In this document: piece after piece, positions 1 to 64,000 of the stretch
Numbering within the stretch: the stretch's first letter is position 1
Layout: every line of letters begins with the position of its first letter
DNA from: Pseudomonadota bacterium
Lineage (GTDB): Bacteria; Pseudomonadota; Gammaproteobacteria; Burkholderiales; Burkholderiaceae_C
Length of the DNA: 64,000 bases
Direction: 5' to 3'
Assembly: GCA_020161065.1 (NCBI GenBank)
Contig: JAIUPH010000026.1
Coordinates: 124,001 to 188,000 of the forward strand
Notes under the pieces: model-generated
What the model saw: the letters and a program-made list of their open reading frames with translations, nothing else
Database searches by the model: none
Told to the model about the DNA's origin: nothing
Position numbers and translations under genes: made by a program

Positions 1-200
1 CCGCCGAACTGAGCAGCGCGAACCAGCCGACGACGACGACGGCCACCGCCACCGCCAGGAACACCGCCGCCTTGGGCAGCCACGGCCATTGCCCGGGCTC
101 GCTGGGGTTGAGGCCGCGGAACTGCGAAACCGCCTGGTCCCAGAGGCCCGAGGCGTCGAAGCCGCTGGAGGTCGTCGGGTTGTTGCTGGTGGTCGCCATC
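1..200 (-). CDS. pilO: Type IV pilus assembly protein PilO, N-terminal part (runs off the left edge)
   Basis: PilO is an inner-membrane protein that pairs with PilN and links the PilM ring to the outer-membrane secretin of the type IV pilus machine. The visible 66 residues start MATTSNNPTT, contain a short cytoplasmic stretch with an LNPSEPGQWPW motif typical of the family, and then enter a transmembrane helix of mostly Ala and Val. The start codon lies 7 bp after the pilN stop, on the same strand, which fits the usual pilMNOPQ operon. The rest of the gene lies outside the window, so completeness cannot be judged. Confidence 0.88.
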
Positions 201-207
201 GCGTCCC

Positions 208-837
208 TCACGAAGCCTTGGCCACGGCCTTGACGGGCGCCGACGCGGCGGAGGCTGCCGCCGCCGCGGCGGGCACCACCGGCTGCTTGATGCGCACCTT
301 CAAGGTGTAGCGGAACAGGCGCCGCAGTTCCTTGCCGCCGGTGTTGACGCTCTCCGCGCGGATTTCGCCGAGTTCGGGGTGCTCCAGCCAGGTGGAGTTG
401 TAGAGCAGGTTGCGCAGCAACTCGGCCACGCGCTCGTTGGACTGCGCGATGCCTACCACCTCGACCAGGTAGCCGGTCTGCTTGATCGAGGTGATGTAGA
501 CGCCCTCGGGCCACTGCTTGACCAGTTCGTCGAGCAGGCGCACCGGCGTGTTGCGGTCGGTCTGCAGGTCTTCCACCGCCTTTTGCCGCGCCTTGAGCGC
601 GTCGATCTCGGCGCGCAGCGAGGCGATGTCCTTGATCTGCACGTCGAGCCGGGCGATCTCTTCGTTGAGGAACTGCGTGCGCGCCTGCTGGTTGGCCATC
701 AACTGCTGCAGCACCAGGTACCAGACGCCCGCGATCACGAGGCCGGCGACCACCGCCGCGGCAACGCCAGCGAAGAACGCCTGCTTGCGTTGGCGCCGCT
801 TCGCCTCGCGGTGAGGCAGCAGGTTGATCAGGATCAC
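208..837 (-). CDS. pilN: Type IV pilus assembly protein PilN
   Basis: PilN (209 aa) is the bitopic inner-membrane partner of PilM and PilO in the pilus alignment complex. It opens with the conserved INLLPHRE segment, whose N-terminal tail is known in the family to bind PilM. A single transmembrane helix follows at about residues 20-45, then a coiled coil and a ferredoxin-like periplasmic domain. The C-terminus is Ala/Val rich. The start is GTG, overlapping the pilM stop as GTGA. A GGAGA ribosome site lies inside the end of pilM, so translational coupling is likely. Confidence 0.93.
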   Translation of the reverse strand: MILINLLPHREAKRRQRKQAFFAGVAAAVVAGLVIAGVWYLVLQQLMANQQARTQFLNEEIARLDVQIKDIASLRAEIDALKARQKAVEDLQTDRNTPVRLLDELVKQWPEGVYITSIKQTGYLVEVVGIAQSNERVAELLRNLLYNSTWLEHPELGEIRAESVNTGGKELRRLFRYTLKVRIKQPVVPAAAAAASAASAPVKAVAKAS

Positions 838-1913
838 TGCACGAATCTCCGCATCGCGAGGCCGCAGGCCGTGAGGTAGGAGGCCGCCTCACGCCGGATC
901 CGGTTCTCGCGCACCGACGATCCGAGCTGCATGCTGTCGAAGGGATTGACCACCATCGAGGCAAAGCCCGTCAGGTCGGTCACGCGGTCCTTGAGGCCGG
1001 GCAAGGTGGCGGTGCCGCCGGCCAGCATCACGTAGTGCACCTTGTGGTGCGGGGTGCTGGTGAAGAAGTACTGCAGCGCGCGCCCGATTTCCTGCGACAG
1101 GCTGTCGACGAAGGGGCCGAGGATGGTGGTCTCGTAGTCCTCGGGCAGGTCGCCGGCGAGCTTTTTCTGCTCGGCCTCTTCGAACGAGAAGCCGTACTGG
1201 CGCGAGATCAACTGCGTGAGCTGGGCGCCGCCGAAGGCCTGGTCGCGGTCGTAGAGCTGCTCGTCGTCGCGCAGCACCTTCAGGCTGGTGGTGTCGGCGC
1301 CGATCTCGAACAGCGCCACCAGCGCATCGCGCCCTTCGTTGGGCAGCGCGGCGATCACGCGGCTCATCGCCAGCCGCGAGGCATGAGATTCGATGTCGAG
1401 GATCACCGGCGTCAGCCCGGCCGCCTCGGCCAGGCCCTGGCGGTCTTGGACGCGGTCTTTGCGCGAGGCGGCAATCAACACTTCAACATCGCCCAGCGAG
1501 GCGGGGCTGGGACCGATGACGCAGAAGTCGAGGCTCACTTCGTCCAGCGAGAAGGGGATGTACTGGTTGGCTTCGGACTCGACCTGCAGTTCCATCTCTT
1601 CTTCACGCAGGCCGGCGGGCAGCACGATCTTCTTGGTGATGACCGACGACTGCGGCATCGCCATCACCACCTGCTTGGTGCGCGTGCCGCTCTTGCTGAC
1701 CACCTTGCGGACCGCTTCGGCCACTTCGTCGAACTTCTCGATCTGGCCGTCGGTGATCCAGCCCTTTTCGAAAGGCTCCAGCGCAAAGCGCTCGAGCACG
1801 TATTCGCCCGACGCGGTCTGGCCCAGTTCCACCAGCTTGACGCTGGACGAACTGACATCCAGGCCGATCATCGGCGGCGATTTACGGCCCAGCAGTCGAT
1901 CCAGAAAACTCAC
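834..1913 (-). CDS. pilM: Type IV pilus assembly protein PilM (actin-like ATPase)
   Basis: PilM is a cytoplasmic FtsA/actin-fold ATPase that binds PilN and links the inner-membrane subcomplex to the pilus motors. The 359-aa product begins VSFLDRLLGRK, followed by the nucleotide-binding motif IGLDVSSSSVKLVEL. It also has a second phosphate motif, ALFEIGADTTSLKVL, and an adenosine motif, VMLAGGTATLPGL. An in-frame ATG lies 36 bp upstream (at 1949). I chose the GTG at 1913 because a GAGGAG ribosome site sits 9 bp before it and the family normally begins a few residues before the LGRK motif. It is the first gene of the pilMNO run. Confidence 0.93.
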   Translation of the reverse strand: MSFLDRLLGRKSPPMIGLDVSSSSVKLVELGQTASGEYVLERFALEPFEKGWITDGQIEKFDEVAEAVRKVVSKSGTRTKQVVMAMPQSSVITKKIVLPAGLREEEMELQVESEANQYIPFSLDEVSLDFCVIGPSPASLGDVEVLIAASRKDRVQDRQGLAEAAGLTPVILDIESHASRLAMSRVIAALPNEGRDALVALFEIGADTTSLKVLRDDEQLYDRDQAFGGAQLTQLISRQYGFSFEEAEQKKLAGDLPEDYETTILGPFVDSLSQEIGRALQYFFTSTPHHKVHYVMLAGGTATLPGLKDRVTDLTGFASMVVNPFDSMQLGSSVRENRIRREAASYLTACGLAMRRFVQ

Positions 1914-1970
1914 TTCGGAGCACTCCTCATGCACCCAGCGAGGCGCCAAGCTTGTTAAGAAGTTACTTCA

Positions 1971-1999
1971 ATGCTAGCAGTAAACCCCTTGTACTCCAA
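1971..1999 (-). promoter_or_regulatory. Candidate sigma-70 promoter of pilMNO
   Basis: On the minus strand there is TTGGAG, a 17-bp spacer and TAGCAT, with a TGC just before the -10 box (extended -10). The predicted transcript would start near 1964, about 50 nt upstream of the pilM GTG. The match comes from reading the sequence only. Confidence 0.5.
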
Positions 2000-2164
2000 T
2001 GAAAAATGGCGCGTCCAATCCCCGCTGCCGTTGTGATTGACCGACGAATCCGGAACCAGCTGAAACAAGCCGCATACGCATTTTGAGGGTTTCTACGGAT
2101 CAGCCGGTAATGATGCACACGAAGCGTCGCCGCGCGCCATCCAAAGCCCTGGGGAGGCGGTTTC

Positions 2165-2170
2165 TATAAT
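2165..2170 (+). promoter_or_regulatory. TATAAT -10 box upstream of mrcA
   Basis: A perfect TATAAT lies 25 bp before the mrcA start codon, predicting a leader of about 18-19 nt. No good -35 hexamer is visible at 16-18 bp spacing. The pilMNO promoter is divergent, on the other side of the same intergenic region. Confidence 0.5.
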
Positions 2171-2195
2171 CCGCCCAGCACTTCCCGGGACTCCC

Positions 2196-4571
2196 ATGCC
2201 CGTTGACGAGCCCGAGAACACGCCACCGCCCACCGCCGACGGTACCCCCGCCACGCCGCGCCGGCGCGCCCGGCACCCGCTGGTCCGCGGCCTGCTGTGG
2301 CTGCTGGGCGGATTCGCCGCCGCGCTGGTCGGCCTGTTGCTGGTGGCCGCCGTGGCGCTGGCCGTGGCCTACCCCAACCTGCCCGACGTCGCCAGCCTGG
2401 CCGACTACCGGCCCAAGCTGCCGTTGCGCGTGTTCTCGTCCGACGGCGTGCTGCTGGGCGAGTTCGGCGAGGAGCGGCGCAACTTCGTGCCGATCGGCCA
2501 GATCCCGCAGGTGATGCGCGAGGCCGTCATCGCCGCCGAGGACGCGCGCTTCTACCAGCACGGCGGGCTCGACTTCAAAGGCATGGCGCGCGCCGCGCTG
2601 GAGAACCTGCGCGAGGCGCGCAGCCAGGGCGCGTCGACCATCACGATGCAGGTGGCGCGCAACTTCTATCTCAGCACCGAAAAGACCTTCACGCGCAAGA
2701 TCTACGAGATCCTGCTCGCCTTCCGCATCGAAAGCGTGCTCAGCAAGGACCAGATCCTCGAGCTGTACATGAACCAGATCTACCTCGGGCAGCGCGCCAG
2801 CGGCTTCGCGGCGGCAGCGGAGGTCTATTTCGGCAAGGCGCTCAAGGACATCACGATCGCCGAGGCGGCCATGCTCGCCGGGCTGCCCAAGGCGCCGTCG
2901 GCCTACAACCCGATCGCCAACCCCAAGCGGGCGCGCGCACGCCAGCGCTACGTGATCGACCGCATGTTCGACAACGGCTTCATCACCGAGGAGCAGCACG
3001 ACGCGGCGCAGGAAGAGGTGCTGCGCTACCGCACGCCGTCCGACGCTTCGGTGCACGCCGAGTTCGTGGCCGAGAACGCGCGCCAGCTGGTCTTCGCGCA
3101 GTACGGCGAGGAGACCTACAGCCGCGGCCTGAACGTCTACCTGACGCTCAACGCCGCCGAGCAGACGGCCGCCTATCGGGCGCTGCGCCGCGGCTTGATG
3201 GACTACGAGCTGCGGCAGATCTACCGCGGCCCGGAGGCCTACGTCGACCTGCCGGCCGACCCGGCGCAGATCGACGCCCGCGTCGCCGAGGCGCTGAACG
3301 ACCACCCCGACAACGACGACCTGCGCTCGGCCGTGGTGCTGGAAGCCTCGCCGCGCAAGGTGGTGGCGATGCTGCAGTCCGGCGACACCATCACCGTCAG
3401 CGGCGACGGCCTGAAGCCCGTCACCTCGGGGCTGGCCGAGAAGGCCGGGCCCAAGGTGCAGATCCGCCGCGGCGCCGTCGTGCGCGCGCTCAAGGGGCCT
3501 AAGGGCGACTGGCGGCTGACCCAGTTGCCCGAGGTGGAAGGCGCCTTCGTCGCGCTCGACCCGCGCACCGGCGCCATCCGCGCGCTGGTCGGCGGCTTCG
3601 ATTTCGGCAAGAGCAAGTTCAACCACGTCACCCAGGCCTGGCGGCAGCCGGGTTCGAGCTTCAAGCCCTTCATCTACTCGGCGGCGCTGGAAAAGGGCTT
3701 TACGCCGGCCACGGTGATCAACGACGCGCCGCTGTTCTTCGCCGCCGACGTCACCGGCAGCCAGCCCTGGGAGCCGAAGAACTACGACGGCAAGTTCGAC
3801 GGCCCGATGCCGATGATGACGGCGCTGGCACGCTCGAAGAACATGGTGTCGATCCGCATCCTGCAGGCCATCGGCCCGGCCTACGCGCAGGGCTGGATCC
3901 AGCGCTTCGGCTTCGAGGCCGACAAGCACCCGGCCTACCTGACGATGGCGCTCGGCGCCGGTTCGGTCACGCCGCTGCAGATGGCGGTGGCCTACAGCAC
4001 CTTCGCCAACGGCGGGCTGCACGTCGCGCCGCACCTGATCGCCCGCATCGTCGACGGCAAGGGCCGCGTGCTCGTCAACTCGCCGCCGCTGCCGGCCGAC
4101 GAGCAGGCGCGCACGCTCGACGCCCGCAACGCCTTCGTGATGGATTCGCTGCTGCAGGCGGTCGCCCGCTACGGCACCGCCGCGCGTGCGCAACAACTGC
4201 TCAAGCGCACCGACATCTACGGCAAGACCGGCACCACCAACGATTCGATGGACGCCTGGTTCGCCGGCTTCCAGCCGACCGTCACCGCCGTGGTCTGGAT
4301 CGGCTACGACAACCCGCGCAAGCTGGGCGACCGCGAAACCGGCGGCGGCCTGGCGCTGCCGGTGTGGATCGAGTGGATGGCACAGGCGCTCAAGGGCGTG
4401 CCGGTGCAGGAACTGACCGCGCCGCCCGGCGTGGTGCCCAGCGGCGGCGGTTGGGCCTACGAAGAGTTCTCGCAGGGCGCCGGCGTGCAGAGCCTGGGCC
4501 TCGAAGACACCGTTCCGGCGGCGCCGACCACCGAAGAGCGCAACAGCATCCTCGACCTGTTCAAGCGCTGA
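2196..4571 (+). CDS. mrcA: Penicillin-binding protein 1A, bifunctional transglycosylase/transpeptidase
   Basis: This class A PBP (791 aa) polymerises glycan strands and crosslinks peptides in the periplasm. It has a Pro-rich cytoplasmic tail and one transmembrane anchor at about residues 28-58. The glycosyltransferase-51 domain has the catalytic Glu115 in the EDARFYQHGG motif and the ASTITMQVARNFYL block. An OB-like insert separates it from the transpeptidase domain. The transpeptidase shows all three active-site motifs: S487-S-F-K490, S547-K-N and K677-T-G-T. Length and order are normal for PBP1A. It is divergent from pilM, as in many beta- and gammaproteobacteria, and ends directly against the cyaY stop. 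Confidence 0.96.
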   Translation: MPVDEPENTPPPTADGTPATPRRRARHPLVRGLLWLLGGFAAALVGLLLVAAVALAVAYPNLPDVASLADYRPKLPLRVFSSDGVLLGEFGEERRNFVPIGQIPQVMREAVIAAEDARFYQHGGLDFKGMARAALENLREARSQGASTITMQVARNFYLSTEKTFTRKIYEILLAFRIESVLSKDQILELYMNQIYLGQRASGFAAAAEVYFGKALKDITIAEAAMLAGLPKAPSAYNPIANPKRARARQRYVIDRMFDNGFITEEQHDAAQEEVLRYRTPSDASVHAEFVAENARQLVFAQYGEETYSRGLNVYLTLNAAEQTAAYRALRRGLMDYELRQIYRGPEAYVDLPADPAQIDARVAEALNDHPDNDDLRSAVVLEASPRKVVAMLQSGDTITVSGDGLKPVTSGLAEKAGPKVQIRRGAVVRALKGPKGDWRLTQLPEVEGAFVALDPRTGAIRALVGGFDFGKSKFNHVTQAWRQPGSSFKPFIYSAALEKGFTPATVINDAPLFFAADVTGSQPWEPKNYDGKFDGPMPMMTALARSKNMVSIRILQAIGPAYAQGWIQRFGFEADKHPAYLTMALGAGSVTPLQMAVAYSTFANGGLHVAPHLIARIVDGKGRVLVNSPPLPADEQARTLDARNAFVMDSLLQAVARYGTAARAQQLLKRTDIYGKTGTTNDSMDAWFAGFQPTVTAVVWIGYDNPRKLGDRETGGGLALPVWIEWMAQALKGVPVQELTAPPGVVPSGGGWAYEEFSQGAGVQSLGLEDTVPAAPTTEERNSILDLFKR

Positions 4572-4931
4572 TCAGGCGCCGCCGAAGTCGAGCCGGCGTC
4601 CGCCCTGAGCGCTGGCATGGCGCGACAAGGCGGCGACGAATTCGCTGCCGTCGCGCGTGTCGCACCACTGCCGGCCGTCCCAGCGGTAGTGAAAGCCGCC
4701 GGCTTTGGCCGCCAGCCACACCTCGTGCAGCGGCGGCTGGGTGTTGACGATGATCTTGCTGCCGTCGGGAAACGCCAGCTCCAGCAGCCCGCCGGTGCGC
4801 TGGCTGTCGATGTCGATCAAGTCGTCCTGCAGCCAGCGGTCGATGCGCGCCTCGATGCCGTCGAGCAGCGCCTGCGTCAGCGCCCGGTAGTCGCTGTCGC
4901 TGAGGCTGGGTGTGCGCGCGTCGGCAGTCAT
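4572..4931 (-). CDS. cyaY: Frataxin homologue CyaY, iron-sulfur cluster assembly regulator
   Basis: CyaY (119 aa) is a small cytoplasmic iron-binding protein that modulates IscS-dependent Fe-S cluster assembly. The acidic first helix (SDSDYRALTQALLDGIEARI) carries the usual Asp/Glu iron-binding surface. It is followed by the conserved strand motifs ELAFPDGSKIIVNTQ and HYRWDGRQWCDTRDG. An in-frame ATG 99 bp upstream would add an unusual extension overlapping lptM, so I used the internal ATG at 4931. The gene is convergent with mrcA (stop codons adjacent) and divergent from lptM, with only 19 bp between the two start codons. Confidence 0.92.
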   Translation of the reverse strand: MTADARTPSLSDSDYRALTQALLDGIEARIDRWLQDDLIDIDSQRTGGLLELAFPDGSKIIVNTQPPLHEVWLAAKAGGFHYRWDGRQWCDTRDGSEFVAALSRHASAQGGRRLDFGGA

Positions 4932-4937
4932 GGTCGC

Positions 4938-4944
4938 TAGAATG
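4938..4944. promoter_or_regulatory. Overlapping -10 boxes of the cyaY/lptM divergent promoter
   Basis: TAGAAT (4938-4943) lies exactly 7 bp before the lptM ATG. On the other strand CATTCT (4944-4939) lies 7 bp before the cyaY ATG. Both transcripts would start at or next to the initiation codon. The lptM box is convincing. The cyaY box is weaker. Confidence 0.4.
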
Positions 4945-4950
4945 ATTTCG

Positions 4951-5115
4951 ATGTCTGCAACGAGTGTAGCGGCCGTGGTCCGGCGACAAGCCGGCCGGTG
5001 GGCCAAAGTCCTCTTGGTGGTATCTGCCATCGGCGTCGCCGGCTGCGGGCAAAAGGGCCCGCTGGTGTTGCCGTCGGCCGCCGCCGCGTCGGCCGCTTCC
5101 GCCGCCCAGCGCTAG
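4951..5115 (+). CDS. lptM: LptM-like small outer-membrane lipoprotein (YifL family)
   Basis: This is a 54-residue lipoprotein. The signal segment is WAKVLLVVSAIG and the lipobox is VAGC, with the lipidated Cys at residue 32. It is followed by the family hallmark CGQKGPLVLP and a short Ala-rich tail. In E. coli LptM (YifL) assists LptD assembly in LPS transport. That role is family knowledge, not visible here. Upstream in-frame ATGs exist at 4912 and 4942, but the -10 box at 4938-4943 makes the ATG at 4951 the best start. In many Burkholderiales lysA follows this gene. Here a terminator and a convergent porin follow. Confidence 0.88.
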   Translation: MSATSVAAVVRRQAGRWAKVLLVVSAIGVAGCGQKGPLVLPSAAAASAASAAQR

Positions 5116-5133
5116 CGCAGCAAAGCTGCAGGC

Positions 5134-5164
5134 GCAAAAAAACCGCCCCGAGGGGCGGTTTTCG
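5134..5164. terminator. Bidirectional intrinsic terminator between lptM and the porin gene
   Basis: A perfect 9-bp stem (AACCGCCCC / GGGGCGGTT, 2-nt loop, 5141-5160) is flanked by A-runs on the left and T-runs on the right. On the minus strand the hairpin is followed by seven T residues, giving a strong terminator for the porin. On the plus strand it can end lptM. Confidence 0.9.
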
Positions 5165-5198
5165 CTTTGATCGAAACGGGCTTGACGCCCGCGGTGGA

Positions 5199-6242
5199 TC
5201 AGAAGGAGTGACGGACGCCGAATTCCACGCCGCTCGCGTTGCCGCCCGGGGAGGCGTTCGGCGAGGTCAGGCCGTTGTTGGCGACCGTGCGGTTCTGCGT
5301 GCCCTTGTTGCTGACGCGCGCGTAGGTGGCGTACAACGCGGTGCGCTTGGACACGTTGTGCACGTAGCCCAGGGCGATCTTGTTCCAGTCGTTGTCGCTG
5401 TTCTTGATGTCGTGACGGGCATACGAAGCGCGGATCACGCCCGGGCCGACCGGCACCAGGATGCCCGGCTCGATCGACTGCACCTTGACGCCAGCACCGT
5501 TCTTCTCCTGGTGGATGACCAGGGTGGGCTTGACCACGCCGGCGTCGAACGACGCGCCGAAGTTCAGCACCTTGTAGTCGGCGGCATCGGTGGCGCCTTC
5601 GGTCTTGCTGTAGGCCACGTGCGCCGAGATCGGACCGGCGGCATAGCCCAGGCGGAAGCCGAGGTAGTTGTTGGTCTTGATGCCACCGGTGTTCTCGCCG
5701 AAGGCATACATCACCTGGCCCTGGAAGCCACCCAGGCTGCCCGGCAGGAAGTAGCTGATGCTGTTGTTCGAACGGACGGCGGTCGCCGTTTGGGCCGCCG
5801 AGCCGCTCCCGGCGATGGCGCCGATCGTCATGGCCTGGCCGATGCCGTTCGTGCCGAACGGGTCATAGACGGTCAGGTTCCAGAAGGTCGGGGTGTAGTC
5901 GCGGCCGAGGCGGATTTCACCGAAGTTGCCGACCAGGCTGACGGTCGAACGACGGCGGAAGTCCAGCGAGCCGCCGGTGGAGGAACCGTCGCCGCTGTCG
6001 TTGAACAGCTGGCCTTCGAGCCAGAACTGGGCCGACAGGCCGCCGCCCAGATCTTCAACGCCACGGAAACCCAGACGGCTGCTGTTGTAGCCCGAGTTCG
6101 TCATGCCGGTGACGTGCGTACCACCAGCGGAAATGCGGGCGACACCCGCGTCAACGATACCGAACAGAGTCACCGACGACTGGGCGGATGCGGCACCGGC
6201 GAACGCGGTCAGCGCAGCCAGGGCGAGCAGAGATTTTTTCAT
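5199..6242 (-). CDS. Gram-negative trimeric porin (Omp32-like)
   Basis: This outer-membrane general diffusion porin has 347 aa. A 20-residue signal peptide (MKKSLLALAALTAFAGAASA) ends in an AxA cleavage site. The mature N-terminus QSSVTLFGIVDAGVA is the typical first beta strand of betaproteobacterial porins. The constriction-loop region has YDPFGTNGIG and the chain ends in Phe (EFGVRHSF), the signal used for BAM-dependent insertion. A good AGGAGA ribosome site (6251-6256) lies 8 bp before the start. The gene is monocistronic, with its own terminator. Specific solute preference cannot be read from the sequence. Confidence 0.95.
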   Translation of the reverse strand: MKKSLLALAALTAFAGAASAQSSVTLFGIVDAGVARISAGGTHVTGMTNSGYNSSRLGFRGVEDLGGGLSAQFWLEGQLFNDSGDGSSTGGSLDFRRRSTVSLVGNFGEIRLGRDYTPTFWNLTVYDPFGTNGIGQAMTIGAIAGSGSAAQTATAVRSNNSISYFLPGSLGGFQGQVMYAFGENTGGIKTNNYLGFRLGYAAGPISAHVAYSKTEGATDAADYKVLNFGASFDAGVVKPTLVIHQEKNGAGVKVQSIEPGILVPVGPGVIRASYARHDIKNSDNDWNKIALGYVHNVSKRTALYATYARVSNKGTQNRTVANNGLTSPNASPGGNASGVEFGVRHSF

Positions 6243-6335
6243 TGCAGCTATCTCCTAGGTTGAACAAGAGGTCCCGATCGGGGAGGTCACCCGGCTAGGG
6301 GGGCTGATCAGGCCAACCTCCGCAGCGGAAGTTGC

Positions 6336-6370
6336 CGTCATTTCACCAGACCCCCCCACCGCTTGCAAAG
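6336..6370 (-). promoter_or_regulatory. Weak candidate porin promoter containing a run of seven C/G
   Basis: On the minus strand TTGCAA, a 17-bp spacer and TGAAAT are present. The spacer contains seven consecutive G residues. Both hexamers match 4 of 6 consensus bases. It would leave a leader of about 90 nt before the porin start. This is a tentative assignment. Confidence 0.3.
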
Positions 6371-6475
6371 AACAAGGGCCTGAATTCGGGCTGCGCTGTG
6401 GTACCGCAACAACGTGAAATGCTTGGCACCCCAAGCCGGCCGCCGGCGCCCGCTGGGCTATGCTCGTCGGCGATC

Positions 6476-7099
6476 ATGACCCCTATCGACAAGCTGTTAG
6501 TAAGCGCTGACAACGCGCTCCGGACCTTGGCTGGCGCGCCGATCGCGTCGCGCCCGAGCCCGGGCGACCGGCAGCCCGAGGCGTTGCCGGCGGACCAGCG
6601 CCCGCTCTCCGGCGCCCTGATGCGCGTCAATCACGTCGGCGAGGTCTGCGCCCAGGCGCTGTACCAGGCCCAGGCGCTGACCGCCCGCACGCCCGAGCTG
6701 CGCCAGCGCATGCAGGCCGCCGCCCGCGACGAGCAGGACCACCTGGCCTGGACGGCGCAGCGGCTGCAGGAACTGGGCGACCGCCCCAGCCTGCTGAACC
6801 CGCTGTGGTACGCCGGCTCGTTTGCCATCGGCGTGCTGGCGGGCCGGCTGGGCGACACCCGCAGCCTGGGCTTCCTGATCGAGACCGAGCGTCAGGTCGA
6901 GCAGCACCTGGCGGGCCACCTCGACCGGCTGCCGGCCGCCGACGGCCGCTCGCGCGCCATCGTCGAGCAGATGCGCATCGACGAGGCCCGCCATGCCGAA
7001 GACGCGGCCGCCGCCGGCGGACAGCCCTTGCCGGCGCCGGCGCGCTGGCTGATGCGGGCGGCCGCCAAGGTGATGACCACCACGGCCCACCGCATATAA
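6476..7099 (+). CDS. coq7: 2-polyprenyl-3-methyl-6-methoxy-1,4-benzoquinone monooxygenase Coq7
   Basis: Coq7 is a membrane-associated di-iron enzyme that hydroxylates demethoxyubiquinone in ubiquinone synthesis. The 207-aa product carries the carboxylate-bridged di-iron ligands of the ferritin-like fold. These are E56 (HVGEVCAQ), E86-x-x-H89 (DEQDH), a Glu in the [10 protein letters not shown] helix and E170-x-x-H173 (DEARHAED). An in-frame ATG 144 bp upstream gives a non-conserved extension, so I chose the ATG at 6476 (MTPIDKLL), which is the family start. A TATGCT box lies 11 bp before it. The gene is divergent from the porin. Confidence 0.94.
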
Positions 7100-7116
7100 C
7101 AACAGCCGGCGCCCCG

Positions 7117-7205
7117 ATCGGGCGACCAGCCCGTGGGCCAATCGGGCGACCAGCCCGTGGCTCGATCGGTCGGTCGATTGGTCGATCCGTCGATCCGTCG
7201 ATCGG
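7117..7205. repeat. Short tandem repeats between coq7 and the OsmC-like gene
   Basis: A 24-bp unit (core ATCGGGCGACCAGCCCGTGG) occurs at 7117-7136 and again, identical over 20 bp, at 7141-7160. It is followed by an irregular run of TCGATCCG/TCGATCGG/TCGGTCGA-type 4- and 8-bp units to about 7205. Both flanking genes end here (convergent). No open frame or terminator is evident inside it. Confidence 0.75.
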
Positions 7206-7628
7206 TCAACCCTCGACGATCTCGTGGCTGGTGCTGATGGCCGCCGTCTTGCCGAGCATGATGCTGGCCGAACAGTAGCGTTCGTGCGACAGCTCGATCG
7301 CGCGCTCCACGGCCGCCGCGGGCAGCCCCTTGCCGGTGACGGTGAAGTGCATGTGGATGCGGGTGAAGACCTTGGGGTCGGTCTCGGCGCGGTCGGCCTC
7401 GACGCGCACCTGGCAGCCGCGCACCTCGTGGCGGCCGCGCTTGAGGATCAGCACCACGTCGTAGGCCGTGCAGCCGCCGGTGCCGGCCAGCACCGTTTCC
7501 ATCGGCCGCGGCGCCAGGTCGCGGCCGCCGCCGTCGGGCGCGCCGTCCATCGTCAAGACGTGCCCGCTGCCGGTCTCGGCGACGAAGCCCATGCCCATCG
7601 CGGGCACCCAGTTGACTGTGCATTCCAT
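7206..7628 (-). CDS. OsmC/Ohr-family protein (YhfA-like)
   Basis: This is a 140-aa cytoplasmic protein of the OsmC superfamily, whose studied members reduce organic peroxides through a Cys pair. Both Cys are present: C53 in the TGGCTAYDVV helix and C119 in HERYCSAS. The overall pattern (a domain near GRDLAPRPMETVLAG, then a central helix, then IHMHFTVTGKGL) fits the YhfA subgroup better than Ohr itself. I started it at the ATG at 7628 (MECTVNWVPAMG). An upstream ATG at 7700 would extend into the candidate sRNA promoter. Substrate unknown. Confidence 0.87.
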   Translation of the reverse strand: MECTVNWVPAMGMGFVAETGSGHVLTMDGAPDGGGRDLAPRPMETVLAGTGGCTAYDVVLILKRGRHEVRGCQVRVEADRAETDPKVFTRIHMHFTVTGKGLPAAAVERAIELSHERYCSASIMLGKTAAISTSHEIVEG

Positions 7629-7694
7629 CACCGCCCATTGTGACGCCCGGCACCTGCGCTGGAGAACTCCCCCTAAAGACCCCCCGATGGCGTA

Positions 7695-7722
7695 TTGCAC
7701 TGCAGCAACGAGGTGCTAGACT
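7695..7722 (+). promoter_or_regulatory. Candidate promoter for the ilvA-upstream RNA
   Basis: TTGCAC (7695-7700), a 16-bp spacer and TAGACT (7717-7722), with TGC directly before the -10 box (extended -10). Transcription would start near 7729-7730. Confidence 0.5.
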
Positions 7723-7728
7723 CACTCG

Positions 7729-7833
7729 CATCGGTCTTCGCTGCAGCACTGCAAACAAGACCGGCCGCTTGTCTCCTCCACCTCCTCCAATGGTGGATTC
7801 GACCCCGGTGCCCCAAGCACCGGGGTCTTTTTT
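7729..7833 (+). ncRNA. Candidate small RNA or ilvA leader with three hairpins and an anti-SD loop
   Basis: Between a sigma-70-like promoter and a perfect terminator lies about 105 nt with three stem-loops. The first is CGGTCTT/AAGACCG (7732-7738 with 7757-7763). The second is TCCACC/GGTGGA (7777-7782 with 7792-7797), whose 9-nt loop holds UCCUCC, complementary to Shine-Dalgarno sequences. The third is the terminator hairpin. No plausible protein is encoded. It could be a trans-acting sRNA of the exposed anti-SD-loop kind, or a 5' attenuator controlling ilvA, which begins 18-60 nt after the terminator. No family name is assigned. Confidence 0.5.
7801..7833 (+). terminator. Strong intrinsic terminator upstream of ilvA
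   Basis: A perfect 11-bp stem (GACCCCGGTGC / GCACCGGGGTC) with a 5-nt loop is followed by six T residues. It lies upstream of ilvA on the same strand, so it ends a separate short transcript or acts as an attenuator. Confidence 0.92.
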
Positions 7834-7892
7834 CGTCGGTCGACCCCCTTATGATCCGCCGCCCCAAGGCCAGCACTCGATCCAGGTCCGAC

Positions 7893-9518
7893 ATGCCCCG
7901 TGGCGCCGCCGCCGCCCCGAAACCCGAGCCGGCCGCGATCAGCGCCGCGAGCGCTGCTCCCATCAGCGCCGCGAGCGCTGCCCCCATCAGCGCCAAGGGC
8001 GCCCGCATCGCCGCCGACTACCTGCGCCGCATCCTCTCGGCGCGCGTCTACGACGTCGCGCGCGAATCGCCGCTGCAGCCCGCGCGCAGCCTGTCGCGGC
8101 GCCTGGGCAACCACGTGCTGCTCAAGCGCGAGGACCAGCAGGCCGTCTTCAGCTTCAAGCTGCGCGGCGCCTACAACAAGATGGCGCACCTCACGCCGGA
8201 ACAGCTGCGCCAGGGCGTCATCTGCGCGTCGGCCGGCAACCACGCGCAAGGCGTGGCGCTGGGCGCGCGGCGCCTGGGCTGCCGCGCGGTGATCGTGATG
8301 CCGGTCACCACGCCGCGCGTCAAGGTCGACGCCGTGCAGGCGCTGGGCGGCGAAGTGGTGCTGCACGGCGACAGCTATTCCGACGCCTACCTGCACGCCG
8401 CGGCGCTGCAGCAGGAGCAGGCGCTGACCTTCGTGCACCCCTTCGACGACCCCGACGTGATCGCCGGCCAGGGCACGGTGGGCATGGAGATCCTGCGCCA
8501 GCACCAGGGCCCGCTCGACGCCGTGTTCGTCGCCATCGGCGGCGGCGGGCTGATCTCGGGCGTGGCCGCCTACATCAAGGCGGTGCGCCCCGAGGTGCGC
8601 GTGATCGGCGTGCAGACGGTCGACAGCGACGCCATGCTGCGCTCGGTGCGCGCCGGCAAGCGCGTGCAACTGGCCGACGTCGGGCTGTTCGCCGACGGCA
8701 CGGCGGTCAAGCTGGTCGGCGAGGAGACCTTCCGCGTCGCGCGCACGCTGGTCGACGACTACGTGGTGGTCGACACCGACGAGGTCTGCGCCGCGATCAA
8801 GGACATCTTCCAGGACACGCGCAGCGTGATGGAGCCTTCGGGCGCGATGGGCGTGGCCGGCATCAAGCAGTGGGTGGCCCAGCACAAGTGCAAGGGCCAG
8901 ACCTTCGTGGCGGTGACCTGCGGCGCCAACATGAACTTCGACCGCCTGCGCTTCGTCGCCGAACGCGCCGAGTTCGGCGAGCAGCGCGAGGCGCTGTTCG
9001 CGGTGACCATCCCCGAGGAGCGCGGCTCGTTCAAGCGCTTTTGCGAGCTGATCGGCCCGCGCTCGGTGACCGAGTTCAACTACCGCATCTCCGACGAGCG
9101 CGTCGCCCACCTCTTCGTCGGCTTGAGCATCAGCCGCCGCGACGAGGCCGAGCGCATTGAACGCCACCTCGTGCGCCACGGCTTCGCCACCGTCAACCTG
9201 ACCGACGACGAACTGGCCAAGGAGCACGTGCGCCACATGGTCGGCGGCCACTCCGAGCTGGCGCACGACGAGCGGCTGTTCCGCTTCATCTTCCCCGAGC
9301 GGCCCGGCGCCTTGATGCGCTTCCTCGCCGCGCTGCAGCCAAGCTGGAACATCAGCCTCTTCCACTACCGCAACCAGGGCGCCGACTACGGCCGCATCCT
9401 GGTCGGCATCCAGGTGCCGCCGGGCGACGAGAAGGCCTTCCAGCAGTTCCTCAAGTCGCTGGCCTACCCGCACGTCGAAGAGACCGCCAACCCGGTCTAC
9501 CGGCTGTTCCTGCGCTGA
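7893..9518 (+). CDS. ilvA: Threonine ammonia-lyase (threonine dehydratase), biosynthetic
   Basis: IlvA converts threonine to 2-oxobutanoate, the first step of isoleucine synthesis, using PLP. The catalytic domain has the PLP lysine K89 in SFKLRGAYNK, the SAGNHAQG motif and the Gly-rich phosphate loop GGGGLISG. Two C-terminal ACT-like regulatory domains follow, as expected for the allosterically inhibited biosynthetic enzyme. The start is uncertain. The ATG at 7893 gives 541 aa. An ATG at 7851 would give 555 aa. Neither has a good ribosome site, and the extra N-terminus is an Ala/Ser repeat before the conserved IAADYLRRIL. The gene follows a terminated short RNA. Confidence 0.93.
   Translation: MPRGAAAAPKPEPAAISAASAAPISAASAAPISAKGARIAADYLRRILSARVYDVARESPLQPARSLSRRLGNHVLLKREDQQAVFSFKLRGAYNKMAHLTPEQLRQGVICASAGNHAQGVALGARRLGCRAVIVMPVTTPRVKVDAVQALGGEVVLHGDSYSDAYLHAAALQQEQALTFVHPFDDPDVIAGQGTVGMEILRQHQGPLDAVFVAIGGGGLISGVAAYIKAVRPEVRVIGVQTVDSDAMLRSVRAGKRVQLADVGLFADGTAVKLVGEETFRVARTLVDDYVVVDTDEVCAAIKDIFQDTRSVMEPSGAMGVAGIKQWVAQHKCKGQTFVAVTCGANMNFDRLRFVAERAEFGEQREALFAVTIPEERGSFKRFCELIGPRSVTEFNYRISDERVAHLFVGLSISRRDEAERIERHLVRHGFATVNLTDDELAKEHVRHMVGGHSELAHDERLFRFIFPERPGALMRFLAALQPSWNISLFHYRNQGADYGRILVGIQVPPGDEKAFQQFLKSLAYPHVEETANPVYRLFLR
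7938..7994 (+). repeat. 24-bp in-frame tandem repeat at the start of ilvA
   Basis: The unit ATCAGCGCCGCGAGCGCTGC plus 4 nt is present twice (7938-7961, 7962-7985), followed by 9 bp of a third copy. It encodes ISAASAAP repeats upstream of the conserved threonine dehydratase fold. It can expand or contract without a frameshift. Confidence 0.85.
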
Positions 9519-9546
9519 CGGCGCCGGCACCGCGGCCGCGACTGCG

Positions 9547-9552
9547 TAGACT
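9547..9552 (+). promoter_or_regulatory. -10 box 7 bp before the CobT-like start codon
   Basis: TAGACT followed by exactly 7 bp and ATG predicts a transcript that starts at or next to the A of ATG, i.e. leaderless. No ribosome site is visible before the start, which fits. Confidence 0.4.
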
Positions 9553-9559
9553 GCCGCCC

Positions 9560-10660
9560 ATGCAGCCCAACCGTTCGCTGGTCTCGCCCACTTCCCACCC
9601 CGCGCTGGAGCACGAGCTGGAGCAGACGCTGCGCCGGCGCGGCGAGGTCGGCGGCCACCTCGGGCAGCTCGAGGCGCTGGCGCTGCGCCTGGGGCTGATG
9701 CAGCGCAGCCTGAAGCCGCGCTTCACCGATCCGCAATTGCTGGTGTTCGCCGCCGACCACGGCATCGCGGTCGAGGGCATCGCCCCGGCCGACACGCCGC
9801 AGACCCACGAACAGGTGCGGCTGCTGCTCGACGGCTACCTGCCGCTGGCGGCCTTCGCCAAGACGCAGCAGCTCGAGCTGTCGGTGGTGGACTGCGGCGT
9901 CGCCAGCGAGCTGCAGGCGCACGACCGGCTGTTGATGCGCAAGATCGCCCACGGCAGCCGCAACGCGCGCATCGGCGCCGCCATGTCGGCCGACCAGGCG
10001 CAGGCCGCGATGCGCGCGGGTATGCAGTTAGGTCAGCGGCTGCGCGGCAACTTCGCCGTCTTCGCCGGCCTCGGCGTCGGCGCCGACTTCAGCGCCGCGC
10101 TGCTGCTCTCGCGGCTGACCGACTGCCCGCTGACCGACCTGCTGCGCAGCGGCCCCGACATGGGCCGCGACGAATTGTCGCGGCTGGTCCGCCTGGGCCA
10201 GGCCGCGCTGGCGCGCCACCGCGAGGCGGTCGAGCCCTCGCCGGCGCTGGCCGCGCTCGGCGGCTTCGACATCGCGATGATGGCCGGCGTGATGCTGGTG
10301 GCCTCCAGCCGCCGCCACCTGCTGGTCGTCGACGGCATGGCCGCCTGCGCCGCGCTGATGGTGGCCTCGCGCATCGCGCCCGCGGTCACCGACTACTGCG
10401 TGTTCTGCCGCAGCCGCCCGCACCAGGGGCTCGACCAGGCGCTCGGCCTGTTCCACGCCTCGGCGCTGCTGGAGCTGGGCATGGACAGCATGGACGGCAC
10501 CGGCGCCACGCTGGCCTGGCCGCTGATCCGCTGCGCCGCGGCGCTGCTCAGCGACGTCGCCGACGACCACGCGCCGCCCGAAGACCAGCGCTTCGACAGC
10601 CAGCATGGCGAACTCGACGCCGACCCGCTGGCCGGCTTCAGCGGCCCGGCGCTGTACTGA
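9560..10660 (+). CDS. CobT-like phosphoribosyltransferase homologue with altered active site
   Basis: The fold matches nicotinate-nucleotide:dimethylbenzimidazole phosphoribosyltransferase (CobT), which makes the lower ligand of cobalamin. Family landmarks are FAADHG (63-68), an HGSRNARIGAAM segment (131-142), ALGGFDIAMMAG (232-243) and MDGTGATLAWPL (311-322). However, the usual catalytic Glu of the GEGTGA motif is Asp312. The canonical GEMGIGNTT phosphate loop reads AGLGVGADFS (169-178), losing the Glu and the Asn-Thr-Thr. No other cobalamin gene is nearby. It may be a divergent paralogue with a different base or substrate, or a weak enzyme. 366 aa, near normal length. Confidence 0.75.
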   Translation: MQPNRSLVSPTSHPALEHELEQTLRRRGEVGGHLGQLEALALRLGLMQRSLKPRFTDPQLLVFAADHGIAVEGIAPADTPQTHEQVRLLLDGYLPLAAFAKTQQLELSVVDCGVASELQAHDRLLMRKIAHGSRNARIGAAMSADQAQAAMRAGMQLGQRLRGNFAVFAGLGVGADFSAALLLSRLTDCPLTDLLRSGPDMGRDELSRLVRLGQAALARHREAVEPSPALAALGGFDIAMMAGVMLVASSRRHLLVVDGMAACAALMVASRIAPAVTDYCVFCRSRPHQGLDQALGLFHASALLELGMDSMDGTGATLAWPLIRCAAALLSDVADDHAPPEDQRFDSQHGELDADPLAGFSGPALY

Positions 10661-10700
10661 AGCTCTGAAGCGCTGAAGCCCTCAGGCCCGCTGCCCCGCC

Positions 10701-11366
10701 TCAGCGCTGGCCGGGCGGGTTGATGACCTGCGCGCCTTCGGACACCACCGGCTCCGTCCCCTGCATCTGCGGCTGCATCGGTTGCTGCATCTGCGGCTGC
10801 ATCGGCTGCTGCATCTGCGGCTGCGCCGTGCCCGGCAAGCGCACGCCGCGCACCCCGGCGTTGACCGGCGGCGGCACGATCACCGGGCCGCCCGGGTTCA
10901 CGCCCGCCGCGGCCGGTACGCCGGTGGCCGGCGGCGGCAGCGGCGCCAGTTGCAGCGCGATGGTTGCCGGCCCCTGCCGCGGGCCAATGGCCACGGCGCG
11001 CGCCTGCACCGCTTGCAACACATGCTCACCATCGATCACCGCGCCCACGCGGTAGGCGCGCGGCGGCTTGCCGTCCACCGCGATCAGCGCCACGCCTTGC
11101 GAGCGCGCGGCCGCCGCGCGCGGCGCCACCACGCCGATCAGTTGAAAGCGGCTGCTCTCCGGTGGCGCCGCCGGCGCGGCCGCCACCACCGGCGGCGGCG
11201 CCGCGCCGAACAGCGGCGACCAGTCGCCGCCGGCGCCCGGCGTGGCCTGCGCCAGCACCGTCTGCGGCGGCGCCGACAAAGGGCTGGCCGCCAGCTTCAG
11301 GCCCCAGAACACAGCGCTGGCCGCCACCAGGGCCCAGACCAGGAACGTCGACCATCGTGCCCACAT
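10701..11366 (-). CDS. gspC: Type II secretion protein GspC
   Basis: GspC (221 aa) is the bitopic inner-membrane component that contacts the GspD secretin through its periplasmic HR domain. A transmembrane helix lies at about residues 8-27 (STFLVWALVAASAVFWGLKL), followed by a Pro-rich linker. The HR domain includes FQLIGVVAP and AYRVGAVIDGEHVLQAV. Beyond it there is no PDZ domain or coiled coil. The tail is Pro/Gln/Met rich, with imperfect QPQMQQPM repeats. It is divergent from gspG with 21 bp between the start codons, separated in orientation from the other gsp genes. An upstream reading frame continues antisense to gspG/H and was not used. Confidence 0.9.
   Translation of the reverse strand: MWARWSTFLVWALVAASAVFWGLKLAASPLSAPPQTVLAQATPGAGGDWSPLFGAAPPPVVAAAPAAPPESSRFQLIGVVAPRAAAARSQGVALIAVDGKPPRAYRVGAVIDGEHVLQAVQARAVAIGPRQGPATIALQLAPLPPPATGVPAAAGVNPGGPVIVPPPVNAGVRGVRLPGTAQPQMQQPMQPQMQQPMQPQMQGTEPVVSEGAQVINPPGQR
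10761..10823 (-). repeat. 24-bp tandem repeat encoding the Met/Gln/Pro tail of GspC
   Basis: A 24-bp unit is present twice plus 15 bp of a third copy (10761-10784, 10785-10808, 10809-10823). It encodes the repeated QPMQPQMQ peptide at the GspC C-terminus. Copy-number change would keep the frame. Confidence 0.85.
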
Positions 11367-11372
11367 GCGGCG

Positions 11373-11380
11373 ATTATGAT
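11373..11380. promoter_or_regulatory. Shared core of the gspC/gspG divergent promoter
   Basis: The 8-bp ATTATGAT carries both -10 boxes. TATGAT (11375-11380) lies 7 bp before the gspG ATG on the plus strand. CATAAT (11378-11373) lies 6 bp before the gspC ATG on the minus strand. Both mRNAs are predicted to be leaderless, and polymerase binding in one direction should exclude the other. Confidence 0.45.
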
Positions 11381-11387
11381 TCTCCGC

Positions 11388-11819
11388 ATGCGAGCCTCTT
11401 CCCCGCCCCGCCACGCGCGCGGCTTCACGCTGATCGAGCTGATGGTCGTGGTCGTGATCATCGGCGTGCTGGCCGCGCTGATCGTGCCCAACGTGCTCGA
11501 CCGCACCGACGATGCGCGCGTCACCGCCGCCCGCACCGACGTCAACAACCTGGTGCAGGCGCTCAAGCTCTACAAGCTGGACAACCAGCGCTTCCCCAGC
11601 GCCGAGCAAGGGCTGGACGCGCTGGTGCGCAAGCCCACCGCCGGCACCATTCCGCCCAACTGGAAGCCCTACCTCGACAAGCTGCCGGCCGACCCCTGGG
11701 GCCGCCCTTACCAGTACGTCAACCCCGGCGTGAAGGGCGAGATCGACGTCTTCAGCTACGGCGCCGACGGGCAGGCCGGCGGCGAGGGCAAGAATGCCGA
11801 CATCGGCTCCTGGCAGTAG
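11388..11819 (+). CDS. gspG: Type II secretion major pseudopilin GspG
   Basis: GspG (143 aa) forms the periplasmic pseudopilus that pushes substrates through the secretin. The prepilin peptidase site is RHARG/FTLIEL, with Glu at mature position 5, followed by the hydrophobic alpha-helix MVVVVIIGVLAALIVPNV. The C-terminal half has the GspG signature: the RFPSAEQGLDALV region, LPADPWGRPYQYV and the Asp-rich calcium loop near SYGADGQAGGEG. The ATG at 11388 is chosen because a TATGAT box lies 7 bp upstream. The ATG at 11376 would add four residues. It overlaps gspH by 26 bp and heads the gspGHIJKLMNDEF run. Confidence 0.95.
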   Translation: MRASSPPRHARGFTLIELMVVVVIIGVLAALIVPNVLDRTDDARVTAARTDVNNLVQALKLYKLDNQRFPSAEQGLDALVRKPTAGTIPPNWKPYLDKLPADPWGRPYQYVNPGVKGEIDVFSYGADGQAGGEGKNADIGSWQ

Positions 11820-12279
11820 CCGCCGCGCGGCCCTCGGCTTCACGCTGATCGAAGTGATGGTGGTGGTGGCGCTGGTGGCCATCGCCGCCGGCGTCGTCTC
11901 GCTGGCGCTGCGCGACGGCCGCCAGGACCGGCTGGAGCGCGAGGCCGCTCGCCTGTCCGCCCTGCTCGAATCGGCGCGCGCCGAAGCCCGCGCCGCCGCG
12001 CTGCCGGTGCAGTGGCTGCTGACGCCGGAAGCGGCCGACGGGCAGTTCCGCTTCGTCGGGCTGCCGCCGTCGCGCGCGCTGCCCACGCGCTGGCAGGACG
12101 CCGAGGTGGTGGCCCGCATCGACGGCAACCGCGCCAGCCTGGCGCTCGGCCCCGAGGCGCTGATCGGGCCGCAGCGCGTGCTGCTGGCCATCGACGATCA
12201 GGTGATCGCCGTCGCCACCGACGGGCTGCGGCCTTTCAGCGTGCAGCCCGTCGACGTCGCCAACGGCGGCACGCGCTGA
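11794..12279 (+). CDS. gspH: Type II secretion minor pseudopilin GspH
   Basis: GspH (161 aa) is a minor pseudopilin. It has the prepilin cleavage motif AALG/FTLIEVMVVVAL with Glu5 of the mature protein, a hydrophobic N-terminal helix, and a C-terminal beta-rich domain with the SARAEARAAALPVQW helix-strand junction typical of GspH/FimT proteins. It starts 26 bp inside gspG, in another frame, so expression should be coupled to gspG. Confidence 0.93.
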   Translation: MPTSAPGSSRRAALGFTLIEVMVVVALVAIAAGVVSLALRDGRQDRLEREAARLSALLESARAEARAAALPVQWLLTPEAADGQFRFVGLPPSRALPTRWQDAEVVARIDGNRASLALGPEALIGPQRVLLAIDDQVIAVATDGLRPFSVQPVDVANGGTR

Positions 12280-12315
12280 GCCGCGGCCCAGGCCACGCGA
12301 CCACGTCACCACGCC

Positions 12316-12675
12316 ATGCGGCGGCCACGCGGCTTCACGTTGATCGAGGTGCTGGTGGCGCTGGCGGTCGTCGCCATCGCGCTGGCGGCCGGGGCGCGAG
12401 CCGCCGGCGCGCTGACCGACAACGCCGAGCGGCTGCAGCAGGTCACGCTGGCCCAGTGGTGCGCCGACAACCAGCTCGTCAACCTGCGCCTGGCGCGCAC
12501 GCTGCCGGGCATCGGCGACGTCGACTTCAACTGCGAGCAGCTCGGCCGCAGCTTCGCCGGCAAGCTGGTCACGCGGCCCACGCCCAACCCCAACATGCGC
12601 CGCATCGACGCCGTGGTCAGCGACGAGGCCGGCCGCCCGCTGCTCACCTTGTCCACCGTGATGGGCCGGCCATGA
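12316..12675 (+). CDS. gspI: Type II secretion minor pseudopilin GspI
   Basis: GspI (119 aa) nucleates the pseudopilus tip with GspJ and GspK. The leader is very short (MRRPRG), cleaved before FTLIEVLVALAVVAIAL, with Glu5 present. The globular part has WCADNQLVNLRLA and NPNMRRIDAVV segments of the family. The stop overlaps the gspJ start as ATGA. A gap of 36 bp separates it from gspH. Confidence 0.94.
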   Translation: MRRPRGFTLIEVLVALAVVAIALAAGARAAGALTDNAERLQQVTLAQWCADNQLVNLRLARTLPGIGDVDFNCEQLGRSFAGKLVTRPTPNPNMRRIDAVVSDEAGRPLLTLSTVMGRP

Positions 12676-13310
12676 CGACGCGCCGCCGCGCACGCGGCTT
12701 CACGCTGGTGGAGGTGCTGGTCGCCCTCTTCGTGATGGCGCTGATGGCGGCGCTCGGCTGGCAGGGCGTGGACGGCGTGCTGAAGAGCCGCGACATCAGC
12801 CGCGACGCCGTCGACCGCAGCCTGCTGCTGACGGCGCTGATGTCGCAATGGGAGACCGACCTGCAGATGCTGCAGGCCGACACCGGCGTGCCCAGCGCCT
12901 TGAGCTTCGACGGCCGCACGCTGCGCCTGGTGCGGCGCAGCCCCGACGGCGCGGTGCAACTGGTGGCCTGGCAACTGAGCGAGCGCGCCTGGCTGCGCTG
13001 GGCCTCGGCGCCGACCACGCGGCTGGCCGCGCTGCAGCAGGCCTGGCTGCGCAGCCAGCAACTGCAGGGCGCCGAGCCCGAACAGGTGCGGCTGCTCGAC
13101 GGCGTCGACAGCTGGCAGATCTACTTCTACCGCGGCAACGCCTGGACCAACGCGCAGTCGACCGGCGACTTCTCGTCGTCGCCGCCGACGACCGGCGGCA
13201 GCGGCGCGCCGCCGCGCCAGGTGGAACTGCTGCCCACCGGCGTGCGCCTGGTGCTCACGCTCGACGGCAAGACGCTCACCCGCGACATCATGGTCGCCCC
13301 GGCCACATGA
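12672..13310 (+). CDS. gspJ: Type II secretion minor pseudopilin GspJ
   Basis: GspJ (212 aa) is the largest partner of GspI in the pseudopilus tip complex. The prepilin motif RRRARG/FTLVEVLVALFV keeps Glu5. The domain contains the conserved WETDLQML and the WQIYFYRGNAWTN segment. A Ser/Thr/Gly-rich loop (FSSSPPTTGGSG) is probably surface exposed. It overlaps both neighbours by 4 bp (ATGA junctions), so the I-J-K genes are translationally coupled. A frame-compatible upstream extension is only the reading frame antisense to or inside gspH/I and was not used. Confidence 0.93.
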   Translation: MTTRRRARGFTLVEVLVALFVMALMAALGWQGVDGVLKSRDISRDAVDRSLLLTALMSQWETDLQMLQADTGVPSALSFDGRTLRLVRRSPDGAVQLVAWQLSERAWLRWASAPTTRLAALQQAWLRSQQLQGAEPEQVRLLDGVDSWQIYFYRGNAWTNAQSTGDFSSSPPTTGGSGAPPRQVELLPTGVRLVLTLDGKTLTRDIMVAPAT

Positions 13311-14242
13311 CGCGCCCATGCCCACGCCAACGCGGCGCCGCGCTGCTGATCGCGATGATCATCGTCACGCTGGTGGCCACGCTGGCTTCGGCGATGGTCT
13401 GGCACCAGCAGCGCGCGGTCGACGTCGAGACGGCCGAGCGCGCGCGCGCCCAGGCCGCCTGGCTGCTGGAAGGTGCGCTCGACTGGGCCAAGGTGCTGAT
13501 GCGTTCCGGCGCCGACAAGGCCTTTCCGCCCAGCGCCGGCTGGGTCAGCAAGCTGGAGGAGTCGCGGCTGTCGCAGTTCCTCGCCGCCGACCGCGACAAC
13601 AGCGCCGATGCCAACCTCGACGTCTTCCTGTCCGGCGAAATCGGCGACGCGCAAGGCCGCTACAACCTGCGCCGCCTGGTCGGCGACGACGGCAAGGTGG
13701 TGCCGGCCGAGCTGGCCGGGCTGCGCCGCTTGTGCGAGGCCGCCGGCGCCGGCGCCGAGCTGGCCGACGGCCTGGCCGCCGGCCTGGCCGATGCCTGGTA
13801 CGGCCGCAGCGAGAGCGCGGCGCTGCCGCCGGTGCGCATCGAACAGCTCGCCTGGCTGGGGCTCGACGCGGCGCGGCTGGCGCAGGTCGCGCCCTACGTC
13901 GCGCTGCTGCCGGTGCGCACGCCGCTCAACGCCAACACCGCCGAGGCGCCGGCGCTGCTGGCCGCCATCGACGCGCTGGACCTGGGCAACGCGCAGCGGC
14001 TGGTGCAATCGCTCAAGCGCAGCCCGGCGGCCAGCAGCGACGAGCTGCGCGCGCAGCTGCCGGCCAGCGTCACCATCGACGACGGCCGCGTCGGCGTGCG
14101 CTCGAGCTACTTCGAGGTGCTGGGCCGGCTGCGCTACGAAGACCGGCTGCTGCAGGAGCGCTGGCTGCTGGCGCGCAGCAACAACGGCCTCACGCTGCTG
14201 CGGCGCGAGCGGCTGTCGTTCGTCGGCGACGCGACGCGGTGA
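13307..14242 (+). CDS. gspK: Type II secretion minor pseudopilin GspK
   Basis: GspK (311 aa) caps the pseudopilus tip. Its leader ends QRG before AALLIAMIIVTLVATLA, and, as usual for GspK, there is no Glu at mature position 5. A large helical insert carries SAM-like modules (PLNANTAEAPALLAAI is the typical helix-hairpin segment) and the C-terminal strand YFEVLGRLRYEDR. It is ATGA-coupled to gspJ. A 157-bp gap with hairpins follows before gspL. Confidence 0.93.
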   Translation: MTRPCPRQRGAALLIAMIIVTLVATLASAMVWHQQRAVDVETAERARAQAAWLLEGALDWAKVLMRSGADKAFPPSAGWVSKLEESRLSQFLAADRDNSADANLDVFLSGEIGDAQGRYNLRRLVGDDGKVVPAELAGLRRLCEAAGAGAELADGLAAGLADAWYGRSESAALPPVRIEQLAWLGLDAARLAQVAPYVALLPVRTPLNANTAEAPALLAAIDALDLGNAQRLVQSLKRSPAASSDELRAQLPASVTIDDGRVGVRSSYFEVLGRLRYEDRLLQERWLLARSNNGLTLLRRERLSFVGDATR

Positions 14243-14290
14243 CGCTGCGTTCACACGCAGCGTGGCCCCTGCCCCCGGCCGGGGGCGCCC
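14242..14290 (+). repeat. Hairpin-rich spacer between gspK and gspL
   Basis: Two inverted repeats directly follow the gspK stop: ACGCTGCG/CGCAGCGT with a 6-nt loop (14242-14263), then the 16-bp palindrome GCCCCCGGCCGGGGGC (14271-14286). Neither has a T-run, so they are not classical terminators. They may stabilise the upstream mRNA or attenuate gspL. Confidence 0.6.
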
Positions 14291-14399
14291 GACTTCGCGG
14301 CGACAATACAAATCGTCGCGCCCGACGCGAAGCCGCAACCCTTCTTTGCCGGCCGCGGCCCGCGGCGCCCACCCGCCGCGTAGTAGCCTTCAACGTCCG

Positions 14400-15674
14400 A
14401 TGTCCGTGCTCGTGATCCTCCTGCCCCCGCGCCTGCGCGAGGTGGCCGATGCCGGTGCCGATGTCGACCGATCGGGCGGCTTCACCTTCGTCTACAGCAG
14501 CGATGGCCAGACCGTCGCGCGCCAGGGCCGCGCCGCCGCCGCCGAGTTGCCGCGCGCCGACAGCGTGTGCCTGGCCCTGGCCGATGCCGACGTGAGCTGG
14601 CAGCCCCTGGCGGTGCCCAAGGCGCCGGCGGCGCGCCTGCGTGCCGCACTCGGCGCGATGCTCGAAGACGCGCTGCTCGACGACGACGACGCCGTGCACG
14701 CCGCGCTGGCGCCGCAACTCACGCCCGGCCACCGCGGCTGGGTGGCCGTCACGCACAAGGCGCGGCTGCAGCGCGCGCTGGCCGCGCTGCAAGGCGCCGG
14801 CATCACGGTCCACCGCGTGCTGCCGCTGGCCTGGCCCACGCCGCAGGGCCAGGTCCACGTCCTGCCGGCCGAAGTGGAAGGCGAGGAACCGCTGCTGGTC
14901 TGGAGCCACGCCGAGGGCGTGGTCGGCCTGCGCGCCGGCAGCCTGGCGCGCCAGCAGCTCGCCGCCGTCGACCGCAGCCAGCTCGAACGCAGCGCCCACC
15001 CGGCGGCGGTGGCCGCGGCCGAGCGCTGGTTCGAAGGCCCGGTGGCCGTGCGCACCGATGCCGAGCGCGCGCTGCTGGCCACCCGCTCGGGCTGGAACCT
15101 GCTGCAGTTCGACTTGGCGCCGCGCCACCGCGGCCTGCAGGCCGTGCGCGAGGCGCTGCGCCGCCTGGCCGCGCCCGAGTGGCGGCCGGTGCGCATCGGC
15201 GTCCTGGCCTTGGTGGCGCTGCAGGTGATCGGCCTCAACGCCTGGGCCTGGACGCTCGACCGCGCGGTGCAGGACAAGCGCCAGGCGCAGACGCGCTTGT
15301 TGCAAAGCGTGCACCCGCAGGTGCGCTCGGTGCTCGACGCGCCGCTGCAGATGCAGCGCGAGACCGAGGGCCTGCGCGCCGCCGCCGGCCACAGCGGCCC
15401 GGCCGATGCCGAGCCCTTGCTGGCCGCCGCCGCCGCCGCCTGGCCGCCGGGCCAGCCGCCGCTCGCGGCGCTGCGCTTCGAGCCCGGCCGCCTGCTGCTG
15501 ACGCCGGTGGGCTGGGCCGACGCCCAGCACCAGCAGTTTGCGCAGGCGGTGCGCGCCGCCGGCTACCAGGCCGAGCGCCAGGGCCCTGGGGGCGGTGCCG
15601 GTGGCGCCGGTGGTGCTGGTGGTGCTGGTGGCGCGGGCGGCCAGGTCGTCGTCTCGCTGCGCGGAGGGCGTTGA
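14400..15674 (+). CDS. gspL: Type II secretion protein GspL
   Basis: GspL (424 aa) is the inner-membrane anchor of the GspE ATPase. The cytoplasmic actin-like domain covers about residues 1-250 (MSVLVILLPPRLREVADAG onward). One transmembrane helix follows at about 265-285 (IGVLALVALQVIGLNAWAW), then a periplasmic ferredoxin-like domain. Just before the end is an unusual Gly/Ala run (GGGAGGAGGAGGAGG) encoded by a 9-bp repeat. A TAGCCT box lies 10 bp before the start, so gspL may have its own promoter after the hairpin spacer. Coupled to gspM by ATGA. Confidence 0.92.
   Translation: MSVLVILLPPRLREVADAGADVDRSGGFTFVYSSDGQTVARQGRAAAAELPRADSVCLALADADVSWQPLAVPKAPAARLRAALGAMLEDALLDDDDAVHAALAPQLTPGHRGWVAVTHKARLQRALAALQGAGITVHRVLPLAWPTPQGQVHVLPAEVEGEEPLLVWSHAEGVVGLRAGSLARQQLAAVDRSQLERSAHPAAVAAAERWFEGPVAVRTDAERALLATRSGWNLLQFDLAPRHRGLQAVREALRRLAAPEWRPVRIGVLALVALQVIGLNAWAWTLDRAVQDKRQAQTRLLQSVHPQVRSVLDAPLQMQRETEGLRAAAGHSGPADAEPLLAAAAAAWPPGQPPLAALRFEPGRLLLTPVGWADAQHQQFAQAVRAAGYQAERQGPGGGAGGAGGAGGAGGAGGQVVVSLRGGR
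15591..15640 (+). repeat. 9-bp microsatellite encoding Gly-Gly-Ala repeats in GspL
   Basis: Copies of GGTGGTGCT and variants encode GGA repeats in the last 35 residues of GspL. The array is in frame, so slippage alters length only. Confidence 0.8.
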
Positions 15675-16174
15675 TGGCCGGCGCCGCCACTTCCTGGGCG
15701 CAGGCCCGCCAGGCGCTGCGCGCCGCCTGGGCCGCGCGCGACGCGCGCGAGCGCCGGCTGCTGCTGCTGGCCGCCTGGACCGTCGGCCTGTTCCTGCTTT
15801 GGACGCTGGCGCTGCAGCCGGCGCTGCGCACGCTGCGCGAGGCGCCGGCGCGGCTGGACGGCCTGGAGGCCCAGTTGCAGGCCATGCAGGCGCAGGCCGC
15901 CGAGGTGCGCGGCCTGCGCGCCACGCCGCCGCTGCCGCGCGCCCAGGCCGTGGCCGCGCTGAAGGTCGCCAGCGAGCGGCTGGGCGACCGCGCCCGGCTG
16001 CAGGAGCAAGGCGAGCGCGCCGTGCTCACGCTCAACGGCGCCAGCGGCCAGCAGTTGCAGGCCTGGCTGGCCGAGGTGCGCAGCTCGGCGCGCGCGCGCG
16101 CCGTCGACATCAACCTGACCCGCGGCGAGCAGGGCCTGTCCGGCGCGGTGATCGTCACCCTGCCGGGCGGCTGA
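15674..16174 (+). CDS. gspM: Type II secretion protein GspM
   Basis: GspM (166 aa) pairs with GspL in the inner-membrane platform. A basic amphipathic N-terminal helix with WAARDARERRLLLLAAW precedes a transmembrane helix (VGLFLLWTLALQPAL). A coiled coil and a small ferredoxin-like periplasmic domain ending VIVTLPGG follow. The RERRLL motif before the membrane helix is the recognisable family signature. ATGA overlap with gspL. Confidence 0.9.
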   Translation: MAGAATSWAQARQALRAAWAARDARERRLLLLAAWTVGLFLLWTLALQPALRTLREAPARLDGLEAQLQAMQAQAAEVRGLRATPPLPRAQAVAALKVASERLGDRARLQEQGERAVLTLNGASGQQLQAWLAEVRSSARARAVDINLTRGEQGLSGAVIVTLPGG

Positions 16175-16188
16175 GGGCTGGCGTGGCG

Positions 16189-17007
16189 ATGGCCCCTCTG
16201 GCGCAGCGCCCGGCCCGCCGCCGCTGGCGCTGGGCGGCCGCCGGCGCGTCGGCCGGCGCCGCCGTCGCGCTGGCGCTGCAGCCGCCGGCCAGCTGGCTGG
16301 CGCAGGCGCTGGCCGACGCCACCGGCGGCCACCTGCTGCTGGCCGATGCGCGCGGCAGCCTGTGGCACGGCAGCGCCGCGCTGGTGCTCAGCGGCGGCAG
16401 CGGCGCCCGGCAGGCCAGCGCGCTGCCGGGGCGGCTGCAGTGGTCGCTGGGCCTGGCCGACGAAGGCTGGCGCCCCGAGCTGCGGCTGCAGCAGCCTTGC
16501 TGCATCGAGGGCACGCTCAAGCTCGGGCTGGAGCCCGGCATCGGCCGCCTGCGCGTCAGCTTCGGCGCCGGCCGCGTCGCCGTCGGCCGCTGGCCGGCGA
16601 GTTGGCTGGTGGGCCTGGGCGCGCCGTTCAACACGCTGCAGCCCGGCGGTTCTCTGCAGTTGTCGGCCGACGCGCTCAGCGTCGAATCGGTGCAGGGCCG
16701 CTGGCGCGTCAACGGCCAGGCCGAGCTGGAGCTGCTGGCGCTGTCGTCGGCGCTGAGCCCGCTCGACAGCCTGGGCAGCTACCGGCTGCAGCTCAGCGGC
16801 GGCGGCCCGGCCGACGAAGGCGCCAAGCTGAACCTGGTGACGCTGCGCGGCCCGCTCAACCTGAGCGGCGCCGGCCAGTGGGTGGGGCCGCGGCTGCGCT
16901 TTCGCGGCCAGGCCCGGGCCGACGCCGGCAGCGAGGCGCTGCTGAACAATCTGCTCAACCTCATGGGCCAGCGCCAGGGTGCGCTGGCCCTTCTCGCGAT
17001 CGGATGA
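16189..17007 (+). CDS. gspN: Type II secretion protein GspN
   Basis: GspN (272 aa) is an accessory T2SS protein, present in some systems, with one N-terminal membrane segment and a periplasmic part. It has the family's GSLWHGSAALVLSGG motif and a C-terminal GPLNLSGAGQWVGPRLRFRG region resembling AsmA-like beta repeats. A GTG at 16183 is an alternative start. The ATG is preferred because GAGGG lies 11 bp upstream. Its stop overlaps gspD as ATGA. Confidence 0.88.
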   Translation: MAPLAQRPARRRWRWAAAGASAGAAVALALQPPASWLAQALADATGGHLLLADARGSLWHGSAALVLSGGSGARQASALPGRLQWSLGLADEGWRPELRLQQPCCIEGTLKLGLEPGIGRLRVSFGAGRVAVGRWPASWLVGLGAPFNTLQPGGSLQLSADALSVESVQGRWRVNGQAELELLALSSALSPLDSLGSYRLQLSGGGPADEGAKLNLVTLRGPLNLSGAGQWVGPRLRFRGQARADAGSEALLNNLLNLMGQRQGALALLAIG

Positions 17008-19223
17008 GAATGACCCGAGCCCGACGACCCCACCGTGCCCGCCTGCTGGCTTCGTGCCTGACGCTGGCGATGGCCCTGCCGCCGCCGGTGCTTGCACAAA
17101 CCGCCGGCGCGGCCGGGGCCGCCACGCGCGGCGCGGGCCGCGCGCCGGTGACGGTGAACTTCGTCAACGCCGACCTCGAAGCCGTGACCCGCGCCTTCGC
17201 GGCGATGTTGAACCGGCCGATCGCGGTGGACCCGCGCGTCAAGGGCACGATCACCGTCTACAGCGAGCAGCCGCAAAGCGTGGCCCAGGCCTACCAGACC
17301 TATCTGTCGGCGCTGCGCGGCCTGGGCTTCGCCGTCATCGAGACCGGCGGGCTGCTGAAGGTGGTGCCCGAGGCCGAGGCCAAGCTGCAGACCAGCACCG
17401 TCTCGGTGGGCGACGTGGGCCGCCGCGGCGACGTGATCATCACGCAGATCTTCACGCTGCGGCACGAGAACCCGAACAACCTGGTGGCCGTGCTGCGGCC
17501 GCTGATCACCGGCAACAACACCATCAACGCGAGCCCGGGCAACAACTCGCTGGTCATCACCGACTACGCCGAGAACCTGCAGCGGCTGGCCAAGATCATC
17601 GCCGCGCTCGACCAGCCGACGGCGTCCGACGTCGAGGTCATCCCGCTCGAACACCTGGTGGCCGCCGACGTGGCGGCCATGGTGCAGCGCCTGGCCGACG
17701 GCACGCCCACGGTGGCGGTGCCGGGCGCCGCCGTCGGCGGCAGCACCACCGTGCTGGCCGACGCGCGCACCAACTCGCTGATCGTGCGTTCGAGCAACGC
17801 CGCCCGCGTGGCCGCCGTGCGCGCGGTGGTGGCCAAGCTCGACCGCCCGGCCCTGGGCGGCGGCGTGCCCGGCGCGCCCGGCATGTGGGTGGTGCACCTG
17901 AAGAACGCCGACGCCGCCAAGCTGGCCAGCGTGCTGCGCGCCGCCTTCGCGGCCACCGGCGGCAGCGGCAGCAGTGCCGGCGGCAGTGGCAGTTCCAGCC
18001 TGCCGGCGGCCGCCACCACGCCGACGGCGGCGCCGGCCATCGGCGCCACGGGCACGACCAGCGGCAGCAGCCAGGCCACGGCGCCGCTCAGCGCCTCGGC
18101 GCAGCCGTCGACCGGCGGCTTCATCCAGGCCGACCCGGCGACCAACTCGCTGATCATCACCGCGCCCGAGCCGCTGTACCGCCAGCTGCGCGCGATGATC
18201 GAGCAGCTCGACTCGCGCCGCGCCCAGGTCTACATCGAAAGCATGATCGTCGAGGTGGCCGGCGGCGACGCCGCCGACTTCGGCTTCGAGTGGCTCGGTA
18301 CGCTCAACGGCAACGGCAGCACCGCGCTGCAAGGCCTGCAAAGCCTGACCACCGGCGCCGCGCCCAACATCGTCAGCGTCAACTCCAGCCTGGCCAGCGG
18401 CACGGTGACGCTGGGCGACGGCCTGAGCCTGGGCATCGTGCGCACGATCGACGGCGTGAAGTCGCTGGCCGCCGTGCTGCGCCTGCTGCAGAGCCGCAGC
18501 CAGACCAACATCGTCAGCACGCCCAACCTGATCACGCTGGACAACGAAGAGGCCAAGATCGTCGTCGGCGAGAACGTGCCCTTCATCACCGGCCAGTACA
18601 CCAACACCGTCAGCGGCACCAGCAACCCGTTCCAGACCATCGAGCGCAAGGACGTCGGCATCACGCTGCGCATCAAGCCGCAGATCGGCGAGAACGGCGC
18701 CATCCGCATGCAGATCTACCAGGAGCAAAGCGCCGTCAAGAGCACCACCGCGGCCGGCACCAGCAACGCCGGGCCGTCGACGACCAAGCGCTCGATCGAG
18801 AACATCGTCACCGTCGACGACGGCCAGATCCTGGTGCTCGGCGGGCTGATCGAGGACACGTACACCACCACGCTGAGCAAGGTGCCGCTGCTCGGCGACA
18901 TCCCCTTCGTCGGCGCCCTCTTCCGCAGCGAAAGCCGCGAGCGCAAGCGCACCAACCTGATGGTCTTCCTGCGCCCCATCGTGCTGCGCGACGCCGAGGC
19001 GCAGGCGCGGCTGACGATGGACCGCTACGACGAGATCCGCGCCCGCCAGATCGGCACCCAGCCGGTCCCGAGCTTCGTGCTGCCGATCGAGAAGTCGCCG
19101 GTGCTGCCGCCCGCCGTGCCGGGGCAGCCGGTGCCGATCGCGCCCTTCGAGCCGCCGGCCTCGGCGCCCGCGCCCAAGGCGCCGCTGATGACGCCGGTGC
19201 CGCCGCCGGCCACGCCGGAGTAG
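17004..19223 (+). CDS. gspD: Type II secretion outer-membrane secretin GspD
   Basis: GspD (739 aa) forms the outer-membrane secretin channel. A signal peptide ends near residue 31 (PPPVLAQ). The N0 domain ([20 protein letters not shown]) and the N1-N3 domains follow, with a long Gly/Ser/Thr-rich linker in N3 (about residues 315-370). The secretin core contains [10 protein letters not shown] and the [15 protein letters not shown] signature. The tail after about residue 680 is Pro rich and lacks an obvious S-domain. An ATG two codons later (17010) is an alternative start. The secretin lies unusually between gspN and gspE. Confidence 0.96.
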
Positions 19224-19230
19224 GCGCGAC

Positions 19231-20652
19231 ATGGGCGCGCGACATCCCCTGCCGTACGCCTTTGCCAAGGCGCACACGCTGCTGCTGGAAGACGACGGCC
19301 GCGAGCGCGTGCTGTGGGCCGCCGAGACCACGCCGGCCAGCGCGCTGTCGGAAGTGGGCCGCGTCTACGACGTCTCGCGCCACGAGTACGAGGCCGCGGC
19401 CACGCTGGCCGGCCGCATCGCCGCGGCCTATGCCGGCGGCGGCGGCAGCGCCGCCGCGGTGATCGGCGAGGTGGAATCGGGCGTCGACTTGAGCCGCATG
19501 ATGCAAGACCTGCCGGCGGTGGAAGACCTGCTGGAAGCCGCCGACGACGCGCCCATCATCCGCATGCTCAACGCGCTGCTGACGCAGGCCGCGAAGGACG
19601 GCGCCAGCGACATCCACATCGAGCCCTACGAGCGCAGCAGCTCGGTGCGCTTTCGCGTCGACGGCACGCTGCGCGAGGTGGTGCAGCCCAACAAGGCGCT
19701 GCACGCGGCGCTGATCTCGCGCCTGAAGATCATGGCCGAGCTCGACATCGCCGAGAAGCGGCTGCCGCAGGACGGGCGCATCAGCTTGCGCATCGGCGGC
19801 CGCGCGATCGACGTGCGCGTGTCCACGCTGCCCAGCGCGCACGGCGAGCGCGCCGTGCTGCGCCTGCTCGACAAGACCGAATCGAAGTTCACGCTCGAAG
19901 GCCTGGGCATGAGCGGCGAGGTGCTGGCCGCCTTCAGCCGGCTGATCCAGCAGCCGCACGGCATCGTGCTCGTCACCGGGCCCACCGGCTCGGGCAAGAC
20001 GACCACGCTGTACGCCAGCCTCGGCCGCGTCGACACCAGCACCACCAACGTGCTGACGGTGGAAGACCCGGTGGAATACGAGCTGCCCGGCATCGGCCAG
20101 ACCCAGGTCAACCCGAAGATCGACCTCACGTTCGCGAAGGCGCTGCGCGCCATCCTGCGCCAGGACCCCGACGTCATCATGATCGGCGAGATCCGCGACC
20201 ACGAGACCGCGCAGATCGCGATCCAGGCCAGCCTGACCGGCCACCTGGTGCTGGCCACCGTGCACACCAACGACGCGCCCAGCTCGGTGACGCGGCTGGT
20301 CGACATGGGCGTCGAGCCCTTCCTGCTGGCCAGCAGCCTGCTCGGCTCACTCGCGCAACGCCTGGTTCGCAAGTTATGCACGGCCTGCCGCCAGCGCGGC
20401 GACGACGGCCACTGGCACCCGGTGGGCTGCCCGGCGTGCAGCCACACCGGCTACAAGGGCCGCACCGGCGTCTACGAGCTGATGGTGGTCGACCCCGTCG
20501 TGCAAGGCCTGATCCACTACAAGGGCGGCGAGCAGGAGCTGATCGCCGCCGCCCGCAACGCCGGCCTGCGCGCCATGCGCGAGGACGGCGAACGCCTGGT
20601 GCGCGACGGCATCACCTCGCCCGAAGAAGTGATCCGCGTGACGCGAGATTGA
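19231..20652 (+). CDS. gspE: Type II secretion ATPase GspE
   Basis: GspE (473 aa) is the cytoplasmic hexameric ATPase driving pseudopilus assembly, bound to the membrane by GspL. The N-terminal domain is short. The core has GPTGSGKT (250-257), the Asp box VEDPVEYEL, the Walker B region [16 protein letters not shown] and the His box [14 protein letters not shown] tetracysteine zinc site, C383-x2-C386 and C400-x2-C403, matches GspE/PilB rather than PilT. It starts 7 bp after gspD. Confidence 0.96.
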
Positions 20653-20699
20653 GGGCCTCGGTGTCTGCCTTCGCCTCTTCCCGCCCGCACGCGCGCAGC

Positions 20700-20790
20700 C
20701 TGACCGGGCAGCCGCCGCGGATCCGGCTTTGCCGGTTCGCTGGCGGCGCCCCCCTGGGGGGGAGGCGGCCGCAGGCCGCTGCGGGGGGGG
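20700..20790. repeat. GC-rich palindromic element between gspE and gspF
   Basis: The spacer between gspE and gspF holds GCGCCCCCCTGGGGGGGAGG followed by CGGCCGCAGGCCGCTGCGG and a nine-G run. Similar C-run/G-run pairs next to GCnGC palindromes occur in other spacers here (near 25180, 28145, 42845 and 61840). No gene is present in it. Confidence 0.5.
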
Positions 20791-20797
20791 GCCACTG

Positions 20798-22015
20798 ATG
20801 CCGGCCTACCGCTATGAAGCGCTGGACGCGAATGGCAAGGCCGCCAAGGGCCTGGTGGAGGCCGACAGCGCGCGCGCCGCGCGCGCCGCCTTGCGCGCCA
20901 AGGCGCTGGTGCCGCTGGCCGTGCTGCCGGTGGCCGAGCAGGCGGCCGGCAGCGGCGGCGGCGCGCGCTTCACGCGGCGCGTGTTCTCCAACGCCTCGCT
21001 GACGGTGTGGACGCGCCAGCTCGCCGGGCTGGTGGGCTCGGGCCTGCCGCTGGAGCGCGCGCTGACCGCGCTGGCCGACGAGAGCGAAGACGCGCGCCAG
21101 CGCGAGCTGCTGTCGCACCTGCGCAGCGAGGTCAACGCCGGCAGCAGCTTCGCGCGCGCGCTGGCCACCGCGCCGCGCGACTTCGACGAGGTCTACCGCG
21201 CCGTGGTGGCCGCCGGCGAGCAAAGCGGCGCGCTCGGCGCCGTGCTCGAACGCCTGGCCGACGACCTGGAAGAGCGACAGGCGCTGCGCGCCAAGCTGCT
21301 GGGCGCGATGCTGTACCCGGCCATCGTCTCGCTGATCGCGGTGGTCATCGTCACCTTCCTCGTCACCTACGTGGTGCCGCAGGTGGCCTCGGTGTTCACC
21401 AACTCCAAGCGCGCGCTGCCGACGCTGACGGTGCTGATGCTGGCCGTCAGCGGCTTCGTGCGCCACTGGGGCTGGGCGGTGACGTTGGCCGCCGTCGGCG
21501 CCGGCACGCTGTTCGCGCTGGCGCGCCGCGGCGAGGCCTTTCGCGAACGCAGCGACGCGCTGCTGCTGCGCCTGCCGCTGGCCGGCCGCCTGGCGCGCGG
21601 CTACAACGCGGCGCGCTTCGGCGGCACGCTGGCGATGCTGGCCGGCGCCGGCGTGCCCATTCTGAAAGCCTTGCAGGCCGCCGCCGAAACGCTGGGCAAC
21701 CGCGCGATGCGCGCCGACGCGCTGGACGCCCTGGTGCAGGTGCGCGAAGGCGCGCCGCTGGCCAGCGCGTTGGCCGGCAAGAAGCGCTTTCCCGGGCTGC
21801 TGGCGATGTTCGCCCGCCTCGGCGAGCAGACCGGCCAGCTGCCGCTGATGCTGCAGCGCGCCGCCGCGCAGCTCTCGGCCGAAGTGCAGCGCCGGGCGCT
21901 GGCCGCCGCCACGTTGCTGGAGCCGCTGCTGATCGTCGCGATGGGCGGCGTCGTGCTGCTGATCGTGCTGGCCGTGCTGCTGCCGATCATCCAGTTGAAC
22001 ACCTGGGTGAAGTAG
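20798..22015 (+). CDS. gspF: Type II secretion inner-membrane platform protein GspF
   Basis: GspF (405 aa) is the polytopic platform protein of the T2SS. It starts MPAYRYEALDANGKAAKG, the family's typical first strand, and has two homologous T2SSF domains. The first is about residues 70-195 (WTRQLAGLVGSGLPLERAL) and the second about 270-395 (FGGTLAMLAGAGVPILKAL). Three transmembrane helices include VSLIAVVIVTFLVTYVVPQV and the C-terminal VVLLIVLAVLLPIIQL. An upstream in-frame ATG lies inside the GC-rich spacer and was rejected. It ends the T2SS run and converges on the next gene. Confidence 0.95.
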   Translation: MPAYRYEALDANGKAAKGLVEADSARAARAALRAKALVPLAVLPVAEQAAGSGGGARFTRRVFSNASLTVWTRQLAGLVGSGLPLERALTALADESEDARQRELLSHLRSEVNAGSSFARALATAPRDFDEVYRAVVAAGEQSGALGAVLERLADDLEERQALRAKLLGAMLYPAIVSLIAVVIVTFLVTYVVPQVASVFTNSKRALPTLTVLMLAVSGFVRHWGWAVTLAAVGAGTLFALARRGEAFRERSDALLLRLPLAGRLARGYNAARFGGTLAMLAGAGVPILKALQAAAETLGNRAMRADALDALVQVREGAPLASALAGKKRFPGLLAMFARLGEQTGQLPLMLQRAAAQLSAEVQRRALAAATLLEPLLIVAMGGVVLLIVLAVLLPIIQLNTWVK

Positions 22016-22030
22016 CGGCCGCTGCGGCCT

Positions 22031-22504
22031 TCAAGCCGGCGACGAGCGCAGGCCGTAGGCCTTGCCGGCGGCAAACAGGTATTCGGCGCGCAGCACCGCG
22101 TCGCCCTTCTCGCCGCCGAAGGTGTAGCCCAGCACGCCGACCGTGTCGCCCACCTTCAGCGGCGCCACGGCCCAGGCCTGCAGGCGCGTGAGCGGCGCCA
22201 GCTCGACGTGCCAGCGCCGGTCCTTGCGCGTCGGCAGCCGCGCCTCTTTCAACAGCCGCGCGCCGTCGACGGTGGCCGACTGCGCCGGCAGCGCGCGCTG
22301 CGCCAGGTCGGCCGGCAACCGCGGCGGATCGGGCAGTTCCAGGTCGAACTCGGCATGCGGGTTGCGCCAGGCCACCTGCGTCACGCGGCCTTCCAGGTAC
22401 AGCGGCCGCTCGACATCGAAGCTGCTCCAGCCGTGGTGGGCGCGCGCGGCGAATGGCGCGATGAGCAGCAGCGGGGCGGCGGTGATCAGCGCTCGGCGTT
22501 GCAT
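22031..22504 (-). CDS. DUF6152-like exported protein
   Basis: A 157-aa protein with a signal peptide (RRALITAAPLLLIAPFAARA), then HHGWSSFDVERPLYLEGRV and WRNPHAEFDL. The HHGWS opening and WRNPH motif are typical of a small periplasmic family I recognise as DUF6152, function unknown. The two His at the mature N-terminus could bind metal, which is inference. A GGAG ribosome site precedes the ATG. It is the last of four same-strand genes after an M14 peptidase, an Lrp regulator and a membrane protein. Confidence 0.75.
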   Translation of the reverse strand: MQRRALITAAPLLLIAPFAARAHHGWSSFDVERPLYLEGRVTQVAWRNPHAEFDLELPDPPRLPADLAQRALPAQSATVDGARLLKEARLPTRKDRRWHVELAPLTRLQAWAVAPLKVGDTVGVLGYTFGGEKGDAVLRAEYLFAAGKAYGLRSSPA

Positions 22505-22515
22505 GGCGGTCTCCT

Positions 22516-22953
22516 TCAGCGGTACGCGATCCAGCGGCCGCAGATGATCACCGCCAGCCAAAGCCCCAGCGAGAGCACGGTTTGCAGCCGCGCTGTGCCG
22601 TCCAACCGGCGCAGCCCGCCGCGCGAGTGGAAGAGCGCGGCGTTGACGCCGGCCAACATCACCAGCCCCATCTTCAGCGTGAAGGCGCGGTTGGCCAGCA
22701 GCTCGCCGGGCTGGCTGGCAAACATCAGCAGCCCGCTGGCGGCAACGAGGCCGAAGCCGGCCAGCGACAGCCCCAGGCACAGCCGCGCCAGCGCCGCCAG
22801 CGGCAGCGCCGGCGCCAGGCCCCAGACGCGCAACTCCAGCGCGACGAGATTGCCCAGCAGTAGCGCGATGCCGACGATGTGCGCCACTTCCAGCGCCGGG
22901 TAGGCCCAGGGGTGGGTGGCGATGGCAGCGAAGGGGCTGGTGATGGCCGTCAT
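22516..22953 (-). CDS. Four-helix integral membrane protein, function unknown
   Basis: A 145-aa hydrophobic protein with about four transmembrane helices: YPALEVAHIVGIALLLGNLV, ALARLCLGLSLAGFGLVAAS, the FTLKMGLVMLAGVNAALFHS region and LQTVLSLGLWLAVIICGRW. His residues in helices 1 and 3 resemble heme-ligand spacing in small cytochrome-b-like proteins, but this is only suggestive. It may belong to a DUF6644-type family that accompanies DUF6152 genes. Its start overlaps the Lrp stop (ATGA) and 11 bp separate it from the DUF6152-like gene, so the three are probably one unit. Confidence 0.6.
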   Translation of the reverse strand: MTAITSPFAAIATHPWAYPALEVAHIVGIALLLGNLVALELRVWGLAPALPLAALARLCLGLSLAGFGLVAASGLLMFASQPGELLANRAFTLKMGLVMLAGVNAALFHSRGGLRRLDGTARLQTVLSLGLWLAVIICGRWIAYR

Positions 22954-23411
22954 GCGCGGTCGATCCGCCGCGACAGCACCACCGAGGTCGTCGTCTGCTG
23001 CACGCCGTCGAGCGCGCGGATCTGGTCGAGCAGCGCGTCCAGGCGCTCGGCCGAGTCGGCGCGCACCAGGGCCACGTAGTCGAACTGGCCGCTGACCGAA
23101 TCGAGCTGCTTGACCTCGGGCAGGCGCTGCAGCAGCAGCACCACGTCCGCGCCGGCGCGCGGCTGCACGGTGATGCCGACGAAGGCCGACAGCCCCTGCT
23201 GCGCCAGGTCGTGCCGCAGGCGCAGCGTGTAGCCGCTGACGATGCCCTCGCGCTCCAGCCGCGCCAGCCGCGAGACGATGGTGGTGCGCGCCACCTTCAG
23301 CTTGCGCGCCAGCTCGGCGGTGGAGGCGCGGGCGTTGACGGCCAGCAGCGCCAGCAGCTCGTGGTCCAGCGCGTCGCGCGGCTGGGCCAGGAGCTGCAGC
23401 GGCTTGGCCAT
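22950..23411 (-). CDS. Lrp/AsnC-family transcriptional regulator
   Basis: A 153-aa regulator with an N-terminal winged helix-turn-helix (LDHELLALLAVNARASTAEL, recognition helix ARTTIVSRLARLEREGIVSG) and a C-terminal RAM ligand-binding domain (VSGQFDYVALVRADSAERLD). Such proteins form octamers that sense amino acids. It lies 17 bp downstream of an M14 peptidase and overlaps the next gene by 4 bp. That context suggests sensing of peptide or amino-acid supply, which is inference. Confidence 0.9.
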   Translation of the reverse strand: MAKPLQLLAQPRDALDHELLALLAVNARASTAELARKLKVARTTIVSRLARLEREGIVSGYTLRLRHDLAQQGLSAFVGITVQPRAGADVVLLLQRLPEVKQLDSVSGQFDYVALVRADSAERLDALLDQIRALDGVQQTTTSVVLSRRIDRA

Positions 23412-23428
23412 GACGTCGATGTACCGAG

Positions 23429-25123
23429 TTAGTCGAGCGTCACTTCGCTGCGCACGGTGCCGGCGCGGTCGGCGCTGGCCGTCAGCGCCACCGCGGTGCC
23501 GCGCGGGCCGTGCAGCACCCATTCGACGACGGCGCGGTCGGCCGTCACCTCGCGGTTGGGCAAGAAGGCCTGCAGGCTGGTCTTCGGCGCGTGGCCGTCG
23601 AGGTGGCCGGCCTCCACGCGTTCCTTGCCGCTGACGAGGCTGACGCCGGGCGGCAGGTGGATGCTGAAGACGGTGCCGCGCGCCACCTTGCGTTCGATGG
23701 CGCGCTTGCTGACGTTGCTGGGCAGGTAGCCGCTGTTGGCCACCGCGAAGCGCACGCGCCAGGTGTCCGGCCCCAGCGCGCGCACCTCGGTGCGCAGCAC
23801 TTCCAGCCGCGGCAGCGCCAGCGCCAGCTGCGTCAGCCAGGCGGGGAAGCGCGACGCTTCGCGCTCGCGCAGGTGCGGCGGCGGGTTGCGCCAGTAGTTC
23901 ATGCGGTCCCAGCCGCCCAGCTCGACGCGGCCGAGCTGCGGGTGGCGGAAGGGGTACCACTCGACGTGGGCGCGGCCGCCGCAGTGCTCGTCGCTCCACT
24001 TCAGCAGCTTGAGGTCGTCTTCGACCGGATGGTCGCGGTACCACTCGATCCACTGGTAGTCGTCGATGCCGGCCTCTTTGTTGGGCGCCCAGATCTCCAC
24101 CGTCCAGAACAGCGCGCCCAGGTGCTCGTACACCCAGTCCTGCGTGCCGGTGATGACTTCCTTGGGGTGGTACTTGAAGTCGTGGAAGGTGCTGATCGCG
24201 GGGTAGCCGGTGAGCTTGGCGCCGATTTCCGACAGCCGCTTGTACATCCACAAGTCCTCGGGCGTCATGTCGTCGTCGCTTTGCGTGCCCATGGGCCGCA
24301 GGATCACGCCGCTGTGGGTGTGGAAGCTCACCGCGGCGCCGATGTTGGGGTGGCGCACGATGAAGTCGACCATCGAGCGCACCTCGGGCTCGCTGGTCGG
24401 ATACGGGCCGGCGCCGGACTGCTCGAACTCCTGCCGCCAGTAGGCGGGGAAGTTGCGGTTGAGGTCCAGGCCTTCGCGGTCCTTGTTGACCTTGATCTGC
24501 AAGCCGTCCCAGTTCTGCAGCGTGCCTTCGGGCATCAGCCGGTAGTAGCGGCCGCCGAACTCGCCGGGCTCGCGCGGCACCATCAGCCGCGGGTCGGCGT
24601 CGCTCGCCTTGAAGCCGCCGTGCGGATCGGGGATGCGCATGTAGAGCACGCGGCCGTCGCCGTCGACGTCTTCGACCGTCAGGCCTTCGATCGCCGGTTC
24701 GTCGTACGGATAAGGCCGCGTGCCGGAACGGATGTGGCGCGGCCGGTCGGCCAGCGCCAGCTCGGCGCCGTCGGGGTTCAGGCGCGGGCACAGGTAGACG
24801 GTGCGGGTGTCCAGCAGGTGGCGCAGCTTGGGGTCGTCGGCACCGGTGGCCAGCTGGTGCAGGAAGTACAGGCAGGCGGTGGAGGCCGTCAGCTCGGCAG
24901 CGTGGATGTTGCCGTCCACCCACAGCGCCGGCTTGTCTTCCGCGGCGCCGGTGACGCTGTTGGTGACGGTCACCAGCCAGATGTCGCGGCCTTCGTGGCT
25001 CTTGCCGATCGACTGCAGCTTCACCAGCCCCGGCAGCGCGGCGGCGTAGTCCTGCACCAGGCGGGTGAGCTCGGGGTGGCGGTAGAACTGGTCGAAGCGG
25101 GGGACGGGGATGGCAGCAGGCAT
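23429..25123 (-). CDS. M14-family zinc carboxypeptidase
   Basis: This 564-aa enzyme of peptidase family M14 should cleave C-terminal residues from peptides. Zinc ligands are H74-A-A-E77 in GNIHAAEL and a downstream His in SFHTHSG. The catalytic Glu lies in WTVEIWAPN. The family's LCPRLNPDGAE and LDLNRNFP blocks are also present. There is no signal peptide from the chosen start (MPAAIPVPRFDQFY), so it may be cytoplasmic. Upstream in-frame extension is antisense noise. The C-terminal 170 residues form an extra beta-rich domain. It heads the unit with lrp, the membrane gene and the DUF6152-like gene. Confidence 0.88.
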   Translation of the reverse strand: MPAAIPVPRFDQFYRHPELTRLVQDYAAALPGLVKLQSIGKSHEGRDIWLVTVTNSVTGAAEDKPALWVDGNIHAAELTASTACLYFLHQLATGADDPKLRHLLDTRTVYLCPRLNPDGAELALADRPRHIRSGTRPYPYDEPAIEGLTVEDVDGDGRVLYMRIPDPHGGFKASDADPRLMVPREPGEFGGRYYRLMPEGTLQNWDGLQIKVNKDREGLDLNRNFPAYWRQEFEQSGAGPYPTSEPEVRSMVDFIVRHPNIGAAVSFHTHSGVILRPMGTQSDDDMTPEDLWMYKRLSEIGAKLTGYPAISTFHDFKYHPKEVITGTQDWVYEHLGALFWTVEIWAPNKEAGIDDYQWIEWYRDHPVEDDLKLLKWSDEHCGGRAHVEWYPFRHPQLGRVELGGWDRMNYWRNPPPHLREREASRFPAWLTQLALALPRLEVLRTEVRALGPDTWRVRFAVANSGYLPSNVSKRAIERKVARGTVFSIHLPPGVSLVSGKERVEAGHLDGHAPKTSLQAFLPNREVTADRAVVEWVLHGPRGTAVALTASADRAGTVRSEVTLD

Positions 25124-25164
25124 CTCAGTACCGCCCGGCCGTTCCGAAGGTACTGAGCGCCCCA

Positions 25165-25225
25165 GGACCAGCAGGGTCCCCTGCTGGGACCGGGGGCAGC
25201 GAGCGAAGCGAGCGTGGGGGTTCCA
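25165..25225. repeat. Inverted repeat and GC-rich element upstream of the M14 peptidase
   Basis: CCAGCAGGG-TC-CCCTGCTGG (25168-25187) is a perfect 9-bp inverted repeat. It is followed by GGGGGCAGCGAGCGAAGCGAGC and a second G-run. It lies between the peptidase start and the stop of the upstream amidotransferase gene. It could be a terminator of the upstream operon or an operator. Confidence 0.5.
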
Positions 25226-25227
25226 TT

Positions 25228-25989
25228 TCAGGGATTGTGCTGCGCGGCGCCCTGCACGAACACCCGCAACTCCTTGCAGGCGAACGGCACCCAGGGCTCG
25301 CCGGTGGTCAGCGGCTCGGTGGCGACGATGCTGACGCGGTCGTCGGCCGAGGTCAGCGCGGCGAAGTCGACGCTCAGGTCTTCGTCGGCCAGCGTCGCCG
25401 CGCCGAACGGATGCTGGCGCTGCAGCGACCACAGCTTGGTGGTGGCAAAGGCCCACAGCGCCTGGCCGTTGGACAGCAGCAGGTTGAAGGTGCCGTAGCC
25501 CGCCAGCACCGGCAGCAGCTCAGCGAGCGTGCGGCTCAGCTCGGCCACCGTGGGCACGCCGGCGTGCGACTTGGCCAGCTCCTGCATCAGCCAGCAGAAG
25601 GCGCGCTCGCTGTCGGTGTCGCCCACCGGCCGGAAGGCGCCGTGCAGCCGCGGCGCGAAGCCTTCCAGGTTGCCGTTGTGCGCGAACACCCAGTAGCGGC
25701 CCCACAGCTCGCGCACGAAGGGGTGCGTGTTCTCCAGCGCCACGTGGCCCTGCGTGGCCTTGCGGATGTGGGCGATGACGTTGTCGCTCTTGATCGGGTA
25801 ACGTTTGACGAGATCGGCCACCGGCGAGTGCCGCGCGCCGTGGTTGTCGATGAAGTGGCGCAGGCCCTTGTCCTCGAAGAAGGCGATGCCGAAGCCGTCC
25901 TTGTGTTCCTCGGCGCGGCAGGCCAGGCCGGTGAAGCTGAACATCACGTCGGTCGGCGTGTTGGCATTCATGCCCAGGAGCTGGCACAT
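25228..25989 (-). CDS. Class II glutamine amidotransferase (YafJ-like)
   Basis: A 253-aa protein with the N-terminal nucleophile Cys2 (MCQLLGMNA), the GFGIAFF strand, the AHIRKATQG segment and the AHNGNLEGF motif of class II glutaminase domains. It stands alone, without a synthetase domain, like E. coli YafJ and EgtC-type proteins. The acceptor is unknown. It follows the flavoprotein gene by only 3 bp, on the same strand, so they are probably co-transcribed. Confidence 0.9.
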   Translation of the reverse strand: MCQLLGMNANTPTDVMFSFTGLACRAEEHKDGFGIAFFEDKGLRHFIDNHGARHSPVADLVKRYPIKSDNVIAHIRKATQGHVALENTHPFVRELWGRYWVFAHNGNLEGFAPRLHGAFRPVGDTDSERAFCWLMQELAKSHAGVPTVAELSRTLAELLPVLAGYGTFNLLLSNGQALWAFATTKLWSLQRQHPFGAATLADEDLSVDFAALTSADDRVSIVATEPLTTGEPWVPFACKELRVFVQGAAQHNP

Positions 25990-25992
25990 GGT

Positions 25993-27216
25993 TCACTCCA
26001 GCATCAGCTTGGTGATGCCCCGCCACGACAGCAGTCGGCCCGGGTTCTGCGTTTCTTCCAGCACGCCGCTCATGCGGCGCAGGATGCCGGGGCTGCGGCG
26101 GGCGCGCCAGATCACCAGGTCGGTCAGCCAGGGCCGGTGGTTGACGTGGGCCGCCTTCTCGTACAAGCCGAAGCGCGGCTTCAGCGCGCGCAGGCTGGCT
26201 TCATAACGGTCTTGGATGGCGGCATCGGCGGCCGCCAGGTCGACCGCTTCGGCCGCCAGCAGGCCGGTCTCCAGCGCCTTGCCGATGCCTTCGCCGGTGA
26301 AGGCGTAGGTGCTGCCGGCAGCCTCGCCGGCGACCAGCAGGCCCGGGCGCGACCAGCGCGCGCCGCCGAGCGAGCAGCGCAGCGGCGCACCTTTCAGCTC
26401 CGCCAGCAGCGTGCCGCCGCGCACCAGCTCGGCGGCTGGCGCGTAGACCTCGCAGAAGGCGTCGAACATGCGGCGCAGGTTGACGTCCTGCATGCGAAAG
26501 CCGCCGTCGCCGCGCTCCACCGCGTGGCTGCCGGTGAGGCCGGTGCCGATGTTGAAGACGCCGTCGGGCGCCGGGAAGATCCAGCCGTAGCCGCCGCTGA
26601 GCTTCTTGTGCCAGAAGATCTCCAGCGTGTTGATGCGGCCCACCATCGCGTCGTTCTTGACGTAGCCGCGCAGCGCCACGCCGCTGGGCGTGCGGCGCTC
26701 GCACATGCCGGCGGCCATCAGCCCTTGCGGCACGGCGCCGGTGGCCAGCAGCACCCAGCGCGCCTGCAGCTCGTGCTGCGCCTCGCCGGCGCGCAGGCGA
26801 ACGCCGGCCACGCGGCCATCGGCATCGAGCAGCGGCGCCTCGAAGCGCGCCGGCATCCACGGCCGCGCGCCGGCACGCTCGGCAGCGCGCAAGAGGATGT
26901 GGTCGAGCTGCAGCCGCGGCAGCACGGCCAGCGTGCCCGGCACGTCGACCTGGCCGCCCCGCGGCCCCGTGCAGCGCACGTGCGCGACGCGGCGCGACCG
27001 CGCCATCACCTCGTCGAGCACGCCCATGCGGCGCAGCGCGGCGTGGGCATCGGGGATCAGGCCGTCGCCGCAGACCTTGTCGCGCGGGAACACGTGCTGG
27101 TCGACCAGCACCACGTCGAGCCCGCGGCGTGCCAGTTGCCAGGCCGCCGCGCTGCCGGCGGGGCCGGCGCCGATCACCGCAACGTCGCAGCGGCGGGGAA
27201 AATTAGCCTCTTCCAT
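25993..27216 (-). CDS. Geranylgeranyl-reductase-family FAD-dependent oxidoreductase
   Basis: A 407-aa flavoprotein with the FAD-binding motif VAVIGAGPAGSAAAW, the family-specific FPRDKVCGDGL motif (about residues 43-53) and the second FAD motif GLLVAGEAAGSTYAFTGEGI. These features place it with geranylgeranyl reductases and related prenyl or hydroxylase flavoproteins. The substrate cannot be read from sequence. No bacteriochlorophyll or carotenoid genes are nearby. It may saturate an isoprenoid chain or act on a quinone or lipid. Confidence 0.82.
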   Translation of the reverse strand: MEEANFPRRCDVAVIGAGPAGSAAAWQLARRGLDVVLVDQHVFPRDKVCGDGLIPDAHAALRRMGVLDEVMARSRRVAHVRCTGPRGGQVDVPGTLAVLPRLQLDHILLRAAERAGARPWMPARFEAPLLDADGRVAGVRLRAGEAQHELQARWVLLATGAVPQGLMAAGMCERRTPSGVALRGYVKNDAMVGRINTLEIFWHKKLSGGYGWIFPAPDGVFNIGTGLTGSHAVERGDGGFRMQDVNLRRMFDAFCEVYAPAAELVRGGTLLAELKGAPLRCSLGGARWSRPGLLVAGEAAGSTYAFTGEGIGKALETGLLAAEAVDLAAADAAIQDRYEASLRALKPRFGLYEKAAHVNHRPWLTDLVIWRARRSPGILRRMSGVLEETQNPGRLLSWRGITKLMLE

Positions 27217-27337
27217 GGCGCGGGCATTGTAGGCAGCGACCCCGCCGCTTGACCGGTCTCAAGCCGTTGCTGCAAGCTCGCGCGCATGATCCAAGCCAAG
27301 GCGATGCAGCCGAGGCCCATCAGAAGGACGACACGCC

Positions 27338-27712
27338 ATGAGCCATTTGACCGCCGGGCAGCGCGCGCTGCTCGAAGCCGCGCTGGTGCAGCGCCAGCAT
27401 CAACTGGACCGCCGCCTGGCCGAACACACCGGCGGCCTGTCGCGCGCCGAGCATGCGCGCGAGGTGCTGCTGCAAGACGGCGACGACGCGCCGCAGCGCG
27501 AGAGCGAACGCGAGATGGACCTGGCGCTGACCGACATCGAGACGCAGGAGCTGGGCGCCGTCAGCGCCGCGCTGCGCCGGCTGCCGGACCCTGACTTCGG
27601 CCAATGCGCCGACTGCGGCAACGAGATCCCGTTCGACCGCCTGAAGATCGAGCCCTGGGCGCTGCGCTGCGTGGCCTGCGAGTCGCGGCGCGAACGCGGC
27701 GGCCGCGCCTGA
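27338..27712 (+). CDS. DksA/TraR-family zinc-finger protein
   Basis: A 124-aa protein with an N-terminal coiled coil rich in Glu and Arg and a C-terminal C4 zinc finger, C90-x2-C93 and C111-x2-C114 (CADCGNEIP, CVACESRRER). DksA-type proteins enter the RNA polymerase secondary channel. This paralogue lacks the conserved DxxDxA tip motif of true DksA in an obvious form, so its transcriptional role is unclear. It lies 40 bp upstream of the next gene on the same strand. Confidence 0.85.
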   Translation: MSHLTAGQRALLEAALVQRQHQLDRRLAEHTGGLSRAEHAREVLLQDGDDAPQRESEREMDLALTDIETQELGAVSAALRRLPDPDFGQCADCGNEIPFDRLKIEPWALRCVACESRRERGGRA

Positions 27713-27752
27713 ACCACCACCTTCTTCCACACTCCCAACGAGGATGACAACG

Positions 27753-28133
27753 ATGACGATGTTCCATGCCGTGGTCTGGATCGACCACCAGAAGGCGCAG
27801 GTGCTGCAGTTCGACACCGAGCACGTGCTGGCCCACAAGGTCAAGGCGCACACCCACCACACGGCGCAGCACGGCAGCAGCGTGCGCACCGAGCACGAGT
27901 TCTTCGGCCAGGTGTGCGACGCGCTGGAAGGCATTCCCGAAGTGCTGGTGGTCGGCCCCAAGACCGGCATCGCCGCCTTCGAGCACTACGTGACCAAGCA
28001 CCGCGCGGCGCGCGCCAAGCAGATCGTCGGCTATGAAGTGGTCGACCACCCGAGCGAGAACCAGCTCGTCGCGCTGGCGCGGCAGTACTTCCTGAAGTAC
28101 GACCGCATGAACGGGGTGCCGACGCCGACTTGA
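27753..28133 (+). CDS. eRF1-like 'translational machinery protein' family
   Basis: A 126-aa protein starting MTMFHAVVWIDHQKAQVLQF, with a His-rich segment AHTHHTAQH and blocks EVLVVGPKTG, EHYVTKH, YEVVDHPSENQLVALARQYF and DRM. This is a conserved proteobacterial family I know as a putative translational machinery protein, resembling an archaeal/eukaryotic release-factor domain. Its function is unproven. Three ATGs occur at the start. The one at 27753 has GAGG at proper distance. Confidence 0.7.
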   Translation: MTMFHAVVWIDHQKAQVLQFDTEHVLAHKVKAHTHHTAQHGSSVRTEHEFFGQVCDALEGIPEVLVVGPKTGIAAFEHYVTKHRAARAKQIVGYEVVDHPSENQLVALARQYFLKYDRMNGVPTPT

Positions 28134-28140
28134 ACTGACA

Positions 28141-28345
28141 GCCCCCGGCCGCTGGGGCGGCCGCCGTCGGGCTTGCAGGCCCGACGGCCCTCGCAGGCGA
28201 AGAACAGTCCGCAGGGACTGTTCTTCGTCCGGGCTCGGCCCACCCGAGGGGGCTGCTGAGCCCGACCGGCAGAGCCGGATCGGGCTCAGGGCGCTAACAC
28301 CGTCGCTCCCCCTGGTCGCCTGCGGCGACCGGTCCCCGAGGGGAT
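28141..28345. repeat. Cluster of perfect hairpins between convergent genes
   Basis: This 247-bp convergent spacer holds no gene. Perfect inverted repeats occur at 28163-28188 (GCCGTCGGGC, 10 bp), 28198-28227 (CGAAGAACAGTCC, 13 bp, 4-nt loop), 28258-28287 (GAGCCCGA then CCGGC), 28314-28330 (GGTCGCC, 7 bp) and 28333-28344. The 13-bp stem ends TTCTTCG and could terminate transcription. The others have no T-run. Confidence 0.75.
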
Positions 28346-28380
28346 ACCGATACGGAGCGGCGCTACCCGCTACCTTCTGA

Positions 28381-28755
28381 TCACTCGACGACCTCGCCGA
28401 AGCGAATGGCGTTTCCATAGGGGTCGTCGATCTGCATCTCGTTCATGCCCCAAGGCTGCTTCGTCAGGCCGTAGCGGAACTTGGCGCCGCGCGCCTGCAA
28501 CTCCTGATAGAGCCCCTCGATACCGGTCACGCGGATGTAGCAGCTACTCGCTTCGCCGTAGTGCCGGGCGAGTTCTTCCGTGTCGGCTTGCCAAAAGTGA
28601 ATCTCGGCCGCTTCGCGCCGGACGATGAGGTGCTTGTGCTCAGGAAAGATCGCAGCGACCTCGAAGCCCAGCGCGGTCTTGAAGAAGTCGGCCGTCAGCT
28701 GGATGTCGCCGGACGGAAGCTGCGGTATCGCTGGCGAGAGCTGAATCGCTGGCAT
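28381..28755 (-). CDS. VOC/glyoxalase-superfamily protein (bleomycin-resistance-like)
   Basis: A 124-aa single-domain vicinal-oxygen-chelate protein. It has the pattern LTADFFKTALGFEVAAIFPE, IHFWQADTEELARHYG and the C-terminal IDDPYGNAIRFGEV, close to bleomycin-binding proteins. Whether it is a metalloenzyme or a drug-binding protein is not clear. A strong AGGAG ribosome site precedes the ATG. G+C is near 62%, below the roughly 70% of its neighbours, which may reflect acquisition. It sits 45 bp from the ABC transporter operon, on the same strand. Confidence 0.83.
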   Translation of the reverse strand: MPAIQLSPAIPQLPSGDIQLTADFFKTALGFEVAAIFPEHKHLIVRREAAEIHFWQADTEELARHYGEASSCYIRVTGIEGLYQELQARGAKFRYGLTKQPWGMNEMQIDDPYGNAIRFGEVVE

Positions 28756-28800
28756 CGTGAACTCCTCGGCTTGCCCGATGGGTGGTCCCGGATTTCTGCA

Positions 28801-29903
<1,103 letters not shown>

Positions 29904-29907
<4 letters not shown>

Positions 29908-31646
29908 GCGTTGGAACTCCCGGATCCCTTGCCCGCCGGCGCCAGCCGGCCCTGCGTGCGTTCGACGACCACGTGCGACAGGTAGGTGCCCACCGCCACC
30001 ACCACCACGGCCAGCACCCCCAGCGCGGCACCGGGGCCGCGGCCGGCCACGCTTTGCATGTACAGGTAGATGCCGTAGCTCATCGGCGCCTGGCTCTCGG
30101 CCGAGGTCAGCAAGATGGTGGCCGACAACTCGACCGCGGCAGTGATGAAGCTGGTGACGAAGCCGGCCAAGATGCCGCCGGCCATCAGCGGCACCACCAC
30201 GCGGCGGATGGTGCGCAGCGGCGTCGCGCCCAGGTTCTCGGCCGCCTCTTCCAGCGAGGCGTGCAACTGCTGCAGCGCGGCCACGCAACTGCGCAGCGCG
30301 TAAGGCAGCCGGCGCACCGCGTAAGCCAGCATGATGAGCAGCCAGCTGCCGGTCAGCAGCACATCGGTGCCGGGCAGCATGACGCCCTTGTACAGCCGCA
30401 GGTAGCCGATCGCCAGCACGATGCCGGGCACCGCCAGCGAGGCGGTGGCGATCCAGTCCAGCCAGCGCCGCGCCGGCAGCGTGGTGCGCAGCATCAGGTA
30501 GGCGATGGTGACGCCCAACACCACGTCGAGCCCGGCGGCCAGGCCGCAGTAGAGCAGCGTGTTGCGGATCATGCCGCCCGAGTCCTGGAACACGGTGGCG
30601 TAGTGCGCCAGCGTGTAGGCATCGGGCAGCGGCGAGAAGCTCCAGACCTTGGCAAAGCTCAGCAGCAGCACGCCCAGGTGCGGCGACAGCACGACCAGCA
30701 GCACCAGCGCGATCCAGCCGTAGGCGGCCACGGCGCCCAGCGGCGACAGGCGGCGCCGCTGCAGCGCGCCGCCGCCCTTCTGCGTGGTGGCGTAGTCGCG
30801 GCCGGCCAGCAGCTTGGCCGACAGCGCCATCGCGGCGATCGAGAAGACGATCATGATCACGCTGATCACGTAGCCCAGCGGGTCCTCCAGCCCGACCTGC
30901 GTGATGCGCAGGTAGGCCTGCGGCGCCAGCAGGTTGGTCTGCCCCAGCACCAGCGGCGTGCCGAGGTCGTCGAACACCTTGACGAAGACCAGCGAGGCGC
31001 CGGCCACGAAGCCCGGCGCCGCCAGCGGAAAGATGATGCGCCAGAACAGCCGCCAGCCGCGGCAGCCGAGGTTGAGCGCGGCTTCTTCCATCGCGCCGTC
31101 GATGCTGCGCAGCGCGACGGTGAGGTTCATCAGGATGAAGGGAAAGTAGTGGATGGCCTCGACGAAGACGACGCCGGCCAGGCCTTCCATGATGGGCAGG
31201 TTCCAGCCGAACCATTCGCCGAGCAGCAGGTTGACGCTGCCCGAGCGGCCGAAGATGAGCTGCATCGCCACCGCGCCGACGAAGGGCGGCATGATCAGCG
31301 GCAGCACGCCGAGCGTCTGGATCAACAACGCGCCACGAAACTGGAAGCGCACCGTGAAGTAGGCCAGCGGCACAGCGATCAGCGCCGCGAACAGCGCCGA
31401 CAGCCCGGCGACCAGCAGGCTGTTGAAGAAGGCCTCGCGCATCAGCCCCTGCTGGAAGAAGGCCGCGAAGTGGCCCAGCGTCGGCGTGCCGTCGCCTTCG
31501 ACGAAGGCGGTGACGAACACCTTGCCGACCGGCAGCAGCAGGAACAGCAGCAGGAAGGCCAGCACCAGCGCGCCGGCCACCCAGGCGCCGACGCCGGGGC
31601 GGCGCCCGCCGGGTGCCGCGCCGGCGCCGGCGCGCCGAAGCATCAC
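29904..31646 (-). CDS. ABC transporter permease, fused double permease (FbpB type)
   Basis: A 580-aa inner-membrane protein with two BPD-permease halves in one chain, about 12 transmembrane helices. EAA loops are MEEAALNLGCRGWRLFWRI in the first half and LEEAAENLGATPLRTIRRV in the second. This fused arrangement is typical of FbpB-like permeases. Its start overlaps the stop of the binding-protein gene by 4 bp. The imported solute (iron, phosphonate or other) is unknown. Confidence 0.92.
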
Positions 31647-32962
31647 TTGGCCAGCGCCAGCGCTTGTTCAGCCAGGCCCTTGGCGCGCTCGTAGTTGGCG
31701 CGGGCGCCGCTGTTCCAGTGGTCTTCCAGCGCCGTCACGCGCTTGTTCACCGCGGCGTCCTTCTTGCTGGCGGCAAAGACGGCCAGGAACTCCTTGTCGG
31801 CCGCCTTGGCGGCGTCGACCACCGGCGTGTAGGCCAGCTCGCGCGCTTCCTTCAGCAGCGCCGCGGCCTTGGGGTTGGGCTTGTGCGCCAGCGCCGCGTC
31901 GGCCGCGTGGATGGCCTTGGTGGCGGCCTGCAGCTCCTTCAGGCGGAAGGTGATGGTCTGGTCGAACATCGCCGAGACCACGTTGTAGCGCGACTCGGAC
32001 CGCTCGGAGTCGAAGTGCACCTTGGCGCGCTTGGCGATCTCGAAGGCGTTCGGGTAGCCCTGCGGCGCCTTGCCGCCCATCGCCTCGGGCGGCAGGATCG
32101 GCAGGCGCGAGATCTTCGGGTCGTACAGCAGCTGCTGGCCTTCCTGCGAGACGGTGTAGGCGATGAACTTGCGCGCTTCGTCGGCGTTCTTGGCGCCGGC
32201 CACCAGCGCGATGTTGGCCGGCACCACGGCCGTCACGTCGGGGTAGGCGAACTCGACCGGGAAGCCGCTGTACTTGCCGGCCAGGCCGAAGAAGTCGATC
32301 ACCAGGCCGATGCCGAACTGGCCGTTGTTGACGCCGTCGGGCACGCCGAAGCTGCGCTCGGTGACGGCCGCGCAGTTGCCGGCGATCTGCAGCAGCTGCG
32401 TCCAGCCCTTGGCCCAGCCTTCGCCTTGCAGCAGGGTTTCCACCGTCAGGTGCGTGGTGCCCGAGCGCGAGGGCGAGCTGGTCGCCACGTGGCCGAAGTA
32501 CACGGGCTTGACGAGGTCGGCCCACTGCCGGGGCGCCGGCAGCTTGTTGGCCGCCAGGTAGCGCGTGTTCCACATCAGCCCGTAGCCGGCCAGCGCCTGG
32601 CCGAGGTAGCGGCCTTGCGGGTCGTTGATGGGGTAGTTGCCCACCTTGGTCGGCGCCGCCTTGTTGACCAGGCCGGCCACGTCGTCCAGCAGCTTGAGGC
32701 CGGCCAGCACCTCGAAGGCGTCGGGCGCCGAGGCCCAGAAGACCTCGGGCCGCTGGCCCGCCGGCAGCTCGCGCACGTAGGCGATGCCTTGCACCGTGTT
32801 CTTGTTGAGGATCTCCAGCTTGATGCCGGGGTTGGCCTTCTCGAACGCGGTCTTGTAGGCCTGGGTGAGTTCCTTGGGGAACGAGGTGACGACGGTCACC
32901 GTGCCGGCCTGCGCGACGGCCGCCGCCGCGAGGGCCAGCGCGGCCATGGCTCGCTTGAACAT
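31643..32962 (-). CDS. ABC transporter extracellular solute-binding protein (family 1)
   Basis: A 439-aa periplasmic protein with signal peptide MFKRAMAALALAAAAVAQAG. Mature fold motifs are TVVTSFPKELTQAYKTAF, PEVFWASAPDAFEVL, YGLMWNTRYL and the hinge SPSRSGTTHLTVE, which resemble iron(III)- and 2-aminoethylphosphonate-type binding proteins. It is longer than the usual 340 aa because of a helical C-terminal extension (about residues 330-439). AGGAG lies before the start. It is the first gene of the three-gene importer operon. Confidence 0.9.
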   Translation of the reverse strand: MFKRAMAALALAAAAVAQAGTVTVVTSFPKELTQAYKTAFEKANPGIKLEILNKNTVQGIAYVRELPAGQRPEVFWASAPDAFEVLAGLKLLDDVAGLVNKAAPTKVGNYPINDPQGRYLGQALAGYGLMWNTRYLAANKLPAPRQWADLVKPVYFGHVATSSPSRSGTTHLTVETLLQGEGWAKGWTQLLQIAGNCAAVTERSFGVPDGVNNGQFGIGLVIDFFGLAGKYSGFPVEFAYPDVTAVVPANIALVAGAKNADEARKFIAYTVSQEGQQLLYDPKISRLPILPPEAMGGKAPQGYPNAFEIAKRAKVHFDSERSESRYNVVSAMFDQTITFRLKELQAATKAIHAADAALAHKPNPKAAALLKEARELAYTPVVDAAKAADKEFLAVFAASKKDAAVNKRVTALEDHWNSGARANYERAKGLAEQALALAK

Positions 32963-33040
32963 GTGGTCTCCTGAAAATGCCGAGGTCCGGCCGCACGATA
33001 GCCGCGCAGCCGCACCTCGGGTATCAGGACTTGCGCCGGA

Positions 33041-35233
33041 TCAGGCGGCGCGCTGCTTGACCTTCAGCCGCGAGGCGTGGAGCAGCGGCTCCGTGTAACC
33101 ACTAGGTTGCGCCGTGCCCTCGAACACCAGGTCGCAGGCCGCCTTGAAGGCGGCGCTGTCGTCGAAATGGCCGGCCATGTCGTGGTAGGCGCGGTCGCCG
33201 GCGTTCTGCTGGTCCACCACCTTGGCCATGCGCTTGAGCGTGCTGCGCACCTGGGCCTTGGTGACCACGCCGTGCAGCAGCCAGTTGGCCATGTGCTGGC
33301 TGCTGATGCGCAGCGTGGCGCGGTCTTCCATCAGGCCCACGTCGTGGATGTCGGGCACCTTGGAGCAGCCCACGCCCTGGTCCACCCAACGTACGACGTA
33401 ACCGAGGATGCCTTGCGCGTTGTTGTCCAGCTCCTGCTGCTTCTCGGCCTCGGTCCACTTCGCCGTCTTGACCACGGGCACCGTCAGCAGGCCTTCGAGG
33501 ATGGCGTCGCGCTCGGCGTCAAGGTCGACCTTCTCCAGCTCTTTCTGCACCTTGAACACGTCCACCTGGTGGTAGTGCAGCGCGTGCAGCGTGGCCGCGG
33601 TGGGGCTGGGCACCCAGGCGGTGTTGGCGCCGGCGCGCGGGTGGGCGATCTTCTGCTCCAGCATGGCCTTCATCAGGTCGGGCATGGCCCACATGCCCTT
33701 GCCGATCTGCGCCTTGCCGCGCAGGCCGCATTCGAGGCCCACCAGCACGTTGCTGCGCTCGTAGGCGGCGATCCACTCGCTGGTCTTCATGTCGCCCTTG
33801 CGGCGCATCGGGCCGGCGCGCATCGCGGTGTGCATCTCGTCGCCGGTGCGGTCGAGGAAGCCGGTGTTGATGAAGGCCACGCGGTCGGCCGCCGCCGCGA
33901 TGCAGGCCTTCAGGTTGACGCTGGTGCGGCGCTCCTCGTCCATGATGCCCAGCTTGACCGTCGCCTTGGGCAGGCCCAGCAACTGCTCGACGCGGCCGAA
34001 CAGCTCGCTGGCGAAGGCCACTTCGGCCGGGCCGTGCATCTTGGGCTTGACGATGTAGACGCTGCCGCGCCGGCTATTGCGCAGGCCCTCGGTCTTCTTC
34101 AGGTCGTGCAGCGCGATCGTCGTGGTGATCACCGCGTCCATGATGCCTTCGGGCACCTCGCGGCCTTCGTCGCCCCACAGGATGGCGGGGTTGGTCATCA
34201 GGTGGCCGACGTTGCGCACGAACAGCAGGCTGCGGCCGTGCATCGCCACGTCTTCGCCGCGCGGGCCGGTGTACAGGCGGTCGGGGTTGAGGCCGCGCGT
34301 GAAGGTCTTGCCGCCCTTGCTGACCTGTTCGGTCAGCGTGCCCTTCAGGATGCCCAGCCAGTTGCCGTAGGCCAGCACCTTGTCGTCGGCGTCGACCACG
34401 GCGACCGAATCTTCGAGGTCGAGGATGGTCGACAGCGCCGCTTCCAGCACGAGGTCGGCCACGCCGGCGGGGTCGGTGCGGCCGATCGGGTGCGCGCGGT
34501 CGATGCGGATGTCCAGGTGCAGGCCGTGGTGCGACAGCAGCACGCCCGAGGGCGCGTCTTCCTCGCCCTGGAAGCCGACGAACTGCGCCGGGTTCTTCAG
34601 GCCGACCGTGGCGCCGTTCTTCAGCGTCACCGCCAGCTGGTTGTCGACCACGCGGTAGCCGGTGCTGTCGAGGTGCGATCCCTTGTTCAAGGGCACGCAG
34701 CGGTCCAGCACGTGGCGGGCGTACTCGATGACGCGGGCGCCGCGCACCGGGTTGTAGCCGCTGCCCTTCTCGGCGCCGCCGGTTTCGGGCAGCACGTCGG
34801 TGCCATACAGCGCGTCGTACAGGCTGCCCCAGCGCGCGTTGGCGGCGTTCAGCGCGTAGCGGGCGTTGGTGATCGGCACCACCAGCTGCGGGCCGGCCTG
34901 CAGCGCCAGTTCGGCGTCGACGTTGCGGGTGGTCACCTTCACGTGCTCGGGCACCGGCACGAGGTAGCCGATCTTGCGCAGAAAGGCCTGGTAGGCCTTC
35001 ATCTTGCGGATCGGCCCCGGGTTGGCGCGGTGCCAGGCGTCGATCTCGGCCTGCAGGCGGTCGCGCTCGGCCAGCAGCGCGGCGTTCTTGGGCGCGAGGT
35101 CGTGCACGATGGCATCGAAGCCGGCCCAGAAGGCCTCGGGCGTGATGCCGGTGCCGGGCAGCACCGCTTGTTCGATGAAGCGGTGCAGCACGGTGGCCAC
35201 CTGCAGGCGGTGCGCGGGGGTGCGGTCGGTCAT
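33041..35233 (-). CDS. glcB: Malate synthase G
   Basis: GlcB condenses glyoxylate with acetyl-CoA to malate in the glyoxylate shunt. The 730-aa length and single-chain TIM-barrel type fit isoform G. Blocks include [61 protein letters not shown] (substrate and Mg binding), [15 protein letters not shown] and the C-terminal [18 protein letters not shown]. An ATG 54 bp upstream (35287) adds a non-conserved extension, so I used [11 protein letters not shown] at 35233. It is divergent from a LysR gene, probably its regulator. Confidence 0.95.
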
Positions 35234-35316
35234 GGTGATCTTGATGGACGGAATGAGCCAAGCGCACTCTATTCGAACCGCGATCAACTATTAACAGCGG
35301 CTAGATACAGAGATTC

Positions 35317-35333
35317 ATGCAGATTTGATGCAT
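35317..35333. promoter_or_regulatory. LysR-type operator in the glcB/lysR spacer
   Basis: The 17-bp dyad ATGCA-N7-TGCAT contains the T-N11-A pattern of LysR binding sites. It lies 12 bp before the lysR start and overlaps a TAGTCT box (35333-35338), fitting autoregulation and control of divergent glcB. Confidence 0.55.
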
Positions 35334-35344
35334 AGTCTCGCTCG

Positions 35345-36253
35345 ATGGACCGTCTCAAGCAGATCGAGACCCTGGTCGCCGTGGCGGCCAAAGGCAGCCT
35401 GACGGCCGCCGCCCGGGCCGAGGGCGTGGCGCCGGCGGTCATCGGCCGGCGCATCGACGCGCTGGAAGAGCGCCTGGGCGTCAAGCTGCTGCTGCGCACC
35501 ACGCGGCGGCTGTCGCTCACCCACGAAGGCAGCGCCTTCCTCGAAGACTGCCAGCGCGTGCTGGCCGACCTGGCCAACGCCGAGGCCAGCGTCAGCGCCG
35601 GCGGCGTCAAGGCCAGCGGCCATTTGCGCATCACCGCGCCGGCCGGCTTCGGCCGCCGCCACGTGGCGCCGCTGGTGCCGCGCTTCATCGCCTTGCACCC
35701 CGACGTCAGCGTCTCGCTGAACCTGTCGGACCGCGTGGTCGACATCGTCAACGAAAGCTACGACTGCGCGGTGCGCGTCGGCGACCTCGGCGACTCCACC
35801 CTGGTCAGCGTGCGCCTGGCCGACAACCGCCGGCTGTGCGTGGCGGCGCCCGGCTACCTGCAGCGCGCCGGCGCGCCGCGCAGCCCCGCCGACCTGGCGC
35901 GGCACGAGTGCCTGACGCTGTCGTCCGAGGCCAGCCAGACGCGCGGCTGGGCCTTCATCGTCGACGGCGCGCTGGTCCACCTGCGGCCGCGCGGCCGCGC
36001 CGACTGCAGCGACGGCCAGGTGCTGCACGACTGGTGCCTGGCCGGCCTGGGCATCGCCTGGCGCAGCACCTGGGAGGTCGAGCGCGAGGTGGCGGCCGGC
36101 CGCCTGCAGACGGTGCTGGACGAGTTCGCGGCGCCGCCCAACGGCATCTTCGCGCTGTTTCCGCAACGCAAGCACCTGCCCTTGCGGGTGCGGTTGTGGA
36201 TCGACTTCCTCAAGCAGAGCTTCGGCGACCCGGGCTACTGGACGGCGGCGTAA
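35345..36253 (+). CDS. LysR-family transcriptional regulator
   Basis: A 302-aa LysR protein. The winged helix-turn-helix is at residues 1-60 (LKQIETLVAVAAKGSLTAAA, recognition helix APAVIGRRIDALEERLG). The effector domain spans about 90-300 and has GHLRITAPAGFGRRHVAPLV and HDWCLAGLGIAWRSTWEVE. It belongs to the CrgA/DsdC-like subgroup in Proteobacteria. No ribosome site is seen. A -10-like TAGTCT ends 6 bp before ATG. Its divergent position points to control of malate synthase G, an inference from layout. Confidence 0.9.
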   Translation: MDRLKQIETLVAVAAKGSLTAAARAEGVAPAVIGRRIDALEERLGVKLLLRTTRRLSLTHEGSAFLEDCQRVLADLANAEASVSAGGVKASGHLRITAPAGFGRRHVAPLVPRFIALHPDVSVSLNLSDRVVDIVNESYDCAVRVGDLGDSTLVSVRLADNRRLCVAAPGYLQRAGAPRSPADLARHECLTLSSEASQTRGWAFIVDGALVHLRPRGRADCSDGQVLHDWCLAGLGIAWRSTWEVEREVAAGRLQTVLDEFAAPPNGIFALFPQRKHLPLRVRLWIDFLKQSFGDPGYWTAA

Positions 36254-36263
36254 GCAAACGCAA

Positions 36264-36308
36264 GGGGCGCTGCAGCGCCCCCCGGGAAAAGGGGCGCCGC
36301 AGCGCCCC
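36264..36308. terminator. Double palindrome terminator between lysR and the psiF-like gene
   Basis: Two near-identical palindromes, GGGGCGCTGCAGCGCCCC (36264-36281) and GGGGCGCCGCAGCGCCCC (36291-36308), are separated by 9 bp. On the minus strand the second is followed by TTTT, making it the terminator of the psiF-like gene. The first probably serves lysR. Confidence 0.75.
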
Positions 36309-36331
36309 TGGTGGCCGAGCCTTGCTCGGGC

Positions 36332-36670
36332 TTACTTCTTGGCGCCGGAAGCGGCCGGCATCGCGGCCGCGGCGGCCGGCTTGGCGTCGCCGCCCTTCAT
36401 GTCGGCCTCGCACTTCTTGACGAAGCTGGTCTTGGCCGCGCCGTGCAGCGCCTTGCCGCTCTTGTCCACCGCCTTGGCGTCGCAGGACGAGGCGCCGTCG
36501 GCCTCGCACTTCTTCAGGAAGCTGGTCTTGGCGGCGCCGGCCAGCGCCTTGCCGTTCTTGTCGACCGCCTTGGCCTCGCAGTCGGCGCTGGCGGCCGCGG
36601 CGTGGAAGGGCACCGACAGGGCGACGACGGCGGCACAGGCGGCCAGGATCGGGGACAGGGTCTTGAACAT
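36332..36670 (-). CDS. PsiF-repeat periplasmic protein
   Basis: A 112-aa exported protein with a signal peptide (ILAACAAVVALSVPFHAAAA) and two tandem PsiF repeats. Each spans about 30 residues: CEAKAVDKNGKALAGAAKTS and CDAKAVDKSGKALHGAAKTS, each followed by FLKKCEAD or FVKKCEAD. Each repeat has a Cys pair able to form a disulfide. E. coli psiF is phosphate-starvation induced, function unknown. The two repeats are nearly identical, suggesting a recent internal duplication. A GAGG site precedes the start. Confidence 0.88.
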   Translation of the reverse strand: MFKTLSPILAACAAVVALSVPFHAAAASADCEAKAVDKNGKALAGAAKTSFLKKCEADGASSCDAKAVDKSGKALHGAAKTSFVKKCEADMKGGDAKPAAAAAMPAASGAKK

Positions 36671-36801
36671 GCTTGCCTCTTTCGTTGCAGGATGTGGATG
36701 GGAACCGACGACAGCACCGACTGCAGCATGCGATCTGCACCCCGGCCAGCCGAGAACGCGCCAGCGCGCCGGCCGGCTGACAGGAAAACGTCGGCCCGGC
36801 C

Positions 36802-38157
36802 CTAAAGAATGCGCCGCGGGTGCGCCAGCGCCTCGTGCGCGGCGTGCAGCCGGCGCACCAGCACCTGGATGAAGGCGGTGTCGAACAGGTGGCGCGTGGC
36901 CATCGACAACTGGCCCAGCGAGTGCGGCGTGAACGAGATGGTGGTCGCCGGCTCGGCGACGATCACGTCGGCGCTGTGCACGCGCAGGTCGGGGCTCGGC
37001 GCCAGGTAGGCCATCTCGCCCACCGAGTCGCCGGCGCCCAGTTCGGCGACGTTGCGGCCTTCGCGGAAGACGTCGACGCGGCCGCTGGCCAGGATGTGGA
37101 AGTCGTCGCCCTCCTGGCCCTTGCGGTAGATCGCATGGCCGAACGGCAGCCGCTGCCAGCGCGCACGGTGCACCACTTCCCACAGTTCGACGTCACCGAA
37201 GCCCTTGAAGAAGGCCAGCGTGCGCAGCAGGTTGAAGCGCTCGGAGTCCAGCACGCCCTGCACCTGGCCGCGCGGCACCTCGTGGTCGGTGATCAGCGCC
37301 GACAGCGCCTGCGCGAAGCGGCCCCAGTCGGCCGGGCGCTGGTCGCGGTCCTTGGCCAGCGCGCCCAGCACCACCTGGTCGAGCCGCTCCGACACGCCTT
37401 CGCGCAGGCCGCGCAGCGAGGCCGGCTCGACGTTGTAGATCTGGTGCATGATGGCCTGCTGCCGCGTGGCGTCGAAAGGCGGGCGCCCGGCGATCAGGTG
37501 GTACAGCACGGCGGCCAGCGAGTAGATGTCGGCACGGCAGTCGAGCGTGTCGCCGTCGAGTTGCTCGGGCGACATGTAGGCCAGCGAGCCGACGCGGTAG
37601 ACCTGGGTGGCGTCGGAGGTCTGGTTGAAGGCGCTGCCGAAATCGCTGACCTTGACGTCGAGGATGCGCTCGCCGTCCATCACCGTCAGCAGGTTGGCCG
37701 GCTTGACGTCGCGGTGGATCACGCCCTGGCGGTAGACGTAGTCCAGCGCCATCGCGCACTTGAAGCCGATCTCGACGATCTGGTCCAGCGGCAGCAGCGC
37801 GTCGGCGCGGCAAAAGCGCCGCAGGGTCACGCCGTTGACGTACTCCATCACCAGGTAGGGCGCCGCCTCGTCGAACACGGCGTCGTAGATCTGCACCACG
37901 TTCGGGTGGTTCAGCCGGCCGACCAGCGCGGCCTCGGCGGCGAAGAAGCGGCGCTGGAAATGCGACTCGCGCGAGTCGGGCATCAGCCCCAGGCGCACGC
38001 GCTTGATCGCCACGTCGCGGCCGCGGAACTCGTCGCGCGCCAGGAAGACCTCGCTCGTCGCGCCTTCGCCCAGGCGGGCCAGCACGGGGTACTTGCCGAT
38101 CTGCGCGGGCAAGGCGGCAGCAGCGGCGCGCAGCGGGGGCAGAGGGGATGTCGGCAT
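36802..38157 (-). CDS. Ser/Thr protein kinase fused to a cyclic-nucleotide-binding domain
   Basis: A 451-aa two-domain protein. The Hanks-type kinase domain (about residues 20-285) has the Gly loop GEGATSEVF, catalytic Lys52 (AIKRV), Glu75, H148-R-D150 with VKPANLL, D172-F-G174 and [10 protein letters not shown]. All catalytic residues are present. The C-terminal domain (about 325-430) resembles cNMP-binding/Crp folds ([31 protein letters not shown]). No membrane helix is seen, so it should be cytoplasmic and may be switched by a cyclic nucleotide. AGGGG is 6 bp before the chosen ATG. An ATG 15 bp upstream is less likely. Confidence 0.9.
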
Positions 38158-38292
38158 GGCGAGCCCCTGCATGGTGCATGAGATCGCCGTGGCTGAAATC
38201 CCCAAAAGACGGGCATTGCCGGCCCGTCTGCGAGCGATCGGCCGCCGCGCGGCGGGCCGGCCCCGGAGCCGGGTCGCCGCGGACCCCGCCCG

Positions 38293-38298
38293 TAGAAT
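38293..38298 (+). promoter_or_regulatory. -10 box 7 bp before argS
   Basis: TAGAAT followed by exactly 7 bp and the argS ATG. No convincing -35 and no ribosome site are seen, which is consistent with a leaderless mRNA. Confidence 0.45.
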
Positions 38299-38305
38299 CG
38301 CCGCG

Positions 38306-40021
38306 ATGATCCAAGCCAAGCAAGAGCTGCTGCAGGCGCTGGAGCGGGCGCTGGCGCGGCTGGCTCCCGACGCGCCGCCGGCCGCCGCCTTCGAGTCGCC
38401 CAAGCAGGCCGCGCACGGCGACCTGGCGATCACCGCCGCCATGCCGCTGGCGCGCAGCCTGAAGAAGAACCCGCGCGAGATCGCGCAGGCCCTGGTCGAC
38501 GCGCTGCGCGCCGAGCCCGCGGTGCAGCGCTGGGTGGCGGCGCTGCAGATCGCCGGCCCCGGCTTCGTCAACCTGCGGCTGACGGCGGCCGCCCGCCAGG
38601 CCGTGGTGGCCGAGATCCTGGCCGCCGGCGACGGCTTCGGCCGGCGCGCCGCCAACGGCCGGCACGTGATGGTGGAGTTCGTCTCGGCCAACCCCACCGG
38701 GCCGCTGCACGTCGGCCACGCCCGCCAGGCCGCGCTGGGCGATGCCTTGTGCAACCTGCTGGCCACCCAGGGCTGGCAGGTCACGCGCGAGTTCTATTAC
38801 AACGACGCCGGCGTGCAGATCAACACGCTGGCGCAGTCGACGCAGTGCCGGCTGCAGGGCCTGAAGCCGGGCGACGCGGGCTGGCCCGAATCCGCCTACA
38901 ACGGCGACTACATCCAGGACATCGCCGACGGCTTCAGCGCCGGCCAGACCGTCAGCGCCGACGACCGCCGCTTCACCGCCAGCGGCGACGCGGCCGACCT
39001 CGACGGCATCCGCCAGTTCGCGGTGGCCTACCTGCGCCACGAGCAAGACCTCGACCTGCTGGCCTTCGGGCTGAAGTTCGACCGCTACTTCCTCGAATCG
39101 GGCCTCTACGCCAGTGGCCGCGTGCAAGCCACGGTGGACCGCCTGGTCGCCGCCGGCAAGACCTACGATAAAGACGGCGCGCTGTGGCTGCGCAGCACCG
39201 AGTACGGCGACGACAAGGACCGCGTGATGCGCAAGTCCGACGGCAGCTATACCTACTTCGTGCCCGACGTGGCCTACCACATCGACAAGTTCGAGCGCGG
39301 CTTCGTCAAGGTCATCAACATCCAGGGCACCGACCACCACGGCACCATCGCGCGCGTGCGCGCCGGGCTGCAGGCGGCCGGCGTCGGCATTCCTGCGGGC
39401 TACCCCGACTACGTGCTGCACAAGATGGTCACCGTGATGCGCGGCGGCCAGGAGGTGAAGATCTCCAAGCGCGCCGGCAGCTACGTCACGCTGCGCGACC
39501 TGATCGACTGGACCAGCCGCGACGCGGTGCGCTTCTTCCTGATCAGCCGCAAGGCCGACACCGAGTTCGTGTTCGACATCGACCTCGCGCTCAAGCAGAG
39601 CGACGAGAACCCGGTGTTCTACGTGCAGTACGCGCACGCGCGCATCTGCTCGGTGCTGGCGCAGCACGCGGCGCAGGGCGGCGACGCCGAATCCGTAGCG
39701 GGTGCCGACCTCTCACTGCTGGCCGCGCCCACCGAGCAGGCGCTGCTGCTCAAGCTGGCCGACTACCCCGAGATGCTGACCCGCGCCACCGCCGAGCTGG
39801 CGCCGCACGACGTGGCCTTCTACCTGCGTGACCTGGCCGCGTCGCTGCACGCCTGGTATGCGGCCGAGCGCTTCCTGTCCGACGACGCGGCGCTGACGCG
39901 CGCCCGCATGGCCTTGCTGGCCGCCACCCGCCAGGTGCTGCGCAGCGGCCTGGCGGTGCTGGGCGTCAGCGCCCCGCAGGCCATGCAGCGCAGCGAGGCG
40001 CCGGCGGAGGCCGCGGCATGA
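38306..40021 (+). CDS. argS: Arginyl-tRNA synthetase
   Basis: ArgS (571 aa) charges tRNA-Arg. It has the N-terminal Add1 domain ([19 protein letters not shown]), the class I HIGH-type motif in [16 protein letters not shown], the [13 protein letters not shown] region, the KMSKR-like loop [11 protein letters not shown] and the C-terminal DALR anticodon domain (ICSVLAQHA onward). Length is standard. It is divergent from the kinase gene, and its stop overlaps the following SPOR gene as ATGA, so these are co-translated. Confidence 0.96.
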
Positions 40022-40635
40022 AGACGGCGCAGCGCGGCGCCTTCGCCGCCGGCCTGGTGGCGGGCCTGCTGATCGGCCTGGCGCTGGCGCTCGGCGTGGC
40101 GCTCTACATCACCAAGGCGCCGGTGCCCTTCGTCAACAAGGTGCCGCAGCGCACGGCCGAGCAAGACCAGGCCGAGCAGGCGCGCAACAAGAACTGGGAC
40201 CCCAACGCGCCGCTGGCCGGCAAGCCGGTCAAGCCGACGGCGGGCGCCACCCCGCCGCCGCCGGTGGCGGCCGCTTCGGCGACGCTGCCGCCCGCAGCTT
40301 CGCCTGCCTCGGCGCCGCGCGGCGCGCGCGACCCGGCGGCCATCCTCTCGGGCGCGGTCACGCCGGGGCCGGCCGTCGGCGCGCGCGGGCCCGAGCCGTT
40401 CGTCTTCTTCGTCCAGGCCGGCGCCTTCACGCGCCAGGACGAAGCCGAGCAGCAGCGCGCCAAGCTGGCGATGGCCGGCCAGACGGCGCGCATCACCGAG
40501 CGCGAGCAGAACGGCCGCGTCGTCTACCGCGTGCGCATGGGCCCGTTCGAGACGCGCAACGAGGCCGAGAGCCTGCAAGGCAAGCTGCAGGACTCGGCGA
40601 TCGACAGCCAGCTCGTGCGCGTCGAACGGCCTTGA
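40018..40635 (+). CDS. SPOR-domain membrane protein
   Basis: A 205-aa bitopic protein: short cytoplasmic start, transmembrane helix ([20 protein letters not shown]), a Pro/Ala linker (about residues 60-120) and a C-terminal SPOR domain (about 128-203, [35 protein letters not shown]). SPOR domains bind denuded peptidoglycan at division septa, so a role in cell division or envelope maintenance is likely. Downstream of argS is its usual place in Burkholderiales. Overlaps argS by 4 bp. Confidence 0.92.
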
Positions 40636-40720
40636 TGCAGCCCAACCCGGCAACGGAACTCCGGCGGCGGCCCCGACTCCACCTCGGCGCGACAACCGTC
40701 CCGAACACGAAAGGAACTCC

Positions 40721-41380
40721 ATGAAGCGGCGCGATTTCTCCATCCAACTGGCAGCCGGCGCGGGCCTCGCCCTCGGCGGGCTGCCCCTTGCGGCGCAGGC
40801 CCAGGGACAAGCGCCGGTGGAAGGCAGCCAGTTCATCAAGCTGTCGCAACCCCTGCCGGCCAGCATGCTGCCGCCGGCCGGCAAGATCGACGTGAGCGAG
40901 TTCTTCTGGTACGAGTGCCCGCACTGCAACACCTTCGAGCCGCTGCTCGAAGCCTGGGTCAAGACCGTTGCGGCCGACGTCGCCTTCCGCCGCGTGCCGG
41001 TGGGCTTCACCGCGCGCCACCAGGTGGGGCAGAAGATGTTCTACGCGCTGGAGGAGATGGGCGCGATCCCGGCCGTCCACCGCAAGGTGTTCGCCGCCAT
41101 CCACGGCCAGGGCCAGCGCCTCACCAGCGAGAGCGACGCCGTCGCCCTGGCCGCCGCGGTGGGCGTCGACAAGGCCAAGTTCGCCGAGGCCTACAAGTCC
41201 TTCGCGGTCAACACCAAATGTGCCAAGGCGCGCCAACTCTCCGACGCTTACAAGGTCGACGGCGTGCCGCTGATGGGCATCAATGGCCGATACTTCACCT
41301 CCGCCTCGCTGGCCGGCAGCCACGAGCGCGCGCTGGCGGTGGCCGACTACCTGATCCAGCGCTCGCGCAAAGGCGGCTGA
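40721..41380 (+). CDS. dsbA: Thiol:disulfide interchange protein DsbA
   Basis: DsbA (219 aa) oxidises periplasmic proteins. The active site C66-P-H-C69 lies in EFFWYECPHCN and the cis-Pro loop is DGVPLMG. The helical insert and thioredoxin fold match the family. The N-terminus MKRRDFSIQLAAGAGLALGG has a twin-arginine-like RRDFSIQ motif before a hydrophobic segment and AQAQ cleavage site, so Tat export is possible. An AAGGA ribosome site precedes the ATG. It follows argS and the SPOR gene after 85 bp. Confidence 0.94.
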   Translation: MKRRDFSIQLAAGAGLALGGLPLAAQAQGQAPVEGSQFIKLSQPLPASMLPPAGKIDVSEFFWYECPHCNTFEPLLEAWVKTVAADVAFRRVPVGFTARHQVGQKMFYALEEMGAIPAVHRKVFAAIHGQGQRLTSESDAVALAAAVGVDKAKFAEAYKSFAVNTKCAKARQLSDAYKVDGVPLMGINGRYFTSASLAGSHERALAVADYLIQRSRKGG

Positions 41381-41418
41381 AGTCACGGTTTTCGCGCTCC
41401 CGGGGCCGGTCTTGCACC

Positions 41419-41424
41419 TATACT
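41419..41424 (+). promoter_or_regulatory. TATACT -10 box upstream of lptA
   Basis: A TATACT lies 22 bp before the lptA ATG, predicting a short leader. No clear -35 hexamer is present at standard spacing. Confidence 0.35.
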
Positions 41425-41446
41425 GATTGCAAGATTCGTGCCCCAG

Positions 41447-42067
41447 ATGACTCCCTACCCTTCGCTCCGTCCCCTCCGCATCCTCGCGCTGCTGGCCGCC
41501 GTCACCGCCGGCGGGCCGGCGCTGGCCGAGAAGGCCGACCGCGGCAAGCCGATGGAGGTGCTGGCCGACAAGTCCAGCACCAACAACCTGAAGGACCAGA
41601 TCAGCCGCTTCAACGGCAACGTGGTCGTCACCCAGGGCACGATGACGCTGAAGGCCGACCGCGTCGAAGTGCGCCAGGCCACCGATGGCTACTACGCCGG
41701 CACCGCCTGGGGCACCCCCGGCGTGCCGGTGACCTACCGGCAGAAGCGCGACAACGTCGATGAATGGCTGGAGGGCGCCGCCGACCGCGTGGAGTTCGAC
41801 GGCCGCACCGAAGTGCTCAAGCTGATCGGCAGCGGCGTCGTCCGCCGGCTGCGCGGCAAGGAGGTGGTCGACGAGATCACCGGCAGCCTGATCACCTGGA
41901 ACCAGGGCATCGAGGAATTCGCGGTGCAAGGCGCCAGCGCCGCGCCCGGCGGCAGCGCCTCGGCGCCGCGCGCGCGCATGGTGTTCACGCCGCCGCCGGG
42001 CAGCGCCGCGGCGTCGCAGGCCGGCAGCGGCCGCGCGCCGGCGCGCGCCGCCTCGGAGCCGCGTTGA
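41447..42067 (+). CDS. lptA: Lipopolysaccharide transport periplasmic protein LptA
   Basis: LptA (206 aa) forms the beta-jellyroll bridge carrying LPS through the periplasm. A signal peptide ends near GGPALAEKA. The OstA/LptA domain has [34 protein letters not shown] and VTGS-type turns. The C-terminal 40 residues are a Ser/Ala/Pro tail. A GTG at 41438 is an alternative start. lptC, often upstream, is not here, since dsbA precedes it. lptB follows after 5 bp. Confidence 0.93.
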
Positions 42068-42072
42068 CGGCG

Positions 42073-42834
42073 ATGCAGGCCGCCCGGCCCGCGGTGAGCC
42101 GGCTGCAGGCCGAGCACCTGGCCAAGACCTACGGCGCGCGCCGCGTGGTGCACGACGTGCACCTGGCCGTCAGCGCCGGCGAAGTGGTCGGCCTGCTGGG
42201 CCCCAACGGCGCCGGCAAGACGACGACCTTCTACATGGTGGTGGGCCTGGTGCGCGCCGACGAAGGCCGCATCAGCATCGACGGACAGGCGATCGAGGGC
42301 ATGCCGATCCACCGCCGCTCGCGCATGGGGCTGTCGTACCTGCCGCAGGAAGCGTCGATCTTCCGCAAGCTCAACGTCGAGGAGAACATCCGCGCCGTGC
42401 TCGAGCTGCAGATCGGCCCCGACGGCCGGCCGCTGCCGCCGACGCGCATCCGCGAGCTGCTGGAGCAGTTGCTGCACGAGCTGGGCATCGAGAAGCTGCG
42501 CGACTCGCCGGCGCCGGCGCTGTCCGGCGGCGAGCGCCGGCGCGTGGAGATTGCGCGTGCGCTGGCCACGCAGCCGCGCTTCATCCTGCTCGACGAGCCG
42601 TTCGCCGGCGTCGACCCGATCGCGGTGATCGAGATCCAGCGCATCATCGGCTTCCTGCGCCAGCGCGGCATCGGCGTGCTGATCACCGATCACAACGTTC
42701 GAGAAACGCTGGGCATCTGCGACCGCGCCTACATCATCAGCGAAGGCCGCGTGCTGGCCGAAGGCACGCCGGCCGAGATCGTCGAGAACGCCGAGGTGCG
42801 CAAGGTCTACCTCGGCGAGAACTTCAAGATGTGA
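42073..42834 (+). CDS. lptB: LPS export ABC transporter ATP-binding protein LptB
   Basis: LptB (253 aa) energises LPS extraction from the inner membrane. Walker A is [10 protein letters not shown]. The LptB signature blocks [20 protein letters not shown] and [16 protein letters not shown] are present, followed by Walker [14 protein letters not shown] and the [17 protein letters not shown] switch. A TTG at 42064 overlapping the lptA stop is an alternative start. The lptA-lptB-rpoN order is conserved in Proteobacteria. Confidence 0.96.
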
Positions 42835-42837
42835 CAT

Positions 42838-42925
42838 GGCGCCCCCAGGCTGGTCGCTTCGCTCCTTCGCCACCCCCCGAGGGCGCCGTCGCTGCGCCAG
42901 GGCGACCCCGACGCAGCGAGCCTTC
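42838..42925. repeat. GC-rich palindromic element between lptB and rpoN
   Basis: This 96-bp spacer contains a GGCGCCCCCAGGCTGG element and an internal CCACCCCCCGAGGGCGCC palindrome, resembling other GC-rich spacer elements in this window. It could terminate lptB transcription or be a dispersed repeat. No T-run is present. Confidence 0.4.
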
Positions 42926-42930
42926 GTGTG

Positions 42931-44502
42931 ATGAAGCCGTCGCTACAGGTCCGCCTCTCGCAGCACCTCGCGCTGACGCCGCAGTTGCAGCAGTCGATCC
43001 GGCTGCTGCAGCTGTCGACGCTGGAGCTGCACCAGGAGGTCGAGCAGATGCTGGAGCAGAACCCCTTCCTCGACGTGGAAGAGGACGCTGCCAGCCCCTT
43101 CGAGACGCCGCTGGACCGCACGCTCAAAGACGACCGCGCGGCCGAGCGCACCACGCCCGCCGAGCGTGACGACGAAGCCGCCGGCAGCGCCGCTGCCGAT
43201 GGCGGCGACGGCGGCGACGGCGAAGGGCTGGCCGAAGTCAGCGGCCAGGAGTTCGGCACCACCGAGCGCGAAGACTGGGAAAACGGCACCGAGGGCGACG
43301 ACTTCGACGGCATCCGCGAGACGCCGTCGTCGGCCGCCAGCGGCAGCGGCGACGACGACGGCCTCGAAGCGCAGGACCGCCGCGCCGCCGGCGCCAGCCT
43401 GCAGGACCATTTGCGCGCGCAGGTCGCCGGCTTGCGGCTGTCGGCCGACGACCTGGCGGCGCTGAACGTGCTGATCGAATCGCTCAACGACGACGGCTAC
43501 CTCGACGGCCCGCTGCACGAGATCGCCGAGCGCCTGGCCGAGATGCTGGGCCTGGCCGGCGCCGATGCCGAGGCGCGCGAAGAGCTGGCGGCGCGGCTGC
43601 AGATGGCCTTGCGCCTGCTGCAAAGCCTGGAGCCGGCCGGCGTCGGCGCGCGCGGGCTGGAGGAATGCCTGGTGCTGCAGCTGCGCCAGACGCCGCCCTG
43701 CCGCGAGCGCCGGCTGGCCATCACCATCTGCGAGAAGTACCTCGAACTGCTGGCGCGGCGCGACATGCGCCGCCTCACCGCGCTGACCGGCGGCACCGAA
43801 GACCAGGTGCGCCGCGCGCAGGCGCTGATCGTGCAGTGCGAGCCCAAGCCCGGCCGGCCCTTCAGCGACGCCGAGAGCAACATCATCGTGCCCGACGTCA
43901 TCGTGCAGCGCGCCGGCCGCGGCCTGAAGGTGGTGCTCAATCCCGACGTCATGCCCAAGCTGCGCATCAACGACCTCTACGCGCAGGCGGTGCGCGGCCA
44001 GCGCGGCAACGGCAGCGGCGGCGGGCTGTCGTCGCGGCTGCAGGAGGCGCGCTGGTTCATGAAGAACATCCAGCAGCGCTTCGACACCATCCTGCGCGTC
44101 AGCAAGGCCATCGTCGAACGGCAGAAGAGCTTCTTCACCCACGGCGCGATCGCCATGAAGCCGCTGGTGCTGCGCGAGATCGCCGACGAGCTGGGCCTGC
44201 ACGAAAGCACCATCTCGCGCGTGACCACCGCCAAGTACATGGCCACGCCCTACGGCACCTACGAGCTGAAGTACTTCTTCGGCTCCAGCCTCAACACCGA
44301 TGCCGGCGGCAACGCCTCCAGCACCGCGGTGCGCGCGCTCATCCAGCAGCTCGTCACCGCCGAGAGCGCGGCCAAGCCGCTGTCGGACAGCCAGCTCTCG
44401 CAGATGCTCGAAGAGCAGGGCATCCACGTCGCGCGGCGCACGGTCGCCAAGTACCGCGAAGCGCTGAAGATCGCGCCCGCCTCGCTGCGCAAGACCATTT
44501 GA
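42931..44502 (+). CDS. rpoN: RNA polymerase sigma-54 factor
   Basis: RpoN (523 aa) directs transcription of enhancer-dependent genes. Region I is Gln/Leu rich (SLQVRLSQHLALTPQLQQSI). Region II is an acidic, Ser/Gly/Asp-rich linker (about residues 50-160). The core-binding region and the RpoN box ARRTVAKYRE near the C-terminus are intact. A GTG three bases upstream (42928) is an alternative start. Its stop overlaps the next gene's ATG. Confidence 0.96.
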   Translation: MKPSLQVRLSQHLALTPQLQQSIRLLQLSTLELHQEVEQMLEQNPFLDVEEDAASPFETPLDRTLKDDRAAERTTPAERDDEAAGSAAADGGDGGDGEGLAEVSGQEFGTTEREDWENGTEGDDFDGIRETPSSAASGSGDDDGLEAQDRRAAGASLQDHLRAQVAGLRLSADDLAALNVLIESLNDDGYLDGPLHEIAERLAEMLGLAGADAEAREELAARLQMALRLLQSLEPAGVGARGLEECLVLQLRQTPPCRERRLAITICEKYLELLARRDMRRLTALTGGTEDQVRRAQALIVQCEPKPGRPFSDAESNIIVPDVIVQRAGRGLKVVLNPDVMPKLRINDLYAQAVRGQRGNGSGGGLSSRLQEARWFMKNIQQRFDTILRVSKAIVERQKSFFTHGAIAMKPLVLREIADELGLHESTISRVTTAKYMATPYGTYELKYFFGSSLNTDAGGNASSTAVRALIQQLVTAESAAKPLSDSQLSQMLEEQGIHVARRTVAKYREALKIAPASLRKTI

Positions 44503-45743
44503 TGACGGCGATCTTCGTGCCCTGCGCGCAAGGGCTGGAAGCCTTGCTGACGGCCGAATTGAGCGGCATCGCCGGCCGCGCGGCCGAGGCCGGCCGCGGC
44601 GGCGCCTGGGTCGACGGCGACCTGGCGCTTGCGATGCGCCTCAACCTCGAATGCCGGCTCGGCCAGCGCGTGCTGTGGCCGCTGATCGACGGCCCCTACC
44701 GCGACGAACACGCGCTGTACGAACTGGCGCGCCGCGTGCCGTGGACCGACTGGATCACGCCCGAGCAGACACTGCGCGTCGACGTGCAGGCCCAGCATTC
44801 GCCGCTGAAGAGCCTGAACTTCGCCGCGCTGCGCATCAAGGACGCGCTGTGCGACGTGCTGCGCGACGCCACCGGCGCGCGCCCCAGCGTCGACACCCGC
44901 CACCCGACGCTGCCGCTGCTGCTGTTCCTCGGGCCCGAGCACGCCACGCTGTACGTCGACACCTCGGGCGAGGCCCTCTTCAAGCGTGGCTGGCGCGACG
45001 CCCGCGGCGGCAGCCAGGCCGTCAAGGGCGAGGCACCGCTGAAGGAAACGCTGGCCGCCGCCATGCTGGCTGCCGCCGGCTGGCAGGGCCGCGCCGAAGA
45101 CGGCCCCTTGCTCGACCCCTGCTGCGGCGCCGGCACCATCGCCATCGAGGCGGCGCAACTGGCCTGCGGCATCGCGCCCGGCGCGCAGCGCCGCTTCGCT
45201 TTCGAGCGGCTGCGGCCCTTCCAGCCGCTGCGCGCGCGCTGGCAGCAGATGAAGGCCGAGGCTCAGGCACGCGTGCATGCGCCGGCAGTGCCGGTCTTCG
45301 CCGGCGACGTGAGCTTTCGCATGACCGACTTCGCCGCGCGCAATGCCGAGCGCGCCGGCGTCGCGCACGCCATCGAGTTCAAGACCGCCGACGCCTTGCA
45401 GCGCCCGCCGCCGGCCGCCGCCGGCACGCTGATCATGAACCCGCCCTACGGCGAGCGCATCGCGCCGAAAGGCCAAGGCCAAGGCCACCAACCCCAGCAT
45501 GCGCCGCGCGAAGCCTTCGAAGGCGGCGCCGACGCGCCGGCCTTCTTCTCCGCGCTGGCCGCAAACTGGAAGCGCCACTACGGCGGCTGGACCGCGTGGT
45601 GCCTGAGCCCCGAGATGAAGCTGCCCGGCCTGATGCGGCTGAAGGAATCGCGCCGCGTGCCGATGTGGAACGGCGCGATCGAATGCCGGCTGTTCCGCTT
45701 CGACCTGGTGGCCGGCAGCCACCGCGATCGGCCGTTAGCCTGA
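44502..45743 (+). CDS. THUMP-domain class I RNA methyltransferase (RlmL N-terminal-like)
   Basis: A 413-aa protein with a THUMP RNA-binding domain (about residues 1-150) and a UPF0020 methyltransferase domain. It has DPCCGAGTIAIEAAQLACG (SAM site) and the catalytic LIMNPPYGERI (NPPY). It resembles the N-terminal half of E. coli RlmL, which makes m2G2445 in 23S rRNA, and lacks the second RlmK-like half. The rRNA target is therefore likely but not proven. A His/Gln-rich insert (GQGQGHQPQHAP) follows NPPY. It starts inside the rpoN stop. Confidence 0.9.
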   Translation: MTAIFVPCAQGLEALLTAELSGIAGRAAEAGRGGAWVDGDLALAMRLNLECRLGQRVLWPLIDGPYRDEHALYELARRVPWTDWITPEQTLRVDVQAQHSPLKSLNFAALRIKDALCDVLRDATGARPSVDTRHPTLPLLLFLGPEHATLYVDTSGEALFKRGWRDARGGSQAVKGEAPLKETLAAAMLAAAGWQGRAEDGPLLDPCCGAGTIAIEAAQLACGIAPGAQRRFAFERLRPFQPLRARWQQMKAEAQARVHAPAVPVFAGDVSFRMTDFAARNAERAGVAHAIEFKTADALQRPPPAAAGTLIMNPPYGERIAPKGQGQGHQPQHAPREAFEGGADAPAFFSALAANWKRHYGGWTAWCLSPEMKLPGLMRLKESRRVPMWNGAIECRLFRFDLVAGSHRDRPLA

Positions 45744-45745
45744 GC

Positions 45746-46417
45746 TCACCCGAAGGCCAGCAGCCGCCCCTTGACCACCTTGGACGGCCAGCGCTGGAGC
45801 GGCGCGTCGCCCACCGCCACGCAGTCGCCGCTGGCCAGGTCGAACACCCAGCCGTGCTTGGGGCAGGTGAGGCGGCAGCCGTCCAGCGCGAGCGGCGGGA
45901 TGTCGGTGGTCTGGTGCGGGCAGCGGCTGTCGTAGACGCGCCATTGCCGCGCGCCGCGGTGCACGAAGACGGCGCGGCCATCGCCCAGCGCCAATCGCTG
46001 CGTACTGCCGGCCGGCACGCCCGGCGTGGTGGCCATCAGGTCGTGCCACTGCGGTGCCGGTGCCGGCAATGGTGCTGGCGCCGGCGCCGGCGATGGCACG
46101 GCCGCCGCCTCGGGCGCGAAGCCCGGCAGGTCCATCGCCAGCATCACGTCCACCGCCCACAGGATCTTCGTCAGCCCGAGGGTCGGGAACGCCATCAGCA
46201 GCGCGTCCAGCACCTCGGCCGGCGAGCAGCCTTCCTTCAGCGCGCGCTTGAGGTACTGGCGCAGGCCGCGCTCGGTCTGCGCGTGGACCTTGGTGATCAC
46301 GCTGATCAGGTTGCGCGTCTTCGGGTCGAGGTGCCGGCCGCAGTCCTTCAGGAACGCGAAGTAATGGCCCATCGCCTCGGGCCGGGCCTTCAGCAAGTAG
46401 CTCAACGCATCGCTCAT
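45746..46417 (-). CDS. Fusion of a carboxymuconolactone-decarboxylase-like domain and a Rieske domain
   Basis: A 223-aa fusion. The N-terminal half (about residues 1-95) has the CMD/AhpD helical pattern (HLDPKTRNLISVITKVHAQT), but the usual CxxC is missing. A Pro/Ala hinge (about 105-122) leads to a Rieske [2Fe-2S] domain with C166-P-H168 and C185-P-K-H188, 16 residues apart, all four ligands present. It may couple electron transfer to a small CMD-like scaffold. Substrate unknown. It is the last gene of a five-gene minus-strand run with yidB, tauE, a membrane gene and usp. Confidence 0.8.
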   Translation of the reverse strand: MSDALSYLLKARPEAMGHYFAFLKDCGRHLDPKTRNLISVITKVHAQTERGLRQYLKRALKEGCSPAEVLDALLMAFPTLGLTKILWAVDVMLAMDLPGFAPEAAAVPSPAPAPAPLPAPAPQWHDLMATTPGVPAGSTQRLALGDGRAVFVHRGARQWRVYDSRCPHQTTDIPPLALDGCRLTCPKHGWVFDLASGDCVAVGDAPLQRWPSKVVKGRLLAFG

Positions 46418-47331
46418 GACGGCCCCTCGTCCGACGGGTACGCCGGCCGATCCCCCGGGGGGATGCGGGCCGGCTTGGGAGCGGCCCGGCGCTCGGCCCG
46501 CGGAAGATCGGCTTCCGCGACCTGCACCAGCACCGGGCAGGTGGCCAGCCCCAGCACCTTCTGCGCCACGCCACCCAGCCAGGCGCGCTGCAGGCTTTCG
46601 GCGCGGTGGCGGCCGATCACGATCAGGTCGGCGCCGGCATCGGCCGCGGCCTGCAGCACGGCCTGGTGCGGGCGGCCGCTGAGCAGTTCGCCATCGGCCG
46701 CCACGCCGGCGACGTGCGCCTGCGCCACCGCGGTGGCCAGCACCGCCTTCGGGTCGCCGCCGCCGTCGGCCACGCAGACCACCAGCAGCGGCAGCGCCCA
46801 GGCCGCGGCCAGCGCGGCGGCCTGGGCCACGGCGGCGCCATCGGGCGCCAGCGGGTCCAGCGCCAGCAGCACGCGGCGCTGCCACGGGCGGGCGTCGCGC
46901 GGCACCACCAGCACGCTGCAGGGCGAGTGGGCGACGACCTTGGTGACCATCTCGCCGACCAGCAGGTTGGCCAGGAAGCTGCGCTGGCCGCGGCGGCGGA
47001 TGATCAGCAGGTCGTGCCGGCCCTCGGCCGCGGCGGCCACGATCTCGGCATAGGGCTCGGGGCCGCGGCGCACCGCCACCTGAAGCGCCACGCCGGCGGC
47101 CGCGGCCTGGGCCAGCAGGTCTTCGCGCCGCGCCGCGGCGGCGGCCTCGGCACGCGCCGCCCAGGCCGGCGCCACGGCCTCGAACTCGGGGTTGCTGGCC
47201 AGCGGCAGCACGGCGGCCAGCGGCAGCGCGGCGCGCTGCGCCAGCGTCAGCGCCAGGCCTTCGGCGCCGCGATCGAACTCGCCGTGCTCGGTGGCCAGCA
47301 GCCAGCGCGTGAAGACCGGCGGCGCCGTCAT
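46414..47331 (-). CDS. Tandem universal stress protein (UspA family)
   Basis: A 305-aa protein with two Usp domains. The first spans about residues 5-140 (ends SPCSVLVVPRDARP) and the second about 150-285 (LIVIGRHRAESLQRAWLGG, TCPVLVQVAEA). Usp proteins act in stress survival, often binding ATP. The nucleotide-binding pattern is only partly kept. Its stop overlaps the CMD-Rieske gene start. Its start overlaps the stop of the upstream membrane gene, indicating one tightly coupled operon. Confidence 0.87.
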   Translation of the reverse strand: MTAPPVFTRWLLATEHGEFDRGAEGLALTLAQRAALPLAAVLPLASNPEFEAVAPAWAARAEAAAAARREDLLAQAAAAGVALQVAVRRGPEPYAEIVAAAAEGRHDLLIIRRRGQRSFLANLLVGEMVTKVVAHSPCSVLVVPRDARPWQRRVLLALDPLAPDGAAVAQAAALAAAWALPLLVVCVADGGGDPKAVLATAVAQAHVAGVAADGELLSGRPHQAVLQAAADAGADLIVIGRHRAESLQRAWLGGVAQKVLGLATCPVLVQVAEADLPRAERRAAPKPARIPPGDRPAYPSDEGPS

Positions 47332-47777
47332 CCCGCGCCCCCGGTCAGCCAGCCCGAGGCGGCCAGCCCGATCACCGCCACCTGGGCCAGCACCAGCGCC
47401 GCGTAGACCCGGTCGCCACCCCTCAGATAACAAGGCAGCAGCGCAAACAGCGCCGGCAGCGAACAGCTGGCCAGCCAGGCGATGCCGGCCAGCGACAGCA
47501 TGTCGCCCTGCTGCAGCCGGCCCAGCCAACCCCAGCCGGTGGGCGAGCCCGACTGCCGCAGAAACTCCGCCAGCGGCAGCGACCACCACTCGGGCAGCCG
47601 CTGCAACGGCACGCCGGGCGCCAGCAGCCCGCTGCCGTAGGCGGCGAAGGCCAGCAGCGACAGCAGCAGCCCGGCGCGGGCGCCGCCCTCCAGCAGCCGG
47701 GCATAACGCCGTTGCTCAACGCTTTGTTCGACGCCTTGTTCGACGCCGGTTCCGGCGCCGTCGGCCGTGGTCGTCAT
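47328..47777 (-). CDS. Small integral membrane protein (possibly DUF1634 type)
   Basis: A 149-aa protein with about three transmembrane helices (GGARAGLLLSLLAFAAYGSG, LSLAGIAWLASCSLPALFAL, VYAALVLAQVAVIGLAASGW). It begins with a Val/Glu/Gln-rich tail (GTGVEQGVEQSVEQRRYARL). DUF1634 proteins commonly accompany TauE/SafE transporters, and the position directly after tauE supports that class, but motif-level proof is lacking. Overlaps both neighbours by 4 bp. Confidence 0.6.
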   Translation of the reverse strand: MTTTADGAGTGVEQGVEQSVEQRRYARLLEGGARAGLLLSLLAFAAYGSGLLAPGVPLQRLPEWWSLPLAEFLRQSGSPTGWGWLGRLQQGDMLSLAGIAWLASCSLPALFALLPCYLRGGDRVYAALVLAQVAVIGLAASGWLTGGAG

Positions 47778-48733
47778 GGCCACACCCCCAGTCCCTTGAG
47801 CAGCGCGCGCAGGCCGGCGAACAGCAGCACGACGATCACCAGGCGGCGGATCGCCGAGGCCTTGAGCAGGCCCAGCAGCCGCGCGCCGATGCGCGCGCCC
47901 AGCATCATGCCCACCACCGAGGGCACGGCGATCACCGGCAGCACCGCGCCCTTGTTGAGGTAGACCCAGGCCGCCGAAGAATCCACCAGCGACAGCACCA
48001 GCCCCGAGGTGCCGGCCGCCACCTTCAGCGGCGCGCCCATCAGCAGGTTGAGCGTGGGCACGTTGGCCCAGCCGGCGCCGATGCCGAACAGCCCGGCCAG
48101 CACGCCGATGCCCAGGAACAGCAGCAGGCCGGGCGCGGTGCGGTGCACCTGCCAGGCCACACGGCGGCCGGCCGCGCCGTCGACGAACACGCCGTGCAGC
48201 GCCAGCGCCTGCGACAGCCGGTCGGGCCGCTCGACCAGCGGAAACTCCGAGCGCCGCGCCAGCAGCATCAGCGCGACGATGGCCAGCACCACCACGCCCA
48301 GCATCACCTGCACGACGTTGGCCGGCAGCGCCAGCCCGAGCATGGCGCCGCCGATCGAACTGGCCGAGGCCAGCAGCGCCAGCGGCAGCGCCAGGCGCAG
48401 GCTGGCCAGCCCGCTGCGCAGCAGCAGCGGCCCGGCCGCCAGCGCGCTGGCCAGCGCCACCAGCAGCCCGGCGCCGCGCACGAAATCGAGGTGGAAGGGA
48501 AAGAAGCTGCCGACGATGGGCACGAACAGCGTGCCGCCGCCGATGCCGGCCGGCACCGCGACGATGCCCAGCAGGAAGCAGACGACGAACAGCGCCAGCG
48601 GCCAGATCCACCAGGACAGCCACCAGGCCGGCGCTGCCGCGGCGTCGGCGACGGTGGCCGCCCCGACGGCCTGCGCCGAGGCGCCGGCCAGCAGCAGCAC
48701 CAGGCCCGGCAGCGCGCGAGCGGCCGCCGGCAT
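47774..48733 (-). CDS. TauE/SafE-family anion exporter
   Basis: A 319-aa inner-membrane protein of the sulfite/sulfoacetate exporter family. The N-terminal half has the GIGGGTLFVPIV repeat motif and the C-terminal half has GIGAGWANVPTLNLLMG, the mirrored copy typical of this fold. About eight helices are present. The first segment resembles a signal peptide (GLVLLLAGASAQAVGA). Substrate (sulfite or another organic anion) cannot be fixed by sequence. It directly abuts yidB. Confidence 0.88.
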   Translation of the reverse strand: MPAAARALPGLVLLLAGASAQAVGAATVADAAAAPAWWLSWWIWPLALFVVCFLLGIVAVPAGIGGGTLFVPIVGSFFPFHLDFVRGAGLLVALASALAAGPLLLRSGLASLRLALPLALLASASSIGGAMLGLALPANVVQVMLGVVVLAIVALMLLARRSEFPLVERPDRLSQALALHGVFVDGAAGRRVAWQVHRTAPGLLLFLGIGVLAGLFGIGAGWANVPTLNLLMGAPLKVAAGTSGLVLSLVDSSAAWVYLNKGAVLPVIAVPSVVGMMLGARIGARLLGLLKASAIRRLVIVVLLFAGLRALLKGLGVWP

Positions 48734-49186
48734 TCAGCGGCGCAGCAGCGCGCCGAGCAGGTCGCCCGCGTTGCCCAGGCCGCCCGCCGGCGCCTGGCCG
48801 TGCGGCGTGAGGTGGTCGATGATCTGCGGCAGCACCTGCGACAACTGCCCCGCCGCATCGCCCGGCGACAGGCCGAGCTGGCGCGCCAGCGCGCCGATGA
48901 CGTCGCCGCCCAGCACCTCGTGCAACTGGTCGCCCGAGACAGGCTGGTTCTGGCCGGTGCCGATCCACGACTGCAGCACGTCGCCCAGGCCGCCGCGCTG
49001 GAAGCGCGCCGCCAGCCCGGCCAGGCCGCCGAGCGCGGAATCGTTGCCCAGCATCGACAGCACGGCGCCGAGCAGGTCGCCCTGGCCCTGGCCGCCAAGG
49101 CCGCCCAAGCCGGGCAGGCCCGAGCCGCCTTGCTGTCCCTGTTGCGCCTGGCCCAGCGCACCGATGACCGAATCCAGCAGACCCAT
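48734..49186 (-). CDS. yidB: YidB-family protein (DUF937)
   Basis: A 150-aa soluble protein. It starts MGLLDSVIGALGQAQQGQQG, followed by a Gly/Gln low-complexity stretch and a C-terminal DUF937 domain with VSGDQLHEVLGGDVIGALAR and LSPGDAAGQLSQVLPQIIDH. Function unknown in the family. It is first of the run ending with the CMD-Rieske gene and is 58 bp after rsmE. Confidence 0.85.
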   Translation of the reverse strand: MGLLDSVIGALGQAQQGQQGGSGLPGLGGLGGQGQGDLLGAVLSMLGNDSALGGLAGLAARFQRGGLGDVLQSWIGTGQNQPVSGDQLHEVLGGDVIGALARQLGLSPGDAAGQLSQVLPQIIDHLTPHGQAPAGGLGNAGDLLGALLRR

Positions 49187-49244
49187 GTTGGCTCCCTTGC
49201 GAGGTGAATGAGAGATCTGATTCTGGGCAGCGCTGGAGGGCCGG

Positions 49245-49991
49245 TCAAGCTGAGTTGCCAGGGCCGGCGGACTGCCACGCCAGCACCGCCAACGCCGCCA
49301 GCGGCGCGGTCTCGGCGCGCAGCACGCGCGGGCCGAGCTGCACGGGCTGGAAACCCGCCGCCAGCGCCGCGGCCTCCTCGGCCGGCGACAGGCCGCCTTC
49401 GGGGCCGCTCAGCAGCAGCGTGGGCGCCGCCGGCGTCGCGGCCGCCGGCAGCGGCTGCGCGCCCGCGGGGCTGAGCAGCCAGCGTCGCACCGATTCGGTT
49501 GTTAGCATCGGCAGCCACTCGGGCAGGCGCAGCGGCCGCGCGATGTTCGGCACGCGCGTGCGGCCGCTCTGCTCGGCGGCGGCCACGGCCTGGGCCTGCC
49601 AATGCTCGCGCTTGCGCTCGGCGCGCTCGCCTTCCAGGCGCAGCACCGAGCGCTCGCACAGCAGCGGCTGGATCGCCGCGGCGCCCAGTTCGGTGGCCTT
49701 CTCCACCAGCCAATCCATGCGCTCGTTGGCGGGCATGCCGACGGCCAGCGTCACGGCCTGCGGCAGTTCGCGCTCGATGGCTTCGTGCGCGCCGATGCGC
49801 AAGCGCACCTGCTGCCGGCCCATCGCCAGCACCTCGGCCTGCCATTCGCCGCCGCGGCCGTCGAACAGCCGCAGTTCGTCGCCCGGCTGCAGCCGCCGCA
49901 CCTGCACGTGACGCGCAGGGCCGGGGGGCAGTTCGAGCGTCAGGCCGGCCGCGAGCGGGGCGCCGGCGCCATCGACGAAGAGGCGAAGCAT
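49245..49991 (-). CDS. rsmE: 16S rRNA (uracil-1498-N3)-methyltransferase RsmE
   Basis: RsmE (248 aa) methylates U1498 of 16S rRNA. The N-terminal PUA-like part contains RHVQVRRLQPGDELRLFDGR. The SPOUT domain has MDWLVEKATELGAAAIQPLL, EQSGRTRVPNI, the knot loop LLLSGPEGGLSPAEEAAAL and LGPRVLRAETAPLAALAVL. All SPOUT landmarks are present. Start at the ATG (MLRLFVDGAG). A GACAAT lies 9 bp before it on the minus strand. Confidence 0.94.
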   Translation of the reverse strand: MLRLFVDGAGAPLAAGLTLELPPGPARHVQVRRLQPGDELRLFDGRGGEWQAEVLAMGRQQVRLRIGAHEAIERELPQAVTLAVGMPANERMDWLVEKATELGAAAIQPLLCERSVLRLEGERAERKREHWQAQAVAAAEQSGRTRVPNIARPLRLPEWLPMLTTESVRRWLLSPAGAQPLPAAATPAAPTLLLSGPEGGLSPAEEAAALAAGFQPVQLGPRVLRAETAPLAALAVLAWQSAGPGNSA

Positions 49992-50033
49992 GGGGCGGCG
50001 ATTGTCGGCCAGCGGCCGCGGTCGATGAAAAGC

Positions 50034-50059
50034 GCCAGATGACGAACTTGTCATCTGGC
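50034..50059. promoter_or_regulatory. Perfect 10-bp inverted repeat in the rsmE/DUF4148 divergent spacer
   Basis: GCCAGATGAC-GAACTT-GTCATCTGGC forms a perfect 10-bp dyad with a 6-bp spacer, in the 180-bp divergent promoter region. It could be an operator for a dimeric regulator. It has no T-run, so it is not a terminator. Confidence 0.55.
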
Positions 50060-50171
50060 TGTCCGCTGGCGAGCGTTTGCGCTTTTCAGAATTTCTTCCG
50101 TGGACAGCAAGTCCGCCGCCCACTGAAGCAACGAAACCTGAACCCCCCCCTTCTACCGAGAGGAACCGATC

Positions 50172-50522
50172 ATGAACCGCATCACCCGCATCGCCGCCAT
50201 CGCCCTGTCGTTCGCCGCCGCCGGTTCGGCCTTCGCCGACGACATCACGATCGACCCCGTGCAACACCAGTCGCTGAAGAGCCGCGCCCAGGTGCAGACC
50301 GAGCTGGCGCAGTTCCAGGCCGCCAAGGTCAACCCCTGGAGCACCAGCTACAACCTGTCGACCGGCTTCCAGCCGCAAGTCAGCCGCGCCGAAGTGCGCG
50401 CCGAAGTGAAGGCCGCGCTGGCCAGCGGTGAACTGCAGCGCCTGACCGGCGAGGACGAGCTGTCCCGCATGCACGCCACCCCCGCGGTGCGCACCACCAC
50501 CACCGTGGTTGCCGGCCGCTGA
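50172..50522 (+). CDS. DUF4148-family exported protein
   Basis: A 116-aa protein with signal peptide MNRITRIAAIALSFAAAGSA FA. The mature part has the SRAEVRAEVKAALASGELQR motif that defines DUF4148, abundant in Burkholderia relatives. A GAGAGGAA ribosome site precedes the ATG. Function unknown. It is monocistronic, preceded by the inverted repeat at 50034-50059 and followed by a hairpin. Confidence 0.88.
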   Translation: MNRITRIAAIALSFAAAGSAFADDITIDPVQHQSLKSRAQVQTELAQFQAAKVNPWSTSYNLSTGFQPQVSRAEVRAEVKAALASGELQRLTGEDELSRMHATPAVRTTTTVVAGR

Positions 50523-50542
50523 GTTTCGATGTCAGCCCGAAG

Positions 50543-50575
50543 CCCTGCCGCCGCCGCCCGCGGCGGGCGGCAGGG
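50543..50575. terminator. Convergent terminator hairpin between the DUF4148 gene and fadD
   Basis: CCCTGCCGCC (50543-50552) pairs with GGCGGCAGGG (50566-50575) across a 13-nt GC-rich loop. The T-run is poor, so it may be weak or factor dependent. Confidence 0.55.
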
Positions 50576-50577
50576 TG

Positions 50578-52245
50578 CTAACCCCGCAGTTCGCGGCGCA
50601 GGATCTTGCCCACCGGGGTCTTCGGCAGTTCGGTCCTGAACTCGATGATCTTCGGCCGCTTGTAGCCGGTGAGGTTGGCCTCGCAGAAGGCGCGGATGTC
50701 GGCCTCGGTGATCGCCGGGTCTTTCTTGACCACCACCACCTTGACCACTTCGCCGGCCTTGGCGTCGGGCACGCCGACCGCGGCGCATTCCAGCACGCCG
50801 GGCATCTGCGTGATCACGTCTTCCACCTCGTTCGGGTAGACGTTGAAGCCGCTGACCAGGATCATGTCCTTCTTGCGATCGACGATCTTGAAGTAGCCGC
50901 GCTCGTCGACCAGCCCCACGTCGCCGGTGCGGAAGAAGCCGTCGGCCGTCATCACCTTGGCCGTCTCGTCGGGGCGCTGCCAGTAGCCGGCCATCACCTG
51001 CGGGCCGCGGATGGCGATCTCGCCGGGCGTGCCCATCGGCACCTCGTTGCCGTCGTCGTCGAGCAGCCTCAGTTCGGTGTTGGGCATCGGCAGGCCGATG
51101 TTGCCGCTGTAGGCGGTGCTGTCCACCGGGTTGCAGGTGGCCGACGGGCTGGTCTCCGAAAGGCCGTAGCCTTCGCAGATCGGACAGCCGGTCTTCTCCA
51201 GCCACAGCTTGGCCGTCGCCTGCTGCACGGCCATGCCGCCGCCGACACTGATCTTCAGGTGGCTCCAGTCGACCTGGCCGAAGTCGGGGTGGTTGGCCAG
51301 CGCGTTGAACAGCGTGTTGACCGCCGGCAGACTGTGGAAGCGGTGCTGCGACAGCTCTTTGAGCATGGCCGCGAAATCGCGCGGATTGGGAATCAGGATG
51401 TTGGCGCCGCCCATGCGCATGCCCAGCATCATGTTCGTGGTGAAGCCGAAGATGTGGTACAGCGGCAGCGCGCAGATGGTCACGATCTGCTCGCCGGGCG
51501 GAATCTTCTTCAGCGCCGGCTGGTACCACGCTTCCGACTGCAGCACGTTGGCCACCAGGTTGCGATGCAGCAGCACTGCGCCCTTGCTGACGCCGGTGGT
51601 GCCGCCGGTGTACTGCAGCACCGCGATGTCGTCGGGCCCCACGTTGGGCGGCGTGTAGGGCTTGTTGCGGCCGCTGGCCAGCGCGTCGTTGAAGCGCAAG
51701 GCACCGGGCAGCCGCCAGGCCGGCACCATCTTCTTGACGTTGCGCACCACGTGGTTGACCAGCGTGCCCTTCAGGAAGCCCAGCATGTCGCCGAACGAGG
51801 CCACCACCACCTTCTTGCTTGGCACGGCGTCGATCACCTGCTGCAGCACGGCGGCGAAGGGCTCGAGGATGACGATGGCCTTGGCGCCCGAGTCCTTGAG
51901 CTGGTGCTCCAGCTCGCGCGGCGTGTACAGCGGGTTGACGTTGACCACCACCATGCCGGCGCGCAGCACGCCGGCCACCGCCACCGGGTACTGTGGCACG
52001 TTGAGCATCATCAAGGCCACGCGGTCGCCCGGCGCCAGGCCGATGGACTGCAGGTAGGCCGCGAAAGCGCGCGAGTGGTCATCGAGCCAGCCGAACGTGA
52101 AGGCCTTGCCCATGAACAGGTAGGCCTTCTGGTCGCGGTGCTTGCGAAAACTCTCCTCCAGCAAGGCCATCAACGACGGGTAGACGTCCGTCTTGACCTC
52201 GGCAGGAACGCCTGCCGGGTACTGCTTCAACCAGATCTTCTCCAT
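50578..52245 (-). CDS. fadD: Long-chain fatty-acid:CoA ligase FadD
   Basis: FadD (555 aa) activates fatty acids to acyl-CoA. ANL-family motifs are the P-loop YTGGTTGVSKG, EGYGLSETSP, the A8 region YFKIVDRKKDMILVSGFNVY (with the hinge Asp/Arg) and the C-terminal catalytic Lys in LPKTPVGKILRREL. A GGAG ribosome site lies before the ATG. It is divergent from the first BTAD regulator by 108 bp. Confidence 0.94.
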   Translation of the reverse strand: MEKIWLKQYPAGVPAEVKTDVYPSLMALLEESFRKHRDQKAYLFMGKAFTFGWLDDHSRAFAAYLQSIGLAPGDRVALMMLNVPQYPVAVAGVLRAGMVVVNVNPLYTPRELEHQLKDSGAKAIVILEPFAAVLQQVIDAVPSKKVVVASFGDMLGFLKGTLVNHVVRNVKKMVPAWRLPGALRFNDALASGRNKPYTPPNVGPDDIAVLQYTGGTTGVSKGAVLLHRNLVANVLQSEAWYQPALKKIPPGEQIVTICALPLYHIFGFTTNMMLGMRMGGANILIPNPRDFAAMLKELSQHRFHSLPAVNTLFNALANHPDFGQVDWSHLKISVGGGMAVQQATAKLWLEKTGCPICEGYGLSETSPSATCNPVDSTAYSGNIGLPMPNTELRLLDDDGNEVPMGTPGEIAIRGPQVMAGYWQRPDETAKVMTADGFFRTGDVGLVDERGYFKIVDRKKDMILVSGFNVYPNEVEDVITQMPGVLECAAVGVPDAKAGEVVKVVVVKKDPAITEADIRAFCEANLTGYKRPKIIEFRTELPKTPVGKILRRELRG

Positions 52246-52353
52246 TCAGCAGGGCTCCATCCGTTGCGGACCATTCTGACCGAGCGCTTGCGGCACCAGC
52301 ATCAGGGGATTCGATGAGCATCTCCGGCCCCTATGATTGCCCCGGGCGCCTCG

Positions 52354-55300
52354 ATGGACATTGAACAGACACAAGCCGTGCCGCACCGCCGCGGCCCTGC
52401 GATGGCATCGGGCCGCTGGCACGTGCGCCTGCTCGGCGGCTTGCAGTTGCAGGGCGCCGATCCGCGCCTGGGCCCGGTGCGTCTGCCCAGCCGCGCCTGC
52501 GGCGCCTTGCTGGCCCGGCTGGCGCTGTGGCCCGAGCGCGAACACGGCCGCGAGGAACTGATCGAGCTGCTGTGGCCCGGCGTCGATCTCGGCACCGGCC
52601 GCAACCGGCTGCGCCAGACCTTGTCGACGCTGAAGGCCTTGCTCGAACCGCCGGGCGCCGCCGCCGTGATCGTGGCCGACCGCCGCTCGCTGCGCGCCGC
52701 GCCGGGCGCGTTGAGCAGCGATGCCCAGCAGTTCGAACAACGCCTGCGCGCCGGCCAGCCGCAGGCCGCCGCAGCGCTGTACGGCGGCGAACTGCTGCCC
52801 GGCTTCTTCGACGAGTGGATCTGCGACGAGCGCCGGCGCCTGTGCGGCCTGGCCGAGCGGCTGCACGATCGCCTGCAGGGCGGCGGCGGCCATGGTCATG
52901 TCGATGGCGATGGTGGTGACGCAGCCTCGGCCCGCGCCGCCAGCACCACGACGGCGCCAGACGCCCCGCTGCATGCGCCGCACGCGACACACGCGACACA
53001 CGCGACACACGCGCCGCACGCGCCGCCCGCGGCGACGCCGGCGCCGGCATTGTCGCGCCACGCGCTGCCGACCTACCTGACGCGTTACTTCGGCATCGAG
53101 GCGCGCGCCGCGCGGCTGCGCGGGCAGGTCTCGGCGCACCGCCTGGTCACGCTGGTCGGCCCCGGCGGCATCGGCAAGACGCGGCTGGCGGTGGAACTGG
53201 CGCAGGCGCTGCGCGACACGCCCGACCTCGCCGGCGACGACGGCGAGCACCCGCGCTTCGACCTCGTGGCCTTCGTCGCGCTGGCCGGCTGCGACCACGT
53301 CGACACCATGCTCGACGCGCTGGGCCGCGCCTTCGGCCTGGGCGGCGCCAGCGCCGACCTCGGCGAGCGGCTGGCCACAGCGCTGGCCGGCCAGCGCGCG
53401 CTGCTGGTGCTGGACAACCTGGAGCAGTTGCTGCCCGCGGCGGCGAGCGTCGTCGCCGCGCTGCTGCAGCGGCTGCCGGCGCTGCACGTGCTGGCCACCT
53501 CGCGCCGCGTGCTGGCCATCGATGGCGAGCGCGAAGTCGCGCTGGCCCCGCTGCCGCTGCCCGCCGCCGACGCCGACCTCGCCGGCCAGGCCTTCAACCC
53601 CGCGGTGGCGATGTTCATCGACCGCGCCCGCGCGGTGCGTGCCGACTTCCACCTCAACCCGCGCAACGCCGATGCCGTGGTGGCGCTGGTGCGGCTGCTG
53701 GGCGGCGCGCCGCTGGCCATCGAACTGGCGGCCGCGCGGCTGCGCAGCGTGCCGCTGGCCGAGATGCTGCAGCGCCTGGACGGCCGCGCCGACGGCCGCT
53801 TCAACGGCGCCCCCGGCGCCGGGCTGGCGCTACTGGCGCGCGCCGGGCCGCGCGGCGGGCTGGACGCGCGCCACGCGGCGATGGCCGAGGTCATCGCCTG
53901 GAGCTGGAAGCTGCTGCCGCCGGCGCTGCAGCACACGCTGGCGGCGATGACGGTGTTCGTCGGCGGCTTCACCGCCGAGGCCGCCGCCGCGGTGCTGGGC
54001 ACTGACGTGGCGCTGCAGCTCGACGAGGCGGTGCAGCACTCGCTGCTGACCGGCGAATGGCAGCTTGGGCAAGGCACCCCAGGTGCGCAGGGCGGGCCGG
54101 GCGGGCCGGGCGGGCCGGACGCGCCCGACCGCCCAAGCGACGACACCCTGCGCTTTCGCTTCACCGAGCCGGTGCGCGAGTTCGCGCTCGCCTGGCTGCT
54201 GCAGCAGCAGCCGGCCGCCGAGGTGGCGCGGTTGCGCCGCGCCCACCGCGACTGGTGGCCGCGCTGGATGGCGGCGCTGGGCCCCACCGTGCCGCTGGCC
54301 GCCTTCCGCGCCGAGGGGCCCAACCTGGTGGCGGCGCTGGCCAGCGCCGAGGCCGACGGCGAGCCCGAAGCCGGCGTGCGCCTGGCGCTGGCGCTGCGCA
54401 GCGGCCTGGCCGTCGTGCCGCTGGCCGGCAGCGGCATCGACACCTTGCAGCGCCTGCTCGCGCGGGTCGACGACGCCGCGCTGCGCAGCGCGGGCTTGAG
54501 CCTGCTGGCGGTGCAGGAATACGAAGCCGGCCTGCGCGAACGCGCCGAGCAGCATGCGCAGCAGGCGCTGGACGCGGCGCCGCCGCGCTCGGCCCCACGC
54601 GCCAGCGCGCTGCAGATGCTGGCGCGGCTGCGCTGGACGGCCCACAACGACCGCGACGGCGCCTGCCGGCTGCTCGACGAAGCCGAGCCGCTGGCCGAAA
54701 GCCTGGGCGAGCACGCGCTGCTGGGCACGCTGCTGGCCCAGCGCGCCTACATCGATTGCCTGTCGCGTGGCCGCGCGGCCGAGGCCGGGCGCCTGTTCGA
54801 GCGCCAGCGGGCGCTGCTGCAGACGCTGGGCAACCGCCACGACTGCAACGCCGCGCTCTACCACCGCGTCAACCTCGACTACCAGCTCGACCGCTACGCC
54901 GAGTGCCTGGCCGGCGCCCGCGACCTGGCCGACCGCGCCCGCGCCGAGCAGGACTGGGCCTTGCTCAGCAAGGCCGACAACGTGCTGGGCGGCGCCTACG
55001 CCGAGGTGCGCCAGTGGCGGCACGCACTGCCGTGCTTCCTGGAGGCGGCCGAGGTCGCCTGGGCCGACGGCGCCCACTTCGCCTGGGCCTATGCGGTGTG
55101 GAACGTGCCGACCTCGCTGCTGCGCTGCGGCCAGGCCGAGGCCGCGGCGCGCCTGATGGCCTTTGCCGCCCGCCACTGGAGCAGCCGCTACGGCGAACTG
55201 AGCGCCTCCGACCTGCGCGCCCAGCAGCGCCTGGAACGCCTGGCGCGCCACCTGCTGGGCGCCGGCCGCGCGGCCGAGGCAGCGGCGCAAGGCCGCGCGC

Positions 55301-55398
55301 TGAACCCGGCGCAGGCCATGCAGGCGCTGCGCCGCGCCGTGACGGCCGCCACGTCCGACCCCCGGAAACCGGTGACACCCCCGCGAACAGGTGGGTGA
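52354..55398 (+). CDS. BTAD/NB-ARC-like multidomain transcriptional regulator (first copy)
   Basis: A 1014-aa regulator of the AfsR/SARP type. It has a winged-helix and BTAD-like region (about residues 20-165, REELIELLWPG, GRNRLRQTLSTL) and a His/Ala/Thr-rich linker (about 205-230). The NTPase domain follows with Walker A G269-PGGIGKT and Walker B ALLVLDNLEQLL. A helical region carries the FTEPVREFAL motif, and TPR-like helices follow to the end. An ATG at 52333 also opens the frame but overlaps a TATGAT box (52332-52337), so the ATG at 52354 is preferred. It is divergent from fadD and lies 86 bp upstream of the PEP-CTERM gene. Confidence 0.85.
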   Translation: MDIEQTQAVPHRRGPAMASGRWHVRLLGGLQLQGADPRLGPVRLPSRACGALLARLALWPEREHGREELIELLWPGVDLGTGRNRLRQTLSTLKALLEPPGAAAVIVADRRSLRAAPGALSSDAQQFEQRLRAGQPQAAAALYGGELLPGFFDEWICDERRRLCGLAERLHDRLQGGGGHGHVDGDGGDAASARAASTTTAPDAPLHAPHATHATHATHAPHAPPAATPAPALSRHALPTYLTRYFGIEARAARLRGQVSAHRLVTLVGPGGIGKTRLAVELAQALRDTPDLAGDDGEHPRFDLVAFVALAGCDHVDTMLDALGRAFGLGGASADLGERLATALAGQRALLVLDNLEQLLPAAASVVAALLQRLPALHVLATSRRVLAIDGEREVALAPLPLPAADADLAGQAFNPAVAMFIDRARAVRADFHLNPRNADAVVALVRLLGGAPLAIELAAARLRSVPLAEMLQRLDGRADGRFNGAPGAGLALLARAGPRGGLDARHAAMAEVIAWSWKLLPPALQHTLAAMTVFVGGFTAEAAAAVLGTDVALQLDEAVQHSLLTGEWQLGQGTPGAQGGPGGPGGPDAPDRPSDDTLRFRFTEPVREFALAWLLQQQPAAEVARLRRAHRDWWPRWMAALGPTVPLAAFRAEGPNLVAALASAEADGEPEAGVRLALALRSGLAVVPLAGSGIDTLQRLLARVDDAALRSAGLSLLAVQEYEAGLRERAEQHAQQALDAAPPRSAPRASALQMLARLRWTAHNDRDGACRLLDEAEPLAESLGEHALLGTLLAQRAYIDCLSRGRAAEAGRLFERQRALLQTLGNRHDCNAALYHRVNLDYQLDRYAECLAGARDLADRARAEQDWALLSKADNVLGGAYAEVRQWRHALPCFLEAAEVAWADGAHFAWAYAVWNVPTSLLRCGQAEAAARLMAFAARHWSSRYGELSASDLRAQQRLERLARHLLGAGRAAEAAAQGRALNPAQAMQALRRAVTAATSDPRKPVTPPRTGG
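52972..53025 (+). repeat. 9-bp tandem repeat in the linker of the first regulator
   Basis: Six units of CACGCGACA/CACGCGCCG type (52972-53025) encode HAP/HAT repeats. It lies between the BTAD-like region and the NTPase domain. Confidence 0.85.
54090..54116 (+). repeat. 9-bp tandem repeat encoding Gly-Gly-Pro in the first regulator
   Basis: Three copies of GGGCGGGCC encode GGPGGPGGP just N-terminal of the FRFTEPVREF motif. Confidence 0.8.
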
Positions 55399-55484
55399 AC
55401 ACTGCGCCTCGGCGCCACGACCTCTAACGCTTGCCTAACGGTCGCTGCCCATCCTCGGCGCAAACCGCTCACGGGAGTCTGCGC

Positions 55485-58400
55485 ATGACCGTTCTTCGCC
55501 GCCCACGCACCCCTCAGTCGGCCCTGGCCCTGGCCGCCACGCTGGCGCTGGGCGCCGTGCCCTGGCACGACAGCCTGGCCGCCGCCTGCACCTTCATCCC
55601 GGCCAGCGGCAACTGGAACGTCGCCGGCAACTGGAGCTGCGGCGCGCTGCCCGGCGCGCTCGACACGGCCACCGTCGCCGCCGGCCGCGCCGCCGCCACG
55701 CAGGGTGGCACGTCCGCGGGGCCGACCAACCTGAGCAACGCCGGCAGCGTCACCATCAGCGACAACAGCGGCCTGACGCTGCTGGGCAGCAACCAGAACA
55801 CCGGCAACATCGCGATCAGCTCGGGCGGCAACTTCACCGAACTGCGCATCAGCGGCGCGATGTCGCTGAACGGTGCCGGCACGGTCACCACCAGCAACAG
55901 CCTGAACAACCGCATCGTCGCCGCCAGCGGCGCCGGCGACGTGCTGACGCTGGGCGTGGGCCAGAGCATCCAGGGCGCGGCCAGCATCGGCGGCGGCGGT
56001 GCGCTGGGCGTGGTGAACAACGGCAGCATCATCGCCAACCTCAGCTCCGGCATCACGCTCAACGCCCAGGGCGGCGTCACCAACAACGGCGTGCTGCGCG
56101 GCGACGGTGCGGTGCTGACGATCCAGGGCTCCACGGTCGGCCAAAGCAGCAGCGGCGCGCTCAACGCCATCAACGGCGGCAGCGTGCGGCTGTCCAGCAG
56201 CAGCATCAGCGGCGGCATCTTCAGCACCGCCAGCGGCGGCACCATCAGCACCGCGTCGGGCACCAGCAACTCGCTGGCCGACGTCACCAACACCGGCGAC
56301 CTCGTCATCGTCGACAACAGCGCCCTGCGGCTGACCGGCACCTTGACGAACAACGGCAAGCTGGCCATCAGTTCGGGCGGCAACTTCACCGACCTGGTCA
56401 TCGTCGGCGCGCAGACGTTGGCCGGCACCGGCACGGTGACCTTGTCGAACACCACCAACAACCGCATCTCCGGCGACAACGCCACGTTCACGCTGGGCAG
56501 CGGGCAGACGCTGTCCGGCTCCGGCCAGATCGGCGCCGGCTCGGCCAACTTCCGGTTCAACAACGCCGGCACGGTGGTGGCGACGCAAGGCGCGCCGCTG
56601 CAGATCAACGCATCGGCCGGCGTCAACAACACCGGCACCTTGCGCGCCGACGGCGGCACGCTGCAACTGCAGACCACCGTCGACAGCGCCGGCGGCCAGA
56701 TCGAAGCGCGCAACGGCTCGCGCGTCGAGCTGCTCAACGGCAGCGTGATCAACAACGCCGCGTTCTCGGCCACCGGCGCCGGCAGCGTGATCACCACCGT
56801 CGGCGGCGCCACCGTCAGCATGGGCGGCGGCACGGTCAACGGGCCGATGACGATTGCCGACAACTCGGCGCTGCGGCTGACCGCCAACGCCACCTACAAC
56901 GGCGTGCTGAGCATGGCCTCGGGCGGCAACTTCACCGAGCTGCGCATCGACGGCGCGCGCACGCTCGGCGGCACGGCGACGATCGAGACCTCGAACACGC
57001 TGAACAACCGCATCATCGCGGCCAACGCGTCCGGCGACTCGCTGACGCTCGGCGCCGGCATCACGGTGCAGGGCGCCGCCAGCATCGGCGGCGGCGGCAC
57101 GCTCGGGCTGGTGAACAATGGCTCGCTGATCGCCAAGCTGAGCAGCGGCATGACGCTCAGCACCAGCGGCAACGTCACCAACAACAAGCTGATCCGCGGC
57201 GACGGCGCCACGTTCACGATCAGCGGTACCACCGTCAACCAGGGCGCGTCCGGCGTGCTCAGCGCCATCAACGGCGGCAGCGTTCGCCTGACCGGCGGCA
57301 GCAGCATCGTCGGCGGCAGCCTGGCCAGCGCCGACACCGCCGCGGTGATCACGGGCAGCGGCAGCAATGCGCGGCTGAGTGGCGTCACCAACACCGGCAC
57401 GCTGGTCGTCGTCGACAACTCCACCTTGTTCCTCGACGGGACGCTCACCAACAACGGCAGCTTGAACCTGAGCTCGGGCGGCAACTTCACCGACCTGGTG
57501 ACCACCGGCAACCGCCTGATCGACGGCACCGGCACCATCACGCTGTCGAACAGCGGCAACAACCGCATCTACGCCGCCGGCGCCGGCAACAGCCTGACGC
57601 TGGGCGCCAACCAGACGCTGCAAGGCGCCGGCAACATCGGCGCCGGCGGGTCGCTGAAGTTCACCAACAACGGCACGGTGATCGGCAACCTCGGCGCGGC
57701 GCTCACGCTGTCGAGCACCGGCACCGTCACCAACAACAAGACGATGCGCGCCGACGGCGGCACGCTGGCGATCACCGGCACCAACGTGGGCCAGAGCGCG
57801 GCCGGCTTGATCGAGGCGATCAACGGCGGCAACGTCACCCTGGGCGCCAACGCCTCGATCAGCGGCGGCACGCTGGGCTCGGCCACCGGCGGGCAGGTGC
57901 GCACGGTGTCCGGCCAGACGGGGACCATCGGCAACCTGGTCAATGCCGGCACCTTCGCCGTCGTCGACAACTCGACGCTGGTGCTGCAAGGCACGGTCAC
58001 CAACAACGGCGCGCTCAACGTCAGCTCGGGCGGCAACTTCACCGACCTGCTGGTCGCGGGCAATGCGACGCTGGGCGGCAGCGGCGTCACCACGCTGAGC
58101 AACACCACCAACAACCGCATCATGGCGCAGGGCGCGGGCAGCCAGCTGACCATCGGTGCCGGGCAGACGCTGCAGGGTGCGGGCAGCTTCGGCAACGGCA
58201 GCGCGCTGAACATCGTCAACCTGGGCACCGTCACCGCCAACCAGGGCGCGCCGTTGAACATCGCGGTCAGCGCGGCCGGCAGCGTGCAGAACCAGGCCGG
58301 CGGCCTGCTGCAGGCGACGAGCGGCGGCACGCTGAACCTGAACAGCGCGGTGCTCAACGGCGGCACCATCGGCGCCAACGGCGGCCTGGTCAACGCCAAC

Positions 58401-61028
58401 GCCGGCTTCACGGGCAACGGCACGGCCATCACCACCGGCACCGGCGTGCTGACCCTGGGTGCCGCCAGCACCGTGGGCACGCTGCTCAACAACGGCAGCA
58501 GCGGCGGCGCGCTGGCGCTGGGTGGCAACAACATCACGGTGTCGGCCGACTACACCAACGCCAATGCCGGCAGCGGCAACAGCTTCAACCGCCGCGCCAA
58601 CGTCACCGGCAGCGGCCAGATCCTGGCCGGCGGCAACGCCAGCCAGGTGATCAGCGGCAGCGCGGTCAGCGGCGGCAACACGAACAACGCCACGCTGACG
58701 ATCGGCAACGTGCACGTCGGCGCCAACAGCTACAACTACACCATCGGCAACGGCGGCACGACCGGGCCGACGCTGCGCGGCGCGATCCAGACCTCGGTCA
58801 ACGGCGCCAACATCAGCGATGCGCGGCTGTCCGGCAGCGGCGTGATGGCGGCCAACTACAACGCCGGCGCGCCGGCCGGCGCCGGCGCCGGGCAGACCGT
58901 GGTCTTCACCGCCGCCAGCGCCGGCACGCTGGCGCCCATGAGCGGCCAGGTGGTCAACCTGCGCAGCAACTTCGACAACATCGGCGACCAGAAGCTCAAC
59001 ATCGTGCTGGGCGCCGGCGCCGCGGCCTACAACCTGGCCGGCGGCAACGCCACCTCGCCGGTGACGGTGGCCAACCAGCGCGTCGGCGGCAGCAACACGG
59101 TGGCGCTGAACATCAGCAACACCGCAGCGAGCGGCAGCTTCAGCGAAGACCTGAACGCCGGCGTCGCCTCGGTCGGCGGCGCCGCCACGGCCAGTGGCGC
59201 GGTCACCGGCCTGCTGGCCGGCGCCAACAACGCCAGCGGCATCAACGTCGGCGTGAACACCGCCTCGGCCGGCGCCAAGACCGGCACCGTCAACCTGGCC
59301 TACGCCTCCGCCGGCACCGTGAACGGCGTCAGCAACGGCCTCGGGCAGACCAGCGTCGGCAACCAGGCGGTGACGGTCAACGGCAACGTCTACCAGGCGG
59401 CAGCCGGCCAGCTCGTCGGCAATCCGCTGAACTTCGGCACCTTGCAGGTGGGGCAGAACATCAGCCAGGACCTGGTGGTGCGCAACACCGCCAGCGGCGC
59501 GGCCGGCTTCGTCGAGGACCTGAACGCCTCGTTCGGCGCCGCCGGCAACAGCCAGATCAGCGGCAGCGGCTCGCTCAGCGGCATCACGGCCGGCAGCAAC
59601 AGCACCGGGGCTAACGGCAAGATGACGGTCACCGTGACCGGCACGACGGCCGGCGCGCTGAACAGCAGCATCACGGTGAACTACGCCAGCGCCGGCACCG
59701 TGGGCGGCGTCAGCAACGGGCTGGGCGTGCTGGCCGTCGGCTCGGAGGCCTTCGGCGTCAACGGCACGATCAACGCCACGGCCAACGTCATCAACCTGGC
59801 CAGCCCGCAGTTCGGCAGCACCAGCATCAACCTGGGCGCGGTGCGCGTCGGCGCGGCGTCGCCGACGGCGGCCCTCACGCTGACCAACCAGGCCACCACG
59901 GCCCCGCAAGCCGCGTTGAACGCCAGCATCAGCAGCAACACCGCGGCGGTCACCGCCAGCGGCAGCGTCAACCTGCTGGCGCCGGGCGCCAGCAGCAGCG
60001 CGCTGCAGGTCGGGCTGAACACCGCAGTGGCCGGCAACTACACCGGCGCGAACGCCGGCAGCGCGACGGTGCAACTCGTCTCCGACGCCTCCAACGTCGG
60101 CGGCTGCGCGCCGAACTGCCAGGTCAGTCTGGCGCCGCAGACGGTCATGGTCTCGGGCAAGGTCTACACCGCGGCGGTGGGCCAGCTCGGCACGCCGGTG
60201 GTCGACTTCGGCATCGTCCGCGTGGGCGACACGGTCAGCGCGAAGAACATCACCGTCAGCAACACGGCCGCGGTGTCGGCGCTCAACGACACGCTGCGCG
60301 CCACGCTGTCGGGCGTGGCCGGGCCGTTCACCGGCGGCGCCGCGGCATCGGGCATCGCCGCGGGCAGCAGCGGGCAGATCAGCGTCGGGCTCAACACCGC
60401 CGGCGCCGGCGTCTTCACGAGCAACGGCAGCGTCGGCTTCCTCAGCCAGAACCCCGACATGGCCGACGTCGCCGCCGGCGCCAACGCCGCCGTGCAAGTG
60501 AAGGCGCAGGTCAACAACCTGGCCAACGCCGACTTCGACCTGCTGTCCGGCCTGGGCACGCTGACCGACCTGGGCAACGGCCACTACCGGCTCAACCTGG
60601 GCAACCTGGCGCTGGGCAGCAACGGCCACTGGACGCTGCAGATCGATAACGAGGTGACCGGCCCGGCCGACGCGCTGAAAGGCAGCTTCGACCTCGGCAG
60701 CGTCGACGACTTCTCGCTCGGCGGCTTCGGCTTGGTCGGCGTGCTGGAGGCCGGCCAGGCGCAAGGCGGCCTCGGCGTCGACTTCATGGCCACGCAGCTC
60801 GGGCAGTTCGAGGACACCATCACCTTCAACGGCCTGAGCTTCAACGCGTCGGACCCCAACGGGCTGTCGCTGATCCGCAGCCTGCAGATCGTCGCCACCG
60901 TGTTCGACCCCAACGGCAACGGCACCGTGCCCGAGCCCGGCACGCTGGCGCTGCTGATGCTGGCGGCACTGGGCGTGTGGCGCGGGCGCGCCGCGGCCTT
61001 GCGGCGGCAGGCGAAGGAGCCGGCATGA
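55485..61028 (+). CDS. Giant repeat protein with PEP-CTERM anchor
   Basis: An 1847-aa exported protein. The signal region has LALAATLALGAVPWHDSLA. About five tandem beta-rich repeats of ~183 aa, each with a SSGGNFTDL motif, cover residues 80-960. A second set of ~120-aa repeats (residues ~1100-1650), with YASAGTVNGVSNGLG and VGNQAVTVNG motifs, resembles choice-of-anchor D domains. It ends NGTVPEPGTLALLMLAALGVWRGR followed by basic residues, the PEP-CTERM sorting signal. It is likely surface exposed and adhesin-like, which is inference. An ATG at 55431 is rejected because GGAG precedes 55485. No exosortase gene is in the window. Confidence 0.88.
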   Translation: MTVLRRPRTPQSALALAATLALGAVPWHDSLAAACTFIPASGNWNVAGNWSCGALPGALDTATVAAGRAAATQGGTSAGPTNLSNAGSVTISDNSGLTLLGSNQNTGNIAISSGGNFTELRISGAMSLNGAGTVTTSNSLNNRIVAASGAGDVLTLGVGQSIQGAASIGGGGALGVVNNGSIIANLSSGITLNAQGGVTNNGVLRGDGAVLTIQGSTVGQSSSGALNAINGGSVRLSSSSISGGIFSTASGGTISTASGTSNSLADVTNTGDLVIVDNSALRLTGTLTNNGKLAISSGGNFTDLVIVGAQTLAGTGTVTLSNTTNNRISGDNATFTLGSGQTLSGSGQIGAGSANFRFNNAGTVVATQGAPLQINASAGVNNTGTLRADGGTLQLQTTVDSAGGQIEARNGSRVELLNGSVINNAAFSATGAGSVITTVGGATVSMGGGTVNGPMTIADNSALRLTANATYNGVLSMASGGNFTELRIDGARTLGGTATIETSNTLNNRIIAANASGDSLTLGAGITVQGAASIGGGGTLGLVNNGSLIAKLSSGMTLSTSGNVTNNKLIRGDGATFTISGTTVNQGASGVLSAINGGSVRLTGGSSIVGGSLASADTAAVITGSGSNARLSGVTNTGTLVVVDNSTLFLDGTLTNNGSLNLSSGGNFTDLVTTGNRLIDGTGTITLSNSGNNRIYAAGAGNSLTLGANQTLQGAGNIGAGGSLKFTNNGTVIGNLGAALTLSSTGTVTNNKTMRADGGTLAITGTNVGQSAAGLIEAINGGNVTLGANASISGGTLGSATGGQVRTVSGQTGTIGNLVNAGTFAVVDNSTLVLQGTVTNNGALNVSSGGNFTDLLVAGNATLGGSGVTTLSNTTNNRIMAQGAGSQLTIGAGQTLQGAGSFGNGSALNIVNLGTVTANQGAPLNIAVSAAGSVQNQAGGLLQATSGGTLNLNSAVLNGGTIGANGGLVNANAGFTGNGTAITTGTGVLTLGAASTVGTLLNNGSSGGALALGGNNITVSADYTNANAGSGNSFNRRANVTGSGQILAGGNASQVISGSAVSGGNTNNATLTIGNVHVGANSYNYTIGNGGTTGPTLRGAIQTSVNGANISDARLSGSGVMAANYNAGAPAGAGAGQTVVFTAASAGTLAPMSGQVVNLRSNFDNIGDQKLNIVLGAGAAAYNLAGGNATSPVTVANQRVGGSNTVALNISNTAASGSFSEDLNAGVASVGGAATASGAVTGLLAGANNASGINVGVNTASAGAKTGTVNLAYASAGTVNGVSNGLGQTSVGNQAVTVNGNVYQAAAGQLVGNPLNFGTLQVGQNISQDLVVRNTASGAAGFVEDLNASFGAAGNSQISGSGSLSGITAGSNSTGANGKMTVTVTGTTAGALNSSITVNYASAGTVGGVSNGLGVLAVGSEAFGVNGTINATANVINLASPQFGSTSINLGAVRVGAASPTAALTLTNQATTAPQAALNASISSNTAAVTASGSVNLLAPGASSSALQVGLNTAVAGNYTGANAGSATVQLVSDASNVGGCAPNCQVSLAPQTVMVSGKVYTAAVGQLGTPVVDFGIVRVGDTVSAKNITVSNTAAVSALNDTLRATLSGVAGPFTGGAAASGIAAGSSGQISVGLNTAGAGVFTSNGSVGFLSQNPDMADVAAGANAAVQVKAQVNNLANADFDLLSGLGTLTDLGNGHYRLNLGNLALGSNGHWTLQIDNEVTGPADALKGSFDLGSVDDFSLGGFGLVGVLEAGQAQGGLGVDFMATQLGQFEDTITFNGLSFNASDPNGLSLIRSLQIVATVFDPNGNGTVPEPGTLALLMLAALGVWRGRAAALRRQAKEPA
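55735..58300 (+). repeat. Tandem ~550-bp repeats in the PEP-CTERM gene
   Basis: The SGGNFT motif recurs at 55818, 56370, 56916, 57471 and 58023: spacings 552, 546, 555 and 552 bp, all multiples of three. Flanking motifs (NNRI, GxGxTLQGA, INGG, VDNSxL) recur in the same order. The copies are clearly diverged, so the array is old. Confidence 0.9.
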
Positions 61029-61339
61029 GCCGCTTCGTGCAAGGCCTGAGCACGCTGCTGGCGTTGCTGGCGCTGGCGGCCGCGGTGGCGCTCGTCGGCC
61101 TCGGCCAGCACAACGCCGCGGCGCGGCGCGAGCTGGCGCAGCAGCAGCAGTACGTGCAGCAGTCGGTGCAGCTCGAAGGCCTGTACCGCGAGATGGTGCG
61201 GGCGCTGGCCGAGCTGTCGGCGCGCAACGGCGACGAGGCGCTGCGCTCGCTGCTGCAGCGCCACGGCATCAGCTACAACCTGCAGGCGCCGGCCGCCGCC
61301 CCCGCCAACCCGCCCGCCACCTCGAAAGCCAAGCCTTGA
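61025..61339 (+). CDS. Small membrane-anchored coiled-coil protein (first of two)
   Basis: A 104-aa protein with one transmembrane helix (LSTLLALLALAAAVALVGLG), then a Gln-rich coiled coil (ARRELAQQQQYVQQSVQLEG) and the end block LSARNGDEALRSLLQRHGISYN, followed by an Ala/Pro tail. It starts inside the PEP-CTERM stop (ATGA), so it is translationally coupled. It resembles the next protein. I do not recognise the family. A periplasmic helper for the giant protein is plausible. Confidence 0.75.
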   Translation: MSRFVQGLSTLLALLALAAAVALVGLGQHNAAARRELAQQQQYVQQSVQLEGLYREMVRALAELSARNGDEALRSLLQRHGISYNLQAPAAAPANPPATSKAKP

Positions 61340-61797
61340 GCAGCCTGCACAGCAACACCGTGGTCGCGATGCGCGACACCAAGCCCGGCGACGTCGACGG
61401 CGCCGCCGCCGAGCGGCCGGCCGCCGCGCGGGCTTCAGCGGCAGCGCGGACGCCGGCGCCGGCGCCGACGGCCGTCCACGGCCTGGCGCTGCCATTGCTG
61501 ATCGGCCTGCTGGCGCTGCTGGTGTCGCTGGGCTACCAGGTCTGGCTGCTCGACCAGGACCGCCAGCAGCTGCAGCAGGCGCAGGCGCAGTTGCAGCCGA
61601 CGGTGGAAAACGCGCAGCGCCTGCGCCGCTCGCTCGACCTGCTGGCCGCCGACACCCAGCGCCTGGCCGACGCCGGCAACGGCAGCGCGCGCGTGCTGGT
61701 CGAAGAGCTGAAGAAGCGCGGCATCACGATCAACCCCGCCGCCACGTCGGGCGCGGCCGCCGCTGCGGCCACGGCGGCCAGCGGCGCGGGGAACTGA
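61336..61797 (+). CDS. Small membrane-anchored coiled-coil protein (second of two)
   Basis: A 153-aa protein with an Ala/Pro-rich cytoplasmic tail, a transmembrane helix (LALPLLIGLLALLVSLGYQV), a coiled coil (LDQDRQQLQQAQAQLQPTVE) and the block AGNGSARVLVEELKKRGITIN. That arrangement and the closing NG...RGI motif match the preceding protein. The start is TTG at 61336, overlapping the previous stop (TTGA). ATG at 61369 or GTG at 61360 are alternatives. Confidence 0.7.
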   Translation: MSSLHSNTVVAMRDTKPGDVDGAAAERPAAARASAAARTPAPAPTAVHGLALPLLIGLLALLVSLGYQVWLLDQDRQQLQQAQAQLQPTVENAQRLRRSLDLLAADTQRLADAGNGSARVLVEELKKRGITINPAATSGAAAAAATAASGAGN

Positions 61798-61942
61798 GCG
61801 GTCCGGCGCCACCGGTGCACGCCGCGGCGGAGGCAGCCCCCGCGTTTCGGGGGGCCGCGGGCGGCTTGCGCCCGCGAGCGTGCATTCGTGGCGCCGGCCG
61901 CGCCTGGGGGCTGGCCGAGCCGTTCCTAGAATGGCGCGGCCC
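61798..61942. repeat. GC-rich spacer before the second regulator
   Basis: A GCAGCCCCCGCGTTTCGGGG element and a GCGGGCGGCTTGCGCCCGC hairpin occupy the spacer, similar to other spacer elements here. A TAGAAT box lies at 61927-61932, 10 bp before the regulator ATG. Confidence 0.5.
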
Positions 61943-64000
61943 ATGGCCAGCGTCAGCCCCGACCCACCCGACCTGCTGCCGGGCGCCACCGGCGCGGCGC
62001 CGGCCGAGGCCTTGTGGACGCTGCGGCTGCTGGGCACGGTGGAGGCCCGGCGCGGCGCCGAGCGCATCACCCGCTGGCCTTCGCGCGCCGCCGCGGCGCT
62101 GCTGGCGCGGCTGGCGCTGGCGCCGCAGCGCTCGCACCCGCGCGAGGAACTGGTCGAGCTGCTGTGGCCCGGCGTCGCCCTCGACGTCGGCCGCAACCGG
62201 CTGCGCCAGGTGCTGTCCACGCTGCGCAGCCTGCTCGAAGGCGACGACGAAGACTCGCGGCTGATCGACGCCGACCGCCACAGCATCCGCCTGCGGCCCG
62301 AGCGGCTGCATTGCGATGTCGCCGATTTCGAGCGCCAGGTGCGCGCCGGCGACTGGGCGGCCGCGCGGCGCAGCTACGGCGGCGAGTTGATGCCCGGCCA
62401 CTACGACGACTGGGTGCTGGAAGCGCGCGCCCACCTGGCCGCGCTGTTCGACCGCGTCGAGGCGCAGGCCGCCGTGGCGCCACCGCCACTGCCGCCGCCA
62501 CCGGCGACACCCGCCGCGCCGACGAGCTGGGCCGACCCGCCGCTGCCGGCGAGCTGGACGCGCGTCTTCGGCATCGAGCACAGCGCGGCGCGGCTGCTGG
62601 CCTTGCTGCGCCACGAGCGGCTGGTCACCGTGGTCGGCCCCGGTGGCTGCGGCAAGACGCGGCTGGCGCTGGAAGTGGCGCGCGCGCTGCGGCAGACCGC
62701 GTCGCTGCCGCCGTGGCCGCCGGGCAGCACGGCAGTGGCCGATGCGCCGGCGCGCGTGATCTTCGTGTCGCTGGTCGAATGCGGCGACGAAGCGCAAGCG
62801 CTGGCGGCCCTGGCGCTGGCGCTGCACGTCAGCGGCCGCGAGCCGCTGCAGCAGATCCAGGCCAAGCTGGCCGACGCGCCGGCGCTGCTGGTGCTGGACA
62901 ACTTCGAGCAACTGGTCGGCCGCGCGCAAGGCCTGCTGCTGCGGCTGCTGGAAGCGGCGCCTGGCCTGCGGCTGCTGGTCACCTCGCGGCTGCGGCTGAA
63001 CCTGGCCGGCGAACAGGTCTTCGTGCTGCGCGGCCTGCCGCTGCCCGACGACGGCACGCCCGCCGACACCGACGCGACGCTGCTCAACCCCGCCGTCGCG
63101 CTGTTCGTCGACCGCGCCCGCGCGGTGCGGGCCGATTTCCATCCGTCCGCGGCCGAGCTGCCGGCGCTGTGCGCGCTGGTGCGCTGGCTGGCCGGCATGC
63201 CGCTGGCGCTGGAACTGGCGGCCTCGCGGGTGGCCAGCTTCGCGCCGGCGCAGATGCTCGAACTGCTGCGCCAGGCCGATGGCGGCGGCGACGGGCTCGA
63301 CCTGCTGGCGCGCCGCGGCCCGCGCGCCGGCCACGACCCGCGCCATGCCTCGATGAGCGAGGTGATCCGCTGGAGCTGGCGGCTGCTGCAACCCGCCGAG
63401 CAGCGCCTGCTGGCCGCCTTGAGCGTGTTCGCCGGCGATGCCGGCGTGACCGGCGTCGCCGCGGTGCTGGGTCATCAGGCCGCGGGCCAGGGCCGGGATC
63501 ACGGCATGGCCGGCGCGGCTGGCATGGCTGGCATCGCTGGCGTGACGAGCGTGACGAGCGTGGCGAGCGTTGCAGCAGGGCTCGACGATCTCGCCGGCCA
63601 GTCGATGCTGCAGACGCTGGCCGGGGCCGACGGCGAGCCGCGCTTCGCGCTGCTGGAGCCGGTGCGCGAGTTCGTGCGCAGCCGTTGGCCGGCACCCGAG
63701 CTGCAGGCGCTGCAGCAGGGCCTGCTGCGCTGGCTGCTGCAATGGGCGCGCTCGCTGGGCCGCTCGCCCAAGGCCGCGGCGGTGGCGGCCGAGATGCGCA
63801 GCGTGCTGTCGCTGCTGCAGCAGCCGGCGGCCGACGCCGAGAGCCGCATCGAGCTGGCGCTGGCGCTGCGCGCCACCTGGGACAGCGAAGGCCTGCCGCT
63901 GGCCCAGCAGACCGCGCTGGAGCAGGCGCTCGTCCAGTGGCCCGACGCGCCGCCGCTGCTGGCGAGCGACCTGCACGAGATGCTGGCCTACCTGCGCTTT
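61943..64000 (+). CDS. BTAD/NB-ARC-like multidomain transcriptional regulator (second copy, runs off the right edge)
   Basis: At least 686 aa, homologous to the first regulator. It has a winged-helix/BTAD-like region (REELVELLWPG, GRNRLRQVLSTL, residues ~45-175), a Pro-rich linker (180-200), an NTPase domain with G232-PGGCGKT and ALLVLDNFEQLV, and the LLEPVREFV motif. Between NTPase and that motif lies an in-frame 9-bp repeat, as in the first copy. The frame stays open to the window end. It differs in its linker and lacks the His-rich repeat. A TAGAAT box lies 10 bp before the ATG. Confidence 0.85.
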   Translation, partial: MASVSPDPPDLLPGATGAAPAEALWTLRLLGTVEARRGAERITRWPSRAAAALLARLALAPQRSHPREELVELLWPGVALDVGRNRLRQVLSTLRSLLEGDDEDSRLIDADRHSIRLRPERLHCDVADFERQVRAGDWAAARRSYGGELMPGHYDDWVLEARAHLAALFDRVEAQAAVAPPPLPPPPATPAAPTSWADPPLPASWTRVFGIEHSAARLLALLRHERLVTVVGPGGCGKTRLALEVARALRQTASLPPWPPGSTAVADAPARVIFVSLVECGDEAQALAALALALHVSGREPLQQIQAKLADAPALLVLDNFEQLVGRAQGLLLRLLEAAPGLRLLVTSRLRLNLAGEQVFVLRGLPLPDDGTPADTDATLLNPAVALFVDRARAVRADFHPSAAELPALCALVRWLAGMPLALELAASRVASFAPAQMLELLRQADGGGDGLDLLARRGPRAGHDPRHASMSEVIRWSWRLLQPAEQRLLAALSVFAGDAGVTGVAAVLGHQAAGQGRDHGMAGAAGMAGIAGVTSVTSVASVAAGLDDLAGQSMLQTLAGADGEPRFALLEPVREFVRSRWPAPELQALQQGLLRWLLQWARSLGRSPKAAAVAAEMRSVLSLLQQPAADAESRIELALALRATWDSEGLPLAQQTALEQALVQWPDAPPLLASDLHEMLAYLRF
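63505..63573 (+). repeat. 9-bp-type microsatellite in the second regulator
   Basis: Variants of GGCATGGCT and GTGACGAGC encode a run of MAGIAG- and VTSVTS-type repeats at the position equivalent to the Gly-Gly-Pro repeat of the first regulator. Confidence 0.75.

Follow-up and report, generated by a model that had tools for sequence, protein, structure and literature searches.

The end of the window (the whole 64,000-nucleotide stretch of DNA that was analyzed) raises the question of how a single giant PEP-CTERM protein is controlled and handled in the envelope, given that its gene lies between two regulators and is followed by genes for two small predicted membrane proteins, sm1 and sm2. The regulation of PEP-CTERM genes described in the excerpts of PMC1569441 and PMC9850573 is by sigma-54 with PrsK-PrsR. 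According to the same excerpt of PMC1569441, most PEP-CTERM genes form operons of one gene each, preceded by long upstream stretches, and a sigma-54 box precedes 99 of 167 PEP-CTERM genes in Proteobacteria. A partner protein for an exosortase substrate was not found among the literature titles and abstract openings listed. As a whole, the locus is in our view probably a cassette for the regulated export of a single giant exosortase substrate.

Organization of the locus

All five frames of the earlier note are present on one strand (Table 1). The translational coupling that it described is also seen: sm1 overlaps the giant gene by ATGA, and sm2 overlaps sm1 by TTGA. Regulator 2 is complete in the genome stretch L010, with 986 or 965 aa (L010:9943-12840, equivalent to window positions 61943-64840).

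Table 1. Features of the locus in window coordinates.
Feature	Position	Strand	Description
Regulator 1	52333..55398	+	1021 aa; upstream type, with a putative OmpR-like winged helix followed by STAND/NACHT-type ATPase and C-terminal regions
Candidate operator CTAACGCTTGCCTAACGGTCG	55424..55444	+	two direct repeats, 11-bp period; heptamers 55424-55430 and 55435-55441
-10-like hexamer CATCCT	55450..55455	+	8 bp 3' of second heptamer
Giant PEP-CTERM protein	55485..61028	+	1847 aa; about 5 repeats of about 184 aa, choice-of-anchor-D repeats, PEP-CTERM tail
sm1	61025..61339	+	104 aa, predicted to cross the membrane once; long helix and C-terminal LLxxHGI motif; family unnamed
sm2	61336..61797	+	153 aa from a TTG start, predicted to cross the membrane once; long helix and C-terminal RGITIN motif; family unnamed
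Regulator 2	61943..64000	+	downstream type; cut by window end; GTG start at 61880 also possible

The giant protein exceeds both curated PEP-CTERM cut-offs (PF07589, 21.7 versus 20.7 bits; TIGR02595, 16.7 versus 16 bits). Its C-terminus has the PEP motif, membrane span, and basic tail of an exosortase substrate, and its N-terminus, judged by eye, is basic and then hydrophobic. The paired repeat array that had been claimed was recovered, with around five copies of ≈184 aa at residues 42-910 and around four copies of ≈126 aa at 1177-1654. The choice-of-anchor-D model NF012200 matches in five stretches (E 6.5e-35). The earlier note had proposed locating the exosortase gene; one EpsH-family gene was found (E 1.9e-75), which is the single exosortase of the genome. 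There are 21 other PEP-CTERM genes over the cut-off in this genome. The PEP-CTERM tail, the genomic exosortase, and the many other PEP-CTERM genes are features shared with the known PEP-CTERM/exosortase system (PMC1569441, in part).

The regulators

The two regulators are indeed homologous (37% over 1021 aligned positions). Their BTAD/NB-ARC label did not hold. No Pfam BTAD model matches either regulator up to E = 1, and NB-ARC is below its cut-off in both; the ATPase model over its cut-off in both is AAA_22, in keeping with a NOD/STAND ATPase. The P-loop is invariant in an alignment of 10 regulators. TPR_12 is over the cut-off in regulator 2 (33.7 versus 30.1), regulator 1 alone gives no TPR match, and TPR-type chains match the C-terminus of the regulator family profile. 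Trans_reg_C reaches 25.6 bits in the cut form of regulator 2 and 25.0 bits in the complete form (cut-off 26.2), and it is not listed for regulator 1. When the N-terminal profile was compared with solved structures, the best match (E 0.009) was a chain named bacterial transcriptional activator, which we take to be a winged helix; EmbR, a SARP relative, followed with E 0.14. The stretch GRNRLRQ, presumably the recognition helix, is identical in 8/8 aligned regulators. The family profile matches the solved AfsR structures 8K60 (E 3e-8) and 8JKE over profile positions 185-870. From these matches, the regulators are better read as AfsR-like winged helix-STAND-TPR proteins. AfsR and the large SARPs of Streptomyces have the same order of winged helix (putative in the proteins described here), NOD/STAND ATPase, and TPR; our proteins differ in their presumed betaproteobacterial host and in the missing Pfam BTAD match.

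By eye only, the regulator alignment shows a short stretch that looks like BTAD. Other STAND genes of the genome were considered as kin regulators and rejected. Six such places align from about residue 194 or later and not over the N-terminal DNA-binding part, and they fall outside the regulator clade in a tree that leaves out the L021 regulator fragment.

A candidate operator upstream of the giant gene

Regulator binding had been proposed for the regions on both sides of the giant-sm1-sm2 genes. The region 55399-55484 holds a direct-repeat operator candidate; 61798-61942 holds no such site. SARP promoters are described as having 11-bp repeats with the 3' repeat 8 bp from the -10 element (PMC10936776, in part), and the repeats and spacing here are the same. 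What is new is a candidate operator at 55424-55444 with the published SARP promoter layout, whose candidate target, different from that of AfsR and the SARPs, is an exosortase substrate gene and not a metabolite cluster. Among 10 aligned sites, the -10-like hexamer has A at position 2 in 9/10 and T at position 6 in 9/10.

The operator test covered 19 giants with upstream DNA; L021, L049, L055, L057, L072, L077, L102, and L106 were unusable, as their contigs begin or end inside the giant. Three of the sites later scored had given rise to the pattern, and its consensus was fitted to sites already seen; on these terms the candidate precedes 8/8 regulator-linked giants versus 2/11 other giants (Fisher 6e-4). 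In this genome, none of 20 other PEP-CTERM genes has the candidate at a score of at least 15/19 (20/21 genes with ≈0.9 kb upstream of the frame; C4:258324 was left out). A scan of 464 kb, roughly 7% of the genome, gave no third site of at least 15/19 beyond 55424-55444 and one 16/19 site. The latter (L010:13682) lies 10 kb downstream, before an unrelated-looking gene, and counts against the main reading. So does L104, one of the two exceptions, where the operator is present and no regulator occurs in the 18 kb covered. The other exception, L020, has an operator and no intact regulator; directly behind its sm2 is a 108-aa piece resembling the C-terminal region of regulator 2 (E 4e-4), perhaps a lost regulator. 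L101 was rejected as an operator. It matched the pattern, but its score was 12/19 (0.275 of shuffles), and it was counted as a giant without operator. The first repeat test, for three 7-mers spaced 11 bp apart, reached significance in none of 11 intergenic regions, with fractions of shuffles between 0.38 and 0.996. A shared TAACG pair noticed by eye in that test was put into a pattern, and other loci were then tested with it.

Sigma-54 control of the giant gene was considered and rejected: the region 55399-55484 contains no site with two or fewer mismatches and no TGG-N10-GC core. Compared with the PrsK-PrsR/sigma-54 system (PMC1569441, in part), the giant gene differs in being part of a same-strand array with an 86-bp upstream gap and in having, instead of a sigma-54-like core, a SARP-like site. 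Sigma-70 and terminator scans of 52200-62100 gave nothing above chance.

Conservation of the cassette

The five-gene order, proposed as a conserved unit, was seen in this genome only. A lack of co-conservation in relatives, which the earlier note had set as the finding that would speak against it, applies to that literal order and does not apply to giant-sm1-sm2. What the compared genomes conserve is the core giant-sm1-sm2; the regulators come on top of it within the genus. The sm1 and sm2 genes are same-strand neighbours at 29 loci (two of them in G971), and a giant adjoins at 19. It lies upstream of sm1 at 18 loci and downstream of sm2 at one (L082); the genes thus stay together even where their order has changed. 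The giant is followed by sm1-sm2 in several families, which makes an assisting role for the pair reasonable.

All five giant-positive genomes in an order sample of 399 carry sm2 (Fisher 1.5e-9), as do 12 of 18 in a genus sample of 81 (Fisher 2e-8); related genomes are not independent, so the Fisher values overstate the case. Six genus genomes with a giant and without sm2 count against the main reading, as do 7/29 sm-positive genomes with no giant match. The searches were capped at 3, 10-11, or 19 scored candidates per genome, and some absences may therefore be misses. An exosortase is present in 28/29 sm-positive genomes versus 165/399 in the order. The sm genes themselves are sporadic (14/81 in the genus; 9 strong of 399 in the order, 5 of these 9 from one genus). 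Weak sm matches (G030; G213, G437, G466, G563, G577; G857) were dropped before these counts and are still inside the totals 6/200, 14/399, and 6/369. G980 (L084), with a partial sm2 and no sm1, is inside the 14/81 and outside the 29 loci and 29 genomes. L079 (G1010, at a contig edge, sm2 without sm1) is inside the regulator count and the 29 genomes and outside the 29 loci. Duplicates were counted once (L085/L086 = L049/L051; L069 = L082).

Of 11 decidable genus loci, 10 have a regulator next to the cassette, and these lie at more than one place in the genome, which agrees with the earlier claim that they go with the giant gene. This count leaves out L077, where the contig ends after sm2, and L076 and L083, which have neither a giant alongside nor a regulator. 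At eight loci outside the genus, no intact regulator was seen. We regard it as very unlikely that the regulator and surface genes are neighbours by inheritance only, with no functional link. Five genus loci (L010, L072, L073, L080, and L081) do border fadD and/or pntBA-like genes, named by eye, and relatedness inflates the counts. However, the regulator and cassette have a second address near hslUV-like genes (L074 and L075; L108 without sm), in L082 the order is different and the neighbour is a uvrA-like gene, which L073 borders too, and the operator candidate tracks regulator presence.

The sm1 and sm2 proteins

Neither Pfam nor NCBIfam has a model that the sm1 and sm2 families match above its cut-off, and no sm2 was found in the plasmid records searched. 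Both proteins had been called coiled-coil; a simple heptad test supports this for sm2 (0.02 of shuffles) and not for sm1 (0.78). In AlphaFold2 models, each has a long helix and then short ones; the single-chain models (pTM 0.40 and 0.36) are mostly one long helix. The N-terminal side is more positive in 6/29 sm1 and 17/30 sm2 proteins, a mixed signal on membrane topology that counts against the main reading. Aligned by hhalign, sm1 and sm2 reach a probability of 91.7 over 77 columns. That sm1 is a paralogue of sm2 is only suggestive, because helical proteins can align by composition.

FtsL/FtsB and GspM of the type II secretion system are one-span helical proteins. The sm proteins resemble them in having one span and then a long helix, and differ in a conserved C-terminal GIT-type motif of their own. 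Weak matches to FtsL, FtsB, GspM/T2SSM, and GspB occur in one or two family members; with FtsL/FtsB or GspM models, nothing is over the cut-off among the window proteins or the family members. These matches, the size, and the one-span layout would fit a pair with a general role in the envelope, resembling FtsL/FtsB or anchoring folding factors to the membrane, that sits behind the giant by chance. So would the 10/29 sm pairs without a giant alongside and the five genomes of one genus in which the pair follows a gene whose product, where tested, is a PpiC-type foldase. The sporadic occurrence given above is unlike that of a housekeeping pair, and the sm genes co-occur strongly with the giant and the exosortase. 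We consider such a general pair unlikely.

Alternatively, sm1-sm2 might not handle the giant but serve as a membrane sensor, telling the cytoplasmic STAND regulators what state the giant or the envelope is in. The mixed topology signal counts in favor of this reading, and a regulator directly follows sm2 in L010, L021, L072, L073, L075, L079, L080, and L081. An inducer is presumed necessary for STAND regulators (PMC10936776, in part), and none is known here. We judge a sensor to be quite unlikely, as the pair stays with the giant at the eight loci outside the genus, also occurs without a giant, and is missing from L108, which has a regulator and a giant. We favor, as a reasonable hypothesis, that sm1-sm2 assist the envelope handling of the giant.

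Proposed mechanism

In the regulated export cassette that we favor, the AfsR-like STAND activators, regulators 1 and 2, would bind the tandem 11-bp repeats at 55424-55444 and occupy the -35 position beside a weak -10 element. They would activate giant-sm1-sm2 by a route other than the usual sigma-54/PrsR control, and perhaps regulator 2 too, in a positive feedback loop. The giant would enter the periplasm via its putative N-terminal signal, with its PEP-CTERM tail anchoring it in the inner membrane. The single exosortase would then cut it and hand it on, presumably toward the surface. The sm1 and sm2 proteins, co-made by overlapping translation, may pair up as helical, membrane-anchored proteins and keep the giant next to the membrane or deliver it there. 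The sequence itself shows the anatomy of the genes, the joint conservation of giant-sm1-sm2, the linkage of the regulators, the operator candidate with its spacing, and the one exosortase; regulator binding and activation, which way control runs, how sm1-sm2 sit in the membrane and what they do, and surface exposure are inferred. It is possible, with the balance somewhat against it, that sm1-sm2 are an undescribed exosortase-pathway accessory heterodimer for very large PEP-CTERM repeat proteins and that, in addition, the cassette is under AfsR-like STAND activators via a SARP-type operator, separate from sigma-54/PrsR.

The cassette supplies a defined substrate, a 21-bp operator candidate whose binder is predicted, and two small proteins as candidate partners, of a size suited to two-hybrid and pull-down experiments. 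Since the likely binding site can be read just upstream of the giant gene, control of the giant is directly testable. AfsR-type logic, studied in Streptomyces antibiotic clusters, would here be placed on a Gram-negative surface protein.

PepA, the flocculation protein of Aquincola tertiaricarbonis, is an RpoN-dependent PEP-CTERM protein below 29 kD (PMC9850573, in part). The giant is likewise a PEP-CTERM protein; it differs from PepA in being a repeat protein and in its candidate promoter. A small PEP-CTERM-like gene comes after regulator 2, beyond the window edge (L010:12963-13685), and its protein weakly matches the floc_PepA model NF033554 (18.6 versus a cut-off of 80).

Organization of the locus

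The window covers bases 124001-188000 of contig 13 in a genome of 6.29 Mb and 41 contigs. The giant, a PEP-CTERM protein of 1847 residues, contains two repeat arrays, the first with about five copies of about 184 residues and the second with about four copies of about 126 residues. The choice-of-anchor-D model matched five stretches of the protein, and its PEP-CTERM tail scores above the cut-off in each of two models. The genome has one exosortase match and 22 PEP-CTERM matches above the cut-off, including the giant. The 240-residue protein behind regulator 2 looks secreted and ends in PEP, a hydrophobic stretch and RRRRR. It scores just short of the sorting-signal cut-offs, the nearest being that of the MYXO-CTERM model (15.8 versus 15.85); Laminin_B and floc_PepA match it weakly.

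Features of the cassette locus and of related sites (L010, the fetched stretch of the same genome that includes the window end; L020, a cassette locus in a different genus)
Feature	Coordinates	Strand	Remarks
Regulator 1	52333-55398	+	86 bp gap to giant gene
Candidate operator	55424-55444	+	
Giant gene	55485-61028	+	3' end overlaps sm1
sm1			start overlaps giant gene (ATGA)
sm2			start overlaps sm1 (TTGA)
Regulator 2	start 61880 or 61943, end window-equivalent 64840		crosses window edge; read in fetched continuation
240-aa PEP-CTERM-like protein	L010:12963-13685 (window-equivalent 64963-65685)		122 bp after regulator 2
Second operator-like site	L010:13682-13702 (window-equivalent 65682)		16/19; 67 bp before 171-aa gene
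Regulator-like 108-aa piece	L020:6641-6901	-	
Operator-like site	L020:12148	-	upstream of giant; 15/19

The cassette core

The genes sm1 and sm2 encode predicted single-span membrane proteins of 104 and 153 residues. They are real families without a name. In alignments of 29 sm1 and 30 sm2 sequences, a clearly hydrophobic stretch of 19 residues is present in all 29 sm1 and in 26 of the sm2 proteins. AlphaFold2 predicts for both a long helix spanning this stretch, followed by short helices. Pfam and NCBIfam returned nothing for the families beyond weak matches in one or two members, and no match close to its cut-off for the window's own sm1 and sm2. Among solved structures, neither profile found a credible relative (sm1, designed helical proteins and similar only; sm2, best E 0.7). 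A comparison of the two profiles suggests kinship between the families (probability 91.7).

With the own genome counted throughout, matches to sm1 came from 6 of 200 genomes of the family (one weak), and matches to sm2 from 14 of 399 genomes of the order (nine strong), 6 of 369 of the class (five strong) and 14 of 81 of the genus. Reading of the DNA around the matches gave 29 distinct loci at which sm1 and sm2 are adjacent on the same strand. Nineteen of these have a same-family giant next to the pair, in the order giant-sm1-sm2 at 18 and sm1-sm2-giant in L082. At the other ten the pair stands elsewhere, with no giant adjoining. In five genomes of another genus (L045, L046, L047, L048 and L050) it lies behind a gene whose product in L050, the single case tested, is a PpiC-type foldase; two of these five genomes have giants elsewhere. 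The pair follows isocitrate dehydrogenase in L013, a hexapeptide-repeat protein in L056 and a histidine-phosphatase-like gene in L083, and has no clear partner gene in L044 and L076. The L083 pair (L083:1566-2140) is a second, diverged one of genome G971, with no giant beside it.

The genome searches scored the best few candidates per genome (the best three for the giant in the order sample), so that absences in the following counts are soft. A giant occurs somewhere in 22 of the 29 sm-positive genomes searched. An exosortase occurs in 28 of the 29, against a background of 165/399 in the order sample. The Fisher value for exosortase and sm2 is 0.0045, kinship ignored. All five giant-positive genomes of the order sample carry sm2 (Fisher 1.5e-9, kinship again ignored). 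Of the 81 genus genomes, 18 have a giant, with sm2 in 12 of them and without it in six (Fisher 2e-8, likewise ignoring kinship). Because of these co-occurrences at loci and in genomes, we take the core of the cassette to be giant-sm1-sm2, with parts that are partly independent. No such cassette is described in the titles and abstract openings among the matches listed for PEP-CTERM/exosortase, choice-of-anchor D and SARP/AfsR/STAND, a literature from which subscription journals are largely absent.

Regulators beside the cassette

At least one regulator of the regulator 1/regulator 2 family adjoins the cassette at 10 of the 11 genus loci with decidable flanks: L010 and L082 (two each), L021, L072, L073, L074, L075, L079, L080 and L081. 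L078 has none beside the cassette; L077, whose flank does not allow a decision, was left out of the count. The earlier note had described the order regulator-giant-sm1-sm2-regulator as a candidate module. It was seen in the own genome only. L108 has a regulator and a giant without the small pair. At the eight cassette loci outside the genus, locus reading and tblastn found no intact regulator, some flanks being short. The one trace among these is in L020, where a piece of 108 residues directly behind sm2, possibly the remnant of a decayed regulator, shares 30% identity with the C-terminal part of regulator 2 (E 4e-4). Upstream, L020 has genes for an OmpA-domain protein and a Ser/Thr kinase.

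Judging by the genes around them, regulator-linked cassettes appear to occupy more than one chromosomal address. By names given by eye from printed termini, the neighbors are fadD- and/or pntBA-like in L010, L072, L073, L080 and L081, hslUV-like in L074 and L075, and uvrA-like in L082 and also L073. In the regulator tree, all nine downstream regulators included form one supported clade (97/98). Outside it lie regulator 1, the upstream regulators of L074 and L108, and six other STAND genes of the own genome. Regulators 1 and 2 therefore look like old paralogues, each settled on a different side.

The regulator profile matches solved AfsR, and the proteins look AfsR-like in sequence. They had no match to Pfam BTAD up to E = 1 and are therefore not filed as SARPs. 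They probably work in the manner of large SARPs. All 8 regulators aligned carry the motif GRNRLRQ unchanged in their winged-helix region, in line with one common operator site. PMC1569441 describes a sigma-54/PrsR route for many proteobacterial PEP-CTERM genes, with a site before 99/167. Unlike in that system, the DNA upstream of the giant lacks such a site, and control of the giant appears to be separate from that route.

A candidate operator

The first sign was a TAACG pair shared by the upstream DNA of three giants (window, L073 and L108), seen in intergenic sequence examined for another test. The pattern TAACG-N6-TAACG, with at most one mismatch, was searched in the window and in those loci exceeding 3.8 kb (a subset of 821 kb, with repeats). 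Seven further sites lie just before giants (L020, L075, L080, L081, L082, L101 and L104). Elsewhere there was one at the end of the small PEP-CTERM-like gene behind regulator 2, plus six distinct other sites. In the window the sole exact match is at 55425, and two matches with at most one mismatch compare with 0.29 expected.

The consensus CTAACGNTCGNCTAACGGTCG, scored over 19 positions, was built from sites known beforehand, with the exception of L074, which the first pattern missed. Upstream of 10 of the 19 giants, a site scores 14/19 or more, with shuffle fractions of at most 0.01. These are 8/8 regulator-linked giants with upstream DNA available and 2/11 of the others (L104 and L020; Fisher 6e-4). 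The regions upstream of 20 other PEP-CTERM genes of the own genome reach a maximum of 14, and in 464 kb of that genome (7%) the only site to reach 15 lies upstream of the giant. Eight bp separate the second heptamer from a -10-like hexamer with A at position 2 and T at position 6, each in 9/10 sites. SARP promoters are described in PMC10936776 as having 11-bp repeats, the 3' one 8 bp from the -10 element. Heptamers with 4-bp spacers are described in PMC5930380, and heptamers with spacers of 4-15 nucleotides in PMC10972967.

Across L010 to L128, the site at L010:13682 in the own genome is the only other one scoring at least 15. It has a -10-like CAAGAT, again spaced by 8 bp. The same regulators may also act on the gene behind it, which has a weak bacterial-PH match.

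Proposed mechanism

We infer every step beyond the operator. The STAND activators would sense a signal, bind both repeats and bring polymerase to the promoter of the giant gene. sm1 and sm2 would be on the same transcript, which may extend into regulator 2. After export, the giant would be held through its tail and undergo processing by the exosortase; sm1-sm2 would probably keep, hand over or space the giant at the inner membrane.

Other giants

Even larger relatives of the giant occur within the genus (3429 and 2822 residues as called, L101 and L105); the stretches fetched showed no called sm pair and no regulator match. In L103 (L103:4252-14854), a giant without sm genes stands between a protein with a PEP-CTERM-like tail (19.2 versus a cut-off of 20.7) and an AAA_16/TPR protein of 1002 residues. 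The gene of the latter is transcribed divergently, and its product is very remote from both regulators of the window. In genome G625 a stop codon divides the giant into two frames (L057:5789-9733), with sm1-sm2 still behind.
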